From Azonexus sp. (GTDB taxonomy: Bacteria; Pseudomonadota; Gammaproteobacteria; Burkholderiales; Rhodocyclaceae), in the NCBI GenBank assembly GCA_031260295.1, contig JAIRKE010000054.1:80654-144653 (forward strand): 64,000 nt of DNA, written 5' to 3'. Each line of letters begins with the position of its first letter. Positions within the stretch are counted from its first letter, which is position 1. The notes below the pieces were generated by a model, which had not been told where the DNA came from, ran no database searches, and was given only the letters and a program-made list of their open reading frames with translations. A program made the translations under genes and the position numbers. This document shows, piece by piece, positions 1-64,000 of the stretch.

Positions 1-1155
1 GATGCCGTCCAGGCCGGCCATCAGCAGCGCGGCAAAGCACAGGTAGGGATTGGCGATCGGGTCCGGGAAACGGGCTTCGATGCGCCGCGCCTTGGTCGAG
101 GCGACGTGCGGAATGCGGATCGAGGCCGAGCGGTTCTTGGCCGAGTAAGCCAGCTTGACCGGGGCTTCGTAGTGCGGCACCAGGCGCTTGTAGGAGTTGG
201 TACCCGGGTTGGTGATGGCATTCAGGGCCTTGGCATGCTTAATGATGCCGCCGATGTAATAGAGGGCCATATCGGACAGACCAGCATAGCCGTCGCCGGC
301 GAACAGGTTCTTGCCGTCCTTCCAGATCGACTGGTGCACATGCATGCCCGAGCCGTTGTCGCCGACGATGGGCTTGGGCATGAAGGTGGCGGTCTTGCCG
401 TATTGATGGGCGATGTTGTGGATCACGTATTTCATGGTCTGCGTCCAGTCGGCGCGCTTGACCAGGGTGCTGAAGCGGGTGCCGATTTCACACTGGCCGG
501 CATTGGCCACTTCGTGATGATGCACTTCGACCGGAATGCCCAACGATTCGAGGGTCAGCACCATGGCCGAGCGGATGTCGTGCAGGCTATCGACCGGCGG
601 CACCGGGAAGTAGCCGCCCTTGACGCCCGGGCGATGGCCGGTGGCGCCGCTGCCTTCGTTCTTTTCGCCGGAATTCCAGGCCGCTTCGGCGGAGTGGATT
701 TTCAGAAAGCAACCGGACATGTCGACCGACCATTCGACGCCGTCGAAGATGAAGAATTCGGGTTCCGGGCCGAAGTAAGCGGTATCGCCAATGCCGCAAG
801 ACTTCAGATAAGCCTCGGCGCGCTTGGCGATGGAGCGCGGATCGCGGTCGTAGCCACGGCCGTCGGCGGGATCGACGACATCGCAGGTCAGGACGACGGT
901 GGTTTCATCGAAGAAAGGGTCGATATAGGCGCTGTCCGGATCCGGCATCAACTGCATGTCGGAAGCCTGAATGCCCTTCCAGCCGGCGATCGAGGAGCCG
1001 TCGAAGGCATGGCCGTTCTCGAAGGTGTCCTCGTCGAAGGCGGAGACCGGCACGGTGACGTGCTGCTCCTTGCCGCGGGTATCGGTAAAGCGGAAATCGA
1101 CGAACTTGGCGTCGTTTTCCTTGATCAGCTTGATCACGTCTTGCGGGGTTGCCAT
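1..1155 (-). CDS. glnA: Glutamine synthetase type I, C-terminus outside window
   Basis: Makes glutamine from glutamate, ammonia and ATP in the cytoplasm and is the main ammonium-assimilating enzyme. The reading frame starts at the ATG complementary to 1153-1155 ([10 protein letters not shown]) and stays open for 385 codons to the window edge, against about 470 in the family. Visible family signatures are the beta-grasp motif DGSSIAGW, the catalytic stretch [11 protein letters not shown], the [10 protein letters not shown] substrate loop and the ATP-binding NRSASIRIP. The tail that would carry the adenylylated Tyr of GSI-beta enzymes lies outside, so adenylylation control cannot be checked. 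The upstream region has a sigma-54-type promoter and two NtrC-like sites, which fits nitrogen control. Confidence 0.97.
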
Positions 1156-1229
1156 GAGCTTGGGGTCTCCTAAGAAAACAGGTTGCCGACGGGGCCGGCG
1201 GCAATAAAAAATCGCAACGCAGAGGGTTT

Positions 1230-1245
1230 AGCAGAAAGCGTGCCC
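1230..1245 (-). promoter_or_regulatory. Sigma-54 (-24/-12) promoter of glnA
   Basis: Read on the minus strand this is GGGCACGCTTTCTGCT. It has the obligatory GG and GC dinucleotides ten bases apart and matches the consensus TGGCACG-N4-TTGCW at all but two positions. It lies about 75 bases upstream of the glnA start. RpoN promoters with NtrC activation are the established mode for glnA in proteobacteria. Confidence 0.75.
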
Positions 1246-1309
1246 AATACCGGCGGTGGCGTTTCGCATTTTGCCACAAGGACATGCAGCGCTTATGCGT
1301 TCATTATGC

Positions 1310-1325
1310 GCACCACAATGGCGCA
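1310..1325. promoter_or_regulatory. NtrC-like binding site, promoter-proximal
   Basis: The sequence GCACCACAATGGCGCA is an imperfect dyad close to the NtrC consensus (GCAC-N5-TGGTGCA type). It lies about 65 to 95 bases upstream of the sigma-54 promoter, a usual enhancer distance. Confidence 0.55.
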
Positions 1326-1337
1326 CAAAAGGAAAAA

Positions 1338-1354
1338 CGCACTAACTTGGTGCA
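1338..1354. promoter_or_regulatory. NtrC-like binding site, promoter-distal
   Basis: The sequence CGCACTAACTTGGTGCA matches the enteric NtrC enhancer consensus almost perfectly. It overlaps the last codons and stop of the neighbouring cation-efflux gene. Together with the proximal site it would form a paired enhancer for glnA, with the two centres about 28 bases apart. Confidence 0.65.
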
Positions 1355-2517
1355 ACGCAAGCATTCAGATGAATCGCGCGGATCGCCGGATGTCCCGCCA
1401 GCCGTTCCGCCAGGGCTTTCTCGGCCTGCGCCAGGGAAAGCGCTTCGGTCAGGTGTGCCAGATCGACATAGACCTCGACCTCGATTGCGCCGCACAGATA
1501 ATGCAGCACGATCCGCCGCGGCGGCGGCAGCTCGGCCAACAATTCCTGCAACTCGGCCAGTACCGTGGCGCGCCCGGGCAGGCCGGCAAGCACGGCTGGG
1601 TCGGTCGCCGGGTCGGCCTCGGGATCGATGTGCACCAGCACGTCGAGCACGTCCGGTTGCTCAGCGAGGACGCGGATACGCGCCGTTTCGGCGATGCAGT
1701 GGCCTTCCGAGACGCTGATGCGGGAATCGACCAGCACGTGCACGTCGACCAGCGCCTGGTGCGCCATGCGCCGGGTGCGCAGATCGTGCACACCGAGCAC
1801 GCCGGGCGTCGCCAAGAGGCACTGGCGGATGGCGACGACGCTGGCTTCGTCGAGGCCGGTGTCGATCAGTTCCTTGATCGCCCCCCAGGCCAATTGCCCG
1901 CCCATGCGCAGGATCATGAAACCCATCAGGGCCGCCGCCAGCAGGTCGAGAAAGCCCCAGCCGAGCAACGCGCCGCCGATGCCGACCACGACGACCAAGG
2001 CCGAAGCAGCGTCGGCCCGGGTGTGCAGGGCATTGGCGATCAGCAATTGCGAACGCAGGCGGCGGCCAACGGCGATCAGGTAGTGGTACAGCCCTTCCTT
2101 GGCCAGCACCGTGGCCACGGCCGTCCACAAGGCGATCGTCTCGATCGACGGCAAGGCTTCGGCATGTTGCAGGCGAATGCCCGAGTCCCACAGGATGCCG
2201 GCGCCGACCAGGATCAGCGCGACGCCAAGCACCAGGGTCGCCGCCGTCTCGATACGGGCATGGCCGTAGGGATGGCTGGGGTCGGCCGGATGGGCGCTTT
2301 TCCGGCTGGCATAGATAACCAGGAAATCGGACAGCAGGTCGGAAAAGGAATGCAGGCCGTGGGCGATCAGCGACTGCGAGTGGGCCAGCCAGCCGACCAC
2401 CAACTGCGCCGCGGTCATCACCAGATTGACCGCGACGCTGACCCAAGTCGCACGCTGCGCCACGGCTGCGCGCGCCGCTGGCGTCATCTGCATCGCTTGC
2501 CTGTCTGCCTGTGCCAT
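1342..2517 (-). CDS. Cation diffusion facilitator (CDF) family transporter
   Basis: Predicted inner-membrane proton-coupled exporter of a divalent metal; which metal (Zn, Fe, Mn, Co) cannot be told. The protein is 391 residues. The N-terminal half has hydrophobic helices and the paired metal-site motifs: H56-x3-D60-x3-D64 in the second helix (HGLHSFSDLLSD) and H165-x3-D169 in the fifth (HTRAD). The HPYGHAR loop between helices is also typical of FieF-like members. The C-terminal half holds the cytoplasmic domain and is longer than usual, with what looks like a second copy of the domain. It starts 49 bases from, and divergent to, the rhodanese gene. Its 3' end carries one of the glnA NtrC-like sites. 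Confidence 0.85.
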   Translation of the reverse strand: MAQADRQAMQMTPAARAAVAQRATWVSVAVNLVMTAAQLVVGWLAHSQSLIAHGLHSFSDLLSDFLVIYASRKSAHPADPSHPYGHARIETAATLVLGVALILVGAGILWDSGIRLQHAEALPSIETIALWTAVATVLAKEGLYHYLIAVGRRLRSQLLIANALHTRADAASALVVVVGIGGALLGWGFLDLLAAALMGFMILRMGGQLAWGAIKELIDTGLDEASVVAIRQCLLATPGVLGVHDLRTRRMAHQALVDVHVLVDSRISVSEGHCIAETARIRVLAEQPDVLDVLVHIDPEADPATDPAVLAGLPGRATVLAELQELLAELPPPRRIVLHYLCGAIEVEVYVDLAHLTEALSLAQAEKALAERLAGHPAIRAIHLNACVAPS

Positions 2518-2566
2518 TTCTTCTGTCCTATATACTGATAGGTTCCAATTCTAGCAGCCGACGATC

Positions 2567-3019
2567 ATGGGAAAGCTCAGCGAACTCCTCACCCTGGCCC
2601 AGACCCGTGGCCGCGCCCTGGAACGTCCGTACCAGGGCGAGCTGATGCCACGCGAAGCTTACGAACTGTTGCAACTGGCGCCTGGCGCGACCCTGGTCGA
2701 TGTCCGCACGCGCGCCGAGTGGGATTGGGTGGGCCGTGTTCCCGGCGCCGTCGAGATCGAATGGAACCAGTACCCGGGCGGCATGCGCAATCCGCATTTC
2801 GTCGCCGAACTGCGGCGCCGGGTCGATCCCGAGGCGCTGGTGCTCTTCCTGTGCCGTAGCGGCGTGCGCTCGATTGCCGCGGCGACGGCCGCCAGCGATG
2901 CCGGCTACAGCAGCTGCTACAACATTCTCGAAGGCTTCGAAGGCGACAAGGATGTCCACGGCCGCCGCAACACCATCGGCGGCTGGCGCCGTGCCGGCCT
3001 GCCCTGGCATCAGGGATAA
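2567..3019 (+). CDS. Rhodanese-like domain protein
   Basis: Single-domain rhodanese of 150 residues, predicted to be a cytoplasmic sulfur carrier or sulfurtransferase. The active-site loop is LCRSGVRS with Cys96 as the persulfide-forming residue, and the family opening LVDVRTRAEW is at 43-52. No signal peptide or membrane segment is seen. It lies 38 bases upstream of nadA on the same strand. NadA is an iron-sulfur enzyme, so a role in sulfur supply is conceivable, but that is only inferred from position. The donor and acceptor are unknown. Confidence 0.85.
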   Translation: MGKLSELLTLAQTRGRALERPYQGELMPREAYELLQLAPGATLVDVRTRAEWDWVGRVPGAVEIEWNQYPGGMRNPHFVAELRRRVDPEALVLFLCRSGVRSIAAATAASDAGYSSCYNILEGFEGDKDVHGRRNTIGGWRRAGLPWHQG

Positions 3020-3057
3020 TTGCAACTTTGCGCCATTACGCCCTGTCACGATCCAGC

Positions 3058-4155
3058 ATGCAAACCGCCCCCCTTTCCTTCGCCCCGTTCAACGCCCTTG
3101 CCGACGCCGATTGCCAGGAACGCATCCGCGCCGCCCGCGCCAAGCTCGGCAAGAAAGCCGTGATTCTCTGCCACCACTACCAGCGCGCCGACGTGTACCA
3201 GCACGCCGACCTCACCGGCGATTCGCTGAAATTGTCGAAGCTGGCGGCGCAGACCGATTCCGAATACGTCGTCTTCTGCGGCGTGCACTTCATGGCCGAG
3301 GTCGCCGACATCATGACCGCGCCGCACCAAATCGCCATCCTGCCCGACCTCGCCGCCGGCTGCTCGATGGCCGACATGGCCAACCTAGCCAAGGTCGAGC
3401 GTTGCTGGCGCGAACTGGGCGAAGTGCTCGACGTCGAGGCCGAAGTAACGCCGGTCACCTACATCAATTCGGCCGCTGACCTGAAAGCCTTCTGCGGCGA
3501 ACACGGCGGCATCGTGTGCACCTCCTCGAACGCCGGTACCATCGCCCAATGGGCCTTCGCCCAACGGCCCAAGGTGCTGTTCTTCCCCGACCAGCACCTC
3601 GGCCGCTGGACCGGCCACCAGATGGGCTTCCCGCTGGACGACATAGTGGTCTGGGACCCCGATCTGGAAATGGGCGGCCTAACGGCGGAGCAAATCAAGC
3701 AAGCGAAAATCCTGCTGTGGAAGGGTCATTGCTCGGTACACCAGATGTTTCAGAAGAGCCACATCGACACTTTCCGCGCCAAGCACCCGGACGGGCAGGT
3801 GATTTCCCACCCGGAATGTAATTTCGCGGTCTGCGCCGCTTCCGACTATGTTGGCTCGACCGAGCACATCGTCAAGACCATCAAGGAAGCGCCAGCCGGC
3901 ACGCGCTGGCTGGTCGGCACCGAACTCAACCTGGTCGACCGCCTGGCCCGGGAAGTGCTGCCGCAGGACAAGATCGTCCAGTTCATGGCAACCACCATCT
4001 GCATGTGCTCGACGATGCAGCGCATCGACCCGCAGCACTTGGCTTGGACCCTGGAAAACCTGGCTGACGGCAAGGTGGTCAACCCGATCCAGGTGCCGGC
4101 GCACGAGGCCCGGCTGGCCAAGCTGGCGCTCGACCGGATGCTGGCCATTTCATGA
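3058..4155 (+). CDS. nadA: Quinolinate synthase A
   Basis: Condenses iminoaspartate with dihydroxyacetone phosphate to quinolinate in de novo NAD synthesis. The start at 3058 gives MQTAPLSFAP and a 365-residue protein; an in-frame upstream codon would only add ten unconserved residues. Family motifs include CHHYQRADVYQHAD (38-51) and GVHFMAEVADIM (75-86). The likely 4Fe-4S ligands are Cys102 (AAGCSMAD), Cys224 (GHCSVH) and Cys317 (ICMCSTM). The stop overlaps the start of the next gene by four bases (ATGA), so the two are probably translationally coupled. nadB and nadC are not in the window. A separate salvage cluster lies at 18-25 kb. Confidence 0.96.
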   Translation: MQTAPLSFAPFNALADADCQERIRAARAKLGKKAVILCHHYQRADVYQHADLTGDSLKLSKLAAQTDSEYVVFCGVHFMAEVADIMTAPHQIAILPDLAAGCSMADMANLAKVERCWRELGEVLDVEAEVTPVTYINSAADLKAFCGEHGGIVCTSSNAGTIAQWAFAQRPKVLFFPDQHLGRWTGHQMGFPLDDIVVWDPDLEMGGLTAEQIKQAKILLWKGHCSVHQMFQKSHIDTFRAKHPDGQVISHPECNFAVCAASDYVGSTEHIVKTIKEAPAGTRWLVGTELNLVDRLAREVLPQDKIVQFMATTICMCSTMQRIDPQHLAWTLENLADGKVVNPIQVPAHEARLAKLALDRMLAIS

Positions 4156-4910
4156 GCCAGCCGACGCTGCATATCACCACCTTCAACATCCACAAGGGCT
4201 TTTCGCAATTCAACCGGCGGATGATGGTGCACGAGCTACGCGAGCGTCTGCGCCATCTCAATCCCGACATCGTCTTCCTACAGGAAGTCCAGGGGCTGCA
4301 CCTCCACCACGCCGAGCGCCACCACGACTGGCCGGAAACGACGCAGCACGAATTCCTCGCCGAGGACGTCTGGCAGGCCACCGCCTACGGCCGCAACATG
4401 CTCTACGACCACGGCCATCACGGCAACGCCATCCTGTCGCGCTTCCCGATCCTGCACGCGCACAACCAGGATGTCACCCACCTGCAATTCGAGCGGCGCG
4501 GCCTGCTGCACTGCCGGATCGAACTGCCGGAAGGTCCGCCAGCCCATTGCGTGTGCGTACACCTGTCGCTGTTCGGTTATTCCCGGCGCAAGCAGGTAAC
4601 CGCCCTGGCCGACTACCTGAACCGCATGGACGAGCCGACAGCGCCGCTGATCATCGCCGGCGACTTCAATGACTGGGGCAACCGGGCCGGCAAACTGCTC
4701 GAAAAGAGTCTCGGCATGAACGAAGTGTTCAGCCACCTGGAGCGGACGCCGGTGCGCAGCTTCCCGGCGGCGATGCCGATGTTCCGCCTCGATCGCATCT
4801 ATGTGCGCGGCTTCGCGGTGCAGCGCACCGAGGTCCACCACGGCCAGCCGTGGTCGAAAATTTCCGATCACGCGGCGCTGTCGGCGCACCTCGCCCGGCA
4901 TGGCGATTAA
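4152..4910 (+). CDS. Endonuclease/exonuclease/phosphatase family protein (YbhP-like)
   Basis: A 252-residue protein of the EEP (DNase I-like) fold. The visible catalytic signatures are TTFNIHKGF near the N-terminus (Asn), VFLQEVQG (metal-binding Glu), AGDFNDWGN (Asp/Asn) and ISDHAAL (terminal Asp-His). No signal peptide is seen. It overlaps nadA by four bases and the following cardiolipin-synthase-like gene by eleven. The same adjacent pair occurs in enterobacteria as ybhP-clsB, which supports the family call. Its true substrate (nucleic acid, sugar phosphate or phospholipid) is not known. Confidence 0.85.
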   Translation: MSQPTLHITTFNIHKGFSQFNRRMMVHELRERLRHLNPDIVFLQEVQGLHLHHAERHHDWPETTQHEFLAEDVWQATAYGRNMLYDHGHHGNAILSRFPILHAHNQDVTHLQFERRGLLHCRIELPEGPPAHCVCVHLSLFGYSRRKQVTALADYLNRMDEPTAPLIIAGDFNDWGNRAGKLLEKSLGMNEVFSHLERTPVRSFPAAMPMFRLDRIYVRGFAVQRTEVHHGQPWSKISDHAALSAHLARHGD

Positions 4911-6117
4911 ATACCTGGCCGGCAACCGCCTGACGCTGCTCAACTCGGGCGCCGAGTACTTCCCCGCCCTGCTCGCCGCCATCGAGGCGGCGCATAGCGA
5001 AATCTTCCTCGAAAGCTACATTTACGCCAACGACGAGGTCGGCCTGCGGGTCAGCAATGCCCTCTGCCGCGCCGTCGCCCGTGGCGTCGTCGTCAATGTG
5101 ATCGTCGACGGCTTCGGCGCCCGCAATTTCACTACCGATTTCCTGCCACAACTGACCGCCGCCGGCGTCCGCGCCATGCTCTACCGGCCCGAACTGGGCA
5201 GCTTTCTCGGCCGCTTCCGCTTGCGTCGCCACCGCCTGCGCCGGCTGCATCGCAAACTGACGGTAATCGACGCCCGGCTGGCTTTCATCGGCGGCATCAA
5301 CATCATCGACGACGACAACACACCGCCGGGACTGCGCCCGCGCTACGACTACGCCGTGCGCGTCGAAGGCCCGCTGCTCGGCCCGATCCACCACGCCGTG
5401 CAACGTATGTGGGAAATCGTCGCCTGGGTCAATTTCAAACACCGCTACCGCCTGCCATCACCGACAACGCCAGATCTCGCCCCGCGAGGCTCGCAGCGCG
5501 CCGCCCTGCTGATCCGCGACAACATCCGCCACCGCAACGACATTCTGCACGCCTATGTGGACGCCTTCGCCGCGGCACGCGAGGAAATCCTCATCGCCAA
5601 CGCCTATTTCCTGCCCGGTGTCCGCTTCATCCGCGCGTTACAGGCGGCGGCCCGGCGCGGCGTGCGCATCACCGTGCTGCTCCAGGGCAAGACCAACCAC
5701 CCCTTGCTGCGCTCCGCCACCCAGGCGCTGTACAGCCTGCTGCTCGAACAGGGCATCCGCATCTTCGAGTACGAGAAGAGCTTCCTGCACGCCAAGGTCG
5801 CCGTTATCGACGGTGAATGGGCCACCGTCGGCTCGTCGAACATCGATCCGTTCAGCCTGCTGCTGGCCAAGGAAGCCAACCTGGCGGTGCTCGACCGCAC
5901 CTTCGCTGGCCAGTTGCGCGCCAGCATCGAGGCCGCGATGCTGGCCGGCGCCCGGGAGATGCGCCGCGAAGACCTGACCGGCCAACCCTGGCATTCGCGC
6001 CTGCGGCGCTGGCTGAGCTACGGCGTCGTCCGCGTCCTGGTCGGCATCACCGGCTACGGCCAGAAGCACTGGCGGGCCGACGAGGAAACAGCCTCCGTCA
6101 CTCCAGAAGAGCAGTAG
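4900..6117 (+). CDS. clsB: Cardiolipin synthase B-like phospholipase D protein
   Basis: Phospholipase D superfamily protein of 405 residues, predicted to transfer phosphatidyl groups at the inner membrane to make cardiolipin. Both HKD motifs are intact: H117-x-K119-x4-D124 (LHRKLTVID) and H297-x-K299-x4-D304 (LHAKVAVID), each followed by GG/GSSN-type residues. The start chosen is the ATG at 4900 (MAIKYLAGNR), inside the end of the previous gene; the longer frame adds 33 unconserved residues. There are no N-terminal transmembrane helices, which matches ClsB rather than ClsA. It is the last gene of the nadA run. Confidence 0.9.
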   Translation: MAIKYLAGNRLTLLNSGAEYFPALLAAIEAAHSEIFLESYIYANDEVGLRVSNALCRAVARGVVVNVIVDGFGARNFTTDFLPQLTAAGVRAMLYRPELGSFLGRFRLRRHRLRRLHRKLTVIDARLAFIGGINIIDDDNTPPGLRPRYDYAVRVEGPLLGPIHHAVQRMWEIVAWVNFKHRYRLPSPTTPDLAPRGSQRAALLIRDNIRHRNDILHAYVDAFAAAREEILIANAYFLPGVRFIRALQAAARRGVRITVLLQGKTNHPLLRSATQALYSLLLEQGIRIFEYEKSFLHAKVAVIDGEWATVGSSNIDPFSLLLAKEANLAVLDRTFAGQLRASIEAAMLAGAREMRREDLTGQPWHSRLRRWLSYGVVRVLVGITGYGQKHWRADEETASVTPEEQ

Positions 6118-6121
6118 GCCG

Positions 6122-6151
6122 CTGACGTGGCAAGGGATGTCCGACTACAAT
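6122..6151 (+). promoter_or_regulatory. Possible sigma-70 promoter of the accessory block
   Basis: CTGACG and TACAAT are spaced 18 bases apart in the 86-base gap between clsB and the coiled-coil gene, about 50 bases before its start. The match is four of six and five of six to the -35 and -10 consensus. It is weak evidence by itself. Confidence 0.3.
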
Positions 6152-6203
6152 CATGACCGCTTGACCATGACTTCCAAGCGCCTCCAACTCGAAGGGATAC
6201 CCC

Positions 6204-7298
6204 ATGAGCGGCCCGACTACCGTCCTTGTTTCTCCTGGGCAGATACTGGCCGTGCTGCTGGCCGCTTCCGCCATCCGGGCAGCGCGGGCGGTGCATCAAG
6301 CCCATGCCGATGCGGCTGCCTTGCGCCAGGCGCACGATCAGGAGCGCCGGACCGATAGCCAGCGGCAAGCCGGCGCGCATGAACAGGGGCTGGCGGCCAT
6401 GCTGGCGCAGGCCGATGCGGCCGAACAGCGGCTGGCGCAACTGGCCGAATTGAGCCAGCGCCTGGGCGATGAACAGGCGCTGCAAGCGGCGCGGCCCGTA
6501 CGTCCGCAGAGCAACGATTACCTGTCGCTGGCCGATTACGTGCGCGCCATCGAAGTCTTCGCCGCCGATGCGCAAGGCGTGCTGATGACGGCCCTGGCCG
6601 AATGCCCGGCCGAAGGCGACGAGCCGGGCGCGCTGGCCTCGTGGCTGAGCGCGCCCGCCAGCCAGCCGGATGTCGCCGCAAGCCTCGCGGTGCGGCTGCT
6701 GCGGCGCATCTCGCACCTGGGGCCGCCGCCCGCCGACATTCAGGCGCTGGCCGAAGAACTGGAGCGCACCGCCGATGGCTCGCGGGCGCAGCTTCTTGCC
6801 AGCGAACTGCGCCGCCGCATCCAGTTGCATGCCGAAAAAACCCTGCAAGACGAGGTGCGGCGAGCACAGGCGCTGGTCGTGGAGCAATCCTTGCAGGATC
6901 TGGGCTACCAGGTGGAAGAGATCGAAGACACGCTATTCGTCGAAGGCGGCGTGGCGCACTTTCGCAAAAGCCACTGGGGCGATTACATGGTGCGCATGCG
7001 CGTGGCGCAAGACGGCGACAGCATCAATTTCAACGTGCTGCGCGCCGTGGACGCCGATCAGGTTGAAGGCGAAACCAGCGTCCAGGATCACCTGGCCGAA
7101 GACCGCTGGTGCGCCGAATTCCCCGTGCTACTCAAAACGCTGGCGGCGCGCGGCGTGCGCCTGGAAGTCACGCGCCGCCTCGAAGCGGGCGAACTGCCCG
7201 TGCAGCGCGTGGCAAGGGATCGGCTGCCGCGCTTTGCCGAGGAAGAAGCTGGTATTTCCGCCGCCGCGCCAAGGCTGATGGAGCGACCTTTGCCGTGA
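6204..7298 (+). CDS. Unknown protein, coiled-coil with N-terminal hydrophobic segment
   Basis: A 364-residue protein that I cannot assign to a named family. Residues 5-25 form a hydrophobic segment after a short polar start and could anchor it in the membrane. Residues 25-95 are rich in Ala, Gln, Glu, Arg and His in a heptad-like pattern that predicts a coiled coil. A helical middle follows. The C-terminal 130 residues form a mixed globular domain (VEEIEDTLFVEGGVAHFRKSH and on). The stop overlaps the GTG of the next gene. Its position upstream of the AAA+ ATPase suggests it is a partner or membrane anchor for that machine. That is inference. Confidence 0.7.
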   Translation: MSGPTTVLVSPGQILAVLLAASAIRAARAVHQAHADAAALRQAHDQERRTDSQRQAGAHEQGLAAMLAQADAAEQRLAQLAELSQRLGDEQALQAARPVRPQSNDYLSLADYVRAIEVFAADAQGVLMTALAECPAEGDEPGALASWLSAPASQPDVAASLAVRLLRRISHLGPPPADIQALAEELERTADGSRAQLLASELRRRIQLHAEKTLQDEVRRAQALVVEQSLQDLGYQVEEIEDTLFVEGGVAHFRKSHWGDYMVRMRVAQDGDSINFNVLRAVDADQVEGETSVQDHLAEDRWCAEFPVLLKTLAARGVRLEVTRRLEAGELPVQRVARDRLPRFAEEEAGISAAAPRLMERPLP

Positions 7299-7666
7299 AC
7301 GAGCGGATCATGTTCGGGATAGCACGTCTTTTGCGGGGATGGGCGAAGATCAAGTTCCGTCTGCTTGGGCATGCGACGATCGAAGACATCAATGGGGACA
7401 AGTTCAAAGAAGTCATATCCGCGCTCCAATCCCAAGGTTGGCGAGTCACTTCGAGGTATTTCAACTTCGACGCAGGCATTGACTATGACTGCATCCGTAT
7501 GCGCCGAGGCTTCGCAACGCTGAAGTGCGAGTGGGATAATTGGTCGGAATGGAGCATTGAGGGTTCTCGCACCATCATTGAAAAGATTGCAGCCGAGAAT
7601 GCCTTGACGGTAACTCACGCTTGGCGCTGGAGCGCTTATGACCCCGCAGGCGGGAATGAAACCTGA
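7295..7666 (+). CDS. Small unknown protein
   Basis: A 123-residue frame from a GTG that overlaps the preceding stop (GTGA), the usual sign of coupled translation. The ATG at 7310 would give 118 residues and is equally possible. No signal peptide is seen. The protein has an amphipathic start followed by a compact Trp-rich C-terminal half (KCEWDNWSEWSIEG, HAWRWSAYD). I do not recognise the family. The frame ends about 130 bases before the hydrolase cassette. That gap contains one arm of an inverted repeat. Confidence 0.5.
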   Translation: MNERIMFGIARLLRGWAKIKFRLLGHATIEDINGDKFKEVISALQSQGWRVTSRYFNFDAGIDYDCIRMRRGFATLKCEWDNWSEWSIEGSRTIIEKIAAENALTVTHAWRWSAYDPAGGNET

Positions 7667-7714
7667 CCTCAGCGATTTTTTGCCACCCTGGAGCGAGTGG
7701 GTGTGAGTGTTTAT

Positions 7715-7740
7715 GCGGGATTACGCCACGCTTCATCCCA
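7715..7740. repeat. Left arm of inverted repeat around the hydrolase gene
   Basis: This 26-base segment, centred on GGGATTACGC and GCTTCATCCCA, recurs in inverted orientation at 8687-8712 with 22 of 26 positions identical. The pair brackets the hydrolase gene exactly. It resembles the dispersed intergenic palindromes common in proteobacteria and may mark a mobile cassette. Confidence 0.6.
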
Positions 7741-7797
7741 TTCAATTACGGGCAAGTATCTCGTGCTTGGCCCATTTCGAAACCAGGGCGTGAGCGC

Positions 7798-8646
7798 ATG
7801 AAATTCCTTCGCGCATTGGCTATCGTTGTTGCCGTCATGTTTTTGACCGGTTTCCTGATTCACGTAAGCGGTTGTGCGAATAGGGCGTTTTATTACCCCA
7901 CGAAAACCATTTACAGCACACCTGACCAAGCAGGTATTTCCTATGAGGCGGTAACCTTCAAGAGCGCCGACGGTACCAAACTCACGGGCTGGTTCATGCC
8001 GGCAAAGGATGTTGCAGATTCGCGCCAGGCCAAAGGCACGGTCATTCATTTTCACGGCAACGCGGAGAACATGACATCACACTGGCAATTCGTCGGCTGG
8101 CTGACAGCGCGTGGTTTCAACGTTTTTGTTTTCGATTATCGCGGCTACGGCGCCTCAGAAGGAACACCATCGCCGGCAGGTTGCTTCGAGGACAGCAATG
8201 CGGCGATAGATTACGTGCGTTCGCGCCCTGATGTGGATCCGACACGGCTGCTGGTTTTTGGCCAGAGTCTTGGCGGTAACAATGCCATCGCAGCAGTCGG
8301 TGCGGGCAACCGGGCAGGCATTCGTGCGCTCGCCGAGGAAGCCACATTTTTTTCCTACCCGAGTATCGCCAACGACAAGATTGCCAGCGCAGGGGTGCTG
8401 GTTGGCGACCATTACAGCGCAAAAAACTATATCGCAGCCATTTCATCGATTCCGCTGCTGATCATTCACGGCACGGCCGACGAGGTCGTGCCCTATTCGC
8501 ACGCAACACGCTTGTTTGCCACAGCCAAGGAGCCGAAGCAACTCATCACGGTCGAAGGCGGTGGCCACCTTGAGGCCATGATGCACAAAGAAAGCTTGTA
8601 CCGCGATGCATTGACGAAGTTTTTCGAGGACGCGCTGGCGAAATGA
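7798..8646 (+). CDS. Alpha/beta hydrolase, probable lipoprotein
   Basis: A 282-residue serine hydrolase of the BEM46/YfhR-like group. A hydrophobic leader (residues 5-22) is followed by VSGC with Cys26 in lipobox position, so it is probably a lipoprotein anchored outside the inner membrane. The catalytic triad can be placed: Ser157 in GQSLGG, Asp228 in HGTADEVVP and His257 in GGGHLEA. HFHGNAEN at 84-91 is the oxyanion-loop motif. The substrate is unknown. It is bracketed by an inverted repeat at 7715-7740 and 8687-8712, with its own gaps of about 60 and 40 bases. It therefore looks inserted between the small unknown gene and the AAA+ gene. Confidence 0.85.
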   Translation: MKFLRALAIVVAVMFLTGFLIHVSGCANRAFYYPTKTIYSTPDQAGISYEAVTFKSADGTKLTGWFMPAKDVADSRQAKGTVIHFHGNAENMTSHWQFVGWLTARGFNVFVFDYRGYGASEGTPSPAGCFEDSNAAIDYVRSRPDVDPTRLLVFGQSLGGNNAIAAVGAGNRAGIRALAEEATFFSYPSIANDKIASAGVLVGDHYSAKNYIAAISSIPLLIIHGTADEVVPYSHATRLFATAKEPKQLITVEGGGHLEAMMHKESLYRDALTKFFEDALAK

Positions 8647-8686
8647 TTGTCGGCGATGAAAGAGAGGAAGCGCATAGCTTATAGGC

Positions 8687-8712
8687 TGGGATGAAGCCCC
8701 GCGTAATCCCGG
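8687..8712. repeat. Right arm of inverted repeat around the hydrolase gene
   Basis: Inverted copy of 7715-7740. It carries TGGGATGAAGC and GCGTAATCCC and differs only at the outermost base and three central bases. It lies between the hydrolase stop and the AAA+ start. Confidence 0.6.
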
Positions 8713-8748
8713 CAATTCTTGCCACCAAAACATGAAGCCACCCCTACC

Positions 8749-10599
8749 ATGACCGCCCCCCTCCAACCCCGCTGGCTATCCGACGTAGCGCGCACGCTGC
8801 CCATTCGCTCGCAGTTCGTCATTTCCGGCAACATCCGCGACACTTTTCTGGCCAGCGTGTCGGGCCAGACGGCTCTGGTGCCGCTTCAGCGCGCGCTGTG
8901 GGAAACGCTGCGCGCGGCGGGCTTTGGCTGCATGTTGGTGTATGACCCGGCGGACGGCATTCGCGCCTACCCGGACGCACCTGAGCAGCGCCAACTGGCT
9001 GAGCGGCTGTTTGGCCTGAAGCTCTCTGACGGCGCGCAGATGTTGAGCCTGGAATCGCTGACCAACCTGATGCGCAAGCTAACAACCGAGCGTCAGGCGC
9101 GTTGCGCGCTGGTGCTGGACTTTGCCTCGCGCCTGACGCGCCAGCCCAGCCAGCTGTCTGATGCCGAGCAGCGCTTTTTTGTGGTCGCGGAAAAGCTTTC
9201 GCTCCATGCCGCGCCCATCGTGCCGGTGGCGCCGGTCGAAGGCGGCGGCGCGCCGCTGTTCAACCCGGTGATCTGGCTGCTCAATCGCGCGCAGGATTTG
9301 CCCTCGTGGCTCACGCTCGACAGCGAGCGCGTGGCCAGCTTGGTGATCCCCAGGCCCGATTACGAAATGCGCATGGCAGCGGCGCGCCAACTCGCGCCGT
9401 TGTTTGCCGGCTTCGAGCAGGCCGCGCCGCCGGCGCGCGAGCGCTTTCTGAAATCGTTTGCCGACGGCACTGAGGGCATGACGCTCAGTGCCTTGGCCGA
9501 TATCACGCAACTGGCCGGCTGCCAACAGCTGGGCGTGGCCGATATCGAGGACGCCGTGCGCTGCTTCAAAGTGGGTGCGCTCGACAATCCCTGGAAAAAG
9601 GACTATCTGCGCGAGAAAGTGCGCGATGCGCAAGCGACGATCGAAGAGCGCGTCAAGGGTCAGCACGCCGCCGTGGTCAAGACGCTGGACATTCTCAAGC
9701 GTTCCATCATCGGCCTGACGGGCGCGCAGGCGCGCTCCGGCGGCAACCGCCCGCGCGGCGTGCTGTTTTTTGCCGGGCCGAGCGGCGTGGGCAAGACGGA
9801 ACTCGCCAAGACGCTGACGCAACTGATCTTCGGCAACGAAAGCGCTTACCTGCGCTTCGACATGAGCGAATTCGCCGAAGAGCACACCGGCGCGCGCCTC
9901 TTGGGCGCGCCGCCGGGCTATGTCGGCTTCGACGCTGGCGGCGAGCTGACCAACGCGGTACGCGAAAAACCCTTTTCGGTGGTGCTGTTCGACGAGATCG
10001 AAAAAGCGCACCCGCGCATCCTCGACAAGTTCCTGCAAATCCTGGAAGACGGGCGGCTGACCGACGGGCGCGGCGACACCGCCTATTTTTCCGAAAGCAT
10101 CATCGTTTTTACCTCCAACCTCGGCATTTTCGTCGAAGACGCCCACGGCCAGCGGGTGCAAAACGTCAAGCCCGGCGACAGCTATGAAACCGTGGAAGCA
10201 CGCGTGCGCGGCGCGATTGGCGACTACTTCAAGTTCCGCCTGTCGCGCCCCGAAATCCTCAACCGCATCGGCGACAACATCGTCGTCTTCAACTTCATCA
10301 CGCCCGAAGTCGGCGAGCAGATTTTCGACGGCATGTTGCGCAACATCGCGCAGCGCCTGCGCGACGAATTGAAGCTGCGCCTGACCATGACCGCCGACAT
10401 CCGCAACAAGCTGCTGGCGCGCTGCACGCAGGATCTGTCCAACGGCGGGCGAGGCATCGGCAACGTGCTCGAATCGGCCTTCATCAACCCCTTGTCGCGC
10501 GCGCTGTTCGAGCATTCACTGGAAGGCAAGCAAACCGTAGCCGTTACCGGCATCGCCGAGATGGACAAGGTGGTGACGCTGACGTTGCGGGTGGATTGA
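8749..10599 (+). CDS. Clp/Hsp100-like AAA+ ATPase with degenerate first module
   Basis: A 616-residue ATPase; the start is the ATG at 8749 (MTAPLQPRWL). The C-terminal half is a ClpA/ClpB D2-type AAA_2 module. It has Walker A GPSGVGKT (about 342-349), Walker B VVLFDEIEKAHP (about 411-420), sensor region SNLGIF, and the RPEILNRIGDNIVVF stretch (near 500) that leads into the small ClpB-C domain. The N-terminal 290 residues (opening FVISGNIRDTF) look like an AAA-type fold without Walker motifs, so probably an ATP-inactive or substrate-binding module. No ClpP-loop (IGF/L) or Clp N-domain was noticed, so it is likely a remodeller rather than a protease partner. The neighbours suggest a multi-protein stress or conflict system. 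Confidence 0.85.
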   Translation: MTAPLQPRWLSDVARTLPIRSQFVISGNIRDTFLASVSGQTALVPLQRALWETLRAAGFGCMLVYDPADGIRAYPDAPEQRQLAERLFGLKLSDGAQMLSLESLTNLMRKLTTERQARCALVLDFASRLTRQPSQLSDAEQRFFVVAEKLSLHAAPIVPVAPVEGGGAPLFNPVIWLLNRAQDLPSWLTLDSERVASLVIPRPDYEMRMAAARQLAPLFAGFEQAAPPARERFLKSFADGTEGMTLSALADITQLAGCQQLGVADIEDAVRCFKVGALDNPWKKDYLREKVRDAQATIEERVKGQHAAVVKTLDILKRSIIGLTGAQARSGGNRPRGVLFFAGPSGVGKTELAKTLTQLIFGNESAYLRFDMSEFAEEHTGARLLGAPPGYVGFDAGGELTNAVREKPFSVVLFDEIEKAHPRILDKFLQILEDGRLTDGRGDTAYFSESIIVFTSNLGIFVEDAHGQRVQNVKPGDSYETVEARVRGAIGDYFKFRLSRPEILNRIGDNIVVFNFITPEVGEQIFDGMLRNIAQRLRDELKLRLTMTADIRNKLLARCTQDLSNGGRGIGNVLESAFINPLSRALFEHSLEGKQTVAVTGIAEMDKVVTLTLRVD

Positions 10600-10601
10600 T
10601 G

Positions 10602-10641
10602 GCGGGCGCTGCTGGCCGTAAACCGTGAGCAGCGTGCCCGC
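10602..10641. terminator. Hairpin between convergent AAA+ and speE genes
   Basis: GCGGGC plus GCTGCT pairs with AGCAGC plus GCCCGC across a 14-base loop, with a two-base bulge. It sits in the 44-base gap between convergent genes. There is no T-run, so termination is plausible but not shown. Confidence 0.4.
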
Positions 10642-10643
10642 GC

Positions 10644-11516
10644 CTACGGGAGCAGCGCGCGAACGAAGTTGGGCAGGGCCAGCGCCGCGCAGTGCATCGC
10701 GCCGTTGTAATACTGAAGGTCGTGGATGCCGCGCTCTTGCAGTCGCGCATCGACGGATTCAGCGCTCAGGCGGCGCGGGTCGGCCTGCTGCGAGCACAGC
10801 GCCATCAGCCACAGCCCGCCATACAGCGGCACCGAGGTCAGGTAGGGGATGACGTTGCCGAAAGCCTGGCGCAGGCCGAGCAGCGTCTCGCGGATGCGTT
10901 GCGGACTGGCCAGCGGACTGGCGATGTGCAGCGTCATGATGCCGCCTTCGCCCAAGCGGGCGGCACAGGCGCGATAGAACTCCGGGGTGTACAGCAGGGT
11001 GGATGGGCCGCCCGGATCGGTGAGATCGAGCACAATCAGGTCGAACGGCTCGGCGCTGGCCTGGACGTAGGCAAAGCCGTCTTCGATTTTCAGCGTCAGG
11101 CGCGGATCGTCGAGGCTGCCGCGATGCACACCCTGCAAGTGGCGGCGGGCGACATCGACAACCGCCGGGTCGATCTCCACCAGCGTGACGCGCTCGATGC
11201 CGGGGTGCTTGAGCAGTTCCTCGGCCGAACCGCCGTCACCGCCGCCGATGATGAGGACGCGGCGCGGCGCATCGTGCGTGATGGCGGCCATGTGGACGAG
11301 ATTTTCGTGGTAGAAAAACTCGTCTTTTTCCGACGTCATGAAATGGCCGTCCAGCCGCAGCAGCGTGCCAAAGGATTCCGAGTCATGCACCTCGATCGCT
11401 TGCAGCCCCGAATGAAAGGCTTCGCGCCGCTTGGCCGAACGGATGGAAAAACCCCAGTCGGGCGCAAGCCATTCCGTCAGGGCATCCGCCGGGGCGGGAA
11501 GCCGCGGTTCAGCCAT
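10644..11516 (-). CDS. speE: Polyamine aminopropyltransferase (spermidine synthase)
   Basis: Transfers the aminopropyl group of decarboxylated S-adenosylmethionine to putrescine. The protein is 290 residues, normal for the family. It shows the gate region HENLVHMA, the nucleotide-binding LIIGGGDGGSAEELLKH (88-104), the acidic VEIDPAVVDVARRHL, and the catalytic LDLTDPGGPS with Asp164/Asp167. It starts eight bases inside the end of speD, so the two are coupled. They are oriented against, and inserted between, the flanking accessory genes, which may be accidental. Confidence 0.95.
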   Translation of the reverse strand: MAEPRLPAPADALTEWLAPDWGFSIRSAKRREAFHSGLQAIEVHDSESFGTLLRLDGHFMTSEKDEFFYHENLVHMAAITHDAPRRVLIIGGGDGGSAEELLKHPGIERVTLVEIDPAVVDVARRHLQGVHRGSLDDPRLTLKIEDGFAYVQASAEPFDLIVLDLTDPGGPSTLLYTPEFYRACAARLGEGGIMTLHIASPLASPQRIRETLLGLRQAFGNVIPYLTSVPLYGGLWLMALCSQQADPRRLSAESVDARLQERGIHDLQYYNGAMHCAALALPNFVRALLP

Positions 11517-11874
11517 CCTTGCCGCCTCGCTGGATTTTCTGGAAATGCGCGCGGGCTGGCTCGAAAACGGCTTCGATCAGGTCGTAGAGCTTTTGCGCCT
11601 TGGCGCCGTTATCAGTCGTGTAATTGCAGACATACACGTCGATGGTGACGAAGCCGGATTCCGGCCAAGTATGAATCGTCAGGTGCGATTCGGCCAGGAT
11701 CACCGCGCCGGTGACGCCATGCGGTTCGAACTGGAAAAACCGCTCTCCGACGGAGTTCAGCCCGCTGGCGGCGACAGCCTCCAGGCAAACTTGGCGCAAT
11801 GCCTCGGCGCGGTTGAACTCCGGCGTGTGGGTATGACAGCCATACCACTCTCCCAACAGATGGATACCGTCCAT
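11509..11874 (-). CDS. speD: S-adenosylmethionine decarboxylase proenzyme
   Basis: Supplies decarboxylated AdoMet for SpeE. The 121-residue protein is the short prokaryotic type. The autocleavage site is ES at 62-63 (LAESHLTIHTWPE), with Ser63 becoming the pyruvoyl group; His68 and Cys83 are the processing and catalytic residues. The start at 11874 (MDGIHLLGEW) is preceded by a strong GGGGAG ribosome-binding site; the longer frame adds 28 unconserved residues. Confidence 0.95.
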   Translation of the reverse strand: MDGIHLLGEWYGCHTHTPEFNRAEALRQVCLEAVAASGLNSVGERFFQFEPHGVTGAVILAESHLTIHTWPESGFVTIDVYVCNYTTDNGAKAQKLYDLIEAVFEPARAHFQKIQRGGKDG

Positions 11875-12087
11875 GCTTTTCTCCCCCTGTGAAGGAAACC
11901 CCCTGCCTTCGCGCACCAGAACATCCACGGCGCGAATGGGCGGCAAGAGCACCCACAAACCTCCGGCAAGCCGAAGAAACCACGCATTGTCCTATAAAAT
12001 GCAGCCGGCGCGCAGCACGAAGCGCCCACTTCGCATCGCCAGAAACGATTTTCGAGTAGCTAGAGGCTTCAGGCACCACCGTAACCC

Positions 12088-12732
12088 GTGAATATCTCCA
12101 TCAACAAGGCGCATTTTCCCGTCACGGTGCTGGGGCCGGGGCGGCGCATTGGCATTTGGTTGCAAGGCTGTTCCATCGGCTGCAAGGGCTGCGTGTCGCG
12201 CGATACCTGGGCGCAAGAGGCCGGTAGGGTGATGCGCGTGGCGGATTTACTGGACTGGTGCGAAGAGGTTAGCGGCAACGTGCTGGATGGCGTGACCATC
12301 AGCGGCGGCGAGCCTTTCGAGCAGCCGGCGGCGCTGGATCGGCTGCTGCGCGGACTGGCGCGCTGGCGCAAGCGGCAAGGGCTGGATTTCGACATTCTCT
12401 GCTACAGCGGCTACCCGCTGGCGACGCTGCGCTCGCGCCATACGGCGCTGCTGGGCCGGCTCGATGCCGTGATCGCCGAGCCGTATGTCGATGCGCTGCC
12501 GAGCGAGCATCCCTGGTGCGGTTCGTCCAACCAGCAGCCGGTGGCGCTGTCAAAGCGCGGCGAGCAGCGTTATGCGAGTTCGCCCAACCCCGCCGGCAAG
12601 CGCATTCAGGCGCTGGCCGATGGGCAGCGCATCTGGTACGTGGGCATTCCCGCGCGCGGTGACATGGCCCGGCTGGAGGCGTTGTGCCACGAGCGCGGGG
12701 TGGATTTCGCGCAAGTTTCCTGGAGATCCTGA
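12088..12732 (+). CDS. Small radical-SAM-type protein, NrdG-like 4Fe-4S domain
   Basis: A 214-residue protein from a GTG start. It carries Cys28-x3-Cys32-x2-Cys35 (LQGCSIGCKGC), the cluster motif that binds a 4Fe-4S centre and AdoMet, and the SAM-binding GGEPFEQP at 73-80. This matches the anaerobic ribonucleotide reductase activase group in size and motif. No nrdD is present, and the stop overlaps the kinase start by one base (TGATG), so its partner here is more likely the kinase or AAA+ protein. The target, probably a glycyl radical or a protein modification, is unknown. Confidence 0.8.
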   Translation: MNISINKAHFPVTVLGPGRRIGIWLQGCSIGCKGCVSRDTWAQEAGRVMRVADLLDWCEEVSGNVLDGVTISGGEPFEQPAALDRLLRGLARWRKRQGLDFDILCYSGYPLATLRSRHTALLGRLDAVIAEPYVDALPSEHPWCGSSNQQPVALSKRGEQRYASSPNPAGKRIQALADGQRIWYVGIPARGDMARLEALCHERGVDFAQVSWRS

Positions 12733-15164
12733 TGAGTGCCGACCTGGTGCGCGTATGCCCCGCCTGCGGCGCTCATCAGCCGCCCGACCGGATGCGCTGC
12801 GATTGCGGCACGCTGCTGTTCGGCGTAGACCTGACACGGCCTCCGGCGGCGGATACCGCCACCAGCGCGCCCGAAGTACCACCAGCCACCCCGTCAGCCG
12901 CCGCGCAGGTGCGCTGCCCGCATGCAGATTGCGACCAGCCAAACCTGGCGGGCAGCCGCATTTGCCTGTACTGCAATCGCCCTTTGAATGTAGACGCGGC
13001 GGCGCCCGCCGCCGAATCCCGAACCGCGCCCGCCCTGCTGCAACTGCCTGCTGCCCTGCGGGCGCGCTACCGCGTGCTGGAAGCGTTCAAGGCCAGCGGC
13101 GCGGAGGCAGACATCCTGCTGGTGGAGCGCAGCCCGTCCGAAAGCCAAACCTCGGCCCCCCTGGTCGCCAAGATTTACCGCCAGGGCATCCTGCCCAGTA
13201 GCGAGGTGCAGGCGCGCATTGCCAGGGTCGATGCGCGCCATCGCGTCACCATGTTCGAGACCGGGCTATCCGATGGTCACGCTTACGAGGTGATGGAGTA
13301 TTGCGCGCATGGCTCCCTGCGCCAGCACCTGAACGGGCAGGCGCAGCCCTCGGCCTTCATCGCCGAAGTGATCGGCGAAATGGCCGGCGCCTTGCAGGCC
13401 GTGCACGCGGCGGCGCTGGTACACCGCGACGTGAAGCCCGAAAACGTACTGCTGCGCAGCGAGCAGCCGCTGGATCTGGTGCTGACCGATTTCAGCACCG
13501 CCTCCGCCATCGACGCCACCCAGCGTTTTACCGGCATGGCGCGCACCCTGCTCTATGCCGCGCCCGAGGCGCTGTCGGGCGTGCTCGACGCCAAGGCCGA
13601 CTACTGGGCGCTGGGCATAATGCTGCTGGAGATGGCGACCGGCGCGCATCCGTTTCGCGGCCTGTCGGATGCCGTCATCCTGCATCACCTGAGCACGCGC
13701 GCCATGGATGTCAGCGGCGTCGCCGACGTCCGTCTGCGCCTGCTGCTGAGCGGCCTGCTGCTGCGCGATCCCAAGCGGCGCTGGGGAGCGCCTGAAGTCA
13801 GCCGCTGGCTGGCCGGCGATACGAATTTGCCGAGCGCCACGGAGCGGCATGGCGAACCCGGCTTCGCCCAACCCTACGCCGTGCTGGGCGAACGCTGCAC
13901 CACGCCGGAGCAGTTGGCCGTCGCCTTCGCCCGGCATTGGCAGGCCGGGGTGGCCGATCTGGATAGCAGCCAACTGCTGCGCTGGTTCACCAATGTGCAC
14001 AAAGACCAGAACGCCGTGCGCCTGCTGCTAGGGCTGCGCCACGACAGTGGCCTCAACGTCGATCAACAATTGCTGCGCTTCATCCTGCATTACGCGCCCG
14101 GCATTCCACCCATGTGGCAAGGCCGGGGGATCGAGTTGCCGGCCTTGCTGGCGCAAGCGAGCCTGGCCCTGCGGGGCGACGAAACCGCCGGCGAGTGGCT
14201 GACCCAGCTTTATCGCCAGCGCGTGCTCGACGCTTACGCCGCCGCCGGCAATGCGCAGTTGGCTGAACTGGCCGAGCGCTGGAATGCCGGCGTCGACAGC
14301 TTCAATACCGCCTGGCAGGCGTGCGTGGCGCTGCTGCGCAGCCACAACGAAGCAGCAGCGCCCGATCCAGGGCGGGTGGTGAGCTACGACGACGTGGTAT
14401 ACGGCCGGCACGGCAGCGCCGATCCCGCGCCGCCGCCGCCCGCCGTGCTGCACCCGCGCCTGCTGGCGGCGGCCTATGACCCCGCATGGGTCGAGCGTCT
14501 ACGCGGCAAACTGGCGCGCGAGTGGGCCGCGCTGGCCATGCAGCACCCACGACTTGCCGATCCGGGCGACCCCGGCGCCATGACGCCCGCGCAATTGCTG
14601 GCCTGCCAGGCCCTGCTGCCCGAATTGCGCAAGACGGTCGAGCGGCAAACGCGCGAGGAGGCGCAGCGCCGGCAGCGGCAGGAAAAGACAAGTGCTGAAC
14701 TGCGCACCGCGTTTCGGGCCAATCTGGCAAAGATCGGCATGCACGCGCGCCGGGTGGCTTTCCTGTTTCCCGACACCGTTTCCTTGCGCCGGGCGCTACG
14801 CGAGCACGCGGACTTGATGGCACGCATCCGCGCCCACGACGACATCGACGAAGAATGGCTCGCCCTGCGCCGGCAAGCGCTACGCAGCGAACCCGTGGCG
14901 CAGCGCCTGCGCGATCTATGCGACCGCCTGAGCGAGCGCGCCACCGCCAACGCCGGCTGGTTCGGCCGGGAAACCTCCACTTACGGCTTCGTAGCACTGT
15001 TCGTGTTCTGGATGCTGCGCTTCGTCGGCGGCATACTGTTCCTGCTGGCCACGATTGTCGGCGCTGCCCTCTGGCGCCGCCTGCCCGTGCTGCAAATGGT
15101 GCGGGACATCCGCCGCCTGGGCCGGAGCATCCAGCCCGACTCGCGGCAGACAAGGCAGGACTGA
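12732..15164 (+). CDS. Zinc-ribbon serine/threonine protein kinase with C-terminal membrane segment
   Basis: An 810-residue protein whose ATG overlaps the previous stop and follows a GGAG site. Two zinc ribbons open it: C9, C12, C23, C25 and C62, C67, C78, C81. The kinase domain spans about 112-380. It has Lys147 (VAKIY), HRD at 231-233 (HRDVKPENVLL), DFS instead of DFG at 253-255, and APE at 277-279. These key residues suggest activity. About 370 unassigned helical residues follow. Residues 752-783 are a strongly hydrophobic stretch that would form one or two membrane helices close to the C-terminus, leaving the kinase cytoplasmic. Two smaller kinases elsewhere in the window have different layouts. 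The coupling to the radical-SAM gene suggests joint function. Confidence 0.85.
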   Translation: MSADLVRVCPACGAHQPPDRMRCDCGTLLFGVDLTRPPAADTATSAPEVPPATPSAAAQVRCPHADCDQPNLAGSRICLYCNRPLNVDAAAPAAESRTAPALLQLPAALRARYRVLEAFKASGAEADILLVERSPSESQTSAPLVAKIYRQGILPSSEVQARIARVDARHRVTMFETGLSDGHAYEVMEYCAHGSLRQHLNGQAQPSAFIAEVIGEMAGALQAVHAAALVHRDVKPENVLLRSEQPLDLVLTDFSTASAIDATQRFTGMARTLLYAAPEALSGVLDAKADYWALGIMLLEMATGAHPFRGLSDAVILHHLSTRAMDVSGVADVRLRLLLSGLLLRDPKRRWGAPEVSRWLAGDTNLPSATERHGEPGFAQPYAVLGERCTTPEQLAVAFARHWQAGVADLDSSQLLRWFTNVHKDQNAVRLLLGLRHDSGLNVDQQLLRFILHYAPGIPPMWQGRGIELPALLAQASLALRGDETAGEWLTQLYRQRVLDAYAAAGNAQLAELAERWNAGVDSFNTAWQACVALLRSHNEAAAPDPGRVVSYDDVVYGRHGSADPAPPPPAVLHPRLLAAAYDPAWVERLRGKLAREWAALAMQHPRLADPGDPGAMTPAQLLACQALLPELRKTVERQTREEAQRRQRQEKTSAELRTAFRANLAKIGMHARRVAFLFPDTVSLRRALREHADLMARIRAHDDIDEEWLALRRQALRSEPVAQRLRDLCDRLSERATANAGWFGRETSTYGFVALFVFWMLRFVGGILFLLATIVGAALWRRLPVLQMVRDIRRLGRSIQPDSRQTRQD

Positions 15165-15191
15165 GCAAGCCCGCCAAGCGGCCCGAATCGT

Positions 15192-16112
15192 TCAACGGCC
15201 GTTGTCAGCCTGATTCGCAAGCGCAATGGACCCTTGCCGCGGCAGCGCCGCGAAATCCCAGTGTTGCCGCGCCCAGGTCCAGACCTCGGCCGGCCGCGAT
15301 GACGCCAGTTCGGCCGGCGCGGGCTGGCCAAGAAAGCGCAGGGCGCGGAGCAGTTCCGCCGCCGCCCGGTTGCTGTCGAGGGCCGGCGCCCGCGTTTGTT
15401 TCGACAATTTTTCGCCGGCGGCATTGGCCGCCACCGGCAGGTGGGCGTAGCGCAGTTGCGGATAGCCGAGGCAGCGTTGCAGCCAGATCTGGCGCGGCGT
15501 CGAAGCGAGCAGGTCGGCGCCGCGCACGATGTCGGTGACGCCCTGCCAGGTGTCGTCGACGACCACCGCCAACTGGTAAGCGAACAGGCCGTCGGCGCGG
15601 CGCAGCACGAAATCGCCGACATCACTTTCCAGGCATTGCGCCTGCCGCCCTTGCAGGCGGTCGACGAAAGCCGTTTCCTCATCCGTGACGCGCAGCCGCC
15701 AGGCACGCGCTGCCCGCCCCGATGGCAGGCCAGCGCGGCAAATGCCGGGATAAGCCGGGCCGCCGTCGACCGCCGGTCGCATCGCCGAATCGGTGATTTC
15801 CTTGCGCGAACAGACGCAGGGGTAGGCTAAACCCGCCTGACGCAAATGCTCCAGCGCGGCGGCGTAGGCATCGAGACGCTGGCTCTGCCAGAGCACCGGC
15901 CCATCCCACTCGAAACCGAAAGCCTCCAGCGTGCGCAGGATGTCATCTGCCGCCCCCGGCACATTGCGCGGCGTGTCGACGTCTTCCATGCGCAACAGCC
16001 ACTCGCCGCCCTGGCAACGGGCGTCGAGGTAGCTGCCGACGGCGGCGACGAGCGAGCCGAAATGCAGCGGCCCGGTCGGCGACGGCGCGAAGCGGCCGCG
16101 ATAGCCGGTCAC
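15192..16112 (-). CDS. gluQ: Glutamyl-Q tRNA(Asp) synthetase
   Basis: Attaches glutamate to queuosine at position 34 of tRNA-Asp. The 306-residue protein is a GluRS catalytic core without the anticodon-binding domain, as expected for GluQ. It has the HIGH-class start RFAPSPTGPLHFGS, zinc-site cysteines (CVCSRKEI and GICRAG), and a KLSKQ signature in place of KMSKS. The stop is 28 bases from the convergent kinase stop. The downstream neighbour in transcription direction is none. An alcohol dehydrogenase lies four bases upstream. Confidence 0.93.
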   Translation of the reverse strand: MTGYRGRFAPSPTGPLHFGSLVAAVGSYLDARCQGGEWLLRMEDVDTPRNVPGAADDILRTLEAFGFEWDGPVLWQSQRLDAYAAALEHLRQAGLAYPCVCSRKEITDSAMRPAVDGGPAYPGICRAGLPSGRAARAWRLRVTDEETAFVDRLQGRQAQCLESDVGDFVLRRADGLFAYQLAVVVDDTWQGVTDIVRGADLLASTPRQIWLQRCLGYPQLRYAHLPVAANAAGEKLSKQTRAPALDSNRAAAELLRALRFLGQPAPAELASSRPAEVWTWARQHWDFAALPRQGSIALANQADNGR

Positions 16113-16116
16113 GCCC

Positions 16117-17157
16117 TTACAGCGTCGCCATGTCGATCACGAAGCGATACTTGACGTCGCTCTTGAGCATCCGCTCATAGGCGGTGTTGATGTAGTCCAT
16201 GCGGATCGTCTCGATGTCCGAAACGATCCCATGCCTGGCGCAGAAATCGAGCATTTCCTGCGTTTCGCGGATGCCGCCGATCAGCGAGCCGGCCAGGCTG
16301 CGCCGTTTCATGATCAGGCTGAACACGTTTGGCGACGGGTGCGGATTTTCCGGCGCGCCGACCAGGGTCATCGTCCCGTCCCGCCGCAGCAGTTGCAGGT
16401 AGTCCTCAAGCCGGTGAGGCGCGGCGACGGTGTTGAGAATGTAATCGAGGCTGCCGGCGCGCGCCGCCATTTGCGCCGGATCGCTGGATAGGCACACTTC
16501 GTCCGCGCCCAGCCGCCGACCGTCGGCAGCCTTGCTAGGCGAAGTGGTGAACAGCACGACATGAGCGCCCATGGCATGAGCGATCTTGACTCCCATGTGA
16601 CCGAGGCCACCGAGGCCAACGATGCCAACCTTCATGCCCGGCCCGACCCGCCAGTGGCGCAGCGGCGAATAGGTGGTGATACCGGCGCACAGCAGCGGCG
16701 CCACCGCCGCCAGTTCCTTCTCGTCATGCTTGATGTGCAGTACGAAGGATTCTTTGACCACGATGTTGTGCGAATAACCGCCATAGGTATTGCCACCGCC
16801 GGCGTCCGGGCCGTTGTAGGTGCCGGTAAAGCCGTTCTCGCAATATTGCTCCTCGCCCTCGGCGCAGGAGGCGCAATGGCCACAGCTATCGACCATGCAG
16901 CCGACGCCGGCGAGATCGCCGACCTTGAAACGACTGACTCGCTCGCCGACGGCGACGACGCGGCCAACAATCTCGTGGCCCGGAACCGAGGGATAAATCG
17001 TGTTGTGCCACTCGTTGCGCGCGGTGTGCAGATCGGAATGGCAAACGCCGCAATAGAGGATGGCGATCTGCACATCCTCCGGACCGGGCGCTCGGCGCGT
17101 GATCTCGAAAGGGGCAAGGGGACTGCTCGCCATTTGCGCGGCATAGGCTTTAACCAT
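16117..17157 (-). CDS. Zinc-dependent alcohol dehydrogenase, YahK/cinnamyl type
   Basis: Medium-chain zinc dehydrogenase of 346 residues, predicted to reduce aldehydes or oxidise alcohols with NAD(P). The catalytic zinc ligands are Cys39 (CGVCHSDLH), His61 (PGHE) and Cys157 (LLCAGITTY). Structural zinc cysteines are 92, 95, 98 and 106 (SCGHCASC...YC). The coenzyme motif is GIVGLGGLGHMGVKIA. The layout matches the NADPH-preferring aldehyde reductase YahK subgroup more than classical ADH. The stop is four bases from the gluQ start. The 141-base upstream gap to the adenylosuccinate-synthetase remnant holds its promoter region, and nothing else was recognised there. Confidence 0.9.
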   Translation of the reverse strand: MVKAYAAQMASSPLAPFEITRRAPGPEDVQIAILYCGVCHSDLHTARNEWHNTIYPSVPGHEIVGRVVAVGERVSRFKVGDLAGVGCMVDSCGHCASCAEGEEQYCENGFTGTYNGPDAGGGNTYGGYSHNIVVKESFVLHIKHDEKELAAVAPLLCAGITTYSPLRHWRVGPGMKVGIVGLGGLGHMGVKIAHAMGAHVVLFTTSPSKAADGRRLGADEVCLSSDPAQMAARAGSLDYILNTVAAPHRLEDYLQLLRRDGTMTLVGAPENPHPSPNVFSLIMKRRSLAGSLIGGIRETQEMLDFCARHGIVSDIETIRMDYINTAYERMLKSDVKYRFVIDMATL

Positions 17158-17298
17158 GACGTTGACCTCCGGGGAAAGGGTTACTGAGGGTTGCTGAAAA
17201 TCAGGCTGCCAGCATGAGCGAATCGCAGCATTTTTTCCAGAGGCGCGCGCCGCACGGCAAGCGACTCGCTATAACGAGCACATCTACGAAGGTGGTGG

Positions 17299-17829
17299 TT
17301 AGAAAACCCCGTTAACGGCTTGCAACACGTTTTGATGTGCTGGACCGAAGGCCCCGAACCATACAGGGCAATTACTGACTGATGCGAACCGTTCGATGAG
17401 GTCAGATGATGACCCAACCGTGCCTGGGGCGTAGTCTGGTTGAACATCGGTCAAGTAGTCGGTGAGGCTCCTCTGATAGGCAAGGTTGTTGTTGGCGCAA
17501 GCGGTCATGCGCTCTGACGCCCTGTCGCCATATATGTTTGTGTAGCCGTCCGCCCATTTCAGGGGAAGCCCTTTTGCGAAAACATCCAAGTGACTGATCA
17601 ACAGTCCGTCCAGCCAACCGGTTACCTCCAGCGCATACCGTAGCAACACGCCGTCTGGATGCCCCCGCCGAAACCGGCCCTGCCAGCCGGCATGGCTGTT
17701 GTGCGGTTCCGCCAGGCCATCCAGACTCGAATCCTCCGTGGGAAAAGGTCCGGCGCCGTGGCGTGTCAGGTAGCTGCGCAAGAGGCCCAGATGCTCGACT
17801 CTCCCGGCATATCTGTAGCTGCCGGCCAT
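17299..17829 (-). pseudogene. C-terminal remnant of an adenylosuccinate synthetase-like gene
   Basis: The 176-residue frame reads like the second half of a PurA-family protein: GAGPFPTED, HNSHAGWQGRFRRG, RYALEVTGWLDGL and ISHLDVF are in family order. Full-length members have about 340 to 430 residues, and the P-loop half that binds GTP is missing. Reading upstream in this frame leads straight into the vWA remnant in another frame, so the missing part was deleted together with the rest of that gene. The product is unlikely to be catalytic. Related synthetases also include the phage PurZ type; which subfamily this is cannot be told from the remnant. Confidence 0.65.
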
Positions 17830-18011
17830 GGCGTTGAGGCGCGGGGGTAGTTGGGGTGTTCAGCGCTATCGCGCGATTCGCGGACTGTCAGCCCCTTGGG
17901 ATCCATCAGGGCATGACAGCCGCGTTGCATGAAAACTTCATTGCGCGACAGCGCGGCGCGATTCGAGGCGAGCGCCTGATGGGCGCTGTGAGAGTAATTG
18001 CCGTAACCCAT
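17766..18011 (-). pseudogene. N-terminal remnant of a probable vWA-domain protein
   Basis: A perfect AGGAGG six bases before ATG 18011 opens an 81-codon frame. It begins MGYGNYSHSAHQAL and continues VFMQRGCHALMDPKG and ESRDSAEHPN. As I recall, this N-terminus is that of a family of vWA-domain proteins that runs into a metal-binding DxTGSMG segment. Here, just after EHPN, the sequence leaves the family and reads out of frame into the adenylosuccinate synthetase-like remnant, stopping at 17766. The intact start and ribosome-binding site with a lost body point to a recent deletion. It follows the kinase-like gene by 19 bases. Confidence 0.6.
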
Positions 18012-18030
18012 GATGTTCCTCCTGAGGGCG

Positions 18031-18999
18031 TTACGCCGAAGTGGGGTTGAAAGGAATGAAAGCCGGCGGTCCAAAGGCTTCACGGGCGGCGGCCTTGAGT
18101 GCCTGGTCGACGCCCATTGCTCCCATCCGGGCACACCAGTCGGCATCTTCGCTGCTCTGTCGCAGCAAATCCGCCAAAGGGGCAGGAATGCGGTGTGAAA
18201 TCGTCGGCAGCTCCTCTCCCCCGCAAAGCAGGAAGCGCACAGTCCAGGCCGCCTGCATGAGGTCGCGGGCAATGGCGTCGGGACTCGCATTCGGCCGGGC
18301 GTGCGCCCAGCCAACCAAATGAATACCGTGATCGCGCGGATGCACCAGCCAGTGATCCGCCGAGAGATCGCCATGGGTCCAGCCGCTGGCATGGGCGAAG
18401 GACAAGAGGTCGAGAACGCGGCGCCAGATCCAGACGCCATGGCGCGGATCGATACCGCTGCTCTGGTAGCGCAACACGTGGGCGAGGCTGCCCCAGTAGC
18501 CCGAGGGATGGCGCAGTACGAGGGCTTCCCGTGCGTGGCCGCCAGCGCCTTCGGTGCGCCCGCAGCCGATGACTTGCGGCAGGCGCTGCGCGTAATAAGC
18601 CGCCCCTGGCGCGCGACTCTGTTGCAGCGCACGGAGAATCTCCGCTTCCCGGGCCAGGGTATCGGGCAATGTCGCCGCGTGGGCCAGCTTGAGCGTGACC
18701 CGCTCCGGCAAGGGGCCCATGCGTTCAGCAAGGTACGCCTCGGCGCTCTCGCCGATCCCAAGCCGTTTGAGCACCAAGAGATGCTGGCCTTGCCAGCGCA
18801 CGATGCACGACGTGAAAGCGTAAGCCAGCCGCGCATTGGCCAAGACCCGGGTCTTGGCTTCCTTGAAACGGACGGCCTCCACCACGGATTTGCTGCGCGT
18901 CACCGTCGCACTGCAATAGGGGCAGATGACCATGCGCCAGCTTGCTTGCCGGGGCAAGACGCCGCCGCATTGGGGACAGGCAAGCGTGGTGAACAGCAT
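18031..18999 (-). CDS. Zinc-ribbon protein kinase-like protein, degenerate DFG
   Basis: A 322-residue protein from the ATG complementary to 18997-18999 (MLFTTLACPQ). An N-terminal zinc ribbon uses C8, C11, C26 and C29. The kinase-like fold follows, with probable ATP-binding Lys104 (VTLKLAH) and a catalytic-loop HGDLSADHW with Asp211. The DFG position reads VGW (229-231), so the metal-binding Asp is missing and activity is doubtful; it could be a pseudokinase or a low-activity kinase. It starts four bases after the NadM/Nudix stop and so is part of the NAD salvage operon. It precedes the broken vWA gene. Confidence 0.75.
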   Translation of the reverse strand: MLFTTLACPQCGGVLPRQASWRMVICPYCSATVTRSKSVVEAVRFKEAKTRVLANARLAYAFTSCIVRWQGQHLLVLKRLGIGESAEAYLAERMGPLPERVTLKLAHAATLPDTLAREAEILRALQQSRAPGAAYYAQRLPQVIGCGRTEGAGGHAREALVLRHPSGYWGSLAHVLRYQSSGIDPRHGVWIWRRVLDLLSFAHASGWTHGDLSADHWLVHPRDHGIHLVGWAHARPNASPDAIARDLMQAAWTVRFLLCGGEELPTISHRIPAPLADLLRQSSEDADWCARMGAMGVDQALKAAAREAFGPPAFIPFNPTSA

Positions 19000-19003
19000 G
19001 GCG

Positions 19004-20032
19004 TCAGCGATCCGTATCGAGATGGAGGAAATGGTCGAGCATGTTGAAATGATCCTCGAAGAACTGGCTTTCCATGCCCGCCAGTTCCGCAATCGGCACC
19101 CACTTCGCCTGTGCGGCGTCGTCCGCGCCCATCACTTCCGGCAAGCGGCATGACCCCAGATCAAACCAGTGAGCATGGGTGATGGTCCGGCCACGCAGGC
19201 TGCGATCGGGGTGATCGAATACGACGGCGGCTTTGAGCGCCCCTTCCAGCGAGGAGGGCAGCAGGGCGAAGCCGGTTTCCTCGCGCAGTTCCCGGATAGC
19301 GCCTTGCAGCACGCGCTCCCGAGGCTCCAGGAAACCGCCGGGAACGGCCCACAGCCCCTTGCCCGGCGAGCGGCCGCGTTCAACCAGCAGCACGTGCTCG
19401 CTGGCCGTGACGACGGCATCCACCGTGATAAACGGGCCAACGCCCCAGATCTTCTTGTTCTCTTCAATCGACAGGTGTTCGCCCCGCAACTGGGTGTAGC
19501 AAGGCAAACGCGCCCAGCCCTTAAGGTAGTGCACGACGCTAGCCGGCGCCAGCCCGCTCAGCAGCGCCTGGGTAGCCGCCCAATCTTCACTCTCGAAATA
19601 GATCTGGCGCAGGGCGGTCGCGTCGATTTCGCCAAATTGCGGCGTCGCTACAAACGCCCAGCCGGGAAAGCGCTGTAGGTAATGACTGGAAGCATCCTTC
19701 AAATATCCCACCAGGGCCACGCGCGCGCCGCGCTTCGTCTGCTTTTGAACCGCTGCGGTGACGGCATCACCCCAGCGCCGGTCGTCGTAGTAATCGCGTA
19801 TCGGCTGGAAGGAAACCCGGGCCTGCGTCACTTCATTCAGCGCCGTCGTCATCATGGCCGCGCGCTCCTCCCAGGTGAAGGGGTTTTTGGCGCTGCGCGC
19901 GGCATGGGCCGAGCCGAGGATGACAATCACCCTGTCCGCGCTCTCCAGGGCTTGCACGAGCAATGCGGCATGCGCGTTGTGAAACGGCTGGAAGCGCCCG
20001 ATCAGGACGGCGATATCGAATGGACGGGCCAT
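19004..20032 (-). CDS. nadM: Bifunctional NMN adenylyltransferase/Nudix hydrolase
   Basis: Predicted to make NAD from NMN and to hydrolyse ADP-ribose. The start at 20032 (MARPFDIAVL) gives 342 residues, the usual size; a longer frame adds 23 residues overlapping nadE. The N-terminal domain has GRFQPFHNAH (12-21), the GxFxPxHxxH nucleotidyltransferase motif. The C-terminal domain has a complete Nudix box (G233-x5-E239-x7-RE-L-x-EE-x-G-F, to 255), so the hydrolase should be active. It sits 13 bases after nadE and four before the kinase-like gene. Confidence 0.93.
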   Translation of the reverse strand: MARPFDIAVLIGRFQPFHNAHAALLVQALESADRVIVILGSAHAARSAKNPFTWEERAAMMTTALNEVTQARVSFQPIRDYYDDRRWGDAVTAAVQKQTKRGARVALVGYLKDASSHYLQRFPGWAFVATPQFGEIDATALRQIYFESEDWAATQALLSGLAPASVVHYLKGWARLPCYTQLRGEHLSIEENKKIWGVGPFITVDAVVTASEHVLLVERGRSPGKGLWAVPGGFLEPRERVLQGAIRELREETGFALLPSSLEGALKAAVVFDHPDRSLRGRTITHAHWFDLGSCRLPEVMGADDAAQAKWVPIAELAGMESQFFEDHFNMLDHFLHLDTDR

Positions 20033-20045
20033 AGGGATCTCCGGG

Positions 20046-21752
20046 TCAAGCATGGTAAGCGGCAATCGGCATCTGGCGGCCGGCGCCGAAGGCGCGGCCA
20101 CGCAAGCGTAGGATGGGTGGCGCCTGCCGGCGCTTGTATTCGTTGCCGGCGATCAGGCGGCGGATGCGGACAACCAGCGCCTGCCCTTCGGCCGTGGCCA
20201 CGAGGCGAGCATAGGCGGCTTCCACCTCGGCATGCTCATCCAGACCCAGGCGCCCGCCTTCGATCAGCATCTTGAGGACGGTATCGAGTACCGGATAGGG
20301 CGGCAGGCTGTCGCTATCGCGCTGCTCCGGCGCCAGTTCGGCCGAAGGCTCTTTGTCGATGATGGCCTGCGGAATCAGCTCGCGGCCGGCGCTCGCGTTC
20401 AGATGGCGGCTCAGCGCGAACACCTCGGTCTTGTAGAGATCGCCAATCAATCCCAGTCCCCCGTTGGTGTCGCCGTAGAGGGTGCAGTAACCGACCGAAA
20501 TTTCGCTCTTGTTGCCGGTGGTGAGCAGCAGATGACCATAGCTGTTGGAATACTCCATCAGCACGGCGCCGCGCACCCGCGCCTGTAGATTCTCCAGCGC
20601 CAGGCCCGCTAGCGCCTGGCCAAAGGCCGTGTGGAAAGCGGACTCGTACTGAGCCACGATGTCCCGAATCGGGTGTTCGTGGAGACGGATGCCCAAATTC
20701 CGGCACAACACTTCGGAATCACTGACGCTGCCGGCGCTGGAAAAGCGCGACGGCATGGTAATGGCAACGACATTCTCCGGCCCCAGAGCCTCGGCTGCCA
20801 GCGCCAGGGTCAGCGCGCTATCGATACCGCCCGATGACCCGACCACGGCTTGCTTAAAGCCGCAGCGCCGGGCGTAGTCCTGGAGGCCCAGCACGATCTG
20901 CCGGCGATAGAACTCCATGACCGGCAGCCCTTCAGCCGCCACCGGCGGCAAGGCTGTGCCATCGGCGGCGAGAAAGCGCTGGCCGTTCCATTGGAGCGTC
21001 GTCACCGATTCGGCAAAGCGCGGGGATTCAAAAACCACGCCGGCATCGGGTGCAACCGCGAACGACGCGCCATCGAATACCAGTTGGTCATGGCCACCGA
21101 CCTGGTTGACGTAGACCAACGGCAATTTGTGACGGCGGCTGGCTGCGGCGAACAGACGGTGACGCTGTTCACGTTGACCAAGATGCGACGGGCTGGCATT
21201 GATCGACACCACCAGATTCGGGGCCGCGTCGGCCAGGCGCTTGAAGGGATTGACCGGGTAGTCGGCGCCTTCGTCGTTCCAGCCATCCTCACAGATCAGG
21301 AAACCGATACGCATTTGGCCCACGCGTAGCACCTTGGCCACATCGGGCCCCGGTTCGAAATGACGGCGTTCGTCAAAAATGTTGTAAGTCGGCAGTAGCT
21401 GCTTGGCATAGCGCAAGACAACCTCGCCATCGCGCAGGACGAGCGCCGTGTTTTCCAGCGGCTTGCCCGAACCGTTGCGGCGGCTTGGCGCCCCGACCAC
21501 CCAGCACAGCCCCGGGGTCGCCCGCGTGGCAGCCAGCAGAACATCGATGCCATGGATGGCGCGTTCGACAAAATCTGGGTCGTCCAGCATATCGCCGGGC
21601 GAATAGCCCGTCAGCGACAGCTCTGGAAAAACCACCATCTGGGCTTCACCCTGCCAAGCCTTCGCCGCCGCCGAGCCCATCAAGGCGATATTGCCCGCGA
21701 TGTCGCCGATGGTCGGGTTAAGTTGCGCCAGCGTGATACGGAAGTTGCTCAT
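20046..21752 (-). CDS. nadE: Glutamine-dependent NAD+ synthetase
   Basis: Amidates nicotinate adenine dinucleotide to NAD, taking ammonia from glutamine. The start at 21752 ([10 protein letters not shown]) gives 568 residues. The N-terminal nitrilase-type glutaminase has its Glu ([11 protein letters not shown]), Lys (YAKQLLP) and Cys (LICEDGW). The C-terminal synthetase has the PP-loop [15 protein letters not shown] and the DKEPSAEL segment. Its ATG overlaps the pncB stop by four bases. With pncA and pncB it gives a Preiss-Handler route, and with NadM it also closes the direct NMN route. Confidence 0.95.
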
Positions 21753-22966
21753 GCGGCACCTGCCTGATGCTTGAAGACTTGGCGGAGATAGGCCAGGAAG
21801 GTCTGGTCGTCGCACAGGGTCTTGCCCGGCGAGTCGGACAATTTGGCCACCGGCTGCCCATTGCAGGACATGATTTTCATGACCACATTGAGCGCCTTGT
21901 GGGGCGTATCGTTGGACAGGTCGGTGCCGATGCCATAGGCGGTCGGCACGCGGCCGCGGAAACGCTTGTACAGATCGATGGCGCGCGGCAGGTTGAGTCC
22001 ATCCGAGAAAACCAGGCGCTTGGTCATCGGATCGATATGCAACTTCTGATAGTGCGCCAGCGCCTTCTCCGCCCATTCGACCGGATCGCCGGAATCGTGG
22101 CGCAAGCCATCGAAAAGTTTGGCGAAGTAGAGATCAAAGTCGGCGAGGAAGGCGTCCATGCTCACCACGTCGGTCAATGCTATACCCAGATCGCCACGGT
22201 ATTCTTGCACCCAGCCTTCGAGCGCGGCTTTTTGGAAATCGCGCAGGCGAAATCCGAAAGCCTGGTAGGCCTGCAAGTATTCGTGGGCCATCGTGCCGAT
22301 GGGCGTCAGGCCGAAATTCTTGGCGAACAGGACATTCGAGGTGCCGCGAAAGTGACCGGGCAACTCTTCCGCCAAGGTACGGACGACTTCTTCATGCCAG
22401 ACGCCGGAATAGCGACGGCGCAGGCCAAAGTCGAAGAAGATGAAAGGCTCATCAGACGAAACCAGGGCCGCGGACTCCGACTTCACGAAAGCGACCTTGG
22501 CGGCCAGCCGGCCACGGGCGGCGGCCATCACCGACGGATCGACCGGCAAGCGGCGGAAGTACAGTTCATTGACAATGTAGAGCACGAAGATTTCGAAGGC
22601 CGTCACATGGACCAGCGGCCCGCGCGCCACGACGCGCAGTTGCTCGCCGTCGACGCGCGTCTCGATGAAACGCCGCTGGAAGCGGAAAACCGAAAGAAAA
22701 TCGACGAAATCGCTCTTGATGAAGCGCAGGCTGCGCAGGTAATCCAGCTCGTCCGGCGCGAAAGTCAGGCTGCACAGCCGGTCGAGCTCGGCGTCAACCG
22801 CCGGCTTCAACTCGGCCAGCGGATAGACCGTGCTGTTGCGGCAAAAGAAGGCGTACTCCGCCTGCGCCCCGGGGTGGCTGTGCAACAAGGCCTGCCACAT
22901 GGTGAATTTGTAAAGGTCGTTCTCCAGCAGGCTGCGGACGACAGGTTCTTGCATGTTGCTACCCAT
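21749..22966 (-). CDS. pncB: Nicotinate phosphoribosyltransferase
   Basis: Converts nicotinate and PRPP to nicotinate mononucleotide. The 405-residue protein is full length for the PncB type. Motifs include [16 protein letters not shown], the phosphohistidine region with [15 protein letters not shown], and [17 protein letters not shown] near the PRPP site. The start at 22966 follows AAGGAG by seven bases. Its stop overlaps the nadE start. It lies 12 bases after pncA. Confidence 0.95.
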
Positions 22967-22978
22967 TTTTGTTCTCCT

Positions 22979-23839
22979 TCAACGATTCGCCAGCAACAAC
23001 GGCAAGACATCCGACGACTGGGCGATCTGCACGCCACGGCGGCGCATATCCTCGACGAACCCGCAATACTGGGCCTCAAAGCCAGCCACCGGACTCATGC
23101 AGTTGGTCAGCAGGATCAGCTTGTCCAAACTGCCTGCATCATAGTTCTCGACGATGTGCTCGGTCGTCGCCTTCACGCAGTGGCTACCCGCTTCCCCGGC
23201 AATCAACACCCGGTCCGCCGCCCGCAGCTGCGCCATGAAGGCTTCGTTGAGCTGGGTGGCCGGGTCGGCCGGGTCGGGCACTTCCGCCTGGATGGCGCTG
23301 TAGTGCTCAGTCCACGGATTGACGCCCTTGACCACCTTGTTGACGATGCCGCATCGCGCCTCTTCCCAGGCGTTATAGGCCCGCCGCACGGCGTCGTGCA
23401 CGTTGCCCCCCCAGGTGCCGATTTCGCAGTGCACCGGCCACACCATGTGCACATAGCGGCCATTCGCTTCGAGCTGCTCCAGATAGGCGATCACCCGGGG
23501 CAGAGCGTCAGCCGGACGCGGCAGATAACGCCCGGCGCGAACATCGTTGGCACGGATCGGGGTAAATGGCACAACCGCCTCGCCATCGCCTTGCCGCCAG
23601 AAGGTCGGGTGGGCGATATCGACATGCTGGTGCGAATCCAGTGTGATCGAGATGTTGCTCAGGCCGGCCCCCCCCTCGCGGATCAAGCGGGCGACGCGTC
23701 GCATATCCGCATCGGCGCCGATCACCGGCAAGGCGGGCGCTTGTGGCACGCCACCGAGCACCGGACGCTCGCTCTCGGGAAGATCGCAGAAATCATTCTG
23801 CGGATCGATGATGACAAGATGGATATTTTGGGTTGCCAT
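22979..23839 (-). CDS. pncA: Nicotinamidase-type cysteine hydrolase
   Basis: Deamidates nicotinamide to nicotinate. The ATG at 23839 (MATQNIHLVI) follows AGGAG and gives 286 residues, somewhat longer than the enterobacterial enzyme; a GTG at 23887 is less likely. Asp12 (IIDPQNDFCD) and Cys221 (AGSHCVKAT) are the catalytic acid and nucleophile, and D68, H70 and H72 are probable metal ligands. It is the first gene of the salvage operon and divergent from nrtR. Confidence 0.9.
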   Translation of the reverse strand: MATQNIHLVIIDPQNDFCDLPESERPVLGGVPQAPALPVIGADADMRRVARLIREGGAGLSNISITLDSHQHVDIAHPTFWRQGDGEAVVPFTPIRANDVRAGRYLPRPADALPRVIAYLEQLEANGRYVHMVWPVHCEIGTWGGNVHDAVRRAYNAWEEARCGIVNKVVKGVNPWTEHYSAIQAEVPDPADPATQLNEAFMAQLRAADRVLIAGEAGSHCVKATTEHIVENYDAGSLDKLILLTNCMSPVAGFEAQYCGFVEDMRRRGVQIAQSSDVLPLLLANR

Positions 23840-23985
23840 GCTGCTCTCCTGTTCAATCGCGCCAAAATGATCAACGCACGAACCCACTGTAGACTGCTTT
23901 GTTCATTATTGCAACTAACTTGTTTGTGGTTGGTTTCCTTTAATTCATTTGATGTAAATAAGGTGCTGATCTTGTTAGGTTTGAT

Positions 23986-24702
23986 ATGATTCTAAGGTCA
24001 GCCACCCGCCCCGTTGCACACGCCATGTCGCCTATCATCTGCACCGTTGACATTGTCCTGCTGACGTTGCAGCGCGGCATGCTGCACGTCGCACTATTAA
24101 AGCGCGACCATGCCCCTTTCGCGGGGGTATTGGCTTTGCCTGGCGGTTACGTGCATGCCGCTGAAGATGCAGACGCCCGTGATGCCGCTGAACGCACGTT
24201 GCGCGAGAAAACGGGGATCGTCAGCCCCTACCTCGAACAACTGGCCACCTTCTCTGGGCTCGCCCGGGATCCTCGCGGCTGGTCCCTTTCGGTGACCTAC
24301 TACGCCCTGGTGCCGGACGACGTCATTGCCGCCGCCAATCGCCCTGAAGTCGTGCTGGTCGCCATCGACAAGCTTCGCGGCCTGCCTTTCGACCATCAGC
24401 AAATTATCGCAACAGCCGTTCAGCGCGTCCGCGACAAGAGCGCCTACTCTTCGCTGCCCGTCTATCTCTGCGGCAAGTGCTTTACCCTGCCGCAACTGCA
24501 AAGCGTCTACGAGGCAATCCTGGGAGAACCCATCAACAAGGTCAGCTTCCGCCGCAAAATTGACGAACTCGATATCCTGGAACCCATCGAAGGCGCCCTG
24601 GAAGCCGGCAAAGCGCACCGGCCCGCGCAGATGTATCGACTCAAGCCGCGCTATGGCCAGCATCTTTCACTGACCAATCGGGCGCTCAATGCCAGGAGTT
24701 AG
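23986..24702 (+). CDS. nrtR: Nudix-related transcriptional regulator NrtR
   Basis: Predicted repressor of the divergent NAD salvage operon. The 238-residue frame (a later ATG at 24025 would give 225) has an N-terminal Nudix-fold domain and a C-terminal winged helix (SFRRKIDELDILEPI). The Nudix box is degenerate: GGYVHAAEDAD...RTLREKTGI lacks both the first and a later catalytic Glu, so it would sense an ADP-ribose-type ligand rather than cleave it, as known for NrtR. The 146-base divergent region must hold the operator. I could not identify a convincing palindrome there. Confidence 0.88.
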   Translation: MILRSATRPVAHAMSPIICTVDIVLLTLQRGMLHVALLKRDHAPFAGVLALPGGYVHAAEDADARDAAERTLREKTGIVSPYLEQLATFSGLARDPRGWSLSVTYYALVPDDVIAAANRPEVVLVAIDKLRGLPFDHQQIIATAVQRVRDKSAYSSLPVYLCGKCFTLPQLQSVYEAILGEPINKVSFRRKIDELDILEPIEGALEAGKAHRPAQMYRLKPRYGQHLSLTNRALNARS

Positions 24703-24873
24703 CACTTGATTGCCGCAACCTTGAATACTCGCGTACTGCATGCAGCCATAGTCTTCCGCAAGTAGGGGCTTTATTTGCCTGGAACAATTGATCGCCGGCG
24801 AAACTTTTTGTCTTGTCAGCACTCCCAGGACACGAGTGCTAAAATCGAGAAATCTTTCTGAAGGACACACGCT

Positions 24874-25734
24874 ATGACCCAAGCTATGGCGCTTCCCATC
24901 CCTGTAGCAGTCGGCAATATCGACGCCTATATCCAGGCGGCGAACCGTTACCCGATGCTGTCCGAGACGGAAGAGACACGGCTGGCCGAGCGTTTCCACA
25001 ACGAAGACAATGTCGAAGCGGCACGGCAACTCGTGCTCTCCCATCTGCGTCTCGTCATTTCCATCGCCCGGGGCTATCTCGGCTACGGCTTGCCGCACGC
25101 CGACCTGATCCAGGAAGGCAACATCGGCCTGATGAAGGCGGTCAAGCGCTTCGACCCGGCGCGCGGCGTGCGCTTGGTGTCGTTCGCCATGCACTGGATC
25201 AAGGCCGAGATTCACGAGTACATCTTGAAGAACTGGCGGCTGGTCAAGGTCGCCACGACCAAGGCGCAACGCAAGCTGTTCTTCAACCTGCGCAGCCTGA
25301 AGAGCGATTACGAGGGCGTCAATACGCTATCCGGTTCGCAGGCGGCGGAAGTTGCGGCGCGCCTCGGCGTCAAGCGCGACGAAGTGGTCGAGATGGAAAC
25401 CCGACTGAGCGGCCGCGACCTGGCGCTGGAAGGCAGCCCGGACGATGGCGACGATGCTTTCGCGCCGATCGACTACCTGGCCGATTCGCACTTTGAGCCG
25501 ACCCGCGTCATCGAAAACAAGGCCGTCGCCCGCTTGCAGGAAGAAGGCTTGCAGGAAGCGCTAGCGACCCTTGACCCGCGCAGCCGGCGGATCGTCGAAG
25601 CACGCTGGCTGCATGACGGCGAGGCGGCGACGCTGCACGAACTGGCAGCCGAATTCGCCGTCTCGGCGGAGCGCATCCGCCAGATCGAGGCCAAGGCCCT
25701 GCAGAAGATGCGCGGCGTGCTGACGCCGGCCTAA
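24874..25734 (+). CDS. rpoH: RNA polymerase heat-shock sigma factor (sigma-32)
   Basis: Directs transcription of heat-shock genes. The 286-residue protein has region 2 (QLVLSHLRLVISIARGYLGYGL, HADLIQEGNIGLMKAVKRFDP), the RpoH box QRKLFFNLR that distinguishes sigma-32 from other group 3 factors, and a region 4 helix-turn-helix (SAERIRQIEAKALQKM). It is alone between nrtR and its terminator. The 170-base upstream gap holds its promoter but no element was assigned. Confidence 0.96.
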   Translation: MTQAMALPIPVAVGNIDAYIQAANRYPMLSETEETRLAERFHNEDNVEAARQLVLSHLRLVISIARGYLGYGLPHADLIQEGNIGLMKAVKRFDPARGVRLVSFAMHWIKAEIHEYILKNWRLVKVATTKAQRKLFFNLRSLKSDYEGVNTLSGSQAAEVAARLGVKRDEVVEMETRLSGRDLALEGSPDDGDDAFAPIDYLADSHFEPTRVIENKAVARLQEEGLQEALATLDPRSRRIVEARWLHDGEAATLHELAAEFAVSAERIRQIEAKALQKMRGVLTPA

Positions 25735-25755
25735 GCGGCGATCACGCTGACAAAG

Positions 25756-25780
25756 CAAAGGGAGCCGACGGCTCCCTTTG
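25756..25780. terminator. Rho-independent terminator of rpoH
   Basis: An 11-base perfect stem, CAAAGGGAGCC pairing with GGCTCCCTTTG, with a three-base loop. It lies 22 bases after the rpoH stop and just before the convergent napB stop, so it may serve both directions, although the T-tract is short. Confidence 0.85.
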
Positions 25781-25801
25781 TCGTTAACGCCGCGCTTGGT
25801 T

Positions 25802-26278
25802 CTACTTGCCGCCCTTGCCGGCAACGATGTCGCCCTTGAAATCATTGTCGACCAGCGGTGGCGCGTCGACCTGCGGCACATGGCACTGGGTGCAGTTGTG
25901 GCGGGCCGCGGCGGCAGCCGGCAACAGCTTGCCGTCGCGGTCGTAGAAGTGGCTGTCGCCGACCTTCGGCGCCTTCTTCTGCTTATAGGTGTCAGCGCCA
26001 TGGCAGGTCAAGCACTGGTTCTCCTCCAGCGTGATCTCGTCGAAATTCTCGACGGCATGCGGAATGACCGGCGGCTGATCGCGGAAGGTGCGCGCCACCA
26101 TATCCTGGCCGCCCGGCTTGCCGCCAAGGTATTTCTTGGCTGCCGGGGCCGGGTCGCCAGCAGCCACGTCGGCCCCGCGTATCGGGACCGGCCCCTGCTG
26201 GGCCAGCGCCGGTTGGGCCAGGGTCCAGCAGGCGGCGGCCGCCAGCGTGGCAAATGTCATTTTCACGGTCTGTTTCAT
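25802..26278 (-). CDS. napB: Periplasmic nitrate reductase, diheme cytochrome c subunit
   Basis: Passes electrons to NapA in the periplasm. The ATG at 26278 (MKQTVKMTFA) follows AGGAGG and gives 158 residues with a cleavable signal peptide ending near PALAQQ. There are two c-type heme motifs, CLTCH and CTQCH, with nearby His residues as distal ligands. It is the last gene of the napDAGHB operon. Confidence 0.95.
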   Translation of the reverse strand: MKQTVKMTFATLAAAACWTLAQPALAQQGPVPIRGADVAAGDPAPAAKKYLGGKPGGQDMVARTFRDQPPVIPHAVENFDEITLEENQCLTCHGADTYKQKKAPKVGDSHFYDRDGKLLPAAAAARHNCTQCHVPQVDAPPLVDNDFKGDIVAGKGGK

Positions 26279-26307
26279 GGTGGCGCTCCTCCTCAAACAC
26301 TCGCAGA

Positions 26308-27198
26308 TCAGTCGGTCGCGGGCGCCGCCGACGGCACCGTCGAAACCGGGTTATTGAAACGCAGGTCGAAGGCGAATACATCCTTCGAGCAAACATCGAT
26401 GCAACGGCCGCAGTTGGTGCAGTTCGCGGCCAGGATCACCGGCCCGACGCCCTGCGCCTCGCCCTTCAACGCCGGACGGATCACCTGCGGCTCGGGGCAG
26501 ACTTCGAAGCAATCCATGCAGTCGTTGCAGGCCTGGCGGGCCGGGGCCGAGACGCGCAACAGCGACCAGCGACCGAGCAGGCTGTAAAAAGCGCCGACCG
26601 GACAGAGATGGCCGCACCAGCCGCGACTCATCACGAACAGGTCGAATAGGAAGACGGCCAGGACAACGGTCCAGGCAGCGCCGATGCCGAAGATCAGGCC
26701 ACGGTGCAGCATCGAGACCGGATTGACCAATTCCCACAGCAGCGCCCCGGTCAGTACCGAGCCGACCAGCACCATGCCCAGGATCCAGTAACGGCTGGCC
26801 CGCGAAATGTGAGCGCTGCCCTTGATGCCGAGCCGGCCACGCAGCCAGCCGGCGGCGTCGGTGACCATGTTCACCGGACACACCCAGCTACAGTAGAGAC
26901 GCCCGCCGAATAGCAGGTAGAACAGCGTCACGATAGCCACACCGACCAGCCCCAGGGTTTCCGGCAGGTGGCCGGTCAGCACCGATTGCAGCGCGACAAA
27001 GGGGTCGGTCAGCGGCAGGATGTCGAGCGTATAGCTGTAGTTGAGATTGCCCTTGACGATCCAGATACCGGCCAGCGGGCCGAGCAGGAACAGGGCCAGA
27101 ATGCCGAGCTGCGTCACGCGGCGCAGGATCAGCCAGCGGTGGGCTTCAAGCCAGCCCTTCGCGGCCACTGCCTCGGCTCCGATGCGCTGGCGGCTCAT
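26308..27198 (-). CDS. napH: Quinol dehydrogenase membrane component NapH
   Basis: A 296-residue ferredoxin-type membrane protein with four or five predicted transmembrane helices. The CSWVCP and CGHLCP cysteine motifs follow membrane segments. Two C-terminal 4Fe-4S motifs are present ([12 protein letters not shown] and [11 protein letters not shown]). With NapG it takes electrons from quinol. The ATG overlaps the napG stop by four bases. Confidence 0.94.
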
Positions 27199-28079
27199 GG
27201 CGGGTCTCCCAGGCCCGGCGGCAGGCTCGGGATGGATGTTCCGTCACCTGAGGACAGACTGCGCGCCGGGGGTTCCGTCATGCCCGAAGCCGGATCGTAA
27301 TGGCCGGGCAGCTTGAAACCTTCCGGCATGCGGTCGGGCATGTCGATCATTTGCGATTCATCGATCAACGAACGACCGGCCTTTTTCTGTTCTTCCCAGC
27401 CAATACGGTAGTGGCTGCCGATTTCGCCCTTGGCCAGGGCCGGCGGCAGCACGCGAATGGCCGCTTCCTGCAATACGCAAGCCTGCTCGCACTTGCCGCA
27501 GCCGGTGCAGTACTCGGAATGCACTGTCGGCAGGAGCATCGCATGCCGACCGGTGCGCTGGTTCGACTGGTGAACAAGAGTGATCGCCTTGTCGATCACC
27601 GGGCAGACGCGGTAGCAGACATCGCAGCGCAGGCCGAGGAAATTGAGACAGGTCTCCTGGTCGATCAGCACCGCGATGCCCATCTTCGCCTCGTCGATGT
27701 CGGTCAGCGAGTGATCGAGGGCGCCGGTCGGGCAGGCCTTGATGCAGGGGATGTCCTCGCACATCTCGCAGGGAATCTGGCGCGCCGTGAAATAAGGGGT
27801 ACCGGTGGCGACCGGCTCTTCTGGTTTGGCGAGGACGAGCGTGTCGTAGGGGCAATCGCGCACACACAGGCCACAGCGGATGCAGGCGCCGAGGAAATCA
27901 TCCTCGGCCAGGGCGCCGGGCGGGCGCAAGGCCAGCGCCGGCAAGGCCCGTGACTGCTTGGCGTACAGTCCGAGGCCGAGGCCGAGCAGACCGACGCCGC
28001 AAGCCATGCGGGCCGAGTCGAAGAGAAACTGCCGGCGGGCGGCATTGCTTTTCGGGGTTGATGCTTTCATATCACTCAT
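27195..28079 (-). CDS. napG: Ferredoxin-type protein NapG
   Basis: A periplasmic iron-sulfur protein of 294 residues. It has a twin-arginine-like start (RRQFLFD), a hydrophobic signal region, and four cysteine clusters: [35 protein letters not shown] and [11 protein letters not shown]. It passes electrons from NapH toward NapB/NapA. A second ATG three codons in is also possible as the start. The C-terminal tail (from about 245) is Pro/Ser-rich and longer than usual. Confidence 0.94.
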
Positions 28080-28152
28080 GTTCCGGTCGGGCCGGCGCGA
28101 ACGGGCCCCTTACCCGCCTGCGCCGGCACTTCCCACGTGCCACGTCGAATCG

Positions 28153-30702
28153 TCAGGCCTTGACCACCTTGCAGGCGCACTTCTTGAAGTCCGTTTCCTT
28201 CGACAACGGACAGGTGGCATCCAGGGTCAGCTTGTTGACCATCCGGTGCTCATCGAAGAAGGGCACGAAGACCAGGCCCTGCGGCGGCTTATTGCGGCCG
28301 CGTGTTTCCACGCGCAACTGGATCTCGCCACGCCGGGAGGACAGCTTGACCACGTCGTTGCGGTTGAGGCCGCGGCTCTTGGCGTCTTCCGGATGCATGA
28401 AGACCACCGCGTCGGGCACCGCCTTGTACAGCTCGGGCACGCGCCGGGTCATCGAACCGGTGTGCCAGTGCTCCAGCACGCGGCCGGTGCACAGCCACAG
28501 GTCGTATTCGCTATCCGGTGATTCGGCGGCCGGCTGCCAGGGCAGCGCGAAGGCCACCGCCTTGCCGTCCGCGTGGCCGTAGAAACGCACGCCCTCGCCC
28601 TTCGGCACATAACCGTCGAAGCCCTCACGGAAGCGCCACAGCGTCTCCTGGCCATCGGTGACCGGCCAGCGCAGACCGCGCGCCTTGTGATAGGAGTCGA
28701 AGTAAGCCAGATCGTGGTGGTGGCCCCGGCCGAAAGCGGCGTATTCCTCGAATAGACCCTTCTGCACATAGAAACCGAAGGCCTGCGACTCGTCGTTCAT
28801 GTAGTTCTTGATGGCGTGGGCATTGACCTTGGCCACCTCGTCCAATCCCCAGCGGGTGGTGTCCGCATTGGCGAAGAGCACGTCGTACAGCGTCTTACCT
28901 TTGTACTCCGGTGCCTTGTCGAGCACCTCGGCCGGCCACACGTCGTCGGTCTTGAAACGCTTGGAGAACTCGATGTACTGCCACAGGTCCGACTTGGACT
29001 CGCCCGGCGCCTTGACCTGCTGGCGCCAGAACTGGCCGCGACGCTCGGCGTTGCCGTAGGCGCCTTCCTTCTCCATCCACATCGCCGTCGGCAGGATCAG
29101 GTCGGACGACATCGCGGAGACGGTCGGATAGGCATCGGAACACACCACGAAGACCTTAGGATTGCGCCAGCCCGGATAAATTTCATCATTGACGTTCGGA
29201 CCGGCCTGCATGTTGTTGGTGGTGGTTCCCCAGAAGAAAGCGAGTTTGCCGTCCTTCATCGCCCGCGACTGAGCCACGGCATGCAGGCCGACCCAGTCGG
29301 GAATGGTCCCGGCCGGCAGTTTCCAGAGCTGCTCGGTACGCTCGCGGTGCTTCGGATCGGTAACGACCATGTCGGCCGGCAAGCGGTGGGCAAAGGTACC
29401 GACCTCGCGCGCCGTGCCGCAGGCCGATGGCTGGCCGGTCAGCGAGAACGGGCTGTTGCCCGGCTCGGAAATCTTGCCGACCAAGAGGTGCACGTTGTAG
29501 ATCATGTTGTTGACCCAGGTACCGCGCACGTGCTGGTTGAAACCCATGGTCCAGAACGAGGTGACTTTGACCTTGGGATCGGCGTAGGCCTTGGCCAGCA
29601 GCTCCAGGCGGTCCTTCGGCACGCCCGAGAGTTCGTGCGCCTTGTCCAGGGTGTACTCGGAGACGAATTGCGCGAATTCATCGAAGCTGATGTCGCTGGC
29701 CGCCATCGGGTTGCCCTTGGGCTTGCCTTCCGGGCCGGGGTAGCCGTTGTTGCCGGCGGCCTGCTCCAGCGGGTGATTCGGCCGCAAGCCGTAGCCGATG
29801 TCGGTCACGCCCTTCTTGAACCTGACATGCTTGGCCACGAAATCCTTGTTGACCGCGCCATTCTGGATCAGGTAATTGGCGATGTAATTGAGGATTGCCA
29901 AGTCGGAGTTGGGCTTGAAGATCAACTCGCTATCGGCCAGTTCGCAGGAACGGTGGGTGAAGGTCGACAACACATGAATGCGGACATGCTTGGCGGTCAA
30001 CCGGCGGTCGGTGATGCGCGACCACAGGATCGGGTGCATCTCGGCCATGTTCGAGCCCCACAGCGCGAACACGTCGGCATGCTCGATATCGTCGTAACAG
30101 CCCATCGGCTCATCGATGCCGAAGGTGCGCATGAAGCCGACAACGGCCGAAGCCATGCAGTGACGGGCGTTCGGATCAAGGTTGTTGGAGCGGAAACCAG
30201 CCTTGAACAGCTTGGCGGCGGCATAGCCTTCCCACACCGTCCATTGGCCGGAACCGAACATACAGATGTTCTTCGGTCCACCTTCCTTCAGCGCCGTCCT
30301 GACCTTCTCTTCCATGATGTCGAAAGCCTGTTTCCAGGTGATCGGCTGGAACTGGCCGTTCTTGTCGTACTTGCCATCCTTCATGCGCAGCAAGGGCGTC
30401 TTCAGGCGATCGTGGCCGTACTGGATCTTCGACAGGAAATAACCTTTGATGCAGTTCAGGCCGCGATTGACCGGCGCCTCGGGATCGCCTTGCGTCGCGA
30501 CGATGCGCCCGTCGCGGGTACCGACCAGCACCCCGCAGCCGGTGCCGCAATAGCGGCAGACGCCCTTGTCCCAACGCACGCCGTCGTCGCCGCGCGGCTG
30601 CTGCGCCAGCGCGGCGCCGGGCACGCCGATGCCGGCCGCGGCGGCGGCTGCCGCAACAGCATTGCTCTTGATGAAATCGCGGCGGGTCACTTTCATGTCC
30701 AT
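28153..30702 (-). CDS. napA: Periplasmic nitrate reductase catalytic subunit
   Basis: Reduces nitrate to nitrite at a molybdenum bis-MGD centre. The start at 30702 ([10 protein letters not shown]) lies six bases after GAGGAGG and gives 849 residues with a Tat signal (R7-R8, FIK). The 4Fe-4S cysteines are 49, 52, 56 (CRYCGTGC) and 84 (LNCIKGY). Cys182 (ARHCMASAV) is the predicted molybdenum ligand, as in other NapA. The C-terminus carries the molybdopterin dinucleotide-binding fold. It starts one base after napD stops. Confidence 0.97.
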
Positions 30703-30703
30703 C

Positions 30704-30976
30704 TCAGGCCTCCTCATCTGGATCGGTTTCGTACTGGTGATACACCAGCGATGCCGCGAGAACGCCCGGCAACTGGCGGATCGTTTCAAAATGGGAAAGG
30801 GTGACATCGTCGCCGACGGATTCGATACTGACGATCATCCGTCCGTCGGCGGCGACAGTATGGACTTCAACACCGGGCAACTCGGCCAGGGCACGCTGCA
30901 CATCAGCCGATTGCGCCGGCAATGCGCTGACGATGACGCTGGAAATGTGAATGCCTGGAGAAGCCTCTAAGTCCAT
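30704..30976 (-). CDS. napD: NapA maturation chaperone NapD
   Basis: Binds the NapA Tat signal peptide in the cytoplasm during cofactor insertion. The 90-residue protein matches NapD in length and in its ferredoxin-like core ([35 protein letters not shown]). It is the first gene of the operon. napC, napE and napF are absent from the window. Confidence 0.92.
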
Positions 30977-30993
30977 ACCATGCCTTTTTGTCT

Positions 30994-31013
30994 GGTAGCC
31001 TGCGCAGGCTACC
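30994..31013. repeat. Perfect 20-base palindrome in the nap leader
   Basis: GGTAGCCTGC is directly followed by its reverse complement GCAGGCTACC, with no spacer. It lies 18 bases before napD and would be in the transcribed leader if the upstream FNR-type box activates. It lacks a T-run in either direction, so it is not an obvious terminator. Confidence 0.6.
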
Positions 31014-31071
31014 CATCCGCCAAGCCAGTTCTTTAGCCTGGATCAAAGCTTCGGAATAACCCCGGTTTTTG

Positions 31072-31095
31072 TGGGTCAATGTTGACCCAGGTCAA
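31072..31095. promoter_or_regulatory. FNR/DNR-like box upstream of nap
   Basis: TTGACCCAGGTCAA (31082-31095) is a perfect dyad of the TTGAY-N4-RTCAA type, the half-site of FNR, Anr and Dnr regulators with C/G at the inner position. It interlocks with a second near-perfect dyad, TGGGTCAA-TG-TTGACCCA, at 31072-31089. At class II spacing transcription would begin near 31047 and run into napD. Anaerobic control of nap is usual in this class. Confidence 0.55.
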
Positions 31096-31103
31096 CCTGC
31101 GGC

Positions 31104-31880
31104 TCAGCCCGCGCTTGAGTTCATTCCCGGCACAACCCGGCGGATGTTCTCGGCTGTCATGGTCGCCACAGCCGCGACCGAAACACCGCGCAAACCGGCC
31201 AGCACGGCTGCGATGCGCGGCAACTCGGCGGGCTGGTTGCGCGCGCCGCCGAGCCAGGCGGGCGGTATGTCGGGAGCGTCGGTTTCGAGCGCGATGGCGC
31301 TGTCCGGCAGCGTCGCCGCCAGGTGGCGGATATGCGTCGAACCGCTGAAGGTCATGGCGCCGCCGAAACCGAGGACGAAGCCAAGCTTGATGAATTCATC
31401 GGCCTGCTGCCGGCTGCCGTTGAAGGCATGGGCAATGCCGCCGGGCACGCGGATGCGGCGCAGTTGCTTGAGCACGGCGTCGATCGCCCGGCGCGCGTGC
31501 ACCACCACCGGCAAGCCGAATTCGCGAGCCAGCTTCAGTTGTTCGACGAAGAAAAATTCCTGGCGCTGCGGGTCGACATCGGCGACGTAGTGATCGAGAC
31601 CAATCTCGCCGACTGCCACCGGCCGCTCGGCAGCCAGCCACTGGCGCAACACGGCAAGATCGCTTTCTTGTGCATTGTTCACGTATAGCGGATGAATGCC
31701 GTAGGCGGCCACACAACCGGGATAACACAGCACGCAGTCGCGCACGGCGGAAAAATTGCCGACCGCCACGGCCGGCACCAGCATGCGCTCGACACCGCCG
31801 GCCAGCGCCGCGGCATGCACGGCATCGCGGTCGTCGGCAAATTCGTCGGCGTCGAGATGACAGTGGCTGTCGATCAACAT
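31104..31880 (-). CDS. TatD-family metal-dependent hydrolase (YjjV-like)
   Basis: A 258-residue TIM-barrel hydrolase of the TatD DNase family. Metal ligands are visible: HCHLD near the N-terminus, VGEIGLDH, VVVHAR, AHAFNGS, and ETDAPDIPP. The start at 31880 (MLIDSHCHLD) is chosen because a 71-residue longer frame would lie in dadA. It overlaps dadA by seven bases. The substrate is probably DNA ends or a small-molecule ester; not certain. Confidence 0.88.
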   Translation of the reverse strand: MLIDSHCHLDADEFADDRDAVHAAALAGGVERMLVPAVAVGNFSAVRDCVLCYPGCVAAYGIHPLYVNNAQESDLAVLRQWLAAERPVAVGEIGLDHYVADVDPQRQEFFFVEQLKLAREFGLPVVVHARRAIDAVLKQLRRIRVPGGIAHAFNGSRQQADEFIKLGFVLGFGGAMTFSGSTHIRHLAATLPDSAIALETDAPDIPPAWLGGARNQPAELPRIAAVLAGLRGVSVAAVATMTAENIRRVVPGMNSSAG

Positions 31881-33127
31881 CCGAGGAAAGGGAACTCGGG
31901 CTCCGGACGCCGCCCTTCGATCAGGTCGGCCAGCGCCACCGCCGAACCGCAGGCCATGGTCCAGCCGAGCGTGCCGTGGCCGGTATTGAGCCACAGGTTG
32001 GTGTAGCGGCTGCGGCCAATCAGCGGCCGGTTGGACGGCGTCGCCGGCCGCAGGCCGCACCAGAATTGCGCCGGTCCGGCGCTCTCCAGGCACGGGAACA
32101 GTTGGTGAACGCGCTGCAGCAACGCTTGGCAGCGGACCTCGTCGAGTTCCAGGTTGTAGCCGTTGAATTCGGCGGTACCGGCCACGCGCAAGCGGTCGCC
32201 GAGACGGGAGAAGACCAGCCGGTGCTCGTCATCGGTCAGGGAGACACAGGGTGCCCGGGATCCACCAGTCAGCGGCAGAGTCACCGAGTAACCCTTGGCC
32301 GGGTAGACCGGAATGCCGATGCCGAGCGGCTTGAGCAGCAGTGGCGAGTAGCTGCCGAGCGCGACGACGTAGGCGTCGGCGGTCAGCAGTTCGTCGCCGG
32401 CCGGCCCGTGCACGACGACACCGGCCAGTTGGCGGCCGCCTGGCGCCAGCTTGTCGATGCGCAGGCCATGGCGGAACACGGCACCGGCCTCGGCGGCGCG
32501 GGCGGCCAGCGCCTGGGTGAAGCGGTGGGCATCGCCCGATTCATCGGCGCGTGTGTAATCGCCGCCGACCAGTAGGTGTCGGGCATCGGCTAGGGCAGGC
32601 TCGATCTCCAGGCAGGTGTCGGCATCGACGGTTTCGCGCTCGACGCCGAAAGCACGCATGGTCCGCGCCGCCGCGCAGGCGGCAGCGAACTCCTGACGGT
32701 CGGTATAGATATGCAGAATGCCGTGTTCCAACTGGTCATATTGCAACCCCAGTTCGGCGCGCAACAGGCCGAGCTGGCGCCGGCTGTACAGCGCCAGGGC
32801 GACGATCGCCGCGATGTTGCGGCGGGTGGCACCGGGCCAGCATTCGCCGAGAAAGCGCAGGCCCCAGGCCAGTTGCGCCGGATCGGCGCGCCAGCGCCAG
32901 AGCAAGGGGGCATCCTGGCGCCCCAGCCATTTGCGCAGGCGGGCCAAAACATGCGGATTGGCCCATGGTTCGGCATGCGAAACGGAAATCTGGCCGCCAT
33001 TGGCGAAACTGGTTTCCATGCCGGCCTGCGGCTGGCGGTCGACCACGGTGACCTGATGCCCGGCTCGTGTCAGGTACCACGCAGTCGTCGTACCGACAAC
33101 GCCAGCGCCCAGCACCAGTATTTTCAA
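31874..33127 (-). CDS. dadA: D-amino acid dehydrogenase, small subunit type
   Basis: An FAD enzyme that oxidatively deaminates D-amino acids at the inner membrane. The 417-residue protein begins LKILVLGAGVVGTTTAWYL, the FAD-binding dinucleotide motif, and has DRQPQAGMETSFANGGQIS and GHGTLGWTMACGSA further on. The TTG at 33127, with GAGG five bases before it, fits the family N-terminus. An ATG at 33175 would add 16 residues within the spoT end. The next gene, tatD, overlaps it. Confidence 0.9.
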   Translation of the reverse strand: MKILVLGAGVVGTTTAWYLTRAGHQVTVVDRQPQAGMETSFANGGQISVSHAEPWANPHVLARLRKWLGRQDAPLLWRWRADPAQLAWGLRFLGECWPGATRRNIAAIVALALYSRRQLGLLRAELGLQYDQLEHGILHIYTDRQEFAAACAAARTMRAFGVERETVDADTCLEIEPALADARHLLVGGDYTRADESGDAHRFTQALAARAAEAGAVFRHGLRIDKLAPGGRQLAGVVVHGPAGDELLTADAYVVALGSYSPLLLKPLGIGIPVYPAKGYSVTLPLTGGSRAPCVSLTDDEHRLVFSRLGDRLRVAGTAEFNGYNLELDEVRCQALLQRVHQLFPCLESAGPAQFWCGLRPATPSNRPLIGRSRYTNLWLNTGHGTLGWTMACGSAVALADLIEGRRPEPEFPFLGC

Positions 33128-33134
33128 GCCGGCC

Positions 33135-35288
33135 TCACGTCTCGCTACCCCGTTCGCGGGCGATGCGGCTGACATCGGGAATATGGCGCATGCCGCGCAT
33201 CACGGCCGCCAGATGGGTACGGTGGGAAACCTGGATGGTGAAGTGCAACAGCATGAACATGCGTTCTGGATCGGTATCCATCGACACGTACTCGATGTTC
33301 GAGCCGGCCTCGGCGATCGCCGCCGCGACTTGGCCGAGCACACCGCGGGTCTTCTTGACCTCGACCTTGATGCGGACGTCGAACAGCTTGCCCTCCTCCG
33401 GCTCCCACTCGACGTCGATCCATTTCTGCGGTTCCGCCGAACGCGACCTGCGGATCGTCGGGCAGTCGTGGGCATGGATGACCAAGCCGGTCCCCTTGCG
33501 GATCGAACCAACGATCGGATCGCCGGGAATCGGCTGGCAGCAGCGGGCAAGCTGGATGGCCATGCCTTCGGTACCGTGGATGGCCAACGTCATGCCGCTT
33601 GGGGTTTCCGTCACTAGGTTCTCGCGCGCCAGCAGGCGGCGAGCAACCACCGAGGGTAGGCGCTTGCCGAGACCGATCTCGGCATAGACCTCCTCGATTG
33701 ATTTCTGGCCGCCAGACTTGACCAGCTGATCCCAGGCATCGGCCGGAATCGAGATCGGCACCACACCAAGCGACAGCAGTTCCTGGCGCAGCAGGCGCTC
33801 GCCGAGGCGGGCCGATTCCTCGTTGCGCATGGTGCGCAGGAAATGGCGAATCTTGCTACGCGCCCGGCCGGTCTTGACGTAGGTCAGCCACGCCGGATTG
33901 GGCGTCGCCTGCAGCGAGGTGATGATCTCGACCAGATCGCCGTTGCGCAGTTCTGTGCGCAACGGCGCCAGTTCGTGATTGACACGCGCCGCCGAGCAGT
34001 GGTGACCGACATCGGTATGCACCGCATAAGCAAAATCGACCACCGTGGCACCGGCCGGCATGGCCATGATCCGGCCCTTGGGCGTGAATACGTAGACTTC
34101 GTCGGGAAACAGGTCAATCTTGACGTTCTCGAAGAACTCGGCGGAATCGCTGCCCTGCATTTCGAGCAGCGACTCCAGCCACTTGTGCGTCTTGACCTGC
34201 AGGTCGGCCCCGCTCTCCTCGCTGTCCTTGTACAGCCAATGCGCAGCCACGCCTTCCTGGGCAACGTTGTGCATCTCGCGGGTGCGAATCTGCACTTCGA
34301 CCGGCGTGCCGTAGGGGCCAATCAGCGTGGTATGCAGCGACTGGTAGCCATTGGCCTTGGGAATCGCCACGTAGTCCTTGAACTTGCCGGGGACCGGCTT
34401 GTACAGTGCGTGCAGTGCGCCGAGCGCCAGGTAGCAGGTGGGTACGTTGTCGACGACGACACGGAAGCCGTAGATGTCGAGCACCTGCGAGAAGGACAAC
34501 TGCTTGTCCTTCATCTTGCGGAAAATCGAATACAGGCTCTTCTCGCGGCCGAACACCTCGGCGCGCAGGCCGGCGCTCTCCAGCTTGCCCTTGATGCCAT
34601 CGAGAATCCGCGTCAGCAACTCGCGGCGGTTGCCGTGCGCCGCCTTCAGCGCCTTGGCCAGGACTTCCGCCCGGTGCGGATAGAGCAGCCGAAAGCAGAT
34701 ATCCTGCAGCTCACGGTAGAGTTTGTTGAGACCCAGGCGCAACGCGATCGGGGCGTAAATTTCCAGCGTCTCACGCGCAATCCGGGCGCGCTTGTCGGCG
34801 CGCATCGCCGACATCGTTCGCAGGTTGTGCTGGCGGTCGGCCAGCTTGATGAGCACGACGCGCAGATCGCGCGCCATGGCCATCAGCATCTTGCGGAAAT
34901 TTTCCGCCTGCGCCTCCTGATAGGAGGCGAACTCCATCTTGTCGAGCTTGGACAGGCCGTCGACCAGTTCGGCGACTTCCTTGCCAAAGCGCTCGGCCAG
35001 TTCCGACTTGGTGGCGCCGGTATCCTCGAGCACGTCGTGCAGCAGCGCGGCGCAAACCGCCTCGGCATCCATGCGCCAGCCGACGACGGCGCTGGCCACG
35101 GCCAGCGGATGGGTGACGTAGGGCTCGCCCGACATCCGCGTCTGGCTCGCATGGGCGCGCGCGGCGAAGGCGTAGGCCGCCTTGATGCGCTCTACATCGA
35201 CCGGGGAAAGATAATCGAGACTATCGAGGAAGACCTGGTAAGCGGGTTCCTCGGGCATGGGTGGCGCAATGGATGGCTGCGAATCCAT
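33135..35288 (-). CDS. spoT: Bifunctional (p)ppGpp synthetase/hydrolase
   Basis: Controls the stringent-response alarmone. The 717-residue protein has the HD hydrolase domain with its HDVLEDTG motif, a synthetase domain (DIYGFRVVVDNV, KDYVAIPKANGYQSLHT), a TGS domain (VYVFTPKGRIMAMPAGATVVDFAYAVH stretch) and a C-terminal ACT domain. All are in the RelA/SpoT order. The intact HD residues mark it as SpoT-type. rpoZ and gmk lie upstream as in most beta- and gammaproteobacteria. Confidence 0.95.
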   Translation of the reverse strand: MDSQPSIAPPMPEEPAYQVFLDSLDYLSPVDVERIKAAYAFAARAHASQTRMSGEPYVTHPLAVASAVVGWRMDAEAVCAALLHDVLEDTGATKSELAERFGKEVAELVDGLSKLDKMEFASYQEAQAENFRKMLMAMARDLRVVLIKLADRQHNLRTMSAMRADKRARIARETLEIYAPIALRLGLNKLYRELQDICFRLLYPHRAEVLAKALKAAHGNRRELLTRILDGIKGKLESAGLRAEVFGREKSLYSIFRKMKDKQLSFSQVLDIYGFRVVVDNVPTCYLALGALHALYKPVPGKFKDYVAIPKANGYQSLHTTLIGPYGTPVEVQIRTREMHNVAQEGVAAHWLYKDSEESGADLQVKTHKWLESLLEMQGSDSAEFFENVKIDLFPDEVYVFTPKGRIMAMPAGATVVDFAYAVHTDVGHHCSAARVNHELAPLRTELRNGDLVEIITSLQATPNPAWLTYVKTGRARSKIRHFLRTMRNEESARLGERLLRQELLSLGVVPISIPADAWDQLVKSGGQKSIEEVYAEIGLGKRLPSVVARRLLARENLVTETPSGMTLAIHGTEGMAIQLARCCQPIPGDPIVGSIRKGTGLVIHAHDCPTIRRSRSAEPQKWIDVEWEPEEGKLFDVRIKVEVKKTRGVLGQVAAAIAEAGSNIEYVSMDTDPERMFMLLHFTIQVSHRTHLAAVMRGMRHIPDVSRIARERGSET

Positions 35289-35309
35289 CAGGCGTCACCG
35301 CTGCGGTTT

Positions 35310-35516
35310 TCAGGCTTGACCGCGATTGAGGACTTCCAGGCCGACCTTGCCGACAGCCATTTCGCGCAGGGCGATCACGGTCGGCTTGTCCTTGTCGACT
35401 TCGACCAGCGGCGTCGAGCCATTAGCGATCTGGCGGGCGCGATGAGCGGCGGCCAGGGTCATCTGGAAGCGGTTGGGAATACGTTTCAAGCAATCATCGA
35501 CGGTCACGCGGGCCAT
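35310..35516 (-). CDS. rpoZ: RNA polymerase omega subunit
   Basis: A 68-residue protein beginning [10 protein letters not shown] and ending VLNRGQA. It matches RpoZ through [14 protein letters not shown] and VIALREMA. It stabilises the beta-prime subunit and mediates ppGpp binding to polymerase, which fits its place between gmk and spoT. Confidence 0.95.
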
Positions 35517-35536
35517 GGAAAACCTCTAAATCAGAT

Positions 35537-36145
35537 TCAGGTCAATCGGGCAAAAAGAACGGCGTGCCGGGCACGCTGCGCCGCCAGGCGCAGCCGGGAG
35601 GCGCGCACGACGGCGCGTAGCTCTTCCAGCGCCTGCTCCAGGCGGTCGTTAATAATAGCATAGTCAAATTCGCCGACATGGCGCATCTCCGCCTGTGCCG
35701 CAGCCAGCCGCCGGGCGACGACCTCGTTGCTGTCGGTGCCGCGCTCACTGAGGCGACGGGCCAGTTCCTCCATCGATGGCGGCAAGACAAAGACACCGAT
35801 CGCCTGCGGGAATTGCGCCCGCACCTGCTGCGCCCCCTGCCAATCGATTTCCAGCAGAACGTCGGCGCCGGCGGCCAGCTGCTCGGCAATCCACTTCTGC
35901 GAGGTGCCGTAGAAATTGCCATGCACCTCCGCCCATTCGAGAAAGTCGTGACGGTCGATCATGGCGCGGAAGGCGGCGGCATCGACGAAATGGTATTCGC
36001 GCCCATCCGCCTCGCCTGGACGCGGAGCGCGGGTGGTGGTGGAAATCGACAGCCGCACCGCCGGCTCGTGTTCAAGCAGCAGGCGCACCAAGGTGGTCTT
36101 GCCGGCCCCCGAGGGCGCTGCGACAACATAAAGATTTCCGGCCAT
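35537..36145 (-). CDS. gmk: Guanylate kinase
   Basis: Phosphorylates GMP to GDP. Starting at MAGNLYVV (36145) gives 202 residues; an ATG five codons upstream at 36160 is also possible. The P-loop is APSGAGKTTLV, the GMP-binding segment is STTTRAPRPGEADGREYHFVD, and the lid region carries the ARRLSERGTDS stretch. The next gene on the strand is rpoZ, 20 bases away. Confidence 0.94.
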   Translation of the reverse strand: MAGNLYVVAAPSGAGKTTLVRLLLEHEPAVRLSISTTTRAPRPGEADGREYHFVDAAAFRAMIDRHDFLEWAEVHGNFYGTSQKWIAEQLAAGADVLLEIDWQGAQQVRAQFPQAIGVFVLPPSMEELARRLSERGTDSNEVVARRLAAAQAEMRHVGEFDYAIINDRLEQALEELRAVVRASRLRLAAQRARHAVLFARLT

Positions 36146-36182
36146 GACGGTCTTTCGCATCAGAAGGTGGACGCGGCAGTTC

Positions 36183-37049
36183 TCATTCCAGGTTCTGGAT
36201 CTGCTCGCGCATCTGCTCGATCAACAGCTTGAGTTCGATGGCCGCCTGCGATACTTCGGTGACCGCCGATTTCGAGCCCAGCGTGTTAGCTTCGCGGTTG
36301 AGTTCCTGCATCAGGAAATCGAGCCGCTTGCCGCAGGCGCCGCCCTGCTTGAGCACGCGCTCGACCTCGTCGAGATGGGTGGAGAGGCGGCCGAGCTCCT
36401 CGGCCACGTCGATACGCGTGGCGAATACCGTCACTTCCTGCAGGATGCGTTCGTCGCTGGCATTGCCCAGGGCATCGACCAGGCGCTGCCGCAGCTTCTC
36501 GGTAAACAGCGCCTGGGCCTCGGGAATGCGCGGCGCGACCTGGGCGACGATGGCGCGCATGGCCTGCACGCGGTTGCCGATCAGCGCCGCCAGCTTGTCG
36601 CCCTCGCGGCTGCGACTGGCGGTGAATTCGTCGAGCACCTCGCGGGCCAGGGCCAGAACTTCGTTGCCGACGGCGGCGGGATCGAGACTCTGCTCGCCGA
36701 ACATGCCCGGCCAGCGCAATATCTCGTTGACCGACAACGACGACGCCTCGGGCATTTCGGCGCACACTTGGCGGCTCAATTCGCGCAGGCCGGCGAGCAG
36801 TTCGCTGTTCAGTCGCGGTTGCTCGCCGCGAGCATTGGCGGCGCCAAGCGCCAAGCGGCACTCGATCTTGCCACGCGACAAGCGGCTGGCCAGCAGTTCG
36901 CGCAACGGCAATTCCAGGGCGCGTAGTTCTTCGGCGACGCGGAAATGAAAATCGAGGTAACGCGAATTGACGCTTTTCAGTTCAAGTTGCAGCGATCCGC
37001 ATTCAAACTCTCGCGTTTTCGCCGCATAACCGGTCATACTACAAATCAT
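36183..37049 (-). CDS. yicC: YicC-family endoribonuclease
   Basis: A 288-residue YicC protein. It starts MICSMTGYA (MTGYA is the family N-terminus and may be the true start, four codons later). It has LKSVNSRYLDFHFR near the N-terminus and the conserved GKRLDFLMQELNREANTLGSK region at the C-terminus. Known members cleave or help degrade small RNAs. It lies upstream of gmk in the usual order. Confidence 0.93.
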   Translation of the reverse strand: MICSMTGYAAKTREFECGSLQLELKSVNSRYLDFHFRVAEELRALELPLRELLASRLSRGKIECRLALGAANARGEQPRLNSELLAGLRELSRQVCAEMPEASSLSVNEILRWPGMFGEQSLDPAAVGNEVLALAREVLDEFTASRSREGDKLAALIGNRVQAMRAIVAQVAPRIPEAQALFTEKLRQRLVDALGNASDERILQEVTVFATRIDVAEELGRLSTHLDEVERVLKQGGACGKRLDFLMQELNREANTLGSKSAVTEVSQAAIELKLLIEQMREQIQNLE

Positions 37050-37123
37050 GTCGGGCTCTCCAGCTTTACAGGCCGGACAACACGCCCGAAAATGCCTGAC
37101 CTAGTATCATAACCGCGAGAACA

Positions 37124-38071
37124 ATGGCGCAACAAGCCAATCAGCCGCTGCCCGGCGGCTTTCAGCTGGAAGACTACACGATCGATCGCCAGCTCTCGCT
37201 CGGTGGGTTCTCTATCGTCTATCTCGCCGAAAATGCCGACGGCCAGCAGGTGGCGATCAAGGAATATCTGCCCAACAGTCTGGCCCTGCGCGGCACAGGC
37301 GACATCAAGCCAGTCATCAAGCCGGAGCACCAGGCCGCCTTCCGCTACGGCATGAAGTGCTTTTTCGAGGAAGGGCGGGCGCTGGCCAAGCTGTCGCATC
37401 CGAACGTGATCCGCGTGCTCAACTTCTTCCGCGCCAACGAGACCGTCTACATGGTTATGGAATACGAGCACGGGCGCACCTTGCAGGAATTCATCCAGAA
37501 GCACCAGGGGCACATTTCCGAGCGCTTCATTCGCGGCGTCTTCACGCGCATGCTCAACGGCCTGCGCGAAGTGCATTCGCACAAGTTGCTGCACCTCGAT
37601 TTGAAGCCCTCGAACATTTATCTGCGCAGCGATAACGCGCCAGTGCTGATCGATTTTGGCGCCGCCCGCCAGACTCTGAGCAGCGATGAGCAAATTCTCA
37701 AGCCAATGTATACGCCGGGTTTCGCCTCGCCGGAACACTACGGCTCGCGCAGCGATCTCGGGCCGTGGAGCGACATTTACAGTGTCGGCGCCTCGATGTA
37801 CTCCTGCCTGGCCGGCGGCGCGCCGCTGGCCGCCGACGAGCGCCTGAAGAAGGATGCGCTGGTGCCGGCGATGATACGCTGGGAGGGTTTGTATTCCGAC
37901 CGGTTGCTGGAAATTATCGACTGGTGCCTGAATCTCAATCACCTGTACCGCCCGCAAAGCGTCTTCACCCTGCAGAAAGCGCTGGTCGAAACCGTGACGC
38001 CGCCCTGCCCGAGAAACAACACGCACTGGTTCGGGCGCTTCGTCAATAAATTCAGGAAAGCACGCAAATGA
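37124..38071 (+). CDS. Serine/threonine protein kinase
   Basis: A 315-residue Hanks-type kinase with a complete set of key residues: glycine loop LSLGGFSIVYLA, Lys46 (VAIKEY), HLD at 157-159 (LHLDLKPSNIYL), DFG at 177-179 and SPEH. There is no transmembrane segment, only a basic C-terminal tail. Its stop overlaps the phosphatase start by four bases, giving a kinase/phosphatase pair. It is divergent from yicC. This is a different layout from the zinc-ribbon kinases at 12.7 and 18 kb. Confidence 0.92.
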   Translation: MAQQANQPLPGGFQLEDYTIDRQLSLGGFSIVYLAENADGQQVAIKEYLPNSLALRGTGDIKPVIKPEHQAAFRYGMKCFFEEGRALAKLSHPNVIRVLNFFRANETVYMVMEYEHGRTLQEFIQKHQGHISERFIRGVFTRMLNGLREVHSHKLLHLDLKPSNIYLRSDNAPVLIDFGAARQTLSSDEQILKPMYTPGFASPEHYGSRSDLGPWSDIYSVGASMYSCLAGGAPLAADERLKKDALVPAMIRWEGLYSDRLLEIIDWCLNLNHLYRPQSVFTLQKALVETVTPPCPRNNTHWFGRFVNKFRKARK

Positions 38072-38985
38072 GATTCACGATTTATCAGGAGAGCCGCCAG
38101 GGCGGTCGCGGCAACAACGAGGACCGGACCACTTATTGTTACTCGCGCGACGCGCTGTTGATGGTCGTCGCCGATGGCATGGGCGGCCACCACTACGGCG
38201 AGATCGCGGCGCAGATCGCCGTGCAGACGCTGGCCGACATTTTCCGCCGCGAGGCGCGGCCGGTGCTGGCCGATCCCTTCCGCTTCCTGCAAAAGGGCAT
38301 GATCAACGCCCATCACGCCATCCTCGACTACACCGCCCACCACCGCCTCAAGGACACGCCGCGCACCACCTGCGTCGCCTGCGTGATCCAGGACAACGTC
38401 GCCTACTGGGCGCATGTCGGCGATTCGCGTCTGTACTTGATACGCAGCGGCCGCACCATCGCCCAGACCCGGGATCACACACGCATCCGCCTGCTGGTGG
38501 AAGAAGGGATGATCAGCGAGGCGCAGGCGGCGGTGCATCCCGACCGCAACAAGATCTACAGTTGCCTCGGCAGCCCGACCCCGGCGGAAATCGAGTTCTC
38601 GCGCAAGATGCCGCTGGAGCACGGCGACATCCTGCTGCTGTGCACCGACGGCTTCTGGGGCGTCCTGCCCGGCGACATGATCAACACCGCGCTGAAGGGC
38701 AGCAACCTGATGCAGGCGGTGCCGGCGCTGCTGACCCAGGCCGAGACGCGCGGCGGCATCCACGGCGACAACCTGTCGGTGGTTGCCGTGCGCTGGGAGC
38801 AGAGCTATGCCGATGACAGCAGCAGCTCGGTGTCCACCCAGACCATGGCGCCCGACGAAATCACCACCCGGCTCGACGAATTCGGCCGCAATCCGGCCTA
38901 CAAGACCGATCTCACCGAAGACGAGATCGAGAAGGCGATCGAGGAAATCCGCGCCGCCATCGACAAATTCAACCCCAGGAAATAA
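38068..38985 (+). CDS. PP2C-family protein phosphatase
   Basis: A 305-residue metal-dependent phosphatase. Metal-binding motifs are RGNNEDRT (15-21), VADGMGGHHYGE (35-46), HVGDSRLYLIR, LLCTDGFWG and GDNLSVV. It presumably reverses the action of the kinase that overlaps it. The C-terminal 50 residues are acidic and outside the catalytic fold. Confidence 0.92.
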   Translation: MRFTIYQESRQGGRGNNEDRTTYCYSRDALLMVVADGMGGHHYGEIAAQIAVQTLADIFRREARPVLADPFRFLQKGMINAHHAILDYTAHHRLKDTPRTTCVACVIQDNVAYWAHVGDSRLYLIRSGRTIAQTRDHTRIRLLVEEGMISEAQAAVHPDRNKIYSCLGSPTPAEIEFSRKMPLEHGDILLLCTDGFWGVLPGDMINTALKGSNLMQAVPALLTQAETRGGIHGDNLSVVAVRWEQSYADDSSSSVSTQTMAPDEITTRLDEFGRNPAYKTDLTEDEIEKAIEEIRAAIDKFNPRK

Positions 38986-38994
38986 GGAAGGCCC

Positions 38995-39711
38995 ATGCGC
39001 CCCAGCCAACGCCAGCCGGACCAGCTTCGCGCCGTCCGCATCACCCGCCGCTTCACCCGCCATGCCGAAGGCTCGGTGCTGATCGAGATCGGCGATACCC
39101 GCGTGCTGTGTACCGCCTCGGTCGAGGAAAGCCTGCCACCCTTCCTGCGCGGCAAGGGCCAGGGCTGGGTCACCGCCGAATACGGCATGCTGCCGCGCGC
39201 CACGCACACGCGCACGGCGCGCGAAGCGGCCAAGGGCAAGCAGAGCGGCCGGACACAGGAAATCCAGCGCCTGATCGGCCGCAGCCTGCGCGCCGTGACC
39301 GACCTCAAAGCCCTCGGCGAACGCCAGATCACCCTCGACTGCGACGTCCTGCAAGCCGACGGCGGCACCCGCTGTGCCGCCATCACCGGCGCCTGGGTAG
39401 CGCTGTATGAGGCCTGCGAGAAGCTGGTGCAGGCCGGCAAGCTGGCGGCCAATCCGGTCCAGGAGCACGTCGCCGCCGTCTCGGTCGGCATCTTTGCCGG
39501 TAGCCCGGTACTCGACCTCGACTACCCGGAAGATTCCGGCTGCGACACCGACATGAACGTCATCATGACCGGCCGTGGCGGCATCGTCGAAGTGCAAGGC
39601 ACCGCCGAGGGCGAGCCGTTCACCCGCGAGCAGATGAACGTGCTGCTCGACTTGGCGCAACTCGGCATCGGCCAACTGGTCGCCGCGCAGCAAAGCGCCT
39701 TGGCCGGCTGA
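38995..39711 (+). CDS. rph: Ribonuclease PH
   Basis: A phosphorolytic 3'-5' exoribonuclease that trims tRNA precursors. The 238-residue protein starts [12 protein letters not shown] after AAGGAAG. It shows the RNase PH core ([62 protein letters not shown]). It is intact, unlike the frameshifted E. coli K-12 copy. rdgB follows by two bases. Confidence 0.96.
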
Positions 39712-39713
39712 TT

Positions 39714-40301
39714 ATGAAAAAACTCGTCCTCGCCTCGAACAACGCCAAGAAGCTCAAGGAATTGAACGCGCTCTTGGCCCCGCTTGGTTTTGAGGTCATC
39801 CCGCAAGGCCAACTCGGCATTCCCGAAGCCGAGGAACCGCACGCTACTTTTGTCGAAAACGCCCTGGCCAAGGCCCGCCACGCCGCCCGGCACAGCGGTC
39901 TGCCGGCATTGGCCGACGACTCCGGCCTGTGCGTCAAGGCCCTCGGCGGCGCACCGGGCGTCGTCTCGGCCCGCTACGCCGGCGAGCCGAAATCGGACGC
40001 CCGCAACAACGCCAGGCTACTCGCCGAACTGGCCAACCAGTCCGACCGCCGCGCTCACTTCGTCAGTCTGCTGGTACTGTGCCGCAGCGGCGACGACCCG
40101 CAGCCGATCATCGCCGAGGGCGAATGGCACGGCGAGATCGTCGATCAACTGCGCGGCGACGGCGGCTTCGGCTATGACCCGCTGTTCTTCGTCCGCGAAT
40201 TCGGCCAGACCGCCGCCGAACTCGACGCCGACACCAAGAACCGCGTCTCGCATCGCGGCCGGGCGATGCAGAAGCTGATCGAGCGCCTGCCCGAATTGTA
40301 G
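39714..40301 (+). CDS. rdgB: XTP/dITP pyrophosphatase (Ham1 family)
   Basis: Removes non-canonical purine nucleoside triphosphates. The 195-residue protein begins with the family signature LVLASNNAKKLKELN and has TFVENALAKARHAA, LADDSGLCVKALGGAPGV and FGYDPLFFV. It is in operon with rph, a common arrangement. Confidence 0.95.
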   Translation: MKKLVLASNNAKKLKELNALLAPLGFEVIPQGQLGIPEAEEPHATFVENALAKARHAARHSGLPALADDSGLCVKALGGAPGVVSARYAGEPKSDARNNARLLAELANQSDRRAHFVSLLVLCRSGDDPQPIIAEGEWHGEIVDQLRGDGGFGYDPLFFVREFGQTAAELDADTKNRVSHRGRAMQKLIERLPEL

Positions 40302-40363
40302 GAAGGCCACGGAGCGCCACGCCGGTAGCCTCAACGTCGCAGCCCGGTACCGCAACCCAATCC

Positions 40364-41581
40364 ATGTCCCGCACCATTCCCATCTTCCCGGCCGCCGCCT
40401 TGCCGCCGGCGAGCGCCGACCAGCCGCTGGAATTCCACACGTCGCCGCCGCTCTCGCTCTATGTCCATATTCCGTGGTGCGTGCAGAAATGTCCGTATTG
40501 CGACTTCAACTCGCATGAGGCCAGCGGAACGATTCCCGAACGCCAATACGTCGATGCCCTGATCGCCGACTTGCAGGCGGCCCTGCCGCTGATCTGGGGC
40601 CGCCCAGTGCTCAGCGTTTTCTTCGGCGGCGGCACGCCCAGCCTGCTCTCTCCGGCGGCCATCGACGAACTACTGGCCGCCTTCCGGGCGCTGGCGATGC
40701 TCGCGCCGGAAGCCGAGATCACCCTCGAAGCCAACCCCGGCGCCGTCGAAGCCGAGAAGTTCGCCGGCTTTCGCGCCGCCGGCGTCAATCGCCTGTCGCT
40801 CGGTATCCAGAGCTTTGATGACGATCATCTACAAGCGCTCGGCCGCATCCACGGCAGCGCCGAGGCCAAGCGCGCCGCCGCGCTCGCCGCCGAGCACTTC
40901 GAGCGCTTCAATCTCGACCTGATGTACGGGCTGCCCGGCCAAACGCTAGCCCAGGCACTGAGCGACGTCGACACGGCGCTAGCCTACGCGCCGCCGCACC
41001 TGTCCTGCTACCAATTGACGCCAGAACCAAACACGCGCTTCGCCGCCTTCCCGCCGCCCTTGCCAGAAGCCGACCTATGCGCCGACATGCAGGAAGCCAT
41101 CGAAGCCCGGCTGGCCACCGCCGGCTATCTCAATTACGAGACCTCGGCCTTCGCCCGACTCGACCGGCAATGCCTGCACAACCTCAATTACTGGCATTTC
41201 GGCGACTACCTCGGCATTGGCGCCGGCGCCCATTCCAAGCTGACCCTGCACGACCGCGTGCTGCGCCAGATGCGTTGGAAGCACCCGCCAACCTATCTCG
41301 ACAACGGGGCGGCCGGACAATGGTTGCAGGAAGACCGGCAGGTCGAAGCAGCCGATCTGCCGTTCGAGTTCCTGATGAATGCATTGCGCTTGGCCGATGG
41401 CTTTGCCCCGTCGCTATTCGAACGGCGCACCTCGCGGCCACTGGCAGCAATCTTGCCGCAGCTCCGAGCTGCCGCCGACGATGGACTGCTGAGTATCGGC
41501 CCCGAGCGTATCGCCCCGACGGCGCGCGGACGTCGTTTTCTCAACGTACTGCTCGAACGTTTTCTCGATACCGGCACCTGA
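40364..41581 (+). CDS. hemW: Radical SAM heme chaperone HemW
   Basis: A radical-SAM protein that inserts heme, related to HemN. The 405-residue protein has the cluster motif C39-x3-C43-x2-C46 in LYVHIPWCVQKCPYCDF. FFGGGTPSLL and a HemN-type C-terminal region follow. It lacks the extra N-terminal part of coproporphyrinogen dehydrogenase. It follows rdgB by 62 bases. Confidence 0.92.
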   Translation: MSRTIPIFPAAALPPASADQPLEFHTSPPLSLYVHIPWCVQKCPYCDFNSHEASGTIPERQYVDALIADLQAALPLIWGRPVLSVFFGGGTPSLLSPAAIDELLAAFRALAMLAPEAEITLEANPGAVEAEKFAGFRAAGVNRLSLGIQSFDDDHLQALGRIHGSAEAKRAAALAAEHFERFNLDLMYGLPGQTLAQALSDVDTALAYAPPHLSCYQLTPEPNTRFAAFPPPLPEADLCADMQEAIEARLATAGYLNYETSAFARLDRQCLHNLNYWHFGDYLGIGAGAHSKLTLHDRVLRQMRWKHPPTYLDNGAAGQWLQEDRQVEAADLPFEFLMNALRLADGFAPSLFERRTSRPLAAILPQLRAAADDGLLSIGPERIAPTARGRRFLNVLLERFLDTGT

Positions 41582-41703
41582 CGGCGGCCGGGCCGGCACA
41601 TACTGCCCCAACGATCGGTTGACGCAATGCCACCGCTTATGCGCCAATGACAATCGGTTTTTCTCCCGTATCGATATCCTCACCCCGTTTTCCGATCCGC
41701 TCC

Positions 41704-42927
41704 ATGCTGCGCGTCCTGAACCGCCCCGAACACCTGATCGCCACGCTCGCCGCCGCCGGTATCCTGATCGTGACCATGGGCACCCGCCAGTCGCTCGGTC
41801 TGTTCATCGCCCCGATCGATGAGAGCACCGGCCTGGGCATCGCCAGCATCAGCCTGGCGCTGGCTGTCGGTCAGTTCGCCTGGGGCGCCATCCAGCCGGT
41901 GGCCGGGGCGATCGCCGATCGCCACGGCCCGCGCGCCGTATTGATCGGCGGCGTGCTGATCCTCGCTCTGGGCTGCGCCGTCACGCCGTTCATGCACACT
42001 GGCTTCGGCCTGATCGTTTCGCTCGGCCTGCTCTCGGCCATGGGTTCCGGTGCGAGCAGTTTCTCGGTGTTGATCGCCGCCATTTCCCATCGCCTGCCGC
42101 TCGAAGCGCGCGGTGCGGCCTCCGGGGTCATCAATGCGGGCGGTTCGTTCGGTCAGTTCGTGTTCGCCCCGGTTCTGCAAAAGCTGATCCAGGCCGTGGG
42201 CTGGATGGGTACGATGTGGACCATGGCGCTGATGACACTAGCCGCCCTGCCCTTGATCGGCAAACTGACGGGCGGCCAGGGCGTGACGCCGGTGCGCCAG
42301 ACCCACCAGGCAGGTGGCCTGAAACGAGCCATCGGCGAGGCCGCCCGCGACCGCAGCTATCTGCTGCTGCACGCCAGTTTTTTCGCCTGCGGCTTCCACA
42401 TCGCTTTCCTGGCTACCCACCTGCCCGGCGAGGTAAAGCTATGTGGCCTGCCACCCTCGGTAGCGAGTTGGTCGCTGGCCATCATCGGCTTGGCCAACAT
42501 CGCCGGCAGCCTGACTATCGGCGCCTGCATCGCCAAATATCGCAGCAAGTACCTGCTAGCCGCCATGTATGCCTCGCGCACCGTACTGATCGCGCTGTAC
42601 CTGATAGCCCCGCGCACCGACCTGACCTTCTACCTGTTCGCCGCCGGCATGGGTTTCACCTGGCTGGCCACCGTGCCGCCGACTGCCGCCATCGTCGGCA
42701 AACTGTTCGGCATCCGCTACCTGGCCACGCTGTTCGGCCTGACCCTGTTGAGCCACCAGACCGGCGGCTTTCTCGGCGCTTGGCTGGGCGGCCTGGCCAT
42801 TACCCGCTTCGGCGACTTCGGCTGGATGTGGTACGCCGACATGACCCTGGCCCTGCTCGCCGCCCTGCTCACCCTGCCCATCCGCGAAGCCCTCGTGGTA
42901 CGTGTACCGGCTCCGGCCGCGGCCTGA
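41704..42927 (+). CDS. MFS transporter
   Basis: Twelve hydrophobic segments are expected from the pattern. The 407-residue protein starts at MLRVLNRPEH (an ATG at 41647 would add 19 residues without a hydrophobic segment). The motif-A loop DRHGPRAVLIGG follows helix two. The family includes oxalate/formate-type and other organic-anion exchangers; the substrate is not known. It is followed by a thioesterase 22 bases away. Confidence 0.85.
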   Translation: MLRVLNRPEHLIATLAAAGILIVTMGTRQSLGLFIAPIDESTGLGIASISLALAVGQFAWGAIQPVAGAIADRHGPRAVLIGGVLILALGCAVTPFMHTGFGLIVSLGLLSAMGSGASSFSVLIAAISHRLPLEARGAASGVINAGGSFGQFVFAPVLQKLIQAVGWMGTMWTMALMTLAALPLIGKLTGGQGVTPVRQTHQAGGLKRAIGEAARDRSYLLLHASFFACGFHIAFLATHLPGEVKLCGLPPSVASWSLAIIGLANIAGSLTIGACIAKYRSKYLLAAMYASRTVLIALYLIAPRTDLTFYLFAAGMGFTWLATVPPTAAIVGKLFGIRYLATLFGLTLLSHQTGGFLGAWLGGLAITRFGDFGWMWYADMTLALLAALLTLPIREALVVRVPAPAAA

Positions 42928-42949
42928 TTCAACCCAACGAGAGATATCC

Positions 42950-43381
42950 ATGAGCCGCTTGCGCCCCGAACTGACGATTGCCGACTTCAATGCCCGCGGC
43001 GCGAGCTACCTGCCCGGCGAGCTCGGCATCGAGATGACCGCCCTGGCGCAGAACACCGCAGCCAGCCGGATGCCGGTGCGACAATTGCACTTTGCGCCAA
43101 ACGGCTTTCTCCATGCCGCCAGCGTCGTCGCGCTGGCCGACACTACTTGCGGCTACGCCACCATCGCCCACCTGCCGGCCGGCGCCGAGTCGTTTACCAC
43201 CATCGAACTGAAGAGCAACCACCTCGGCACGGTGCACGAGGGTGCCATCGCCTGCGTCGCCATGGCGCAGCATCTCGGACGCAACACCCAGGTCTGGGAC
43301 GCGGTGGTCAGCGACGAGGCCAGCGGTCGCCGAATCGCGCTATTCCGCTGCACGCAGATGATCCTCTGGCCGAAAGGTTGA
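42950..43381 (+). CDS. Hotdog-fold thioesterase, PaaI-like
   Basis: A 143-residue hotdog protein predicted to hydrolyse acyl-CoA thioesters. The start at 42950 (MSRLRPELTI) follows GAGAG. The core FLHAASVVALADTTCGYA holds the conserved helix acid (Asp), and FTTIELKSNHLG is the typical second strand pair. The substrate is unknown. Its 3' end is six bases from the frameshifted ychJ stop. Confidence 0.87.
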   Translation: MSRLRPELTIADFNARGASYLPGELGIEMTALAQNTAASRMPVRQLHFAPNGFLHAASVVALADTTCGYATIAHLPAGAESFTTIELKSNHLGTVHEGAIACVAMAQHLGRNTQVWDAVVSDEASGRRIALFRCTQMILWPKG

Positions 43382-43387
43382 ACGGCT

Positions 43388-43763
43388 TCAGCTGATATCA
43401 CCGTCGACGTAGTACCAGCGCCCGTCCTGGCGCACGAAACGGCTGAGTTCGCGCAACCGCTGGCCGCGCCCGGCGATGCGATAGCGGGCGACGAACTCGA
43501 CCGTGGCATGGCTGTCGTCCTGCTGCTGGTGGTGACGCACCTCCAGCCCCAGCCATTGAGTGCCGGCCTCAGCGGCCAGATGCAGCGCCGGCGGCCGCGT
43601 CGACGGGTGCCAGGTAGCCAGCAGATAATCTTCCAGCCCCCAGCACGTAGGCGCAGTAGCGCGAGCGCATCAACGCCAGCGCCGTGGCTGCCGCTTCTCC
43701 GCCGTGCGGGCGGGCGCAGCAGTCGGCATAGGCCTGGCCGCTGGCGCAGGGACAGAGGGTCAC
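43388..43763 (-). pseudogene. ychJ: YchJ-family (UPF0225) SEC-C protein gene, frameshifted
   Basis: The frame from ATG 43763 starts with the zinc SEC-C-like motif CPCASGQAYADCC and the SRYCAYVLG core. It then leaves the family and stops after 64 codons. Removing one G from the five-G run (C's at 43637-43641 on the plus strand) restores the family reading, LEDYLLATWHPSTRP, then FVARYRIAGRGQR and DGRWYYVDGDIS, to a stop at 43388. The rest is free of stops, so the lesion is a single-base change: a sequencing error, a fresh mutation or recoding. Its start overlaps the rdgC stop (ATGA). Confidence 0.8.
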
Positions 43764-44674
43764 GTTGCCGCGGGCTGCTCGCCGCCGAGGGCCGCGACCA
43801 GTTGCGGCAGGAAACGCGAGAGTTCACCGGTCATCAGCGCGAAATCGGCGTCGAACTGCTCGTCGGCCCGCTCGGCGTTCTTCTCTGCCTCTTCCTTCAA
43901 CAGGTCGAGAAAAGCCAAGCGCTTGACCTCCAGCTTATCGCTGAGAACGAAGGAAATGCGGTCATCCCAGGTCAGCGCCAGCTTGGTCGGCAGCTTGCCG
44001 GCGGCCAGGTGGGCCTTGATTTCGCCGCTGATTTCGTCGCCGAGCGGATGGCGGACGTAACGCACGGCGGCCTTCTCCTCGCCGACCGCCTTCAGTTCGC
44101 AATCGCGGTCGATGGTGAAGCCGGCCGGCCCTTCGCCGCCGGCCAGCCAGCCAGCCATCGCCGATTGCGGCGAGGATTGCGTGTGCAAGGGCTTGAGCGG
44201 GAATTCGTCGAGACAGTGGCGCAGGTGCTCGATCACTTCCTCAGCCTTGGCCGGGCTGGCGGCATCGATGCTGCACCAGCCGCCCACCGGGTCGAGCCAG
44301 ACGAAAGTGCGGCGCCGGCGGGTGAAGGCACGCGGCATCAGTTCCTCGGTGACACGCTCGCGCAATTCCTTCAACTGTCTGCGGCCGGGCGCGTAGCCCT
44401 GCTGCTCTTCCATCGCCGCAGCCCGCTCGGCGACTTCCTCGTTAATCACCGATGACGGCAACAGGCGTTGCTCGACGGCCAGCGCGATCAGCCATTGCCG
44501 GTCGAGCGCAAAAACCAGCGCCCCATCCTGGCGCGGCGACACCCAGCCACGGCTCATCGGCTGGTTGCTCGGGCACTTGCTGAAAGGGCCGCGAGCCAGT
44601 TGCTCCTCGAAGCGGGCGAGGTCGATATTCCACGGCGTCGGCAGACGGTACAACTGAAGATTCTTGAACCACAT
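43760..44674 (-). CDS. rdgC: Recombination-associated protein RdgC
   Basis: A ring-shaped DNA-binding protein that modulates RecA. The start at 44674 (MWFKNLQLYR) gives 304 residues, the usual size, and LPTPWNIDLARFEEQLA follows as in the family; the frame upstream is unconserved. The stop overlaps the frameshifted ychJ start. It is divergent from the PEP-CTERM genes. Confidence 0.94.
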   Translation of the reverse strand: MWFKNLQLYRLPTPWNIDLARFEEQLARGPFSKCPSNQPMSRGWVSPRQDGALVFALDRQWLIALAVEQRLLPSSVINEEVAERAAAMEEQQGYAPGRRQLKELRERVTEELMPRAFTRRRRTFVWLDPVGGWCSIDAASPAKAEEVIEHLRHCLDEFPLKPLHTQSSPQSAMAGWLAGGEGPAGFTIDRDCELKAVGEEKAAVRYVRHPLGDEISGEIKAHLAAGKLPTKLALTWDDRISFVLSDKLEVKRLAFLDLLKEEAEKNAERADEQFDADFALMTGELSRFLPQLVAALGGEQPAAT

Positions 44675-44792
44675 GTTTCTGACTCTCAAAAGGAAGGCCG
44701 GCTCCGGCGGAAGGCGGCAAGGAAGGAGGGCAGCGGCCGTGGCGAAGCAGGCGGCCAAATCGGGACGGGAGTTTACCAGCCCGGAAAATAAG

Positions 44793-44826
44793 GCGTCGAA
44801 CGTGATTGATTTCACGGACTTATTTT
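44793..44826 (+). promoter_or_regulatory. Conserved upstream block of first PEP-CTERM gene
   Basis: GCGTCGAACGTGATTGATT here and GCGTCGAATGTGATCGATT at 45701 differ at only two of 19 positions. A shared CGGA and T-run follows in both. They lie 91 and 87 bases before the two paralogous starts, so they are probably a common operator or promoter element. No sigma-54 GG/GC pair was found. Confidence 0.45.
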
Positions 44827-44883
44827 CCGGCGCGGTTGTATCCTTTCCCCATGCAATAGCAAAGATCCACGGGAGAATTATTC

Positions 44884-45576
44884 ATGCTGCGCACTTTCGC
44901 CAAAACCCTGCTCGCCTCGCTACTCTGCGCGGCAGCAATCAGCGCCTCCGCCGCGCCGATCCTGATCAAGGAAAGCGGCCTCGGCAACGGCCAATGGACC
45001 AACAGCCTGACGCTGCCGATGCAAAGCACCCCCGCCAACTACTGGGCCGGCCTACAGACCTTGGTCATCGACAATGCCGACACCGTACTCGCCTTCTGCG
45101 TCGACCCCTGGGAACTATCGCCGACCAGCAACCAGAGTTATGAGACCGGCGATCTCGCCGGCATTTTCGGCAGCAGCACGGCAAACTTCATCAACGAACT
45201 GTATTCCAAGTTCTACGCCAGCACATTGGAAAACACCGTTGCCGGGGCCAACGCAGCGGCCGGCTTTCAGCTCGCACTGTGGGAAATCATCGCCGATCAC
45301 GACTTCAAGCTCGACGGAACCGGTTTGGTGGCCACCAATGCCAAAACCAACCAGACCATCGTCGGCATCGCCAACGAGATGCTGAGCCAGCTCAACGGCA
45401 TTCTCGGCGACGACCTCTACAGCTTCACCTTCTACACCAGCGGCGCATCCAACGGCGAAGGCAGCAGCAAGGGTTTCCAGGACTATCTGGTAGCCACCAA
45501 GGTACCGGAACCCGCCAGCGCCCTGCTGCTGGTCACCGCCTTGGGTGGCCTGCTGCTCCGGCGTCGCCAGAAATAA
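44884..45576 (+). CDS. PEP-CTERM protein with putative thioester domain, copy 1
   Basis: A 230-residue exported protein. The signal peptide ends near ASAAP (23-25). The C-terminus has the sorting tripartite motif: VPEP at 207-210, a hydrophobic helix and the RRRQK tail. This targets it to exosortase for surface or matrix attachment. Cys72 (AFCVDPWE) and Gln129 (FQLALWEII) are the pattern expected for the internal Cys-Gln thioester of adhesin thioester domains, and both are kept in the paralogue. Thioester assignment is inference; no function is known. An exosortase gene is not in the window. Its terminator lies at 45609-45636. Confidence 0.9.
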   Translation: MLRTFAKTLLASLLCAAAISASAAPILIKESGLGNGQWTNSLTLPMQSTPANYWAGLQTLVIDNADTVLAFCVDPWELSPTSNQSYETGDLAGIFGSSTANFINELYSKFYASTLENTVAGANAAAGFQLALWEIIADHDFKLDGTGLVATNAKTNQTIVGIANEMLSQLNGILGDDLYSFTFYTSGASNGEGSSKGFQDYLVATKVPEPASALLLVTALGGLLLRRRQK

Positions 45577-45608
45577 GTTACGCATCACCAACCCCGTGCA
45601 TGGGGTGT

Positions 45609-45636
45609 AAAAATGGGGACCGAGGTCCCCATTTTT
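45609..45636 (+). terminator. Terminator of first PEP-CTERM gene
   Basis: A 13-base stem (AAAAATGGGGACC pairing with GGTCCCCATTTTT) with a two-base loop, followed by T-rich sequence. A close copy follows the second paralogue, so the duplication probably included the terminator. Confidence 0.85.
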
Positions 45637-45700
45637 TATTTTGCCGCGCCAGACAGGTTCTCCGCGTCGGCTCAAAGCTTACGGAAGATGCGATAATCGT

Positions 45701-45733
45701 GCGTCGAATGTGATCGATTAGCGGATTTTTTCA
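45701..45733 (+). promoter_or_regulatory. Conserved upstream block of second PEP-CTERM gene
   Basis: Partner of 44793-44826, with the same 19-base core and the same distance to the start codon (87 versus 91 bases). Confidence 0.45.
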
Positions 45734-45787
45734 GCCCCGTAGCATGCTGTCGCCAAAATATCAATAACGACCCGAGGGAAACCCATC

Positions 45788-46498
45788 ATGACTCACATCT
45801 TCAGCAAAACTCTGCTTGCCTCGCTGCTCTGCATGGCAGCGGTCAGCGTCTCCGCCGCACCAATCCTAGTCAAGACAGTCGAGCAAACCAACGGCCGATT
45901 GACCAACAGCCTGACACTGCCGATACAAAGCGGCGCCGCCAACTACTGGGCCGGTTCGCTCACCTTGGTCATTGACGATGTCCATTCCGTGCTTGCCTTC
46001 TGTAGCGATCCTTGGGAAACAACATCGAACATCAACCAAGTCTACGACACCAGCAGCCTGGACAGCGTTTTCGGCAGCACCAAGTCGAACTTCATCCGCG
46101 AACTGTATTCTGAGTTCTATGAGAGCACGCTGGAAAAAACCGTCGCCGGTTCCTACGCGGCGGCCGGCTTCCAGCTCGCGCTATGGGAAATCATCGCCGA
46201 TGGCGACCTGGTGCTCGACGGAACAGGTCTGGTGCGTAGCAACGCCCTGACCAACCCGATCATCGTCGGCATCGCCAACAACATGTTGAGCCAGCTCGAC
46301 GGCATCCTCGGCGGCGAACTCTACGATTTCACCTTCTACACCAACGGCATGGTCAACGGTCAAGGCGACATCGAGGGCTATCAGGATTTCCTGGTCGTCA
46401 GCAAGAAGCCGAACAACGAGGTGCCAGAACCCGCCAGCACCCTGTTGCTGGTCACCGCCCTGGGCGGCGGCCTGCTGCTCCGGCGTCGCCAGAAGTAA
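45788..46498 (+). CDS. PEP-CTERM protein with putative thioester domain, copy 2
   Basis: A 236-residue tandem paralogue of the preceding gene with clear identity over its whole length. The signal peptide ends near VSAAP. Cys72 (AFCSDPWE) and Gln129 (FQLALWEII) sit at the same positions as in copy 1. The C-terminus is VPEPASTLLL, a helix and RRRQK. The middle varies most (TNGRLTN versus GNGQWTN and the linker KPNNE before PEP), suggesting different ligands or partners. It has its own upstream block and terminator. Confidence 0.9.
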   Translation: MTHIFSKTLLASLLCMAAVSVSAAPILVKTVEQTNGRLTNSLTLPIQSGAANYWAGSLTLVIDDVHSVLAFCSDPWETTSNINQVYDTSSLDSVFGSTKSNFIRELYSEFYESTLEKTVAGSYAAAGFQLALWEIIADGDLVLDGTGLVRSNALTNPIIVGIANNMLSQLDGILGGELYDFTFYTNGMVNGQGDIEGYQDFLVVSKKPNNEVPEPASTLLLVTALGGGLLLRRRQK

Positions 46499-46529
46499 GT
46501 CGCGCTTCACCTCCCGCGCATGGGGTGTA

Positions 46530-46555
46530 AAAATGGGGACGTCAGTCCCCATTTT
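46530..46555 (+). terminator. Terminator of second PEP-CTERM gene
   Basis: AAAATGGGGAC pairs with GTCCCCATTTT across a four-base loop, then T-rich sequence. It is preceded by TGGGGTGTAA, the same lead-in as the first copy. Confidence 0.8.
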
Positions 46556-46590
46556 CATTTGGCCGCATCCAGCAGATTTCCCGCGCCGGC

Positions 46591-47442
46591 TCAGCGCTTG
46601 CGGAAGACGAGATCCCAGACACCGTGGCCGAGACGCAGACCACGGTTTTCGAATTTGGTCAGCGGCCGGTAATCCGGGCGCGGCGCGAAGCCGGCCAAGC
46701 CGGCCGTGGAATCGGCTTCGAGCGCGGCGGCCAGCGCCGCTGGCGTCGGGTCGGCGACACTGTTTGCCAGGCTGACTTCGCGGCCGAGCACGTCGAGCAT
46801 TTGCAGCGCGTAATTCTCCCAATCGGTCGCGCAGTGCAGGAAGCCGCCGGGCTTCAGGCGCGAGGCCAGCAGCGCCACGAAGGGCGGCTGGATCAGCCGG
46901 CGCTTCTTGTGCCGCGTCTTGTGCCAGGGATCGGGAAAGAAGACGTGGATGCCGTCGAGGGAGGCTTCCGGCAGCATGTCGCGCGCCACTTCGACGGCAT
47001 CATGATGGCCGATGCGCAGATTGCTCAGCTTGTTCTCGGCGATCAGCTTGCACAGCGCGCCGACGCCCGGCACATGCACTTCCAGCCCGAAATAGTCGTT
47101 CTCGGGATGGGCGGCGGCGATTTTCGCCGTCGTCTCGCCCATGCCGCAGCCGATTTCGAGAATTTTTGGCGCTGGGCGGCCAAAGACCGCGTTCAGGTCG
47201 ATCGACCCCGGCCGGTAGGGAATGCCGATTTTCGGCAGCATGTCGTCGAGGTGGCGCTGCTGCGCTTCCGACATGCGTCCGGCGCGGCGGACGAAGCTCT
47301 TGATGTGGCCGTGGCGGCCGGCGATGTACTCGCCTTCCTCGCCCTCGGCTGCAGGGTGGATCAAAGGTGCACGGCCAATTTTTTGGCCCTCCTCCCCGAG
47401 GGAGGAAGCGCCGCCTTCGGGCGGCCGGGCAGCGGCGCTCAT
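46591..47442 (-). CDS. trmB: tRNA (guanine-N7)-methyltransferase
   Basis: Methylates G46 in the tRNA variable loop. From the ATG at 47442 it is 283 residues, about 40 longer than usual. The family begins near [15 protein letters not shown] and has [27 protein letters not shown] and a C-terminal KFENRGL. The extra N-terminus ([15 protein letters not shown]) is encoded by two hairpin-forming palindromes at 47391-47425. An internal start nearer residue 50 would remove it. Its ATG overlaps the thiG stop by four bases. Confidence 0.92.
47391..47425. repeat. Paired palindromes at the trmB start (REP-like)
   Basis: CCTCCC-CGA-GGGAGG (47391-47405) and GCCGCC-TTCG-GGCGGC (47410-47425) are two perfect hairpins five bases apart, inside the first codons of trmB. 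Such pairs are normally intergenic, so here they have been read as protein. Confidence 0.5.
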
Positions 47443-48221
47443 GAACCGATCAGCCCGGCGGTCGGCGACGATGGATCGGCCGAATAGAGTTTCCTCGCCA
47501 TGCGTCCGGCAAGGAAAGCCTCGCGCCCGGCCTCGACGCCTTTTTTCATAGCGCTCGCCATCAATACCGGATTTTGCGCATGGGCGATGGCGGTGTTCAT
47601 CAGCACGCCATCGCAGCCGAGTTCCATGGCGATGGTTGCATCCGAAGCGGTGCCGACGCCGGCATCGACGATGACCGGCACCTTTGCGTTGTCGATGATC
47701 AGGCGCAGGTTCCACGGATTCAGGATGCCCATGCCGGAGCCAATCAGCGAGGCCAGTGGCATCACCGCGACGCAGCCGATTTCTTCGAGCATCTTCGCCT
47801 GGATCGGATCGTCCGAGCAGTACACCATGACCGCGAAGCCTTCCTTGACCAGCGTCGCGGCCGCCTTCAGCGTCTCCGGCATGTTCGGGAACAGGCTTTG
47901 CGGGTCGCCGAGCACTTCCAGCTTGCACAGCGGATGGCCGTCGAGCAGTTCGCGCGCCAGACGCAACGTGCGCACCGCATCGTCGGCCGTGTAGCAACCA
48001 GCAGTGTTGGGCAGGATGGTGAAGCGCGACGGCGGCACCGCGTCGAGCAGATTCGGCTGCCCGGCGTCCTGACCAATGTTGGTGCGGCGGATGGCAACGG
48101 TGACGATCTCGGCGCCGGAGGCGTCGATGGCCGCGCGCGTTTCGGCGAAATCCTTGTACTTCCCGGTTCCGACCAGCAGGCGGGAACGATAGGCCTGACC
48201 GGCAATGGCGAGTTGATGCAT
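47439..48221 (-). CDS. thiG: Thiazole synthase
   Basis: Forms the thiazole phosphate of thiamine from deoxyxylulose phosphate, ThiS thiocarboxylate and an iminoglycine. The 260-residue protein starts [10 protein letters not shown]; the longer frame is unconserved. Family motifs are [11 protein letters not shown] (the Schiff-base region includes Lys in this loop or nearby), [16 protein letters not shown] and [10 protein letters not shown]. It follows thiS by 58 bases. Confidence 0.94.
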
Positions 48222-48279
48222 GTCTGCGTCCAATGGTTGATGTAAATTGCCAGCCGGCCGGACCTTTGCCGGCGCTTGG

Positions 48280-48483
48280 CTAGCCGCCCCCGACGGCGAC
48301 GACGATTTCCAGGCGGTCGCCACCGGCCAGCGGCGTGGTCTCATGCTGGCTCCTGGGAACGATCTCCCCGTTGCGTTCGATGGCGATGCGCTGGCCGGTG
48401 TAGCCGAGCTGTTCGATCAGGCCGGCGATGGTCAACGGGTCGGGAAACTGGCGGGCTTCGCCATTGATCAGGAGGTCGGGCAT
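48280..48483 (-). CDS. thiS: Sulfur carrier protein ThiS
   Basis: A 67-residue ubiquitin-fold carrier with the terminal Gly-Gly (VAVGGG) that becomes thiocarboxylated. It starts [13 protein letters not shown]. The stop is 58 bases from thiG. It begins four bases after the SDR stop, so there is no room for a TPP riboswitch directly before it. Confidence 0.92.
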
Positions 48484-48487
48484 CAGC

Positions 48488-49258
48488 TTATTTTAGCAAG
48501 CCGCGCGGCTTGCGCGGGGCGTGGGTAAACAAGCGGTCGTACACCCCGTTCGGCAACAGGCGCAGCAGCTTGGCGACGATGCCCATCGGCCAGGGAATCA
48601 CGGTATAGCTGATACCGCGCTCGATGGCCGCGGCGAAGCGCGCGGCGGCCCGCCCGGCGGGCATCAGGAAGGGCATGGGGTACGGGTTGACGGCGGTCAT
48701 CGGCGTTTCGATGTAGCCGGGAGCGATGGTCACTACCTTGATGCCGGCCGGCCGCATTTCCAGGCGCAGGCTTTCGAGGTAGGCGATAGCCGCGGCCTTC
48801 GACGCCGAGTAGGCTGCCGCTCCCGGCAGGCCGCGGATACCGGCGACCGAGGCAATGCCGACCAGCCGCCGTTCGCCGCCTGCCGCCCGCATGGCCGGGA
48901 TGAATGGGGTAAAGGTGGCGGCCATGCCGACTACGTTGATGTCCATGATGCGGCGGAACACCGCCAGGTCTTCCGCGTGCTCGGTCAGCGTGCCGGCCGA
49001 GACGCCGGCACTGGCGATGACGATATCCGGCGCCCCGAAGCGGGCGATGAAATCGGCGGCGGAGGCGTGCAATGCCGGCGCATCGGCGACATCGAGCGGA
49101 TAGCAGGCATGGCCGCCGCCCAAGCGCTGATCCAGGGCCGCCAGCCGTTCACCGCGCCGGGCCGCCAAGCCGAGCCGGGCGCCGCGATCGGCGTAGTAAA
49201 CGGCAAGCGCCTCGCCGATACCCGACGAGGCGCCCGTGATGAAGACCTTGAGCGTCAA
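48488..49258 (-). CDS. Short-chain dehydrogenase/reductase
   Basis: A 256-residue SDR with the NAD(P)-binding TGASSGIGEALA, the NAG-type motif read here as SAGVSAG, and the YSASK active site (Tyr and Lys) after a conserved Ser. The substrate is unknown. It abuts dsbA (one base) and precedes thiS by four bases, so the whole argS-to-trmB stretch may be one transcript. Confidence 0.88.
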   Translation of the reverse strand: MTLKVFITGASSGIGEALAVYYADRGARLGLAARRGERLAALDQRLGGGHACYPLDVADAPALHASAADFIARFGAPDIVIASAGVSAGTLTEHAEDLAVFRRIMDINVVGMAATFTPFIPAMRAAGGERRLVGIASVAGIRGLPGAAAYSASKAAAIAYLESLRLEMRPAGIKVVTIAPGYIETPMTAVNPYPMPFLMPAGRAAARFAAAIERGISYTVIPWPMGIVAKLLRLLPNGVYDRLFTHAPRKPRGLLK

Positions 49259-49903
49259 TTACTTCTTGCCAGCCTTCTCGCTCCGCGCCTTGGCGATCAG
49301 CTTGTCGGCATTGGCCAGCATCTCGTCGAAACTCTGCCCGCCGGCCAGGTACTTGCCGTCGATGGCCAGCGCCGGCACGCCTTCGATCTTGTAGGCCTGG
49401 GACAGTTGGTCGCCACGGCGGACCTTGCTGTTGACACCGAAGGAATTGAAGGCCTCGGCGAATTTCTTCTGGTCGACGCCGTTCTTGGCCACCCATTCCA
49501 TAATGTTGCGCTCGTCGTACAGGTTCAGCCGCTGCTTGTGTACCGCCCGAAACACTCCACCGTCGAGGCGAGCCAGATCGCCGGTGATCTCCAGCGCGTA
49601 ATAGAGCCTGGCGATGTTGCCCCAGGCGGCGCGGCCGAACGACACCGGCACCCTCTTGACGACCACGTCGGCCCCCTGCTTGGCCGCCCACGGACCCAGC
49701 AGCGGTTGCAGGTCGGCACAGTGCGGGCAGCCGTAGCTGAAGAACTCGAGCACCTCGATCTTGGCCGGATCCTCGGTCGGCTGCGCCGGAGAAATCAGGG
49801 TGTAATCCTTGCCAGCGGTCTGGGCCTGCACCGGAACGGCAAGGGCGATAGCGGCGGCAGCCCCGGCCAAGGCGCTGATGAAACGGCGGCGGTCAAATTT
49901 CAT
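49259..49903 (-). CDS. dsbA: Thiol:disulfide interchange protein DsbA
   Basis: A periplasmic oxidase that introduces disulfides. The 214-residue protein has a signal peptide (RRRFIS...VPVQAQ) and the active site CPHC at 59-62 in FFSYGCPHCADLQP. The cis-Pro loop GVPALAI follows, and the tail is Lys-rich. It is preceded by the SPOR gene by ten bases. Confidence 0.93.
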   Translation of the reverse strand: MKFDRRRFISALAGAAAAIALAVPVQAQTAGKDYTLISPAQPTEDPAKIEVLEFFSYGCPHCADLQPLLGPWAAKQGADVVVKRVPVSFGRAAWGNIARLYYALEITGDLARLDGGVFRAVHKQRLNLYDERNIMEWVAKNGVDQKKFAEAFNSFGVNSKVRRGDQLSQAYKIEGVPALAIDGKYLAGGQSFDEMLANADKLIAKARSEKAGKK

Positions 49904-49913
49904 GCATGGCTCC

Positions 49914-50510
49914 TTATTTGGCTAACAGGGCTTCGATGCCGGATTTGGCAAGCTCGGCCCGCGTTTTGTTCAATTCATCGATCCGCATGAACGGGCCGAC
50001 GCGGACACGATACAGCGTCCGCTCCTCAATCATCACCTGCTGCACCACGGCCTCGATGCCCATGAAGGCCAGCTTGGCCTTCTGGTTGTCGGCATCCTGC
50101 GCCGTGCTGAAGGAACCGACCTGGAGGAACAGCGGCACCTTGCTGTCCTTGGCCTCATCCTTTTTCTCTTCTTTCTTCTCGTCCTTCTTTTCTTCCTGCT
50201 TCACCTCGGCCGGAGCGGGCACTGCGTCGGTCTTGCCCGGCAGGATGTCGTAGAACTGGAAACGCTTCTCCGGCACCGGATCGCCCGGCTTGCCCGGCAA
50301 GGCCAGCGGCTCGCCCTTGGCGCCATCCGGCCGGCTGGCCGGCTGCGCTTGCTTGGTGGCGAAGGGCAGCGGCGAATTGTTCATGTACCAGACGACGCCA
50401 GCGGCAATGGCAACGCCGAGTACAAGGCCGATGAACATGCCGATCAGCGTACCGCCGCCGGACTTCTTCCGGGCTGGCGGGTTCTTGCGGGATTTCGTGT
50501 CGCGACTCAT
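49914..50510 (-). CDS. SPOR-domain protein, FtsN-like
   Basis: A 198-residue membrane protein. A basic N-terminus (about 1-20) is followed by one transmembrane helix (about 22-42). A Pro/Glu/Lys-rich periplasmic linker comes next (EVKQEEKKDEKKEEKKDE), and the C-terminus is a SPOR peptidoglycan-binding domain (VGSFSTAQDADNQKAKLAFMG). The layout is that of FtsN and related division proteins. It lies ten bases after argS, a known arrangement in betaproteobacteria. Confidence 0.85.
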   Translation of the reverse strand: MSRDTKSRKNPPARKKSGGGTLIGMFIGLVLGVAIAAGVVWYMNNSPLPFATKQAQPASRPDGAKGEPLALPGKPGDPVPEKRFQFYDILPGKTDAVPAPAEVKQEEKKDEKKEEKKDEAKDSKVPLFLQVGSFSTAQDADNQKAKLAFMGIEAVVQQVMIEERTLYRVRVGPFMRIDELNKTRAELAKSGIEALLAK

Positions 50511-50520
50511 GGGGATTTCC

Positions 50521-52284
50521 TTACATCGATTCCGGGCAACTGACGCCGAGGATGGCGAGGCCGTTGCGGATCACCTGGCGCACGGCCAAGGCCAGGGCAA
50601 CACGGGCGTCACGCAGGGCAGGATCGTCGACCAGCATGCGCTCGGCGTTGTACCAGCCGTGGAACTCCCCGGCCAGGTCCTTCAGGTAGAAGGCGATCAG
50701 GTGCGGCGCCAAGTCGCGGGCGGCGTTCTCGATCACCTCGCGGAACTGCGCCAGTTGGTTGGCGATCGCCAGTTCGCGCGGGTTGTCGAGGCGGGCGAGG
50801 TCACTTTCGGCGAGCGCGGCAAGGTCGCCCGACCACTGGTTGAGCACCGAACAGATGCGGGCGTGGGCGTACTGGATGTAGTAGACCGGGTTCTCGTTAG
50901 TCTGGCTCTTGGCCAGATCGAGGTCGAAATCGAGATGCTGGTCCGACTTGCGCAGGGCGTAGAAGAAACGGCAGGCATCGTTGCCGACCTCGCCGCGCAA
51001 TTCGCGCAGGGTGACGAATTCGCCGGAGCGGGTGGACATCGAGGCCTTCTGGCCGTTGCGGTAGAGCACAGCGAACTGGACCAGCGCCACCTGCAATTTG
51101 TCGGCATCAAGGTCGAGCGCCTTGACGGCGCCACTGACGCGCGGAATGTAGCCGTGGTGGTCGGCACCCCAGATGTTGATAATCCGGTCGAAGCCACGCT
51201 CGAACTTGTTCAGGTGGTAGGCGATGTCAGAGGCGAAATAGGTATACAAGCCGTTCTCGCGCTGCACGACGCGGTCCTTCTCGTCGCCGAAAGCAGTGGA
51301 TTTGAACCAGCGAGCGCCGTTCTGCAGATAGAGATGACCCTTCTGCTCCAGCAGATCAACGCAACGGGCGACCAAGCCGGTGTCGAAAAGCGCCTTCTCG
51401 GAAAACCAGACGTCGAAATGCACGCCAAACTGTTCCAGGTCGTCGCGGCCATCGGCCAGTTGCTCGGTCAGCGCGTGCTGATGCACATAGTCCCAGTCCG
51501 CCCCGAGCAGATCCTTGGCGCGGGCGATCAGCGCATCGAGATGCAACTCGCGCTGCTGCTTGGCCTCGTCGTCGCTGCGCTCGGCTTCCGGCAGGCCCGG
51601 CAGTCCAGCCAGCACGGCGGCGGTCGGGCGCAGGTACTTGTCGCCGTGGGCATGCTGCAACTGCTCGGCCATCGCCCACACATAGTCGCCCTGATAGCCG
51701 TTCGGCGGGAACGGCACGGCCGCGCCGTGCTGCTCCAGGTAGCGCAGCCAGGTCGACAAGCCGAGGATATCCATCTGCCGGCCGGCATCGTTGACGTAGT
51801 ACTCGCGGGTGACATCCCAGCCGGCGAAGCTCAGCAGGTTAGCCAGCGAAGCGCCGTAGGCGGCGCCCCGGCCGTGGCCGACGTGCAGCGGTCCGGTCGG
51901 GTTGGCCGACACGAACTCGACCTGGACCTTCTGCCAGCCGCCCAGCGGCGAGCGGCCAAAACTCTCGCCCTCAGCCAGCACGGCGCGGACGACACCGAGC
52001 TTGGCACGCGGATCGAGGGTGAAATTGATGAAGCCAGCACCAGCGACCTCTGCTTTGGCCACCAGCACCGACACCGGCAATTCGGCCAGCAACTGGTTGG
52101 CAATCTCGCGCGGGTTCTTCTTCAGCGCCTTGGCCAGTTGCATCGCCAGGTTGGTGGCAAAGTCGCCATGCGTCGAGCCGCGCGGGCGTTCGAGATGAAT
52201 CGGCAGATCGGCGGAATCCGGGGCGACGCTGGCGAGCGCCTGGCGGATCAGGGTGGTCAGTTGCGATTTGACGTCGTGGGCCAT
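50521..52284 (-). CDS. argS: Arginyl-tRNA synthetase
   Basis: Charges tRNA-Arg. The start at 52284 (MAHDVKSQLT) gives 587 residues. The HIGH motif is NPTGPLHVGHGRG, and KASMSTRSGEF corresponds to KMSKS. The C-terminus ends in the anticodon-binding domain (AILGVSCPESM). The extra seven codons of the longer frame are unlikely. Confidence 0.96.
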   Translation of the reverse strand: MAHDVKSQLTTLIRQALASVAPDSADLPIHLERPRGSTHGDFATNLAMQLAKALKKNPREIANQLLAELPVSVLVAKAEVAGAGFINFTLDPRAKLGVVRAVLAEGESFGRSPLGGWQKVQVEFVSANPTGPLHVGHGRGAAYGASLANLLSFAGWDVTREYYVNDAGRQMDILGLSTWLRYLEQHGAAVPFPPNGYQGDYVWAMAEQLQHAHGDKYLRPTAAVLAGLPGLPEAERSDDEAKQQRELHLDALIARAKDLLGADWDYVHQHALTEQLADGRDDLEQFGVHFDVWFSEKALFDTGLVARCVDLLEQKGHLYLQNGARWFKSTAFGDEKDRVVQRENGLYTYFASDIAYHLNKFERGFDRIINIWGADHHGYIPRVSGAVKALDLDADKLQVALVQFAVLYRNGQKASMSTRSGEFVTLRELRGEVGNDACRFFYALRKSDQHLDFDLDLAKSQTNENPVYYIQYAHARICSVLNQWSGDLAALAESDLARLDNPRELAIANQLAQFREVIENAARDLAPHLIAFYLKDLAGEFHGWYNAERMLVDDPALRDARVALALAVRQVIRNGLAILGVSCPESM

Positions 52285-52334
52285 TGATGGACGGCGAAAA
52301 TTCAAAAGAGTTGATTATACGCCGCCGCAGCGGC

Positions 52335-52847
52335 CTAATCCCGCTCGGCGAGCACCGACCAAGCGGCCAGCTTCTCGGCATAACCGCGCGCGGCATGAGC
52401 CGGGCTGGTGGAAGGCAGGCGGCAGCCTGGCGGCGACACCCCGGCAAGCCGTGGCAAGACATGACGGCGAAAGGCCGTTTCGGCAGCGCCGCCGTTGAAG
52501 TAGAGGCGCACGATCCCCGGATGGGCGGCGAAGAAGGCGGCAAAATCGTTGACTTGCACCGAGCCGGGAACGATGTCGGCATCCAGGCTGCCGCGCCGCT
52601 CGCAGACGGCGATCACGTCCCAGAGCGCGATGCCGTTTTCTTTCAGCCTTTGCAGGCGCTCTTCGTAGGGCAGTTCGGGGCCGGCGCCGAAAAGCCCGCC
52701 CATGATCGGCCAGAAGGCATTGCGCGGATGGGCGTAATAGCGCCCCAGATCGAGCGAGGCTTGCCCCGGCATGCTGCCGAGAATCAGGATGCGGGCGTCG
52801 GCGCGGGCCGCGAACGGCAGCCCGCGCAGCAAGGGCTGTGCTTGCAA
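52335..52847 (-). CDS. DNA-deoxyinosine (hypoxanthine) glycosylase-type protein
   Basis: A 170-residue uracil-DNA glycosylase superfamily protein resembling family 6, which removes hypoxanthine from DNA. The first motif is LGSMPGQASLDLGRYYAHPRNAFW, with the Asn after YAHPR in place of the catalytic Asp of other UDGs. The last motif is RLPSTSPAHAA. It follows the diguanylate cyclase stop by one base on the same strand, so it may be coupled. Confidence 0.85.
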   Translation of the reverse strand: MQAQPLLRGLPFAARADARILILGSMPGQASLDLGRYYAHPRNAFWPIMGGLFGAGPELPYEERLQRLKENGIALWDVIAVCERRGSLDADIVPGSVQVNDFAAFFAAHPGIVRLYFNGGAAETAFRRHVLPRLAGVSPPGCRLPSTSPAHAARGYAEKLAAWSVLAERD

Positions 52848-52848
52848 C

Positions 52849-54186
52849 TCAAGCGCCCATGACGCGGTTCTTGCCGGCGCGCTTGGCCAGGTACATGGCG
52901 CGGTCGGCGCGGCGGATGGCGTCGGCGCCGGACTCGCCCGCCTGCAACTGGGCGATGCCGGCGCTGAAGGTGATCAGAATCTTCTCATTGCCTGACAGGA
53001 AAAAGGTTTTCGTCAGTTCGCGCTGCAGGCGCACCATCGCCTCGATGCCGTCGTCGAGGCCGGTGTCGGGCATCAAAATCACGAATTCCTCGCCGCCATA
53101 GCGGGCCAGCGTGTCGCTCGGGCGCATGTTGGCGCGGGCGACCTTGGCCAGGTGAACCAGAGCACCATCGCCGACATCGTGACCAAAGCGGTCATTGAGT
53201 TTCTTGAAGTTGTCCACGTCGAGCAAGCAAAGCGACAGCGGTGAATCCTTGCGCCGCATACCGGCGATCTCGCGGGCCAGCGCCTCGTCCAACCCCTTGC
53301 GGTTGAGCGCGTCGGTCAGCGGATCGTGGCGGGCCAGCAGGCTGGCATTGTCCAGTTCGAGATGCAGTTGCACCAACTCAGCCTCGGTGGCCTGCACCTT
53401 GTCCTGCAGGCTCTGCAATTCCTGGCGGGAATAGGCGGTCTCCTCGACCATGCCCCGGGTAGCGGCAACGACCTCATCGAGCAGCGGCGCCAAGTCTTCG
53501 ACGCGCTTGACCCCGGCAATCTGCCGGGCGCTCTGCTCGACCTTGCCCTGGAAGCTGACGCTCGACGCATTCATCGCCGCCAGACGTTCGACGAAGGCCG
53601 CCAGCATCTTGCGCATCTCCTCTTGGGCCTCGACCGAGCGCTGCTTAGCCTCGCCCTGCTTGACCATCACGTCGCGCAGGCGCCGCCCCATCTCGTCGAG
53701 GTGACGCAAGGTCAGCGGTGGCGCGACGACGGTCAGCAGGCCGTCGACCTGGCCTTTGAGCCAGCTATCGTCGAGGCTCAGCTCACCGATATTCCCGATG
53801 ATCAGGTGCAACAGCTTGAGCAGCGCGGCCTTGATCTCGCCCTGCTCCTCGGCGGCGAAGCGGATCAGGTGCTGGCAATCGGCTAGCAAGCCCTGCAGCT
53901 TCGGCACGTTCACCGGCATCTCATGCAGGACGGCAAGCAGGTCAGCGAACAACTCGCCGATCTGCGGATTCTCATCGCCCAGTGCCGGTTGCACGCTTTC
54001 GACAAAGTGCGTCAAGGGCGCCACCAACGCCGCCGGCAGCGGCTCGGGGAGCGGCGCGGCGGCGTGCAGACCGGCAATCTCGTTGTAATAAGCCAGATAA
54101 TTCGCCGGCGTTGGCGAGGCCTGTTCCCGCACCATGCGCTTGAGTGCCCGGCGGGCAATTTCGTAAGGGGTTTTCGGTTCGTTCAT
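52849..54186 (-). CDS. Diguanylate cyclase
   Basis: A 445-residue protein with a helical N-terminal region (to about 270, predicted coiled coil) and a C-terminal GGDEF domain. The active site is GGEEF (ARYGGEEFVILMPDTG), which keeps the catalytic Glu. An RxxD-type inhibitory site before it was not seen. No membrane segment is evident, so it is probably a soluble sensor. The start is at 54186 (MNEPKTPYEI). It makes cyclic di-GMP. Confidence 0.88.
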   Translation of the reverse strand: MNEPKTPYEIARRALKRMVREQASPTPANYLAYYNEIAGLHAAAPLPEPLPAALVAPLTHFVESVQPALGDENPQIGELFADLLAVLHEMPVNVPKLQGLLADCQHLIRFAAEEQGEIKAALLKLLHLIIGNIGELSLDDSWLKGQVDGLLTVVAPPLTLRHLDEMGRRLRDVMVKQGEAKQRSVEAQEEMRKMLAAFVERLAAMNASSVSFQGKVEQSARQIAGVKRVEDLAPLLDEVVAATRGMVEETAYSRQELQSLQDKVQATEAELVQLHLELDNASLLARHDPLTDALNRKGLDEALAREIAGMRRKDSPLSLCLLDVDNFKKLNDRFGHDVGDGALVHLAKVARANMRPSDTLARYGGEEFVILMPDTGLDDGIEAMVRLQRELTKTFFLSGNEKILITFSAGIAQLQAGESGADAIRRADRAMYLAKRAGKNRVMGA

Positions 54187-54337
54187 CGCAGCATCCAGAA
54201 ACTTCGGCAACGCCCGCCAACAGGCAGAACGGCGCGCCGGGAGGCATGGCGACAAGTTTAGCGCATCCCGGCGGCGACCGTATTGACGCCGGCGACGACT
54301 GCTAGAATCGGCAATCCGCCCTGGAACCGCTCACCCC

Positions 54338-55225
54338 ATGCGCCGCTCCCGCTCCGAATTCCTCGACCTCCCCGGCATCTGCCTGCACCTGCGGCGCTGG
54401 GGCAAGCCCAACGCCCCGACGCTGTTCCTGCTGCACGGCTGGATGGACGTTTCGGCCTCGTGGCAATTCGCCGTCGACGAACTCTCCCGCGACTGGAATA
54501 TCGTCGCCCCCGACTGGCGCGGCTTCGGCCCATCGCAGTGGCTCAAGCGGCCGTATTTTTTCGCCGAGCACCTGGGCGACCTCGAAGCCATCGTCGACCA
54601 CGTCGCGCCGGCCGGCCCGGTACGGCTGGTCGGCCACAGCATGGGCGGCATCCTTGCCGCCCTGTACGCCGGCATCCGGCCGGAGCGGGTCGAGCGCCTG
54701 GTTTCCTGCGAAGGCTTCGGTATCGCGCCGACGGCGCCGGACATGGCGCCGCAACGCTATCGCCAGTGGCTGGATCAATTGCGCGCGCCGCCGCGCATGC
54801 ACGTCTATCCAGACCGCGCCGCCTTCGCCCGCCGGCTGCTGAAGAGCGACCCGTATCTGCCGCCCGCGCGGGCCGATTTCCTCTCCCGCCACCTGGCCCG
54901 CGTCGGCAGCGGCACGACGCGCGCTGGCGAACAGCGGCACGGCGTCATCTGGAATGGCGACCCATGGCACAAAGCCATGTCGCCCTATCTGTTCCGGCTG
55001 GAAGAATCGATGGCCGTCTGGCGCCAGGTACGCTGCCCGGTACTGTGGGTGGCCGGGCGCCAGTCGTGGATCGTGCGCGACTACGCCAGCCGACCCGGCG
55101 ACTGGGAGGCGCGCCGCGCCTGCTTCGCCGAGCTGCGCGAGGAATGGATCGAGGAGGCCGATCACATGTTGCACCACGATCAGCCGGCAGCGCTCGCCGG
55201 CCTGATCGAGGAATGGTTCGCCTGA
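54338..55225 (+). CDS. Alpha/beta hydrolase
   Basis: A 295-residue alpha/beta fold hydrolase. The oxyanion segment is LLHGWMD, the nucleophile elbow GHSMGG is near residue 100, and DHMLHHDQP carries the catalytic His. There is no signal peptide. The substrate is unknown. It is the first of a plus-strand run that continues with the PAS-GGDEF-EAL gene. Confidence 0.87.
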   Translation: MRRSRSEFLDLPGICLHLRRWGKPNAPTLFLLHGWMDVSASWQFAVDELSRDWNIVAPDWRGFGPSQWLKRPYFFAEHLGDLEAIVDHVAPAGPVRLVGHSMGGILAALYAGIRPERVERLVSCEGFGIAPTAPDMAPQRYRQWLDQLRAPPRMHVYPDRAAFARRLLKSDPYLPPARADFLSRHLARVGSGTTRAGEQRHGVIWNGDPWHKAMSPYLFRLEESMAVWRQVRCPVLWVAGRQSWIVRDYASRPGDWEARRACFAELREEWIEEADHMLHHDQPAALAGLIEEWFA

Positions 55226-55279
55226 AATTCTCGCCACCGCGAACGACAAACGAACTGGCATAATTGGAGCATCAATGCC

Positions 55280-57091
55280 ATGCCTATCTTCCGCCCGCGC
55301 CCACTCCTGTCGTTGATCGGCCGTCGCCTCCGGCGCAACGGGAGCGCCCGCAAGCGCAGCGAAGACGCCTTGGCCGAATCGCTCGGCAAGCTGCGCGAAG
55401 CGCGGGAAGCGTTGCAGCTCTACACCAAGATCTTCGAGCACAGCGGCGAGGCGATCATGGTTACCGATCGCGACAACCGTATCGTCGCCGTCAATCCGGC
55501 CTTCGTCCGGCATACCGGCTACTCGCTAGAGCAGATCGCCGGCCAGAATCCGCGCCTGCTGGCTTCCGGGCGCACGCCGCCCGAAACCTACGTCGCACTA
55601 TGGACCGCTCTGCAGGACAAGGGCTACTGGCAGGGCGAACTGTGGGACCGCAACCGCAACGGCCGCATCTACCCGAAATGGACGACTATTTCGGCAATCC
55701 GCGACAAACACGGGACGACCACCCACTTCATCGCCAGCTTCACCGACATCAGCGAGCGCAAGGCGGCCGAGGAACGCATCGAGAACCTCACCCACCGCGA
55801 CAGCCTGACCGGCCTGTTCAACCGCCACAACCTGGAAATCCGCCTGTCACAGGCACTGCTTTCGGCGCGCCGGGAAGATCAGTTCCTGGCCGTGCTGCTC
55901 ATCGACCTCGACCGTTTCAAGGTCATCAACGACACGCTCGGCCACCCCGTCGGCGACCAGTTGCTGATCGAAGTCGCCCAGCGTCTGCTCGGCTGCGTGC
56001 GTGAAAGCGACATCGTCGCCCGCCAGGGCGGCGACGAGTTTGTGGTCGTGGCCAACACGCTCGACTCGCCAGCCATGGCCTCGCTGGTCGCCGCCAAGAT
56101 TCTGCACGCCCTGGCCCAGCCCTACGACATCGGCACCGATCGCCTGCACACCAGCCCGAGCATCGGCATCGCCATTTTCCCCGGCGATGGCGAGGACGCC
56201 GCGACGCTGATGAAGAACGCCGACGCGGCGATGTATCACGCCAAGGAGCAGGGTCGCAACAACCTGCAATACTTCACAGCTGAACTCAACGCCGCGGCCA
56301 GCGAGCGCCTGCGGCTCGAACGCGAGCTGCGCCTGGCGCTCGAGCAAAACCAGTTCGAGCTGCACTACCAGCCGCAATTCGCCGGCGACGCCAGCGATTT
56401 CGTCCGGCCGCAGGCGGTCGAGGCCCTGATCCGCTGGCGCCATCCGCAGCACGGTCTGGTGCCGCCCGATCGCTTCATCCCGGTGGCCGAGGAATCCGGG
56501 CTGATCGAAGCGATCGGCGACTGGGTGCTGGACGAGGCCTGCTGCCAGTTGGCCGAGTGGAAAGAGGCCGGCATCGGCCCCCGGCGCGTGGCGGTGAACA
56601 TTTCCGTGCACCAGTTGCGTAACGCCGGTCTGGTCAAGCGGGTTGGCGAGATCATGCAACGCTACCACCTGGCGCAAGACGAACTGGAACTGGAAATCAC
56701 CGAATCGGTGGCCATGAGCGATCCGGCCAGCGCCATCGCGCAATTGGATGCTTTGCGCCGGCTGGGCGTGATGCTGGCCATCGACGATTTCGGCACCGGC
56801 TATTCCTCGCTGGCCTACCTGAAGCGGCTGCCGATCCAGGTGCTCAAGCTCGACCGGGCTTTCGTCCGCGACATCGAGACCGACGAGAACGACGCGGCGA
56901 TCAGCGCCGCCACGCTGGCCCTGGCCCACAGCCTCGGCCTCAAGGTGGTGGCCGAAGGCATCGAGACCGAGGGCCAGAGCCGCTTCCTGCGCGCCCACGG
57001 CTGCGACTTGCTGCAAGGCTATCTGTACGGCCGCCCGGAACCGGCGGCAACCCTGGCCGCCCGCTGGAGAGTTGCCAGTACCAACGTTTGA
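55280..57091 (+). CDS. PAS-GGDEF-EAL cyclic di-GMP protein
   Basis: A 603-residue soluble protein. A short coiled coil precedes a PAS domain (about 60-170, including GYSLEQIAGQNPRLLASG). The GGDEF domain has the intact site RQGGDEFVVV near 249. An EAL domain begins near 380 (VEALIRWRHPQHG), with the downstream DDFGTGYSSLAYL and VVAEGIETEGQ motifs. Both domains look active, so it could make or break cyclic di-GMP depending on the PAS signal. Confidence 0.92.
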   Translation: MPIFRPRPLLSLIGRRLRRNGSARKRSEDALAESLGKLREAREALQLYTKIFEHSGEAIMVTDRDNRIVAVNPAFVRHTGYSLEQIAGQNPRLLASGRTPPETYVALWTALQDKGYWQGELWDRNRNGRIYPKWTTISAIRDKHGTTTHFIASFTDISERKAAEERIENLTHRDSLTGLFNRHNLEIRLSQALLSARREDQFLAVLLIDLDRFKVINDTLGHPVGDQLLIEVAQRLLGCVRESDIVARQGGDEFVVVANTLDSPAMASLVAAKILHALAQPYDIGTDRLHTSPSIGIAIFPGDGEDAATLMKNADAAMYHAKEQGRNNLQYFTAELNAAASERLRLERELRLALEQNQFELHYQPQFAGDASDFVRPQAVEALIRWRHPQHGLVPPDRFIPVAEESGLIEAIGDWVLDEACCQLAEWKEAGIGPRRVAVNISVHQLRNAGLVKRVGEIMQRYHLAQDELELEITESVAMSDPASAIAQLDALRRLGVMLAIDDFGTGYSSLAYLKRLPIQVLKLDRAFVRDIETDENDAAISAATLALAHSLGLKVVAEGIETEGQSRFLRAHGCDLLQGYLYGRPEPAATLAARWRVASTNV

Positions 57092-57106
57092 CCCACAACC
57101 ACAAAA

Positions 57107-57649
57107 ATGTCACTTGAATTTCGCGTCGCTGACCGGGCTGATGCCGGACAAATTGCCGCTCTCGTCAACAGCGCCTATCGTCCCACCACCCAGGATGCCG
57201 GCTGGACACACGAAGCGCACTTGGTCGCAGGCGATAGAATCACGGCCGAGCAAGTGCTTTCCCTGTTTGACCAGCAGTCCGCGATTCTGCTCCTGTGTGC
57301 CGCGGCAAAAATCGTGGCCTGCGTGCACGTCCAAGGCGACCAGCCGGGCACTGCTTACATTGGCATGCTGGCAACCGACCCCAAACGGCAAGCTCAAGGT
57401 CTTGGCAAGCAAATGCTTCGTCATGCCGAGGCGTATGCCACCGCGCATTTCGCGGCTATGACGCTCAATATGACGGTTCTGTCGTCGCGACCAGAACTCT
57501 TGGCCTTCTACGAGCGACGCGGTTACGCTCTAACCGGGGAGATCAAGGAATATCCATTGTCTGCCGAAATCGGGCGGCCCTTGGCTCCGGACATTCACCT
57601 ACTCGCGCTGGTAAAAACACCGCCTAAAACTTTGGCGTCAGGACTTTAG
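57107..57649 (+). CDS. GNAT-family N-acetyltransferase
   Basis: A 180-residue acetyltransferase. The acetyl-CoA motif A region is MLATDPKRQAQGLGKQMLRHAE, and FYERRGYALTG is motif B. The target is unknown. It starts 15 bases after the EAL gene. Its 3' end overlaps the recG stop by 12 bases in convergent orientation. Confidence 0.85.
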   Translation: MSLEFRVADRADAGQIAALVNSAYRPTTQDAGWTHEAHLVAGDRITAEQVLSLFDQQSAILLLCAAAKIVACVHVQGDQPGTAYIGMLATDPKRQAQGLGKQMLRHAEAYATAHFAAMTLNMTVLSSRPELLAFYERRGYALTGEIKEYPLSAEIGRPLAPDIHLLALVKTPPKTLASGL

Positions 57650-59689
57650 CAACTCCTCGCGCGCCCCGAGCCAGCGCCGCAGGTGCGCTGCGGCCAGGGT
57701 TGGATGGGCGTTGAGCATTTCCTCGGCAACGGTGCGCGCCAGTTCGACCAGCTCGGCGTCTTGCTCCAGGTCGGCGTAGCGCAACAGCGGCACGCCGCTC
57801 TGGCGGGCCCCGACGAACTCGCCTGGACCGCGCAACTGCAAATCCCGGCGGGCAATTTCGAAACCATCGCTGTGCTCGAAAATGATCTTCAGGCGCTGGC
57901 GGGCAACCTCGCCCAACGGCCCGGCATAGATCAGCACGCAGCTCGATTCGTACCGGCCGCGTCCGACCCGGCCGCGCAACTGGTGCAGTTGCGACAGGCC
58001 GAAGCGTTCGGCGTGCTCGATCACCATCAGGCTGGCATTGGGCACGTCTACGCCGACCTCGATCACCGTCGTCGCCACCAGCACATCGATGCCACCGGCG
58101 GCGAAAGCGACCATCACCGCCTGCTTGTCGCCAGCCTTGAGCCGGCCGTGCACCAGGCCGACGCGCAGGCCCGGCAACTCGGCCGCAAGCTGGGCGTAGG
58201 TTTCCTCGGCGGTCTGCAACTGCAAGGCCTCCGATTCCTCGATCAGCGGGCATACCCAATAGGCTTGGCGGCCCTCCTCGACATGCTTCCTAACAAAACC
58301 GACCACGTCGGCACGGCGGTTGTCGGCAACCAGCCGGGTCTTGATCGGGGTGCGTCCGGGCGGCAATTCGTCGAGCACGGTAACGTCGAGGTCGGCGTAA
58401 TAACTCATGGCCAGCGTGCGCGGGATCGGCGTTGCCGACATCATCAATTGGTGCGGATTCCCACCCTTCTTGCGCAGGGCCAGCCGCTGGGCGACACCAA
58501 AGCGGTGCTGCTCGTCGACGATGGCCAGGCCCAGGCGGGCGAAATCGACGCTGTCCTGGATCAGCGCATGGGTGCCGACCACCAGTTGCGCTTCGCCTGC
58601 CGCGGCCGCCAGTTGCTCCCGTTTAGCCTTGCTTTTCAGGCTGCCAGCCAGCCAAGCGACGCGCACGCCGAGCGGCTGCAGCCAGTCGCACAACTTCAGA
58701 TAGTGTTGCTCGGCGAGGATTTCGGTCGGCGCCATGAACGCCGCCTGCCAGCCGGCGGAAATCGCCTGGCAGGCGGCCAGCGCGGCGACGATGGTCTTGC
58801 CGGCCCCGACATCGCCCTGCAACAGGCGCTGCATCGGGTAGGGCTGGGCCAGATCGCCGCCGATCTCGGCCAGCGCCCGCGTCTGCGCCCCGGTCAAACC
58901 GAAGGGCAGGCTGTCGAGCAGGCGGGCGCCAAGATCGTCCCGCGCCCGCAGCACCGGCGCGCCTTGGTCACGGCGGGCGAGATAAGCGCGGCGCAGGGAA
59001 AGCTGCTGGGCCAGCACCTCATCGAACTTGATCCGCCGCCAGGCCGGGTGCTGGCGCGCCTGCAAGGCATCGCGGTCGGCATCCGGCGGCGGCATGTGGA
59101 GAAAGCGCAGGCTGCGCGCGAAACCGGCCAGTTTCAGGCGCTGGCGCAGTTCATCGGGCAGGGTGTCGGCCAGCGTGTTGGCTGATTCGGCCTCGGCCAG
59201 CGCCGCGCCGATCAGCTTCTGCAAAGTGCCATTGCCAACCCCGGCGGTCGTCGGATAAACCGGCGTCAAGGCCGCCGGCAGCGGCTCGCCTTCGGCGATT
59301 TTGCGCAAGCGCGGATGCACCATCTCCAGCCCGAAAAAGCCACCGCGCACTTCGCCAAAGACGCGGATGCGTGCGCCCTCGGCCAGCATCGCCTGTTGGC
59401 TCGGGTAAAAGCTGAAGAAGCGCAGCGTGATCTCGCCACTGGCATCGGCAGCGCGCACCACCAACTGCCGGCGCGGCCGAAACTGCACTTCGCTGTGCCG
59501 AACAGTCAGTTCCAACTGCACCGCCTCACCATTCAGGGCGCGCTCCACCGAGGTAAGGCACGTTTCGTCCTCGTAGCGCAGCGGCAGGTGTAGCAGCAAA
59601 TCGGCCTCGCTGTGGAGGCCGATCTTGGCGAGTTTCTTGCGCAGCGCCTCAGCGGCGCGGATCGGGGCTGGCGCTCCGCCCGTTTCCAT
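57638..59689 (-). CDS. recG: ATP-dependent DNA helicase RecG
   Basis: Unwinds branched DNA such as stalled replication forks. The 683-residue protein has the N-terminal wedge/OB region, Walker A GDVGAGKTIVA, motif II DEQH (IVDEQHRFG), SATPIPRTLAMS and the VI motif HQLRGRVGRG. It is the last chromosomal gene before the mobile element. recG neighbours are not usual integration sites, so the boundary beyond it may be elsewhere. Confidence 0.95.
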   Translation of the reverse strand: METGGAPAPIRAAEALRKKLAKIGLHSEADLLLHLPLRYEDETCLTSVERALNGEAVQLELTVRHSEVQFRPRRQLVVRAADASGEITLRFFSFYPSQQAMLAEGARIRVFGEVRGGFFGLEMVHPRLRKIAEGEPLPAALTPVYPTTAGVGNGTLQKLIGAALAEAESANTLADTLPDELRQRLKLAGFARSLRFLHMPPPDADRDALQARQHPAWRRIKFDEVLAQQLSLRRAYLARRDQGAPVLRARDDLGARLLDSLPFGLTGAQTRALAEIGGDLAQPYPMQRLLQGDVGAGKTIVAALAACQAISAGWQAAFMAPTEILAEQHYLKLCDWLQPLGVRVAWLAGSLKSKAKREQLAAAAGEAQLVVGTHALIQDSVDFARLGLAIVDEQHRFGVAQRLALRKKGGNPHQLMMSATPIPRTLAMSYYADLDVTVLDELPPGRTPIKTRLVADNRRADVVGFVRKHVEEGRQAYWVCPLIEESEALQLQTAEETYAQLAAELPGLRVGLVHGRLKAGDKQAVMVAFAAGGIDVLVATTVIEVGVDVPNASLMVIEHAERFGLSQLHQLRGRVGRGRYESSCVLIYAGPLGEVARQRLKIIFEHSDGFEIARRDLQLRGPGEFVGARQSGVPLLRYADLEQDAELVELARTVAEEMLNAHPTLAAAHLRRWLGAREELLKS

Positions 59690-59952
59690 CGCCTAAATTG
59701 ACCGGCACGCCCGCCAGGGCGCGTCCGGGTTGAATGCAATGTTGCACCTGCACGGCTCCCAAGCGGTTGTTTTGGATCGCATTTTTCCTGGTTTTGAGGC
59801 GGTGCCTAACCCGAAAAGTGGTGCCCCAATGTGGGACACCTTCGGGGCGGATCGTACCACTTGACGGCCAAGCCGTCCGAGGCGAACGCCAGAAACGGAT
59901 TCCCGACGAAAACGGGAAAACTTGACTTGGCACACTTTTCGTTCTGTTTGTA
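59690..59952. other. Non-coding junction region between recG and element
   Basis: A 263-base stretch without a convincing gene. It contains the recG promoter area. GTGCCCCA and TGGGACAC form a short dyad near 59821. The phrase GTACCACTT recurs at about 59865 and 59951. No tRNA gene or clear direct repeat marks the junction. Confidence 0.4.
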
Positions 59953-59991
59953 CCACTTACTTGGACGCCTAATGGGCGTCCAAGTAAGTGG
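59953..59991. repeat. Perfect 17-base inverted repeat upstream of recombinase
   Basis: CCACTTACTTGGACGCC (59953-59969) is inverted perfectly at 59975-59991 across the five-base loop TAATG. It may be a terminator-like hairpin, a recombination core or an operator for the recombinase. The T-run is lacking. Confidence 0.7.
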
Positions 59992-59997
59992 GGCGGC

Positions 59998-60072
59998 ATC
60001 CGTTTGGCATTTGTTTTTCCCTCTCATTCAACTGTCGTTGAATTTTGAGGAAAAAACAAATGCCAAACGGAT
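59998..60072. repeat. Nested 75-base inverted repeat over the recombinase start
   Basis: The outer arms are 59998-60020 and 60049-60072, each opening or closing with the sequence ATCCGTTTGGCATTTG and its complement, with one extra A in the right arm. The inner hairpin is ATTCAAC-TGTC-GTTGAAT (60026-60043). The ribosome-binding GAGG and the ATG at 60060 lie within the right arm, so the folded RNA would block translation. Confidence 0.7.
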
Positions 60073-61094
60073 ATCGAAGACCCGTAGCGAAGCGGAGTGG
60101 TCGTAGAAGCCCCACGGCGGTTTTAGAAGGCACAACGATGACATCAGACAAGGCGGCAGCAAGGGAAAGGGTGCAACGGTCGAGTAACAAGCCCAAGACA
60201 ACAAAATCCTACGTCAGCCTGACCAAACACCATTTGGATCGGATGACGAATCAGGGATTGAAGATCACGGCCAAAGGGATTGCGGATTACATGAAGCAAT
60301 TGGCGTATTCGGGGGAATTGACCAAATCGAGTTGGTACAAGTTGCGGTGTGCCTTGGCATCGACGCAGGAATTGGGTGGGTTCAAGGATTCGGCGGAACG
60401 GTTGCGGGCGTTGAAGTTTCCCACGGACGCCAAACCGAAGCCCCGTCCCCGTCGGGCCAAAGGTATCGACGGGGACGATTACGCCACGCTGCATCGGGAG
60501 TTGGCGGAAAAGGGGGACTCTGTGGCTTGGGCGTACCTGGTGTTGGCTCGGCATTTGGGCTGTCGCCCTGCCGAAGTAATCAACATCGCGGGAGAGATCG
60601 ACGGCAACGCCACGTATTTCATCCCATCGGCAAAAAAACGGGCGGACGGTCGGGGGCTGGATCGGTTTGTGGAAATCACAGACCAACGGGCGTTGGCTGA
60701 GGTGCGCAGGGCGTTTAGCATCGTCCAAAAAGTGCCTGCTACACAACGGAAGAACCTGCATAACGTCGCGCGAAAACGAATCGCACGGACGGCGGCGGGG
60801 TTGTGGCCACGCCGGGCCGTGTTGCCGACCCTATACACGTTGCGGCATCAGATGGGGTCGGATTTGAAGGCGTCGGGAATGAGTGAGGTGGAATGTGCGG
60901 CCATCATGGGCCACCAATCGACCCGAAGCATCGGGGTATATGGATGGGCCAGGGCGGGGCGTGGTGCCGTCTCGGTGCGTCCGACGAGGGAGACCTTGGC
61001 CAGGGTACGCAAAATTGATCCGCGTGGCTCTGTGCCCGTTAAAACGCCCTTGGCGGGGGTGAAACCTCGTGGGCTTCGTCCAAATGATTCTTGA
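60060..61094 (+). CDS. Tyrosine recombinase-like integrase
   Basis: A 344-residue protein from ATG 60060 after GAGG. Tyrosine-recombinase residues are visible: Arg in RHLGCRPAEVINIAGE, LRH in YTLRHQMGSDL, GHQSTRS, and the probable nucleophile Tyr in RSIGVYGWAR. The first His of HxxR is replaced by Tyr, as in some element-encoded enzymes. The N-terminal 100 residues form a SAM-like DNA-binding region. It lies at the element end next to recG. Its start codon is inside a nested inverted repeat. It could integrate the element or resolve plasmid multimers. Confidence 0.75.
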   Translation: MPNGYRRPVAKRSGRRSPTAVLEGTTMTSDKAAARERVQRSSNKPKTTKSYVSLTKHHLDRMTNQGLKITAKGIADYMKQLAYSGELTKSSWYKLRCALASTQELGGFKDSAERLRALKFPTDAKPKPRPRRAKGIDGDDYATLHRELAEKGDSVAWAYLVLARHLGCRPAEVINIAGEIDGNATYFIPSAKKRADGRGLDRFVEITDQRALAEVRRAFSIVQKVPATQRKNLHNVARKRIARTAAGLWPRRAVLPTLYTLRHQMGSDLKASGMSEVECAAIMGHQSTRSIGVYGWARAGRGAVSVRPTRETLARVRKIDPRGSVPVKTPLAGVKPRGLRPNDS

Positions 61095-61182
61095 CGTGGT
61101 ATTGGGGGCTTCGCGCCCCCAAACCCCTGTCTTGAATGGGCCTTTCCTGCAGTCCCCCCCAAAAGGTCCGGGAGGGGGGACG

Positions 61183-61267
61183 GGGGGGCAAAGCCCCCCG
61201 GAAAACGGGGTTTTGGGGTTTGGGGTTTTTTGAGCGTAAGCGACCACCGCCCGCCCCCTGGGGGGCG
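61183..61267. repeat. G/C-skewed zone with hairpins and GGGGTTTT repeats
   Basis: A 7-base stem GGGGGGC-AAA-GCCCCCC is at 61183-61199. GGGG-TTTT-GGGG-TTT-GGGG occupies 61207-61225. A second hairpin, CGCCCC and GGGGCG, is near 61252-61267. The strand asymmetry is strong, with C-runs before and G-runs after. It lies between the recombinase and the iterons in a 443-base gap without a gene, and may be part of the replication or transfer origin. Confidence 0.45.
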
Positions 61268-61371
61268 AGGCGGAAGGGGGGCATCTTAAAATCTTTTTAA
61301 AACCTTTTTTTGCCTTTTAAAAACCTTATAGGCCCGGCAAACCCGCATGAATACTAGGTTTTTTGGGGGGT

Positions 61372-61448
61372 ATTCACCTCAAAACCGGGGTGCATTCACC
61401 TCAAAACCGGGGTTAAAACACCTCAAAAATGGGGAACCTCACCTCAAC
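61372..61448 (+). repeat. Iteron-like repeats, probable replication origin
   Basis: ATTCACCTCAAAACCGGGGT at 61372-61391 is repeated exactly at 61394-61413, a 22-base period equal to two helical turns. A degenerate third copy is at 61416-61435 (15 of 20 identical) and a partial one begins at 61440. An inverted half-copy is near 61470 (GGGGTGAA). They lie about 90-165 bases before the Rep gene, as in iteron-controlled plasmids. AT-rich sequence precedes them. A TTATCCATT at 61511 is a weak DnaA-box-like match. Confidence 0.75.
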
Positions 61449-61537
61449 AAAGAAAAAATTCGCCAATTGGGGTGAAAACTTGACAAGGATTTTCTGATTG
61501 CTAGATTGAGTTATCCATTTATTTTGAAGACCACTCA

Positions 61538-62398
61538 ATGAAAAAAAATAGCAGCATTACCAAGCCTGACGCCATTGACGTTACCCGCTGGGACGGCGGA
61601 AGCGTGATTATGTCCAACGCCCTGAGTGCGGGCGTGCATAGGCTGAATCTTGAAGGCAAGCAGTCGCTTTGCCTGGCTATGGCCCAAATCGACGCCGGGA
61701 AAGCTACCACCGACGATAGGGGGGCATTGTGCGTGGAATTTATCGCGCAGGAATTCCACGAGTATTACCCTGTGTCAGAACATCACGTTTACGAACGAAT
61801 GAAAGACGGCGTTGACAACATTTTGAAAGCTAAAGTTTCCTTCATGGACGGCAATGAAAAAGTGCATTGGCCGTGGGTGATGGAAGCTCGATACATTGAT
61901 GGGGAAGGGCGGATTGCGATCGAGTTCAATCCCAAGCTCACCCCGCACATCACACGTGAAATGTCAAAAATGGGAGGATACACCCTCTACAAACTCAAAG
62001 CCGTTTCACCGCTTTCGTTTTACCCGTGGAAAATTTACGAAATTCTTAGCCAATACAGATCGACGGGATGGCATGAAATGGAATTGGACGATCTGCACGA
62101 ACGGCTCGGAACACCGCCCACATATCGCAAAGACTTTTTTAAATTCAAAGAAAAAGTGTTGAATAATGCGGCTAAAGAGTTGTTGGAAAAATCAAAAGTA
62201 GCGCTGACGTTTGAAGCGATCCGCACGTATGGCAGGCGGTACAAAAAAATCAAATTCACTTTCCAGGACGTTTTCACCGCACAAGAAGAAGCCGAAAAAG
62301 CCATCAAGCAAGCACAGACACAGGCAATACAGCCTATCAATAACGTTGCCCCCCCGCCCGCCAAAAACGGCAAGCGTGAGGCTATCGCGTGGCTATAA
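61538..62398 (+). CDS. Replication initiator protein, Rep_3 (RepB/RepE) type
   Basis: A 286-residue plasmid initiator of the Rep_3 superfamily, which binds iterons to start replication. Opening VIMSNALSAG and later LSFYPWKIYEILSQYRSTGWHEMELDDL and YRKDFFKFKEKVL match the two winged-helix arrangement of RepE/RepA members. The coding sequence is AT-richer and has codon choices unlike the chromosome. It is preceded by iterons, indicating a plasmid origin for the region. Its C-terminal tail (IKQAQTQAIQPINN) is low in complexity. Confidence 0.85.
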   Translation: MKKNSSITKPDAIDVTRWDGGSVIMSNALSAGVHRLNLEGKQSLCLAMAQIDAGKATTDDRGALCVEFIAQEFHEYYPVSEHHVYERMKDGVDNILKAKVSFMDGNEKVHWPWVMEARYIDGEGRIAIEFNPKLTPHITREMSKMGGYTLYKLKAVSPLSFYPWKIYEILSQYRSTGWHEMELDDLHERLGTPPTYRKDFFKFKEKVLNNAAKELLEKSKVALTFEAIRTYGRRYKKIKFTFQDVFTAQEEAEKAIKQAQTQAIQPINNVAPPPAKNGKREAIAWL

Positions 62399-62449
62399 CG
62401 TGTTTTTTCGGATAGAGTCGGCTGAAGCCACACCAGAAAGGAAATTACC

Positions 62450-62710
62450 ATGCCCCGCAAACGCACCGTACCCAAAGATGTCGCCGAATGGCAAAAAGAA
62501 ACTGAGCGAGAAATGAGCTATGAGGAATACCTTTTGGGCGGGTACTCACTCAAACCTCAAGAGGATATGAAAATGTTTAGGGAGGTGGAGGAACAGGCTC
62601 GGGCGAATTTGCGCCCAGGCGAAACCCTGCCCGAAGATTGGCTTGGTGTGGTGGAGGTGTCGTTGCGAGATCCGAATCCTCGCTTTTTGCAAACATTCTT
62701 CCAGAGTTGA
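62450..62710 (+). CDS. Small unknown element-encoded protein
   Basis: An 86-residue acidic-helical protein beginning MPRKRTVPKD after a good AAAGGAAA site, 51 bases behind rep. YEEYLLGGYSL and DWLGVVEVSL are its only notable hydrophobic patches. No membrane segment or known family is recognised. It may be a plasmid copy-number or anti-restriction-type accessory, but nothing supports a choice. Confidence 0.55.
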   Translation: MPRKRTVPKDVAEWQKETEREMSYEEYLLGGYSLKPQEDMKMFREVEEQARANLRPGETLPEDWLGVVEVSLRDPNPRFLQTFFQS

Positions 62711-62774
62711 CAGCGACAGCAATAACCGGTTGAATGGTTTTGTGTTTCAGCCACGACGCAGGCAAAAAACACCG

Positions 62775-62802
62775 CCCCACCTGATGACAAGACCAGGTGG
62801 GG
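62775..62802 (+). terminator. Terminator downstream of the small element gene
   Basis: CCCCACCTG (62775-62783) pairs with CAGGTGGGG (62794-62802) across ten bases and is followed by a TACCTTATTTTC tail. It ends the rep transcript and isolates the repeat that follows. Confidence 0.75.
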
Positions 62803-62814
62803 TACCTTATTTTC

Positions 62815-62842
62815 GTTTACCGCCGTGTAGGCGGTTTAGAAA
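62815..62842 (+). repeat. Solitary type I-F-like CRISPR repeat unit
   Basis: Exactly 28 bases, the I-F repeat length. It opens GTTTA, has the stem CCGCC with loop GTGTA and closing GGCGG, and ends TTTAGAAA. Published I-F repeats have the same layout (GTTCA, stem CTGCC/GGCAG, then TAAGAAA or TTAGAAA). The stem differs by a compensatory C-G for T-A pair, so the Cas6f hairpin is preserved. There is no second copy within the window and no cas gene. It lies 13 bases after the terminator and 43 before the traY-like start. RNA anti-CRISPRs built from solitary repeats are known on phages and plasmids; that function here is inference. Confidence 0.6.
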
Positions 62843-62885
62843 ACTTGTTTCGTAATTTAAAAAGAATTACTTGCGAGTTCTTTTT

Positions 62886-64000
62886 ATGCGTCGCTTTCCA
62901 TTTTTCGCTTTTGCCCTTTCCCTTGCCCTGTTCTTTCCCGCCTTGGCGTTCGCCGAAGCCGCAGGAACGGGGTTTATGCACGTCGTCGATACCGATGTCA
63001 CGGTGGGTTGTTTCCTGAATCCGCTGTTTGGCTCACTGGTCGATATGCCGGGGGCCGTGTGTGCCCACGGAGGCGGTTCTGGCGACCCGATGAGTGGCAT
63101 CATTGGGCAACTCAACACCGCGATTCTGATCGTCGGCGGGGTGTTGCTGTCCTATGGCTTGATTGTCGGCACGATGCAGACCGCCCACGACGGCGAACTG
63201 CTCGGCAAGCGCTGGTCGTCAATGTGGGTGCCGATTCGGACGTCTGTGGGCACCGCCTTTATTGTGCCGCTGGGCCAAGGCTACTGCGTCATCCAATACC
63301 TTGTGATGTGGATGGTGCTTCAAGGCATTGGCGCGGCAAACCTCATCTGGGGCGAATACGCCACCCACACGGCGGACACCCTGCCGCCCATGTCGGCCAT
63401 GATTGGCACCGCCAAAGGCAACCAGATCGGCGTCACGGTGTTACGCCAGGAATTGTGTGCGGCCGTCCTTAACGGGGAAGTGGAAAAAGCCAAAAAAGAC
63501 CCCACGATGAAACAAGCCATTCTCACGTACCTTGGGGACGAATGGCCCACGTTCGCCATCAAAACCGTCGATTCAGAGGCCGAGCTGGATACCAACGACA
63601 AAGTGTGTGGCGTCAACAAATTTGTTGACCTTAACAAAACGAAGGATCCTTCTCTTTCCACCGAGTTCATAGGGGCCGTCGTCACCGGTTCCAACCTGCC
63701 CGCCCGTATCCAATCGTGGTTTGGCAACGCTCAGGCGGCCCAAGAATTCCAAGCCGCCATCGATGCAGAGCACCAAGCCGCCTTGGTTAAGCTGCAGGGC
63801 AAATTGCGTCCCATTGCCCAAGCCATTTACGCCAGCGCCGACGAAAAAAGCACTGCCAATTTTCAGCAGCAAATCGGCGCCGCCATCGACGCCTACAACC
63901 AACAACTGGCGGCCAAGGCCAAAGCCTTTTTTGACGCCACCAACAACCCCAGCGCCGTGGCCCAAAACGCCACCAAAGACGGCTGGGGTTCGGCGGGGGC
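62886..64000 (+). CDS. traY: DotA/TraY-family conjugal transfer protein, C-terminus outside window
   Basis: The first 371 codons of a large inner-membrane protein of type IVB (I-type) secretion systems. The start at 62886 gives MRRFPFFAFA, a signal-peptide-like leader ending near FAEAAG. A membrane segment around 76-95 (LNTAILIVGGVLLSYGLIVG) is followed by the family motif GKRWSSMWVPIRTSVGTAF, then another segment and GYCVIQYLVMW. A soluble helical and Ala/Gln-rich region follows from about 180. The frame is open to the window end. It implies a conjugative element of IncI/Dot-Icm relation. The symbol follows the IncI nomenclature. Confidence 0.8.
   Translation, partial: MRRFPFFAFALSLALFFPALAFAEAAGTGFMHVVDTDVTVGCFLNPLFGSLVDMPGAVCAHGGGSGDPMSGIIGQLNTAILIVGGVLLSYGLIVGTMQTAHDGELLGKRWSSMWVPIRTSVGTAFIVPLGQGYCVIQYLVMWMVLQGIGAANLIWGEYATHTADTLPPMSAMIGTAKGNQIGVTVLRQELCAAVLNGEVEKAKKDPTMKQAILTYLGDEWPTFAIKTVDSEAELDTNDKVCGVNKFVDLNKTKDPSLSTEFIGAVVTGSNLPARIQSWFGNAQAAQEFQAAIDAEHQAALVKLQGKLRPIAQAIYASADEKSTANFQQQIGAAIDAYNQQLAAKAKAFFDATNNPSAVAQNATKDGWGSAG

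Follow-up and report, generated by a model that had tools for sequence, protein, structure and literature searches.

A solitary type I-F CRISPR repeat in front of the traY gene of a putatively integrated element in Azonexus sp., a candidate RNA anti-CRISPR

The question raised by this locus is why a single CRISPR repeat should stand shortly before a gene of conjugal transfer. In the window, by which we mean the whole stretch of 64,000 nucleotides analysed here, the 28-base unit GTTTACCGCCGTGTAGGCGGTTTAGAAA is found 43 nt 5' of the start of a DotA/TraY gene (Table 1); the window forms the terminal part of contig C25 (144,653 bases), which belongs to a 97% complete genome bin of 2.94 Mb in 74 contigs. 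The sequence-only reading of this DNA had seen in the unit an isolated I-F-like repeat and a candidate RNA anti-CRISPR of the Racr kind. RNA decoys of this kind are already known from phages and plasmids, and the published account of solitary repeat units (Camara-Wilpert et al. 2023, PMC10651486) lists 2,103 of them on viral sequences and 90 on plasmids, to which the present unit adds one candidate. Taken together, the data lead us to favour, with a probability of roughly 0.55, a Racr-like decoy against type I-F systems placed in the traY leader.

Table 1. Features of the window around the repeat unit.
Feature	Position in window	Strand	Basis
recG	57638-59689	-	upstream of integrase-like gene
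Integrase-like tyrosine recombinase, weak	60045..61094	+	PHROG 1 integrase, E 1.1e-8; sub-cut-off in Pfam and NCBIfam
Rep_3 replication initiator	61538..62398	+	Pfam Rep3_N and Rep3_C above cut-off
86-aa ORF	62450..62710	+	no family match
Promoter-like site TTGACA-17-TTGAAT, possible source of leader RNA	62707..62735	+	score 11.7
Leader hairpin 1	62742..62772	+	fold; sequence conserved in sister element
Leader hairpin 2, terminator-like on minus strand	62775..62802	+	terminator scan, fold; in sister, stem identical and loop changed
Solitary type I-F CRISPR repeat, candidate Racr	62815..62842	+	Rfam CRISPR-DR4, 37 bits; single copy in bin
Repeat hairpin CCGCC-GTGTA-GGCGG; Cas6f cut expected after 62834	62820..62834	+	fold -11.2 kcal/mol; cut by analogy with PMC10651486
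A+T-rich hairpin just 5' of traY start	62858..62886	+	fold; paired letters co-changed in sister element
DotA/TraY gene, truncated by contig end	62886..63998	+	NCBIfam TIGR04346, 173.8 bits, cut-off 100

The unit is a real type I-F CRISPR repeat. When an I-F-like pattern was searched at up to 3 mismatches, the unit was the sole match in the window and none of 100 shuffles gave one. The Rfam family CRISPR-DR4 (RF01317) covers all 28 positions, above its gathering cut-off of 35 bits (E 5.4e-6 for 4 kb against 4227 families), the name of this family describing array repeats whereas the unit of the window is single. The sequence-only reading had pointed to an I-F repeat length, a 5' GTTTA, an intact stem and a 3' GAAA, and these are borne out by the full-length Rfam match and by the fold: the five-pair stem, the loop and the 8-nt 3' handle ending in GAAA are the architecture of a type I-F repeat, all five stem pairs are retained with an A-U pair beneath them, and equally stable folds were obtained for 2 of 200 shuffles (z -3.17). 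The paired substitution that it had described as preserving the hairpin is a change from T-A to C-G, which is also found in many I-F arrays.

An exact copy of the 28-mer is present in three stretches, all from Gilliamella, in the genome_contigs collection. Two exact repeats and a degenerate one are present in the first (L007), and in another (L008) the exact 28-mer lies 1.6 kb from an eight-repeat array, with a degenerate repeat after it. In Gilliamella sp. WF3-4 (L009:5863-5960) a full repeat is followed by a 32-nt spacer and by a second repeat consisting of the hairpin part only, the whole being apart from any array within its 8-kb stretch. At up to 3 mismatches, the unit was found in none of 75 other genomes of the genus, in 2 of 398 others of the order (G352 with 52 matches, the best 26/28, and G370 with 11 matches, 25/28) and in 1 of 368 others of the class (G584, 18 matches, 25/28), these draws of genomes overlapping by a few. 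Of those matches that were inspected, most lie within arrays, one match of G352 being outside. Among 60 genomes searched, Cas6f was detected in 4 of the 35 other genomes of the genus, and the I-F array repeats of these four reach only 18-19/28 with the unit. In the alignment to I-F repeats suggested earlier as a check, a close resemblance is seen in the order-mate G352 (up to 26/28) and a lower one in the arrays of the genus.

In G352 the arrays with the CCGCC/GGCGG stem adjoin I-F cas genes (with NCBIfam, Cas3f and Csy3 above cut-off, Csy2 and Csy4 below; with Pfam, Csy4 above cut-off), and arrays with this stem also adjoin I-F cas genes on plasmids of Methylomonas, Allochromatium and Acetobacter. 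On the viral-collection contig L058 one array grades from CTGCC/GGCAG to CCGCC/GGCGG repeats next to Csy3 and Csy4 (Cas6f) genes; since this array mixes both stems beside one Cas6f gene, a single Cas6f probably accepts both. An I-F-like array of 12 repeats is present on contig C2 of G370 (L066), a genome 99% complete in which a Pfam search for Cas6f gave no match. Outside the arrays of G352, a full repeat (C274:26654-26681, L064:4655-4682; 26/28 to the unit) stands between cas3f and csy1 of the I-F locus, 5.4 kb from the array of the locus, and is followed by a spacer-length stretch, a partial repeat with the same hairpin and a terminator-like hairpin. This layout is perhaps that of a stand-alone crRNA-like gene, CreA-like or self-regulating.

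Partial matches to the unit were obtained in 11 plasmid records, four of which were inspected (Thauera, Methylomonas, Allochromatium and Acetobacter), and an 18-nt match in two phage records; among viral contigs, exact variants were found in no stretch with a narrow pattern and in three with a wider one. On the Thauera plasmid pTha01 (L022:8162-8249), two I-F-like repeats enclose a 32-nt spacer, the first half of which, GTTCACACGTGTGAAC, is a perfect palindrome, and no cas gene is found among the 21 listed features around them. The viral contig IMGVR_UViG_3300045115_000091 carries a solitary I-F-like repeat (L060:5550-5577, minus strand), with the ATG of a small ORF following it after 13 nt. 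A DNA search of plasmids for close homologs of the locus of the window gave no match, and the exact leader sequence was absent from the viral contigs. Distant traY relatives, besides the two copies of the bin, were present in 1 of 75 other genomes of the genus and 8 of 249 others of the order, and at ten loci with such relatives (L011-L018, L020, L061) there is no I-F-like unit at up to 5 mismatches.

The second copy said to be missing is indeed missing at the scale of the whole bin, where the unit occurs once at up to 3 mismatches; an array of the unit elsewhere in the bin was rejected on this count. Neither does a multi-repeat array adjoin the unit, the best ungapped same-strand matches in its 100-nt flanks being 13/28 and 11/28. 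Over the 250 nt upstream the best match on either strand is 14/28, and over the 1158 nt downstream the two strands give 16/28 (same) and 17/28 (opposite), against a mean of 15.0 and a maximum of 18 for 200 one-strand shuffles of this downstream stretch. No remnant of a spacer or of a second repeat was found in the flanks, and the unit does not pass as a mini-array, for which at least two repeats and a spacer are needed. The SRUFinder rules, as far as they are set out in PMC10651486, were applied by hand: identity and coverage reach the threshold of at least 90% with the array repeats of Gilliamella (28/28) and of G352 (26/28), the 100-nt flanks hold no partial repeat, and the unit is intergenic, between the 86-aa ORF and traY. 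Short ORFs from a mechanical list span the unit.

The contig ends at base 64000 of the window, inside traY, and the transfer operon is visible only to there. The window traY was matched by 304 plasmid records, every one below 60% identity. The position claimed earlier, on a transmissible element and before a traY-like gene, agrees with the TIGR04346 match and with the integrase-like and Rep_3 genes upstream; judged from these genes, the element appears to be integrated and plasmid-like and to encode part of a type IVB conjugation system, if not all of it; it is likely conjugative. Between recG and the integrase-like gene lie two neighbouring inverted repeats (59953-59991 and 59998-60072), with opposite-strand self-matches of 92% over 39 and of 84% over 76; they may mark the end of the element. 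Beside recG, the stretch 59742-59860 is 75% identical, in opposite orientation, to L021:4401-4518, which is the DNA just past the relaxase gene of a sister element on contig C64 of the same bin, and the two are perhaps element ends. The sequence at the contig end recurs in the bin at the ends of C25 and C64 only. A plasmid protein with a sub-cut-off TraG/TraD match returned nothing when searched against the bin, a result of little weight for a search with no positive control.

Contig C64 ends at the same point of its traY, and the two proteins are 92% identical; the values of dN (0.054) and dS (0.206) would fit purifying selection. Its neighbouring genes encode a RepL-like protein (below the Pfam cut-off), a TM2 protein and a MobA/MobL relaxase. 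The two leaders have in common the TTGACA site, hairpins 1 and 2 and the last 41 nt before traY, and in the hairpin before the start the two copies differ by AA/TT versus GG/CC. Between hairpin 2 and the final 41-nt stretch, the window has the unit and C64 has 57 nt of other DNA, and an intact unit is absent from the sister element. In the first 2.2 kb of C64, on the traY strand, the best match to the unit (18/28) is located exactly at the site of the unit; a score of 18 came up in 0.1% of 5000 shuffles of the region, and with the T-tract part omitted the observed value was attained in 0.12%. This match is notable by its position only, for which the test was devised after the match had been seen, as a 17/28 match lies elsewhere on the opposite strand of the same 2.2 kb and a value of 18 was also obtained from shuffles of 1.2 kb. 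Two of the five stem pairs would be broken in it, its fold is weak (-3.3 kcal/mol) and the Rfam scan does not recognise it; it is possibly, on weak evidence, a decayed repeat.

The promoter-like site lies at the homologous place in both elements. On an approximate scoring matrix the window site barely exceeds the 95th percentile of shuffles (10.85), and the site of the sister scores 13.4; a stricter consensus promoter scan does not include the window site among its calls. The unit had also been placed right after a terminator. A hairpin does precede it, but a terminator on the relevant strand is doubtful, because hairpin 2 scores as such on the minus strand only and, on the plus strand, TACC separates its stem from an interrupted T-tract. 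The call on the minus strand alone makes read-through into the unit and traY plausible, and hairpin 2 need not halt transcripts running toward the unit, as judged from its sequence.

No Cas6f was found in the bin. The earlier claim that cas genes are lacking holds to this extent, and it does not hold for other types, as the bin has two Cas1 loci, one adjoining Cas9 and one adjoining Csx1-like genes, and the array at each is built of an unlike repeat. An I-F3 CRISPR-associated transposon would have Tn7-like tns and tniQ genes with cas6-cas7-cas8/5 close by; of these, Cas6f was sought in the bin and is lacking. Since a bin that is 97% complete has no I-F system, any benefit of the unit would fall in other recipients. 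A total of 415 spacers (233 from the four I-F genomes of the genus, 162 from other arrays and 20 from the bin's own arrays) gave no convincing match to window positions 59691-64000 or to the initial 4.6 kb of C64; the closest had 8 mismatches, against 9, 7 and 9 for three sets of shuffled spacers. The flank rule for type I-F targets is CC. In a run with 250 spacers, a core of 19 nt of one genus spacer matched the C64 relaxase gene perfectly; this spacer was discounted, having 9 mismatches over its 32 nt and no CC flank.

If the unit is a decoy, a transcript begun at the promoter-like site would cover both leader hairpins and the unit and continue into traY. Where the recipient has a type I-F system, Cas6f would bind the hairpin of the unit and cut it at the expected place. 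The piece upstream of the cut, of about 93 nt if the RNA starts near 62742 as predicted and ends at 62834, would keep Cas6f bound and allow polymerisation of Cas7f in the absence of a 5' handle, Cas proteins being diverted from real crRNAs while the element becomes established. We infer here the use of the promoter, the read-through at hairpin 2, the binding and processing by Cas6f and the benefit for protection or transfer. RacrIF1 is described as needing C6 and G20, and as acting through products of about 70 and 76 nt from the upstream side of the Cas6f cut (PMC10651486); both bases are present in the unit. The decoy is supported by the Rfam match, the single copy, the lack of Cas6f in the bin, the five conserved stem pairs, the arrays with the CCGCC/GGCGG stem beside I-F cas genes, the presence of C6 and G20, the promoter-like site at a homologous place in both elements and the agreement with the SRUFinder rules. 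Against it count the modest promoter score, the sister element without an intact unit, the absence of convincing spacer targeting and the lack of an I-F-like unit at the ten distant traY loci. The strong fold of the upstream 93-nt RNA, with its two hairpins, may also hinder a Cas7f filament, and the 18-19/28 match in the genus together with the missing I-F system of the bin argue against a simple mimic of a host repeat.

The main rival, which we regard as possible, is a relic: the two repeats of a mini-array on the element would have recombined with each other, so that a single repeat without present function remains. Two-repeat units with nearly the same repeat and no array do exist on pTha01 and in Gilliamella L009, and a sister element without an intact unit and a host without an I-F system would be in agreement with such a loss. 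However, the unit is intact and matches the repeats of working-looking arrays, its flanks are free of remnants, and 3' of it follows traY leader DNA common to both elements; an intact sequence and clean flanks argue against an old relic, not against a recent one. It is unlikely that the unit chiefly controls the expression of traY, with or without cutting by Cas6f: it does belong to a leader of several hairpins close to the gene, but the traY leader of the sister has no such hairpin, and a complete I-F repeat including the handle would be unnecessary for this role. A combination of roles seems improbable as well, in which the Cas6f cut would both free a Cas6f/Cas7f decoy and leave on the transfer mRNA a 5' handle like that of a crRNA. 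Under this reading each transfer transcript would soak up Cas proteins, tra expression would sense CRISPR immunity, and the sister element could be protected in trans. Very unlikely is a crRNA-like guide, from a mini-array or CreA-like, made of the handle and the next 32 nt: the 8-nt handle is there, and G352 and Gilliamella L009 have units in which a full repeat is followed by a stretch of spacer length and another hairpin, but the bases after the unit are traY leader, largely common to the sister, and no second I-F hairpin lies downstream. A chance hairpin resembling a repeat was rejected on the Rfam score (E 5.4e-6) and the 28/28 identity to the Gilliamella repeats.

If the Racr-like decoy works, an integrated element resembling type IVB conjugation systems would join the known carriers of RNA anti-CRISPRs, and a place in the leader of one transfer gene would be sensible for an early-acting anti-defence factor. 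A literature search of titles and abstracts found no description of a repeat unit in a tra leader. The sister pair of the bin, one of which has the intact unit and one of which does not, would form a natural test pair for the benefit of the unit, and with its position before traY this makes the locus a useful test case, not a new kind of system. As described for RacrIF1 and solitary repeat units (PMC10651486), the unit is a single I-F repeat with an intact Cas6f hairpin, intergenic, on a mobile element and free of I-F cas genes. In contrast to the unit, RacrIF1 is prophage-borne, and its promoter, RNA and inhibition are demonstrated in that study, whereas the unit precedes traY on an integrated element of conjugation type and is known from sequence alone. 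Plasmid pTha01 of Thauera aminoaromatica (NC_011667), also from the Rhodocyclales, shares the CCGCC/GGCGG stem and the GTGTA loop (25/28) but has two repeats and a partly palindromic 32-nt spacer. The repeat of IMGVR_UViG_3300045115_000091 is more distant (23/28) and lies on a phage-like contig, but like the unit of the window it is single, has the CCGCC/GGCGG stem and precedes a coding frame, in its case a small ORF.
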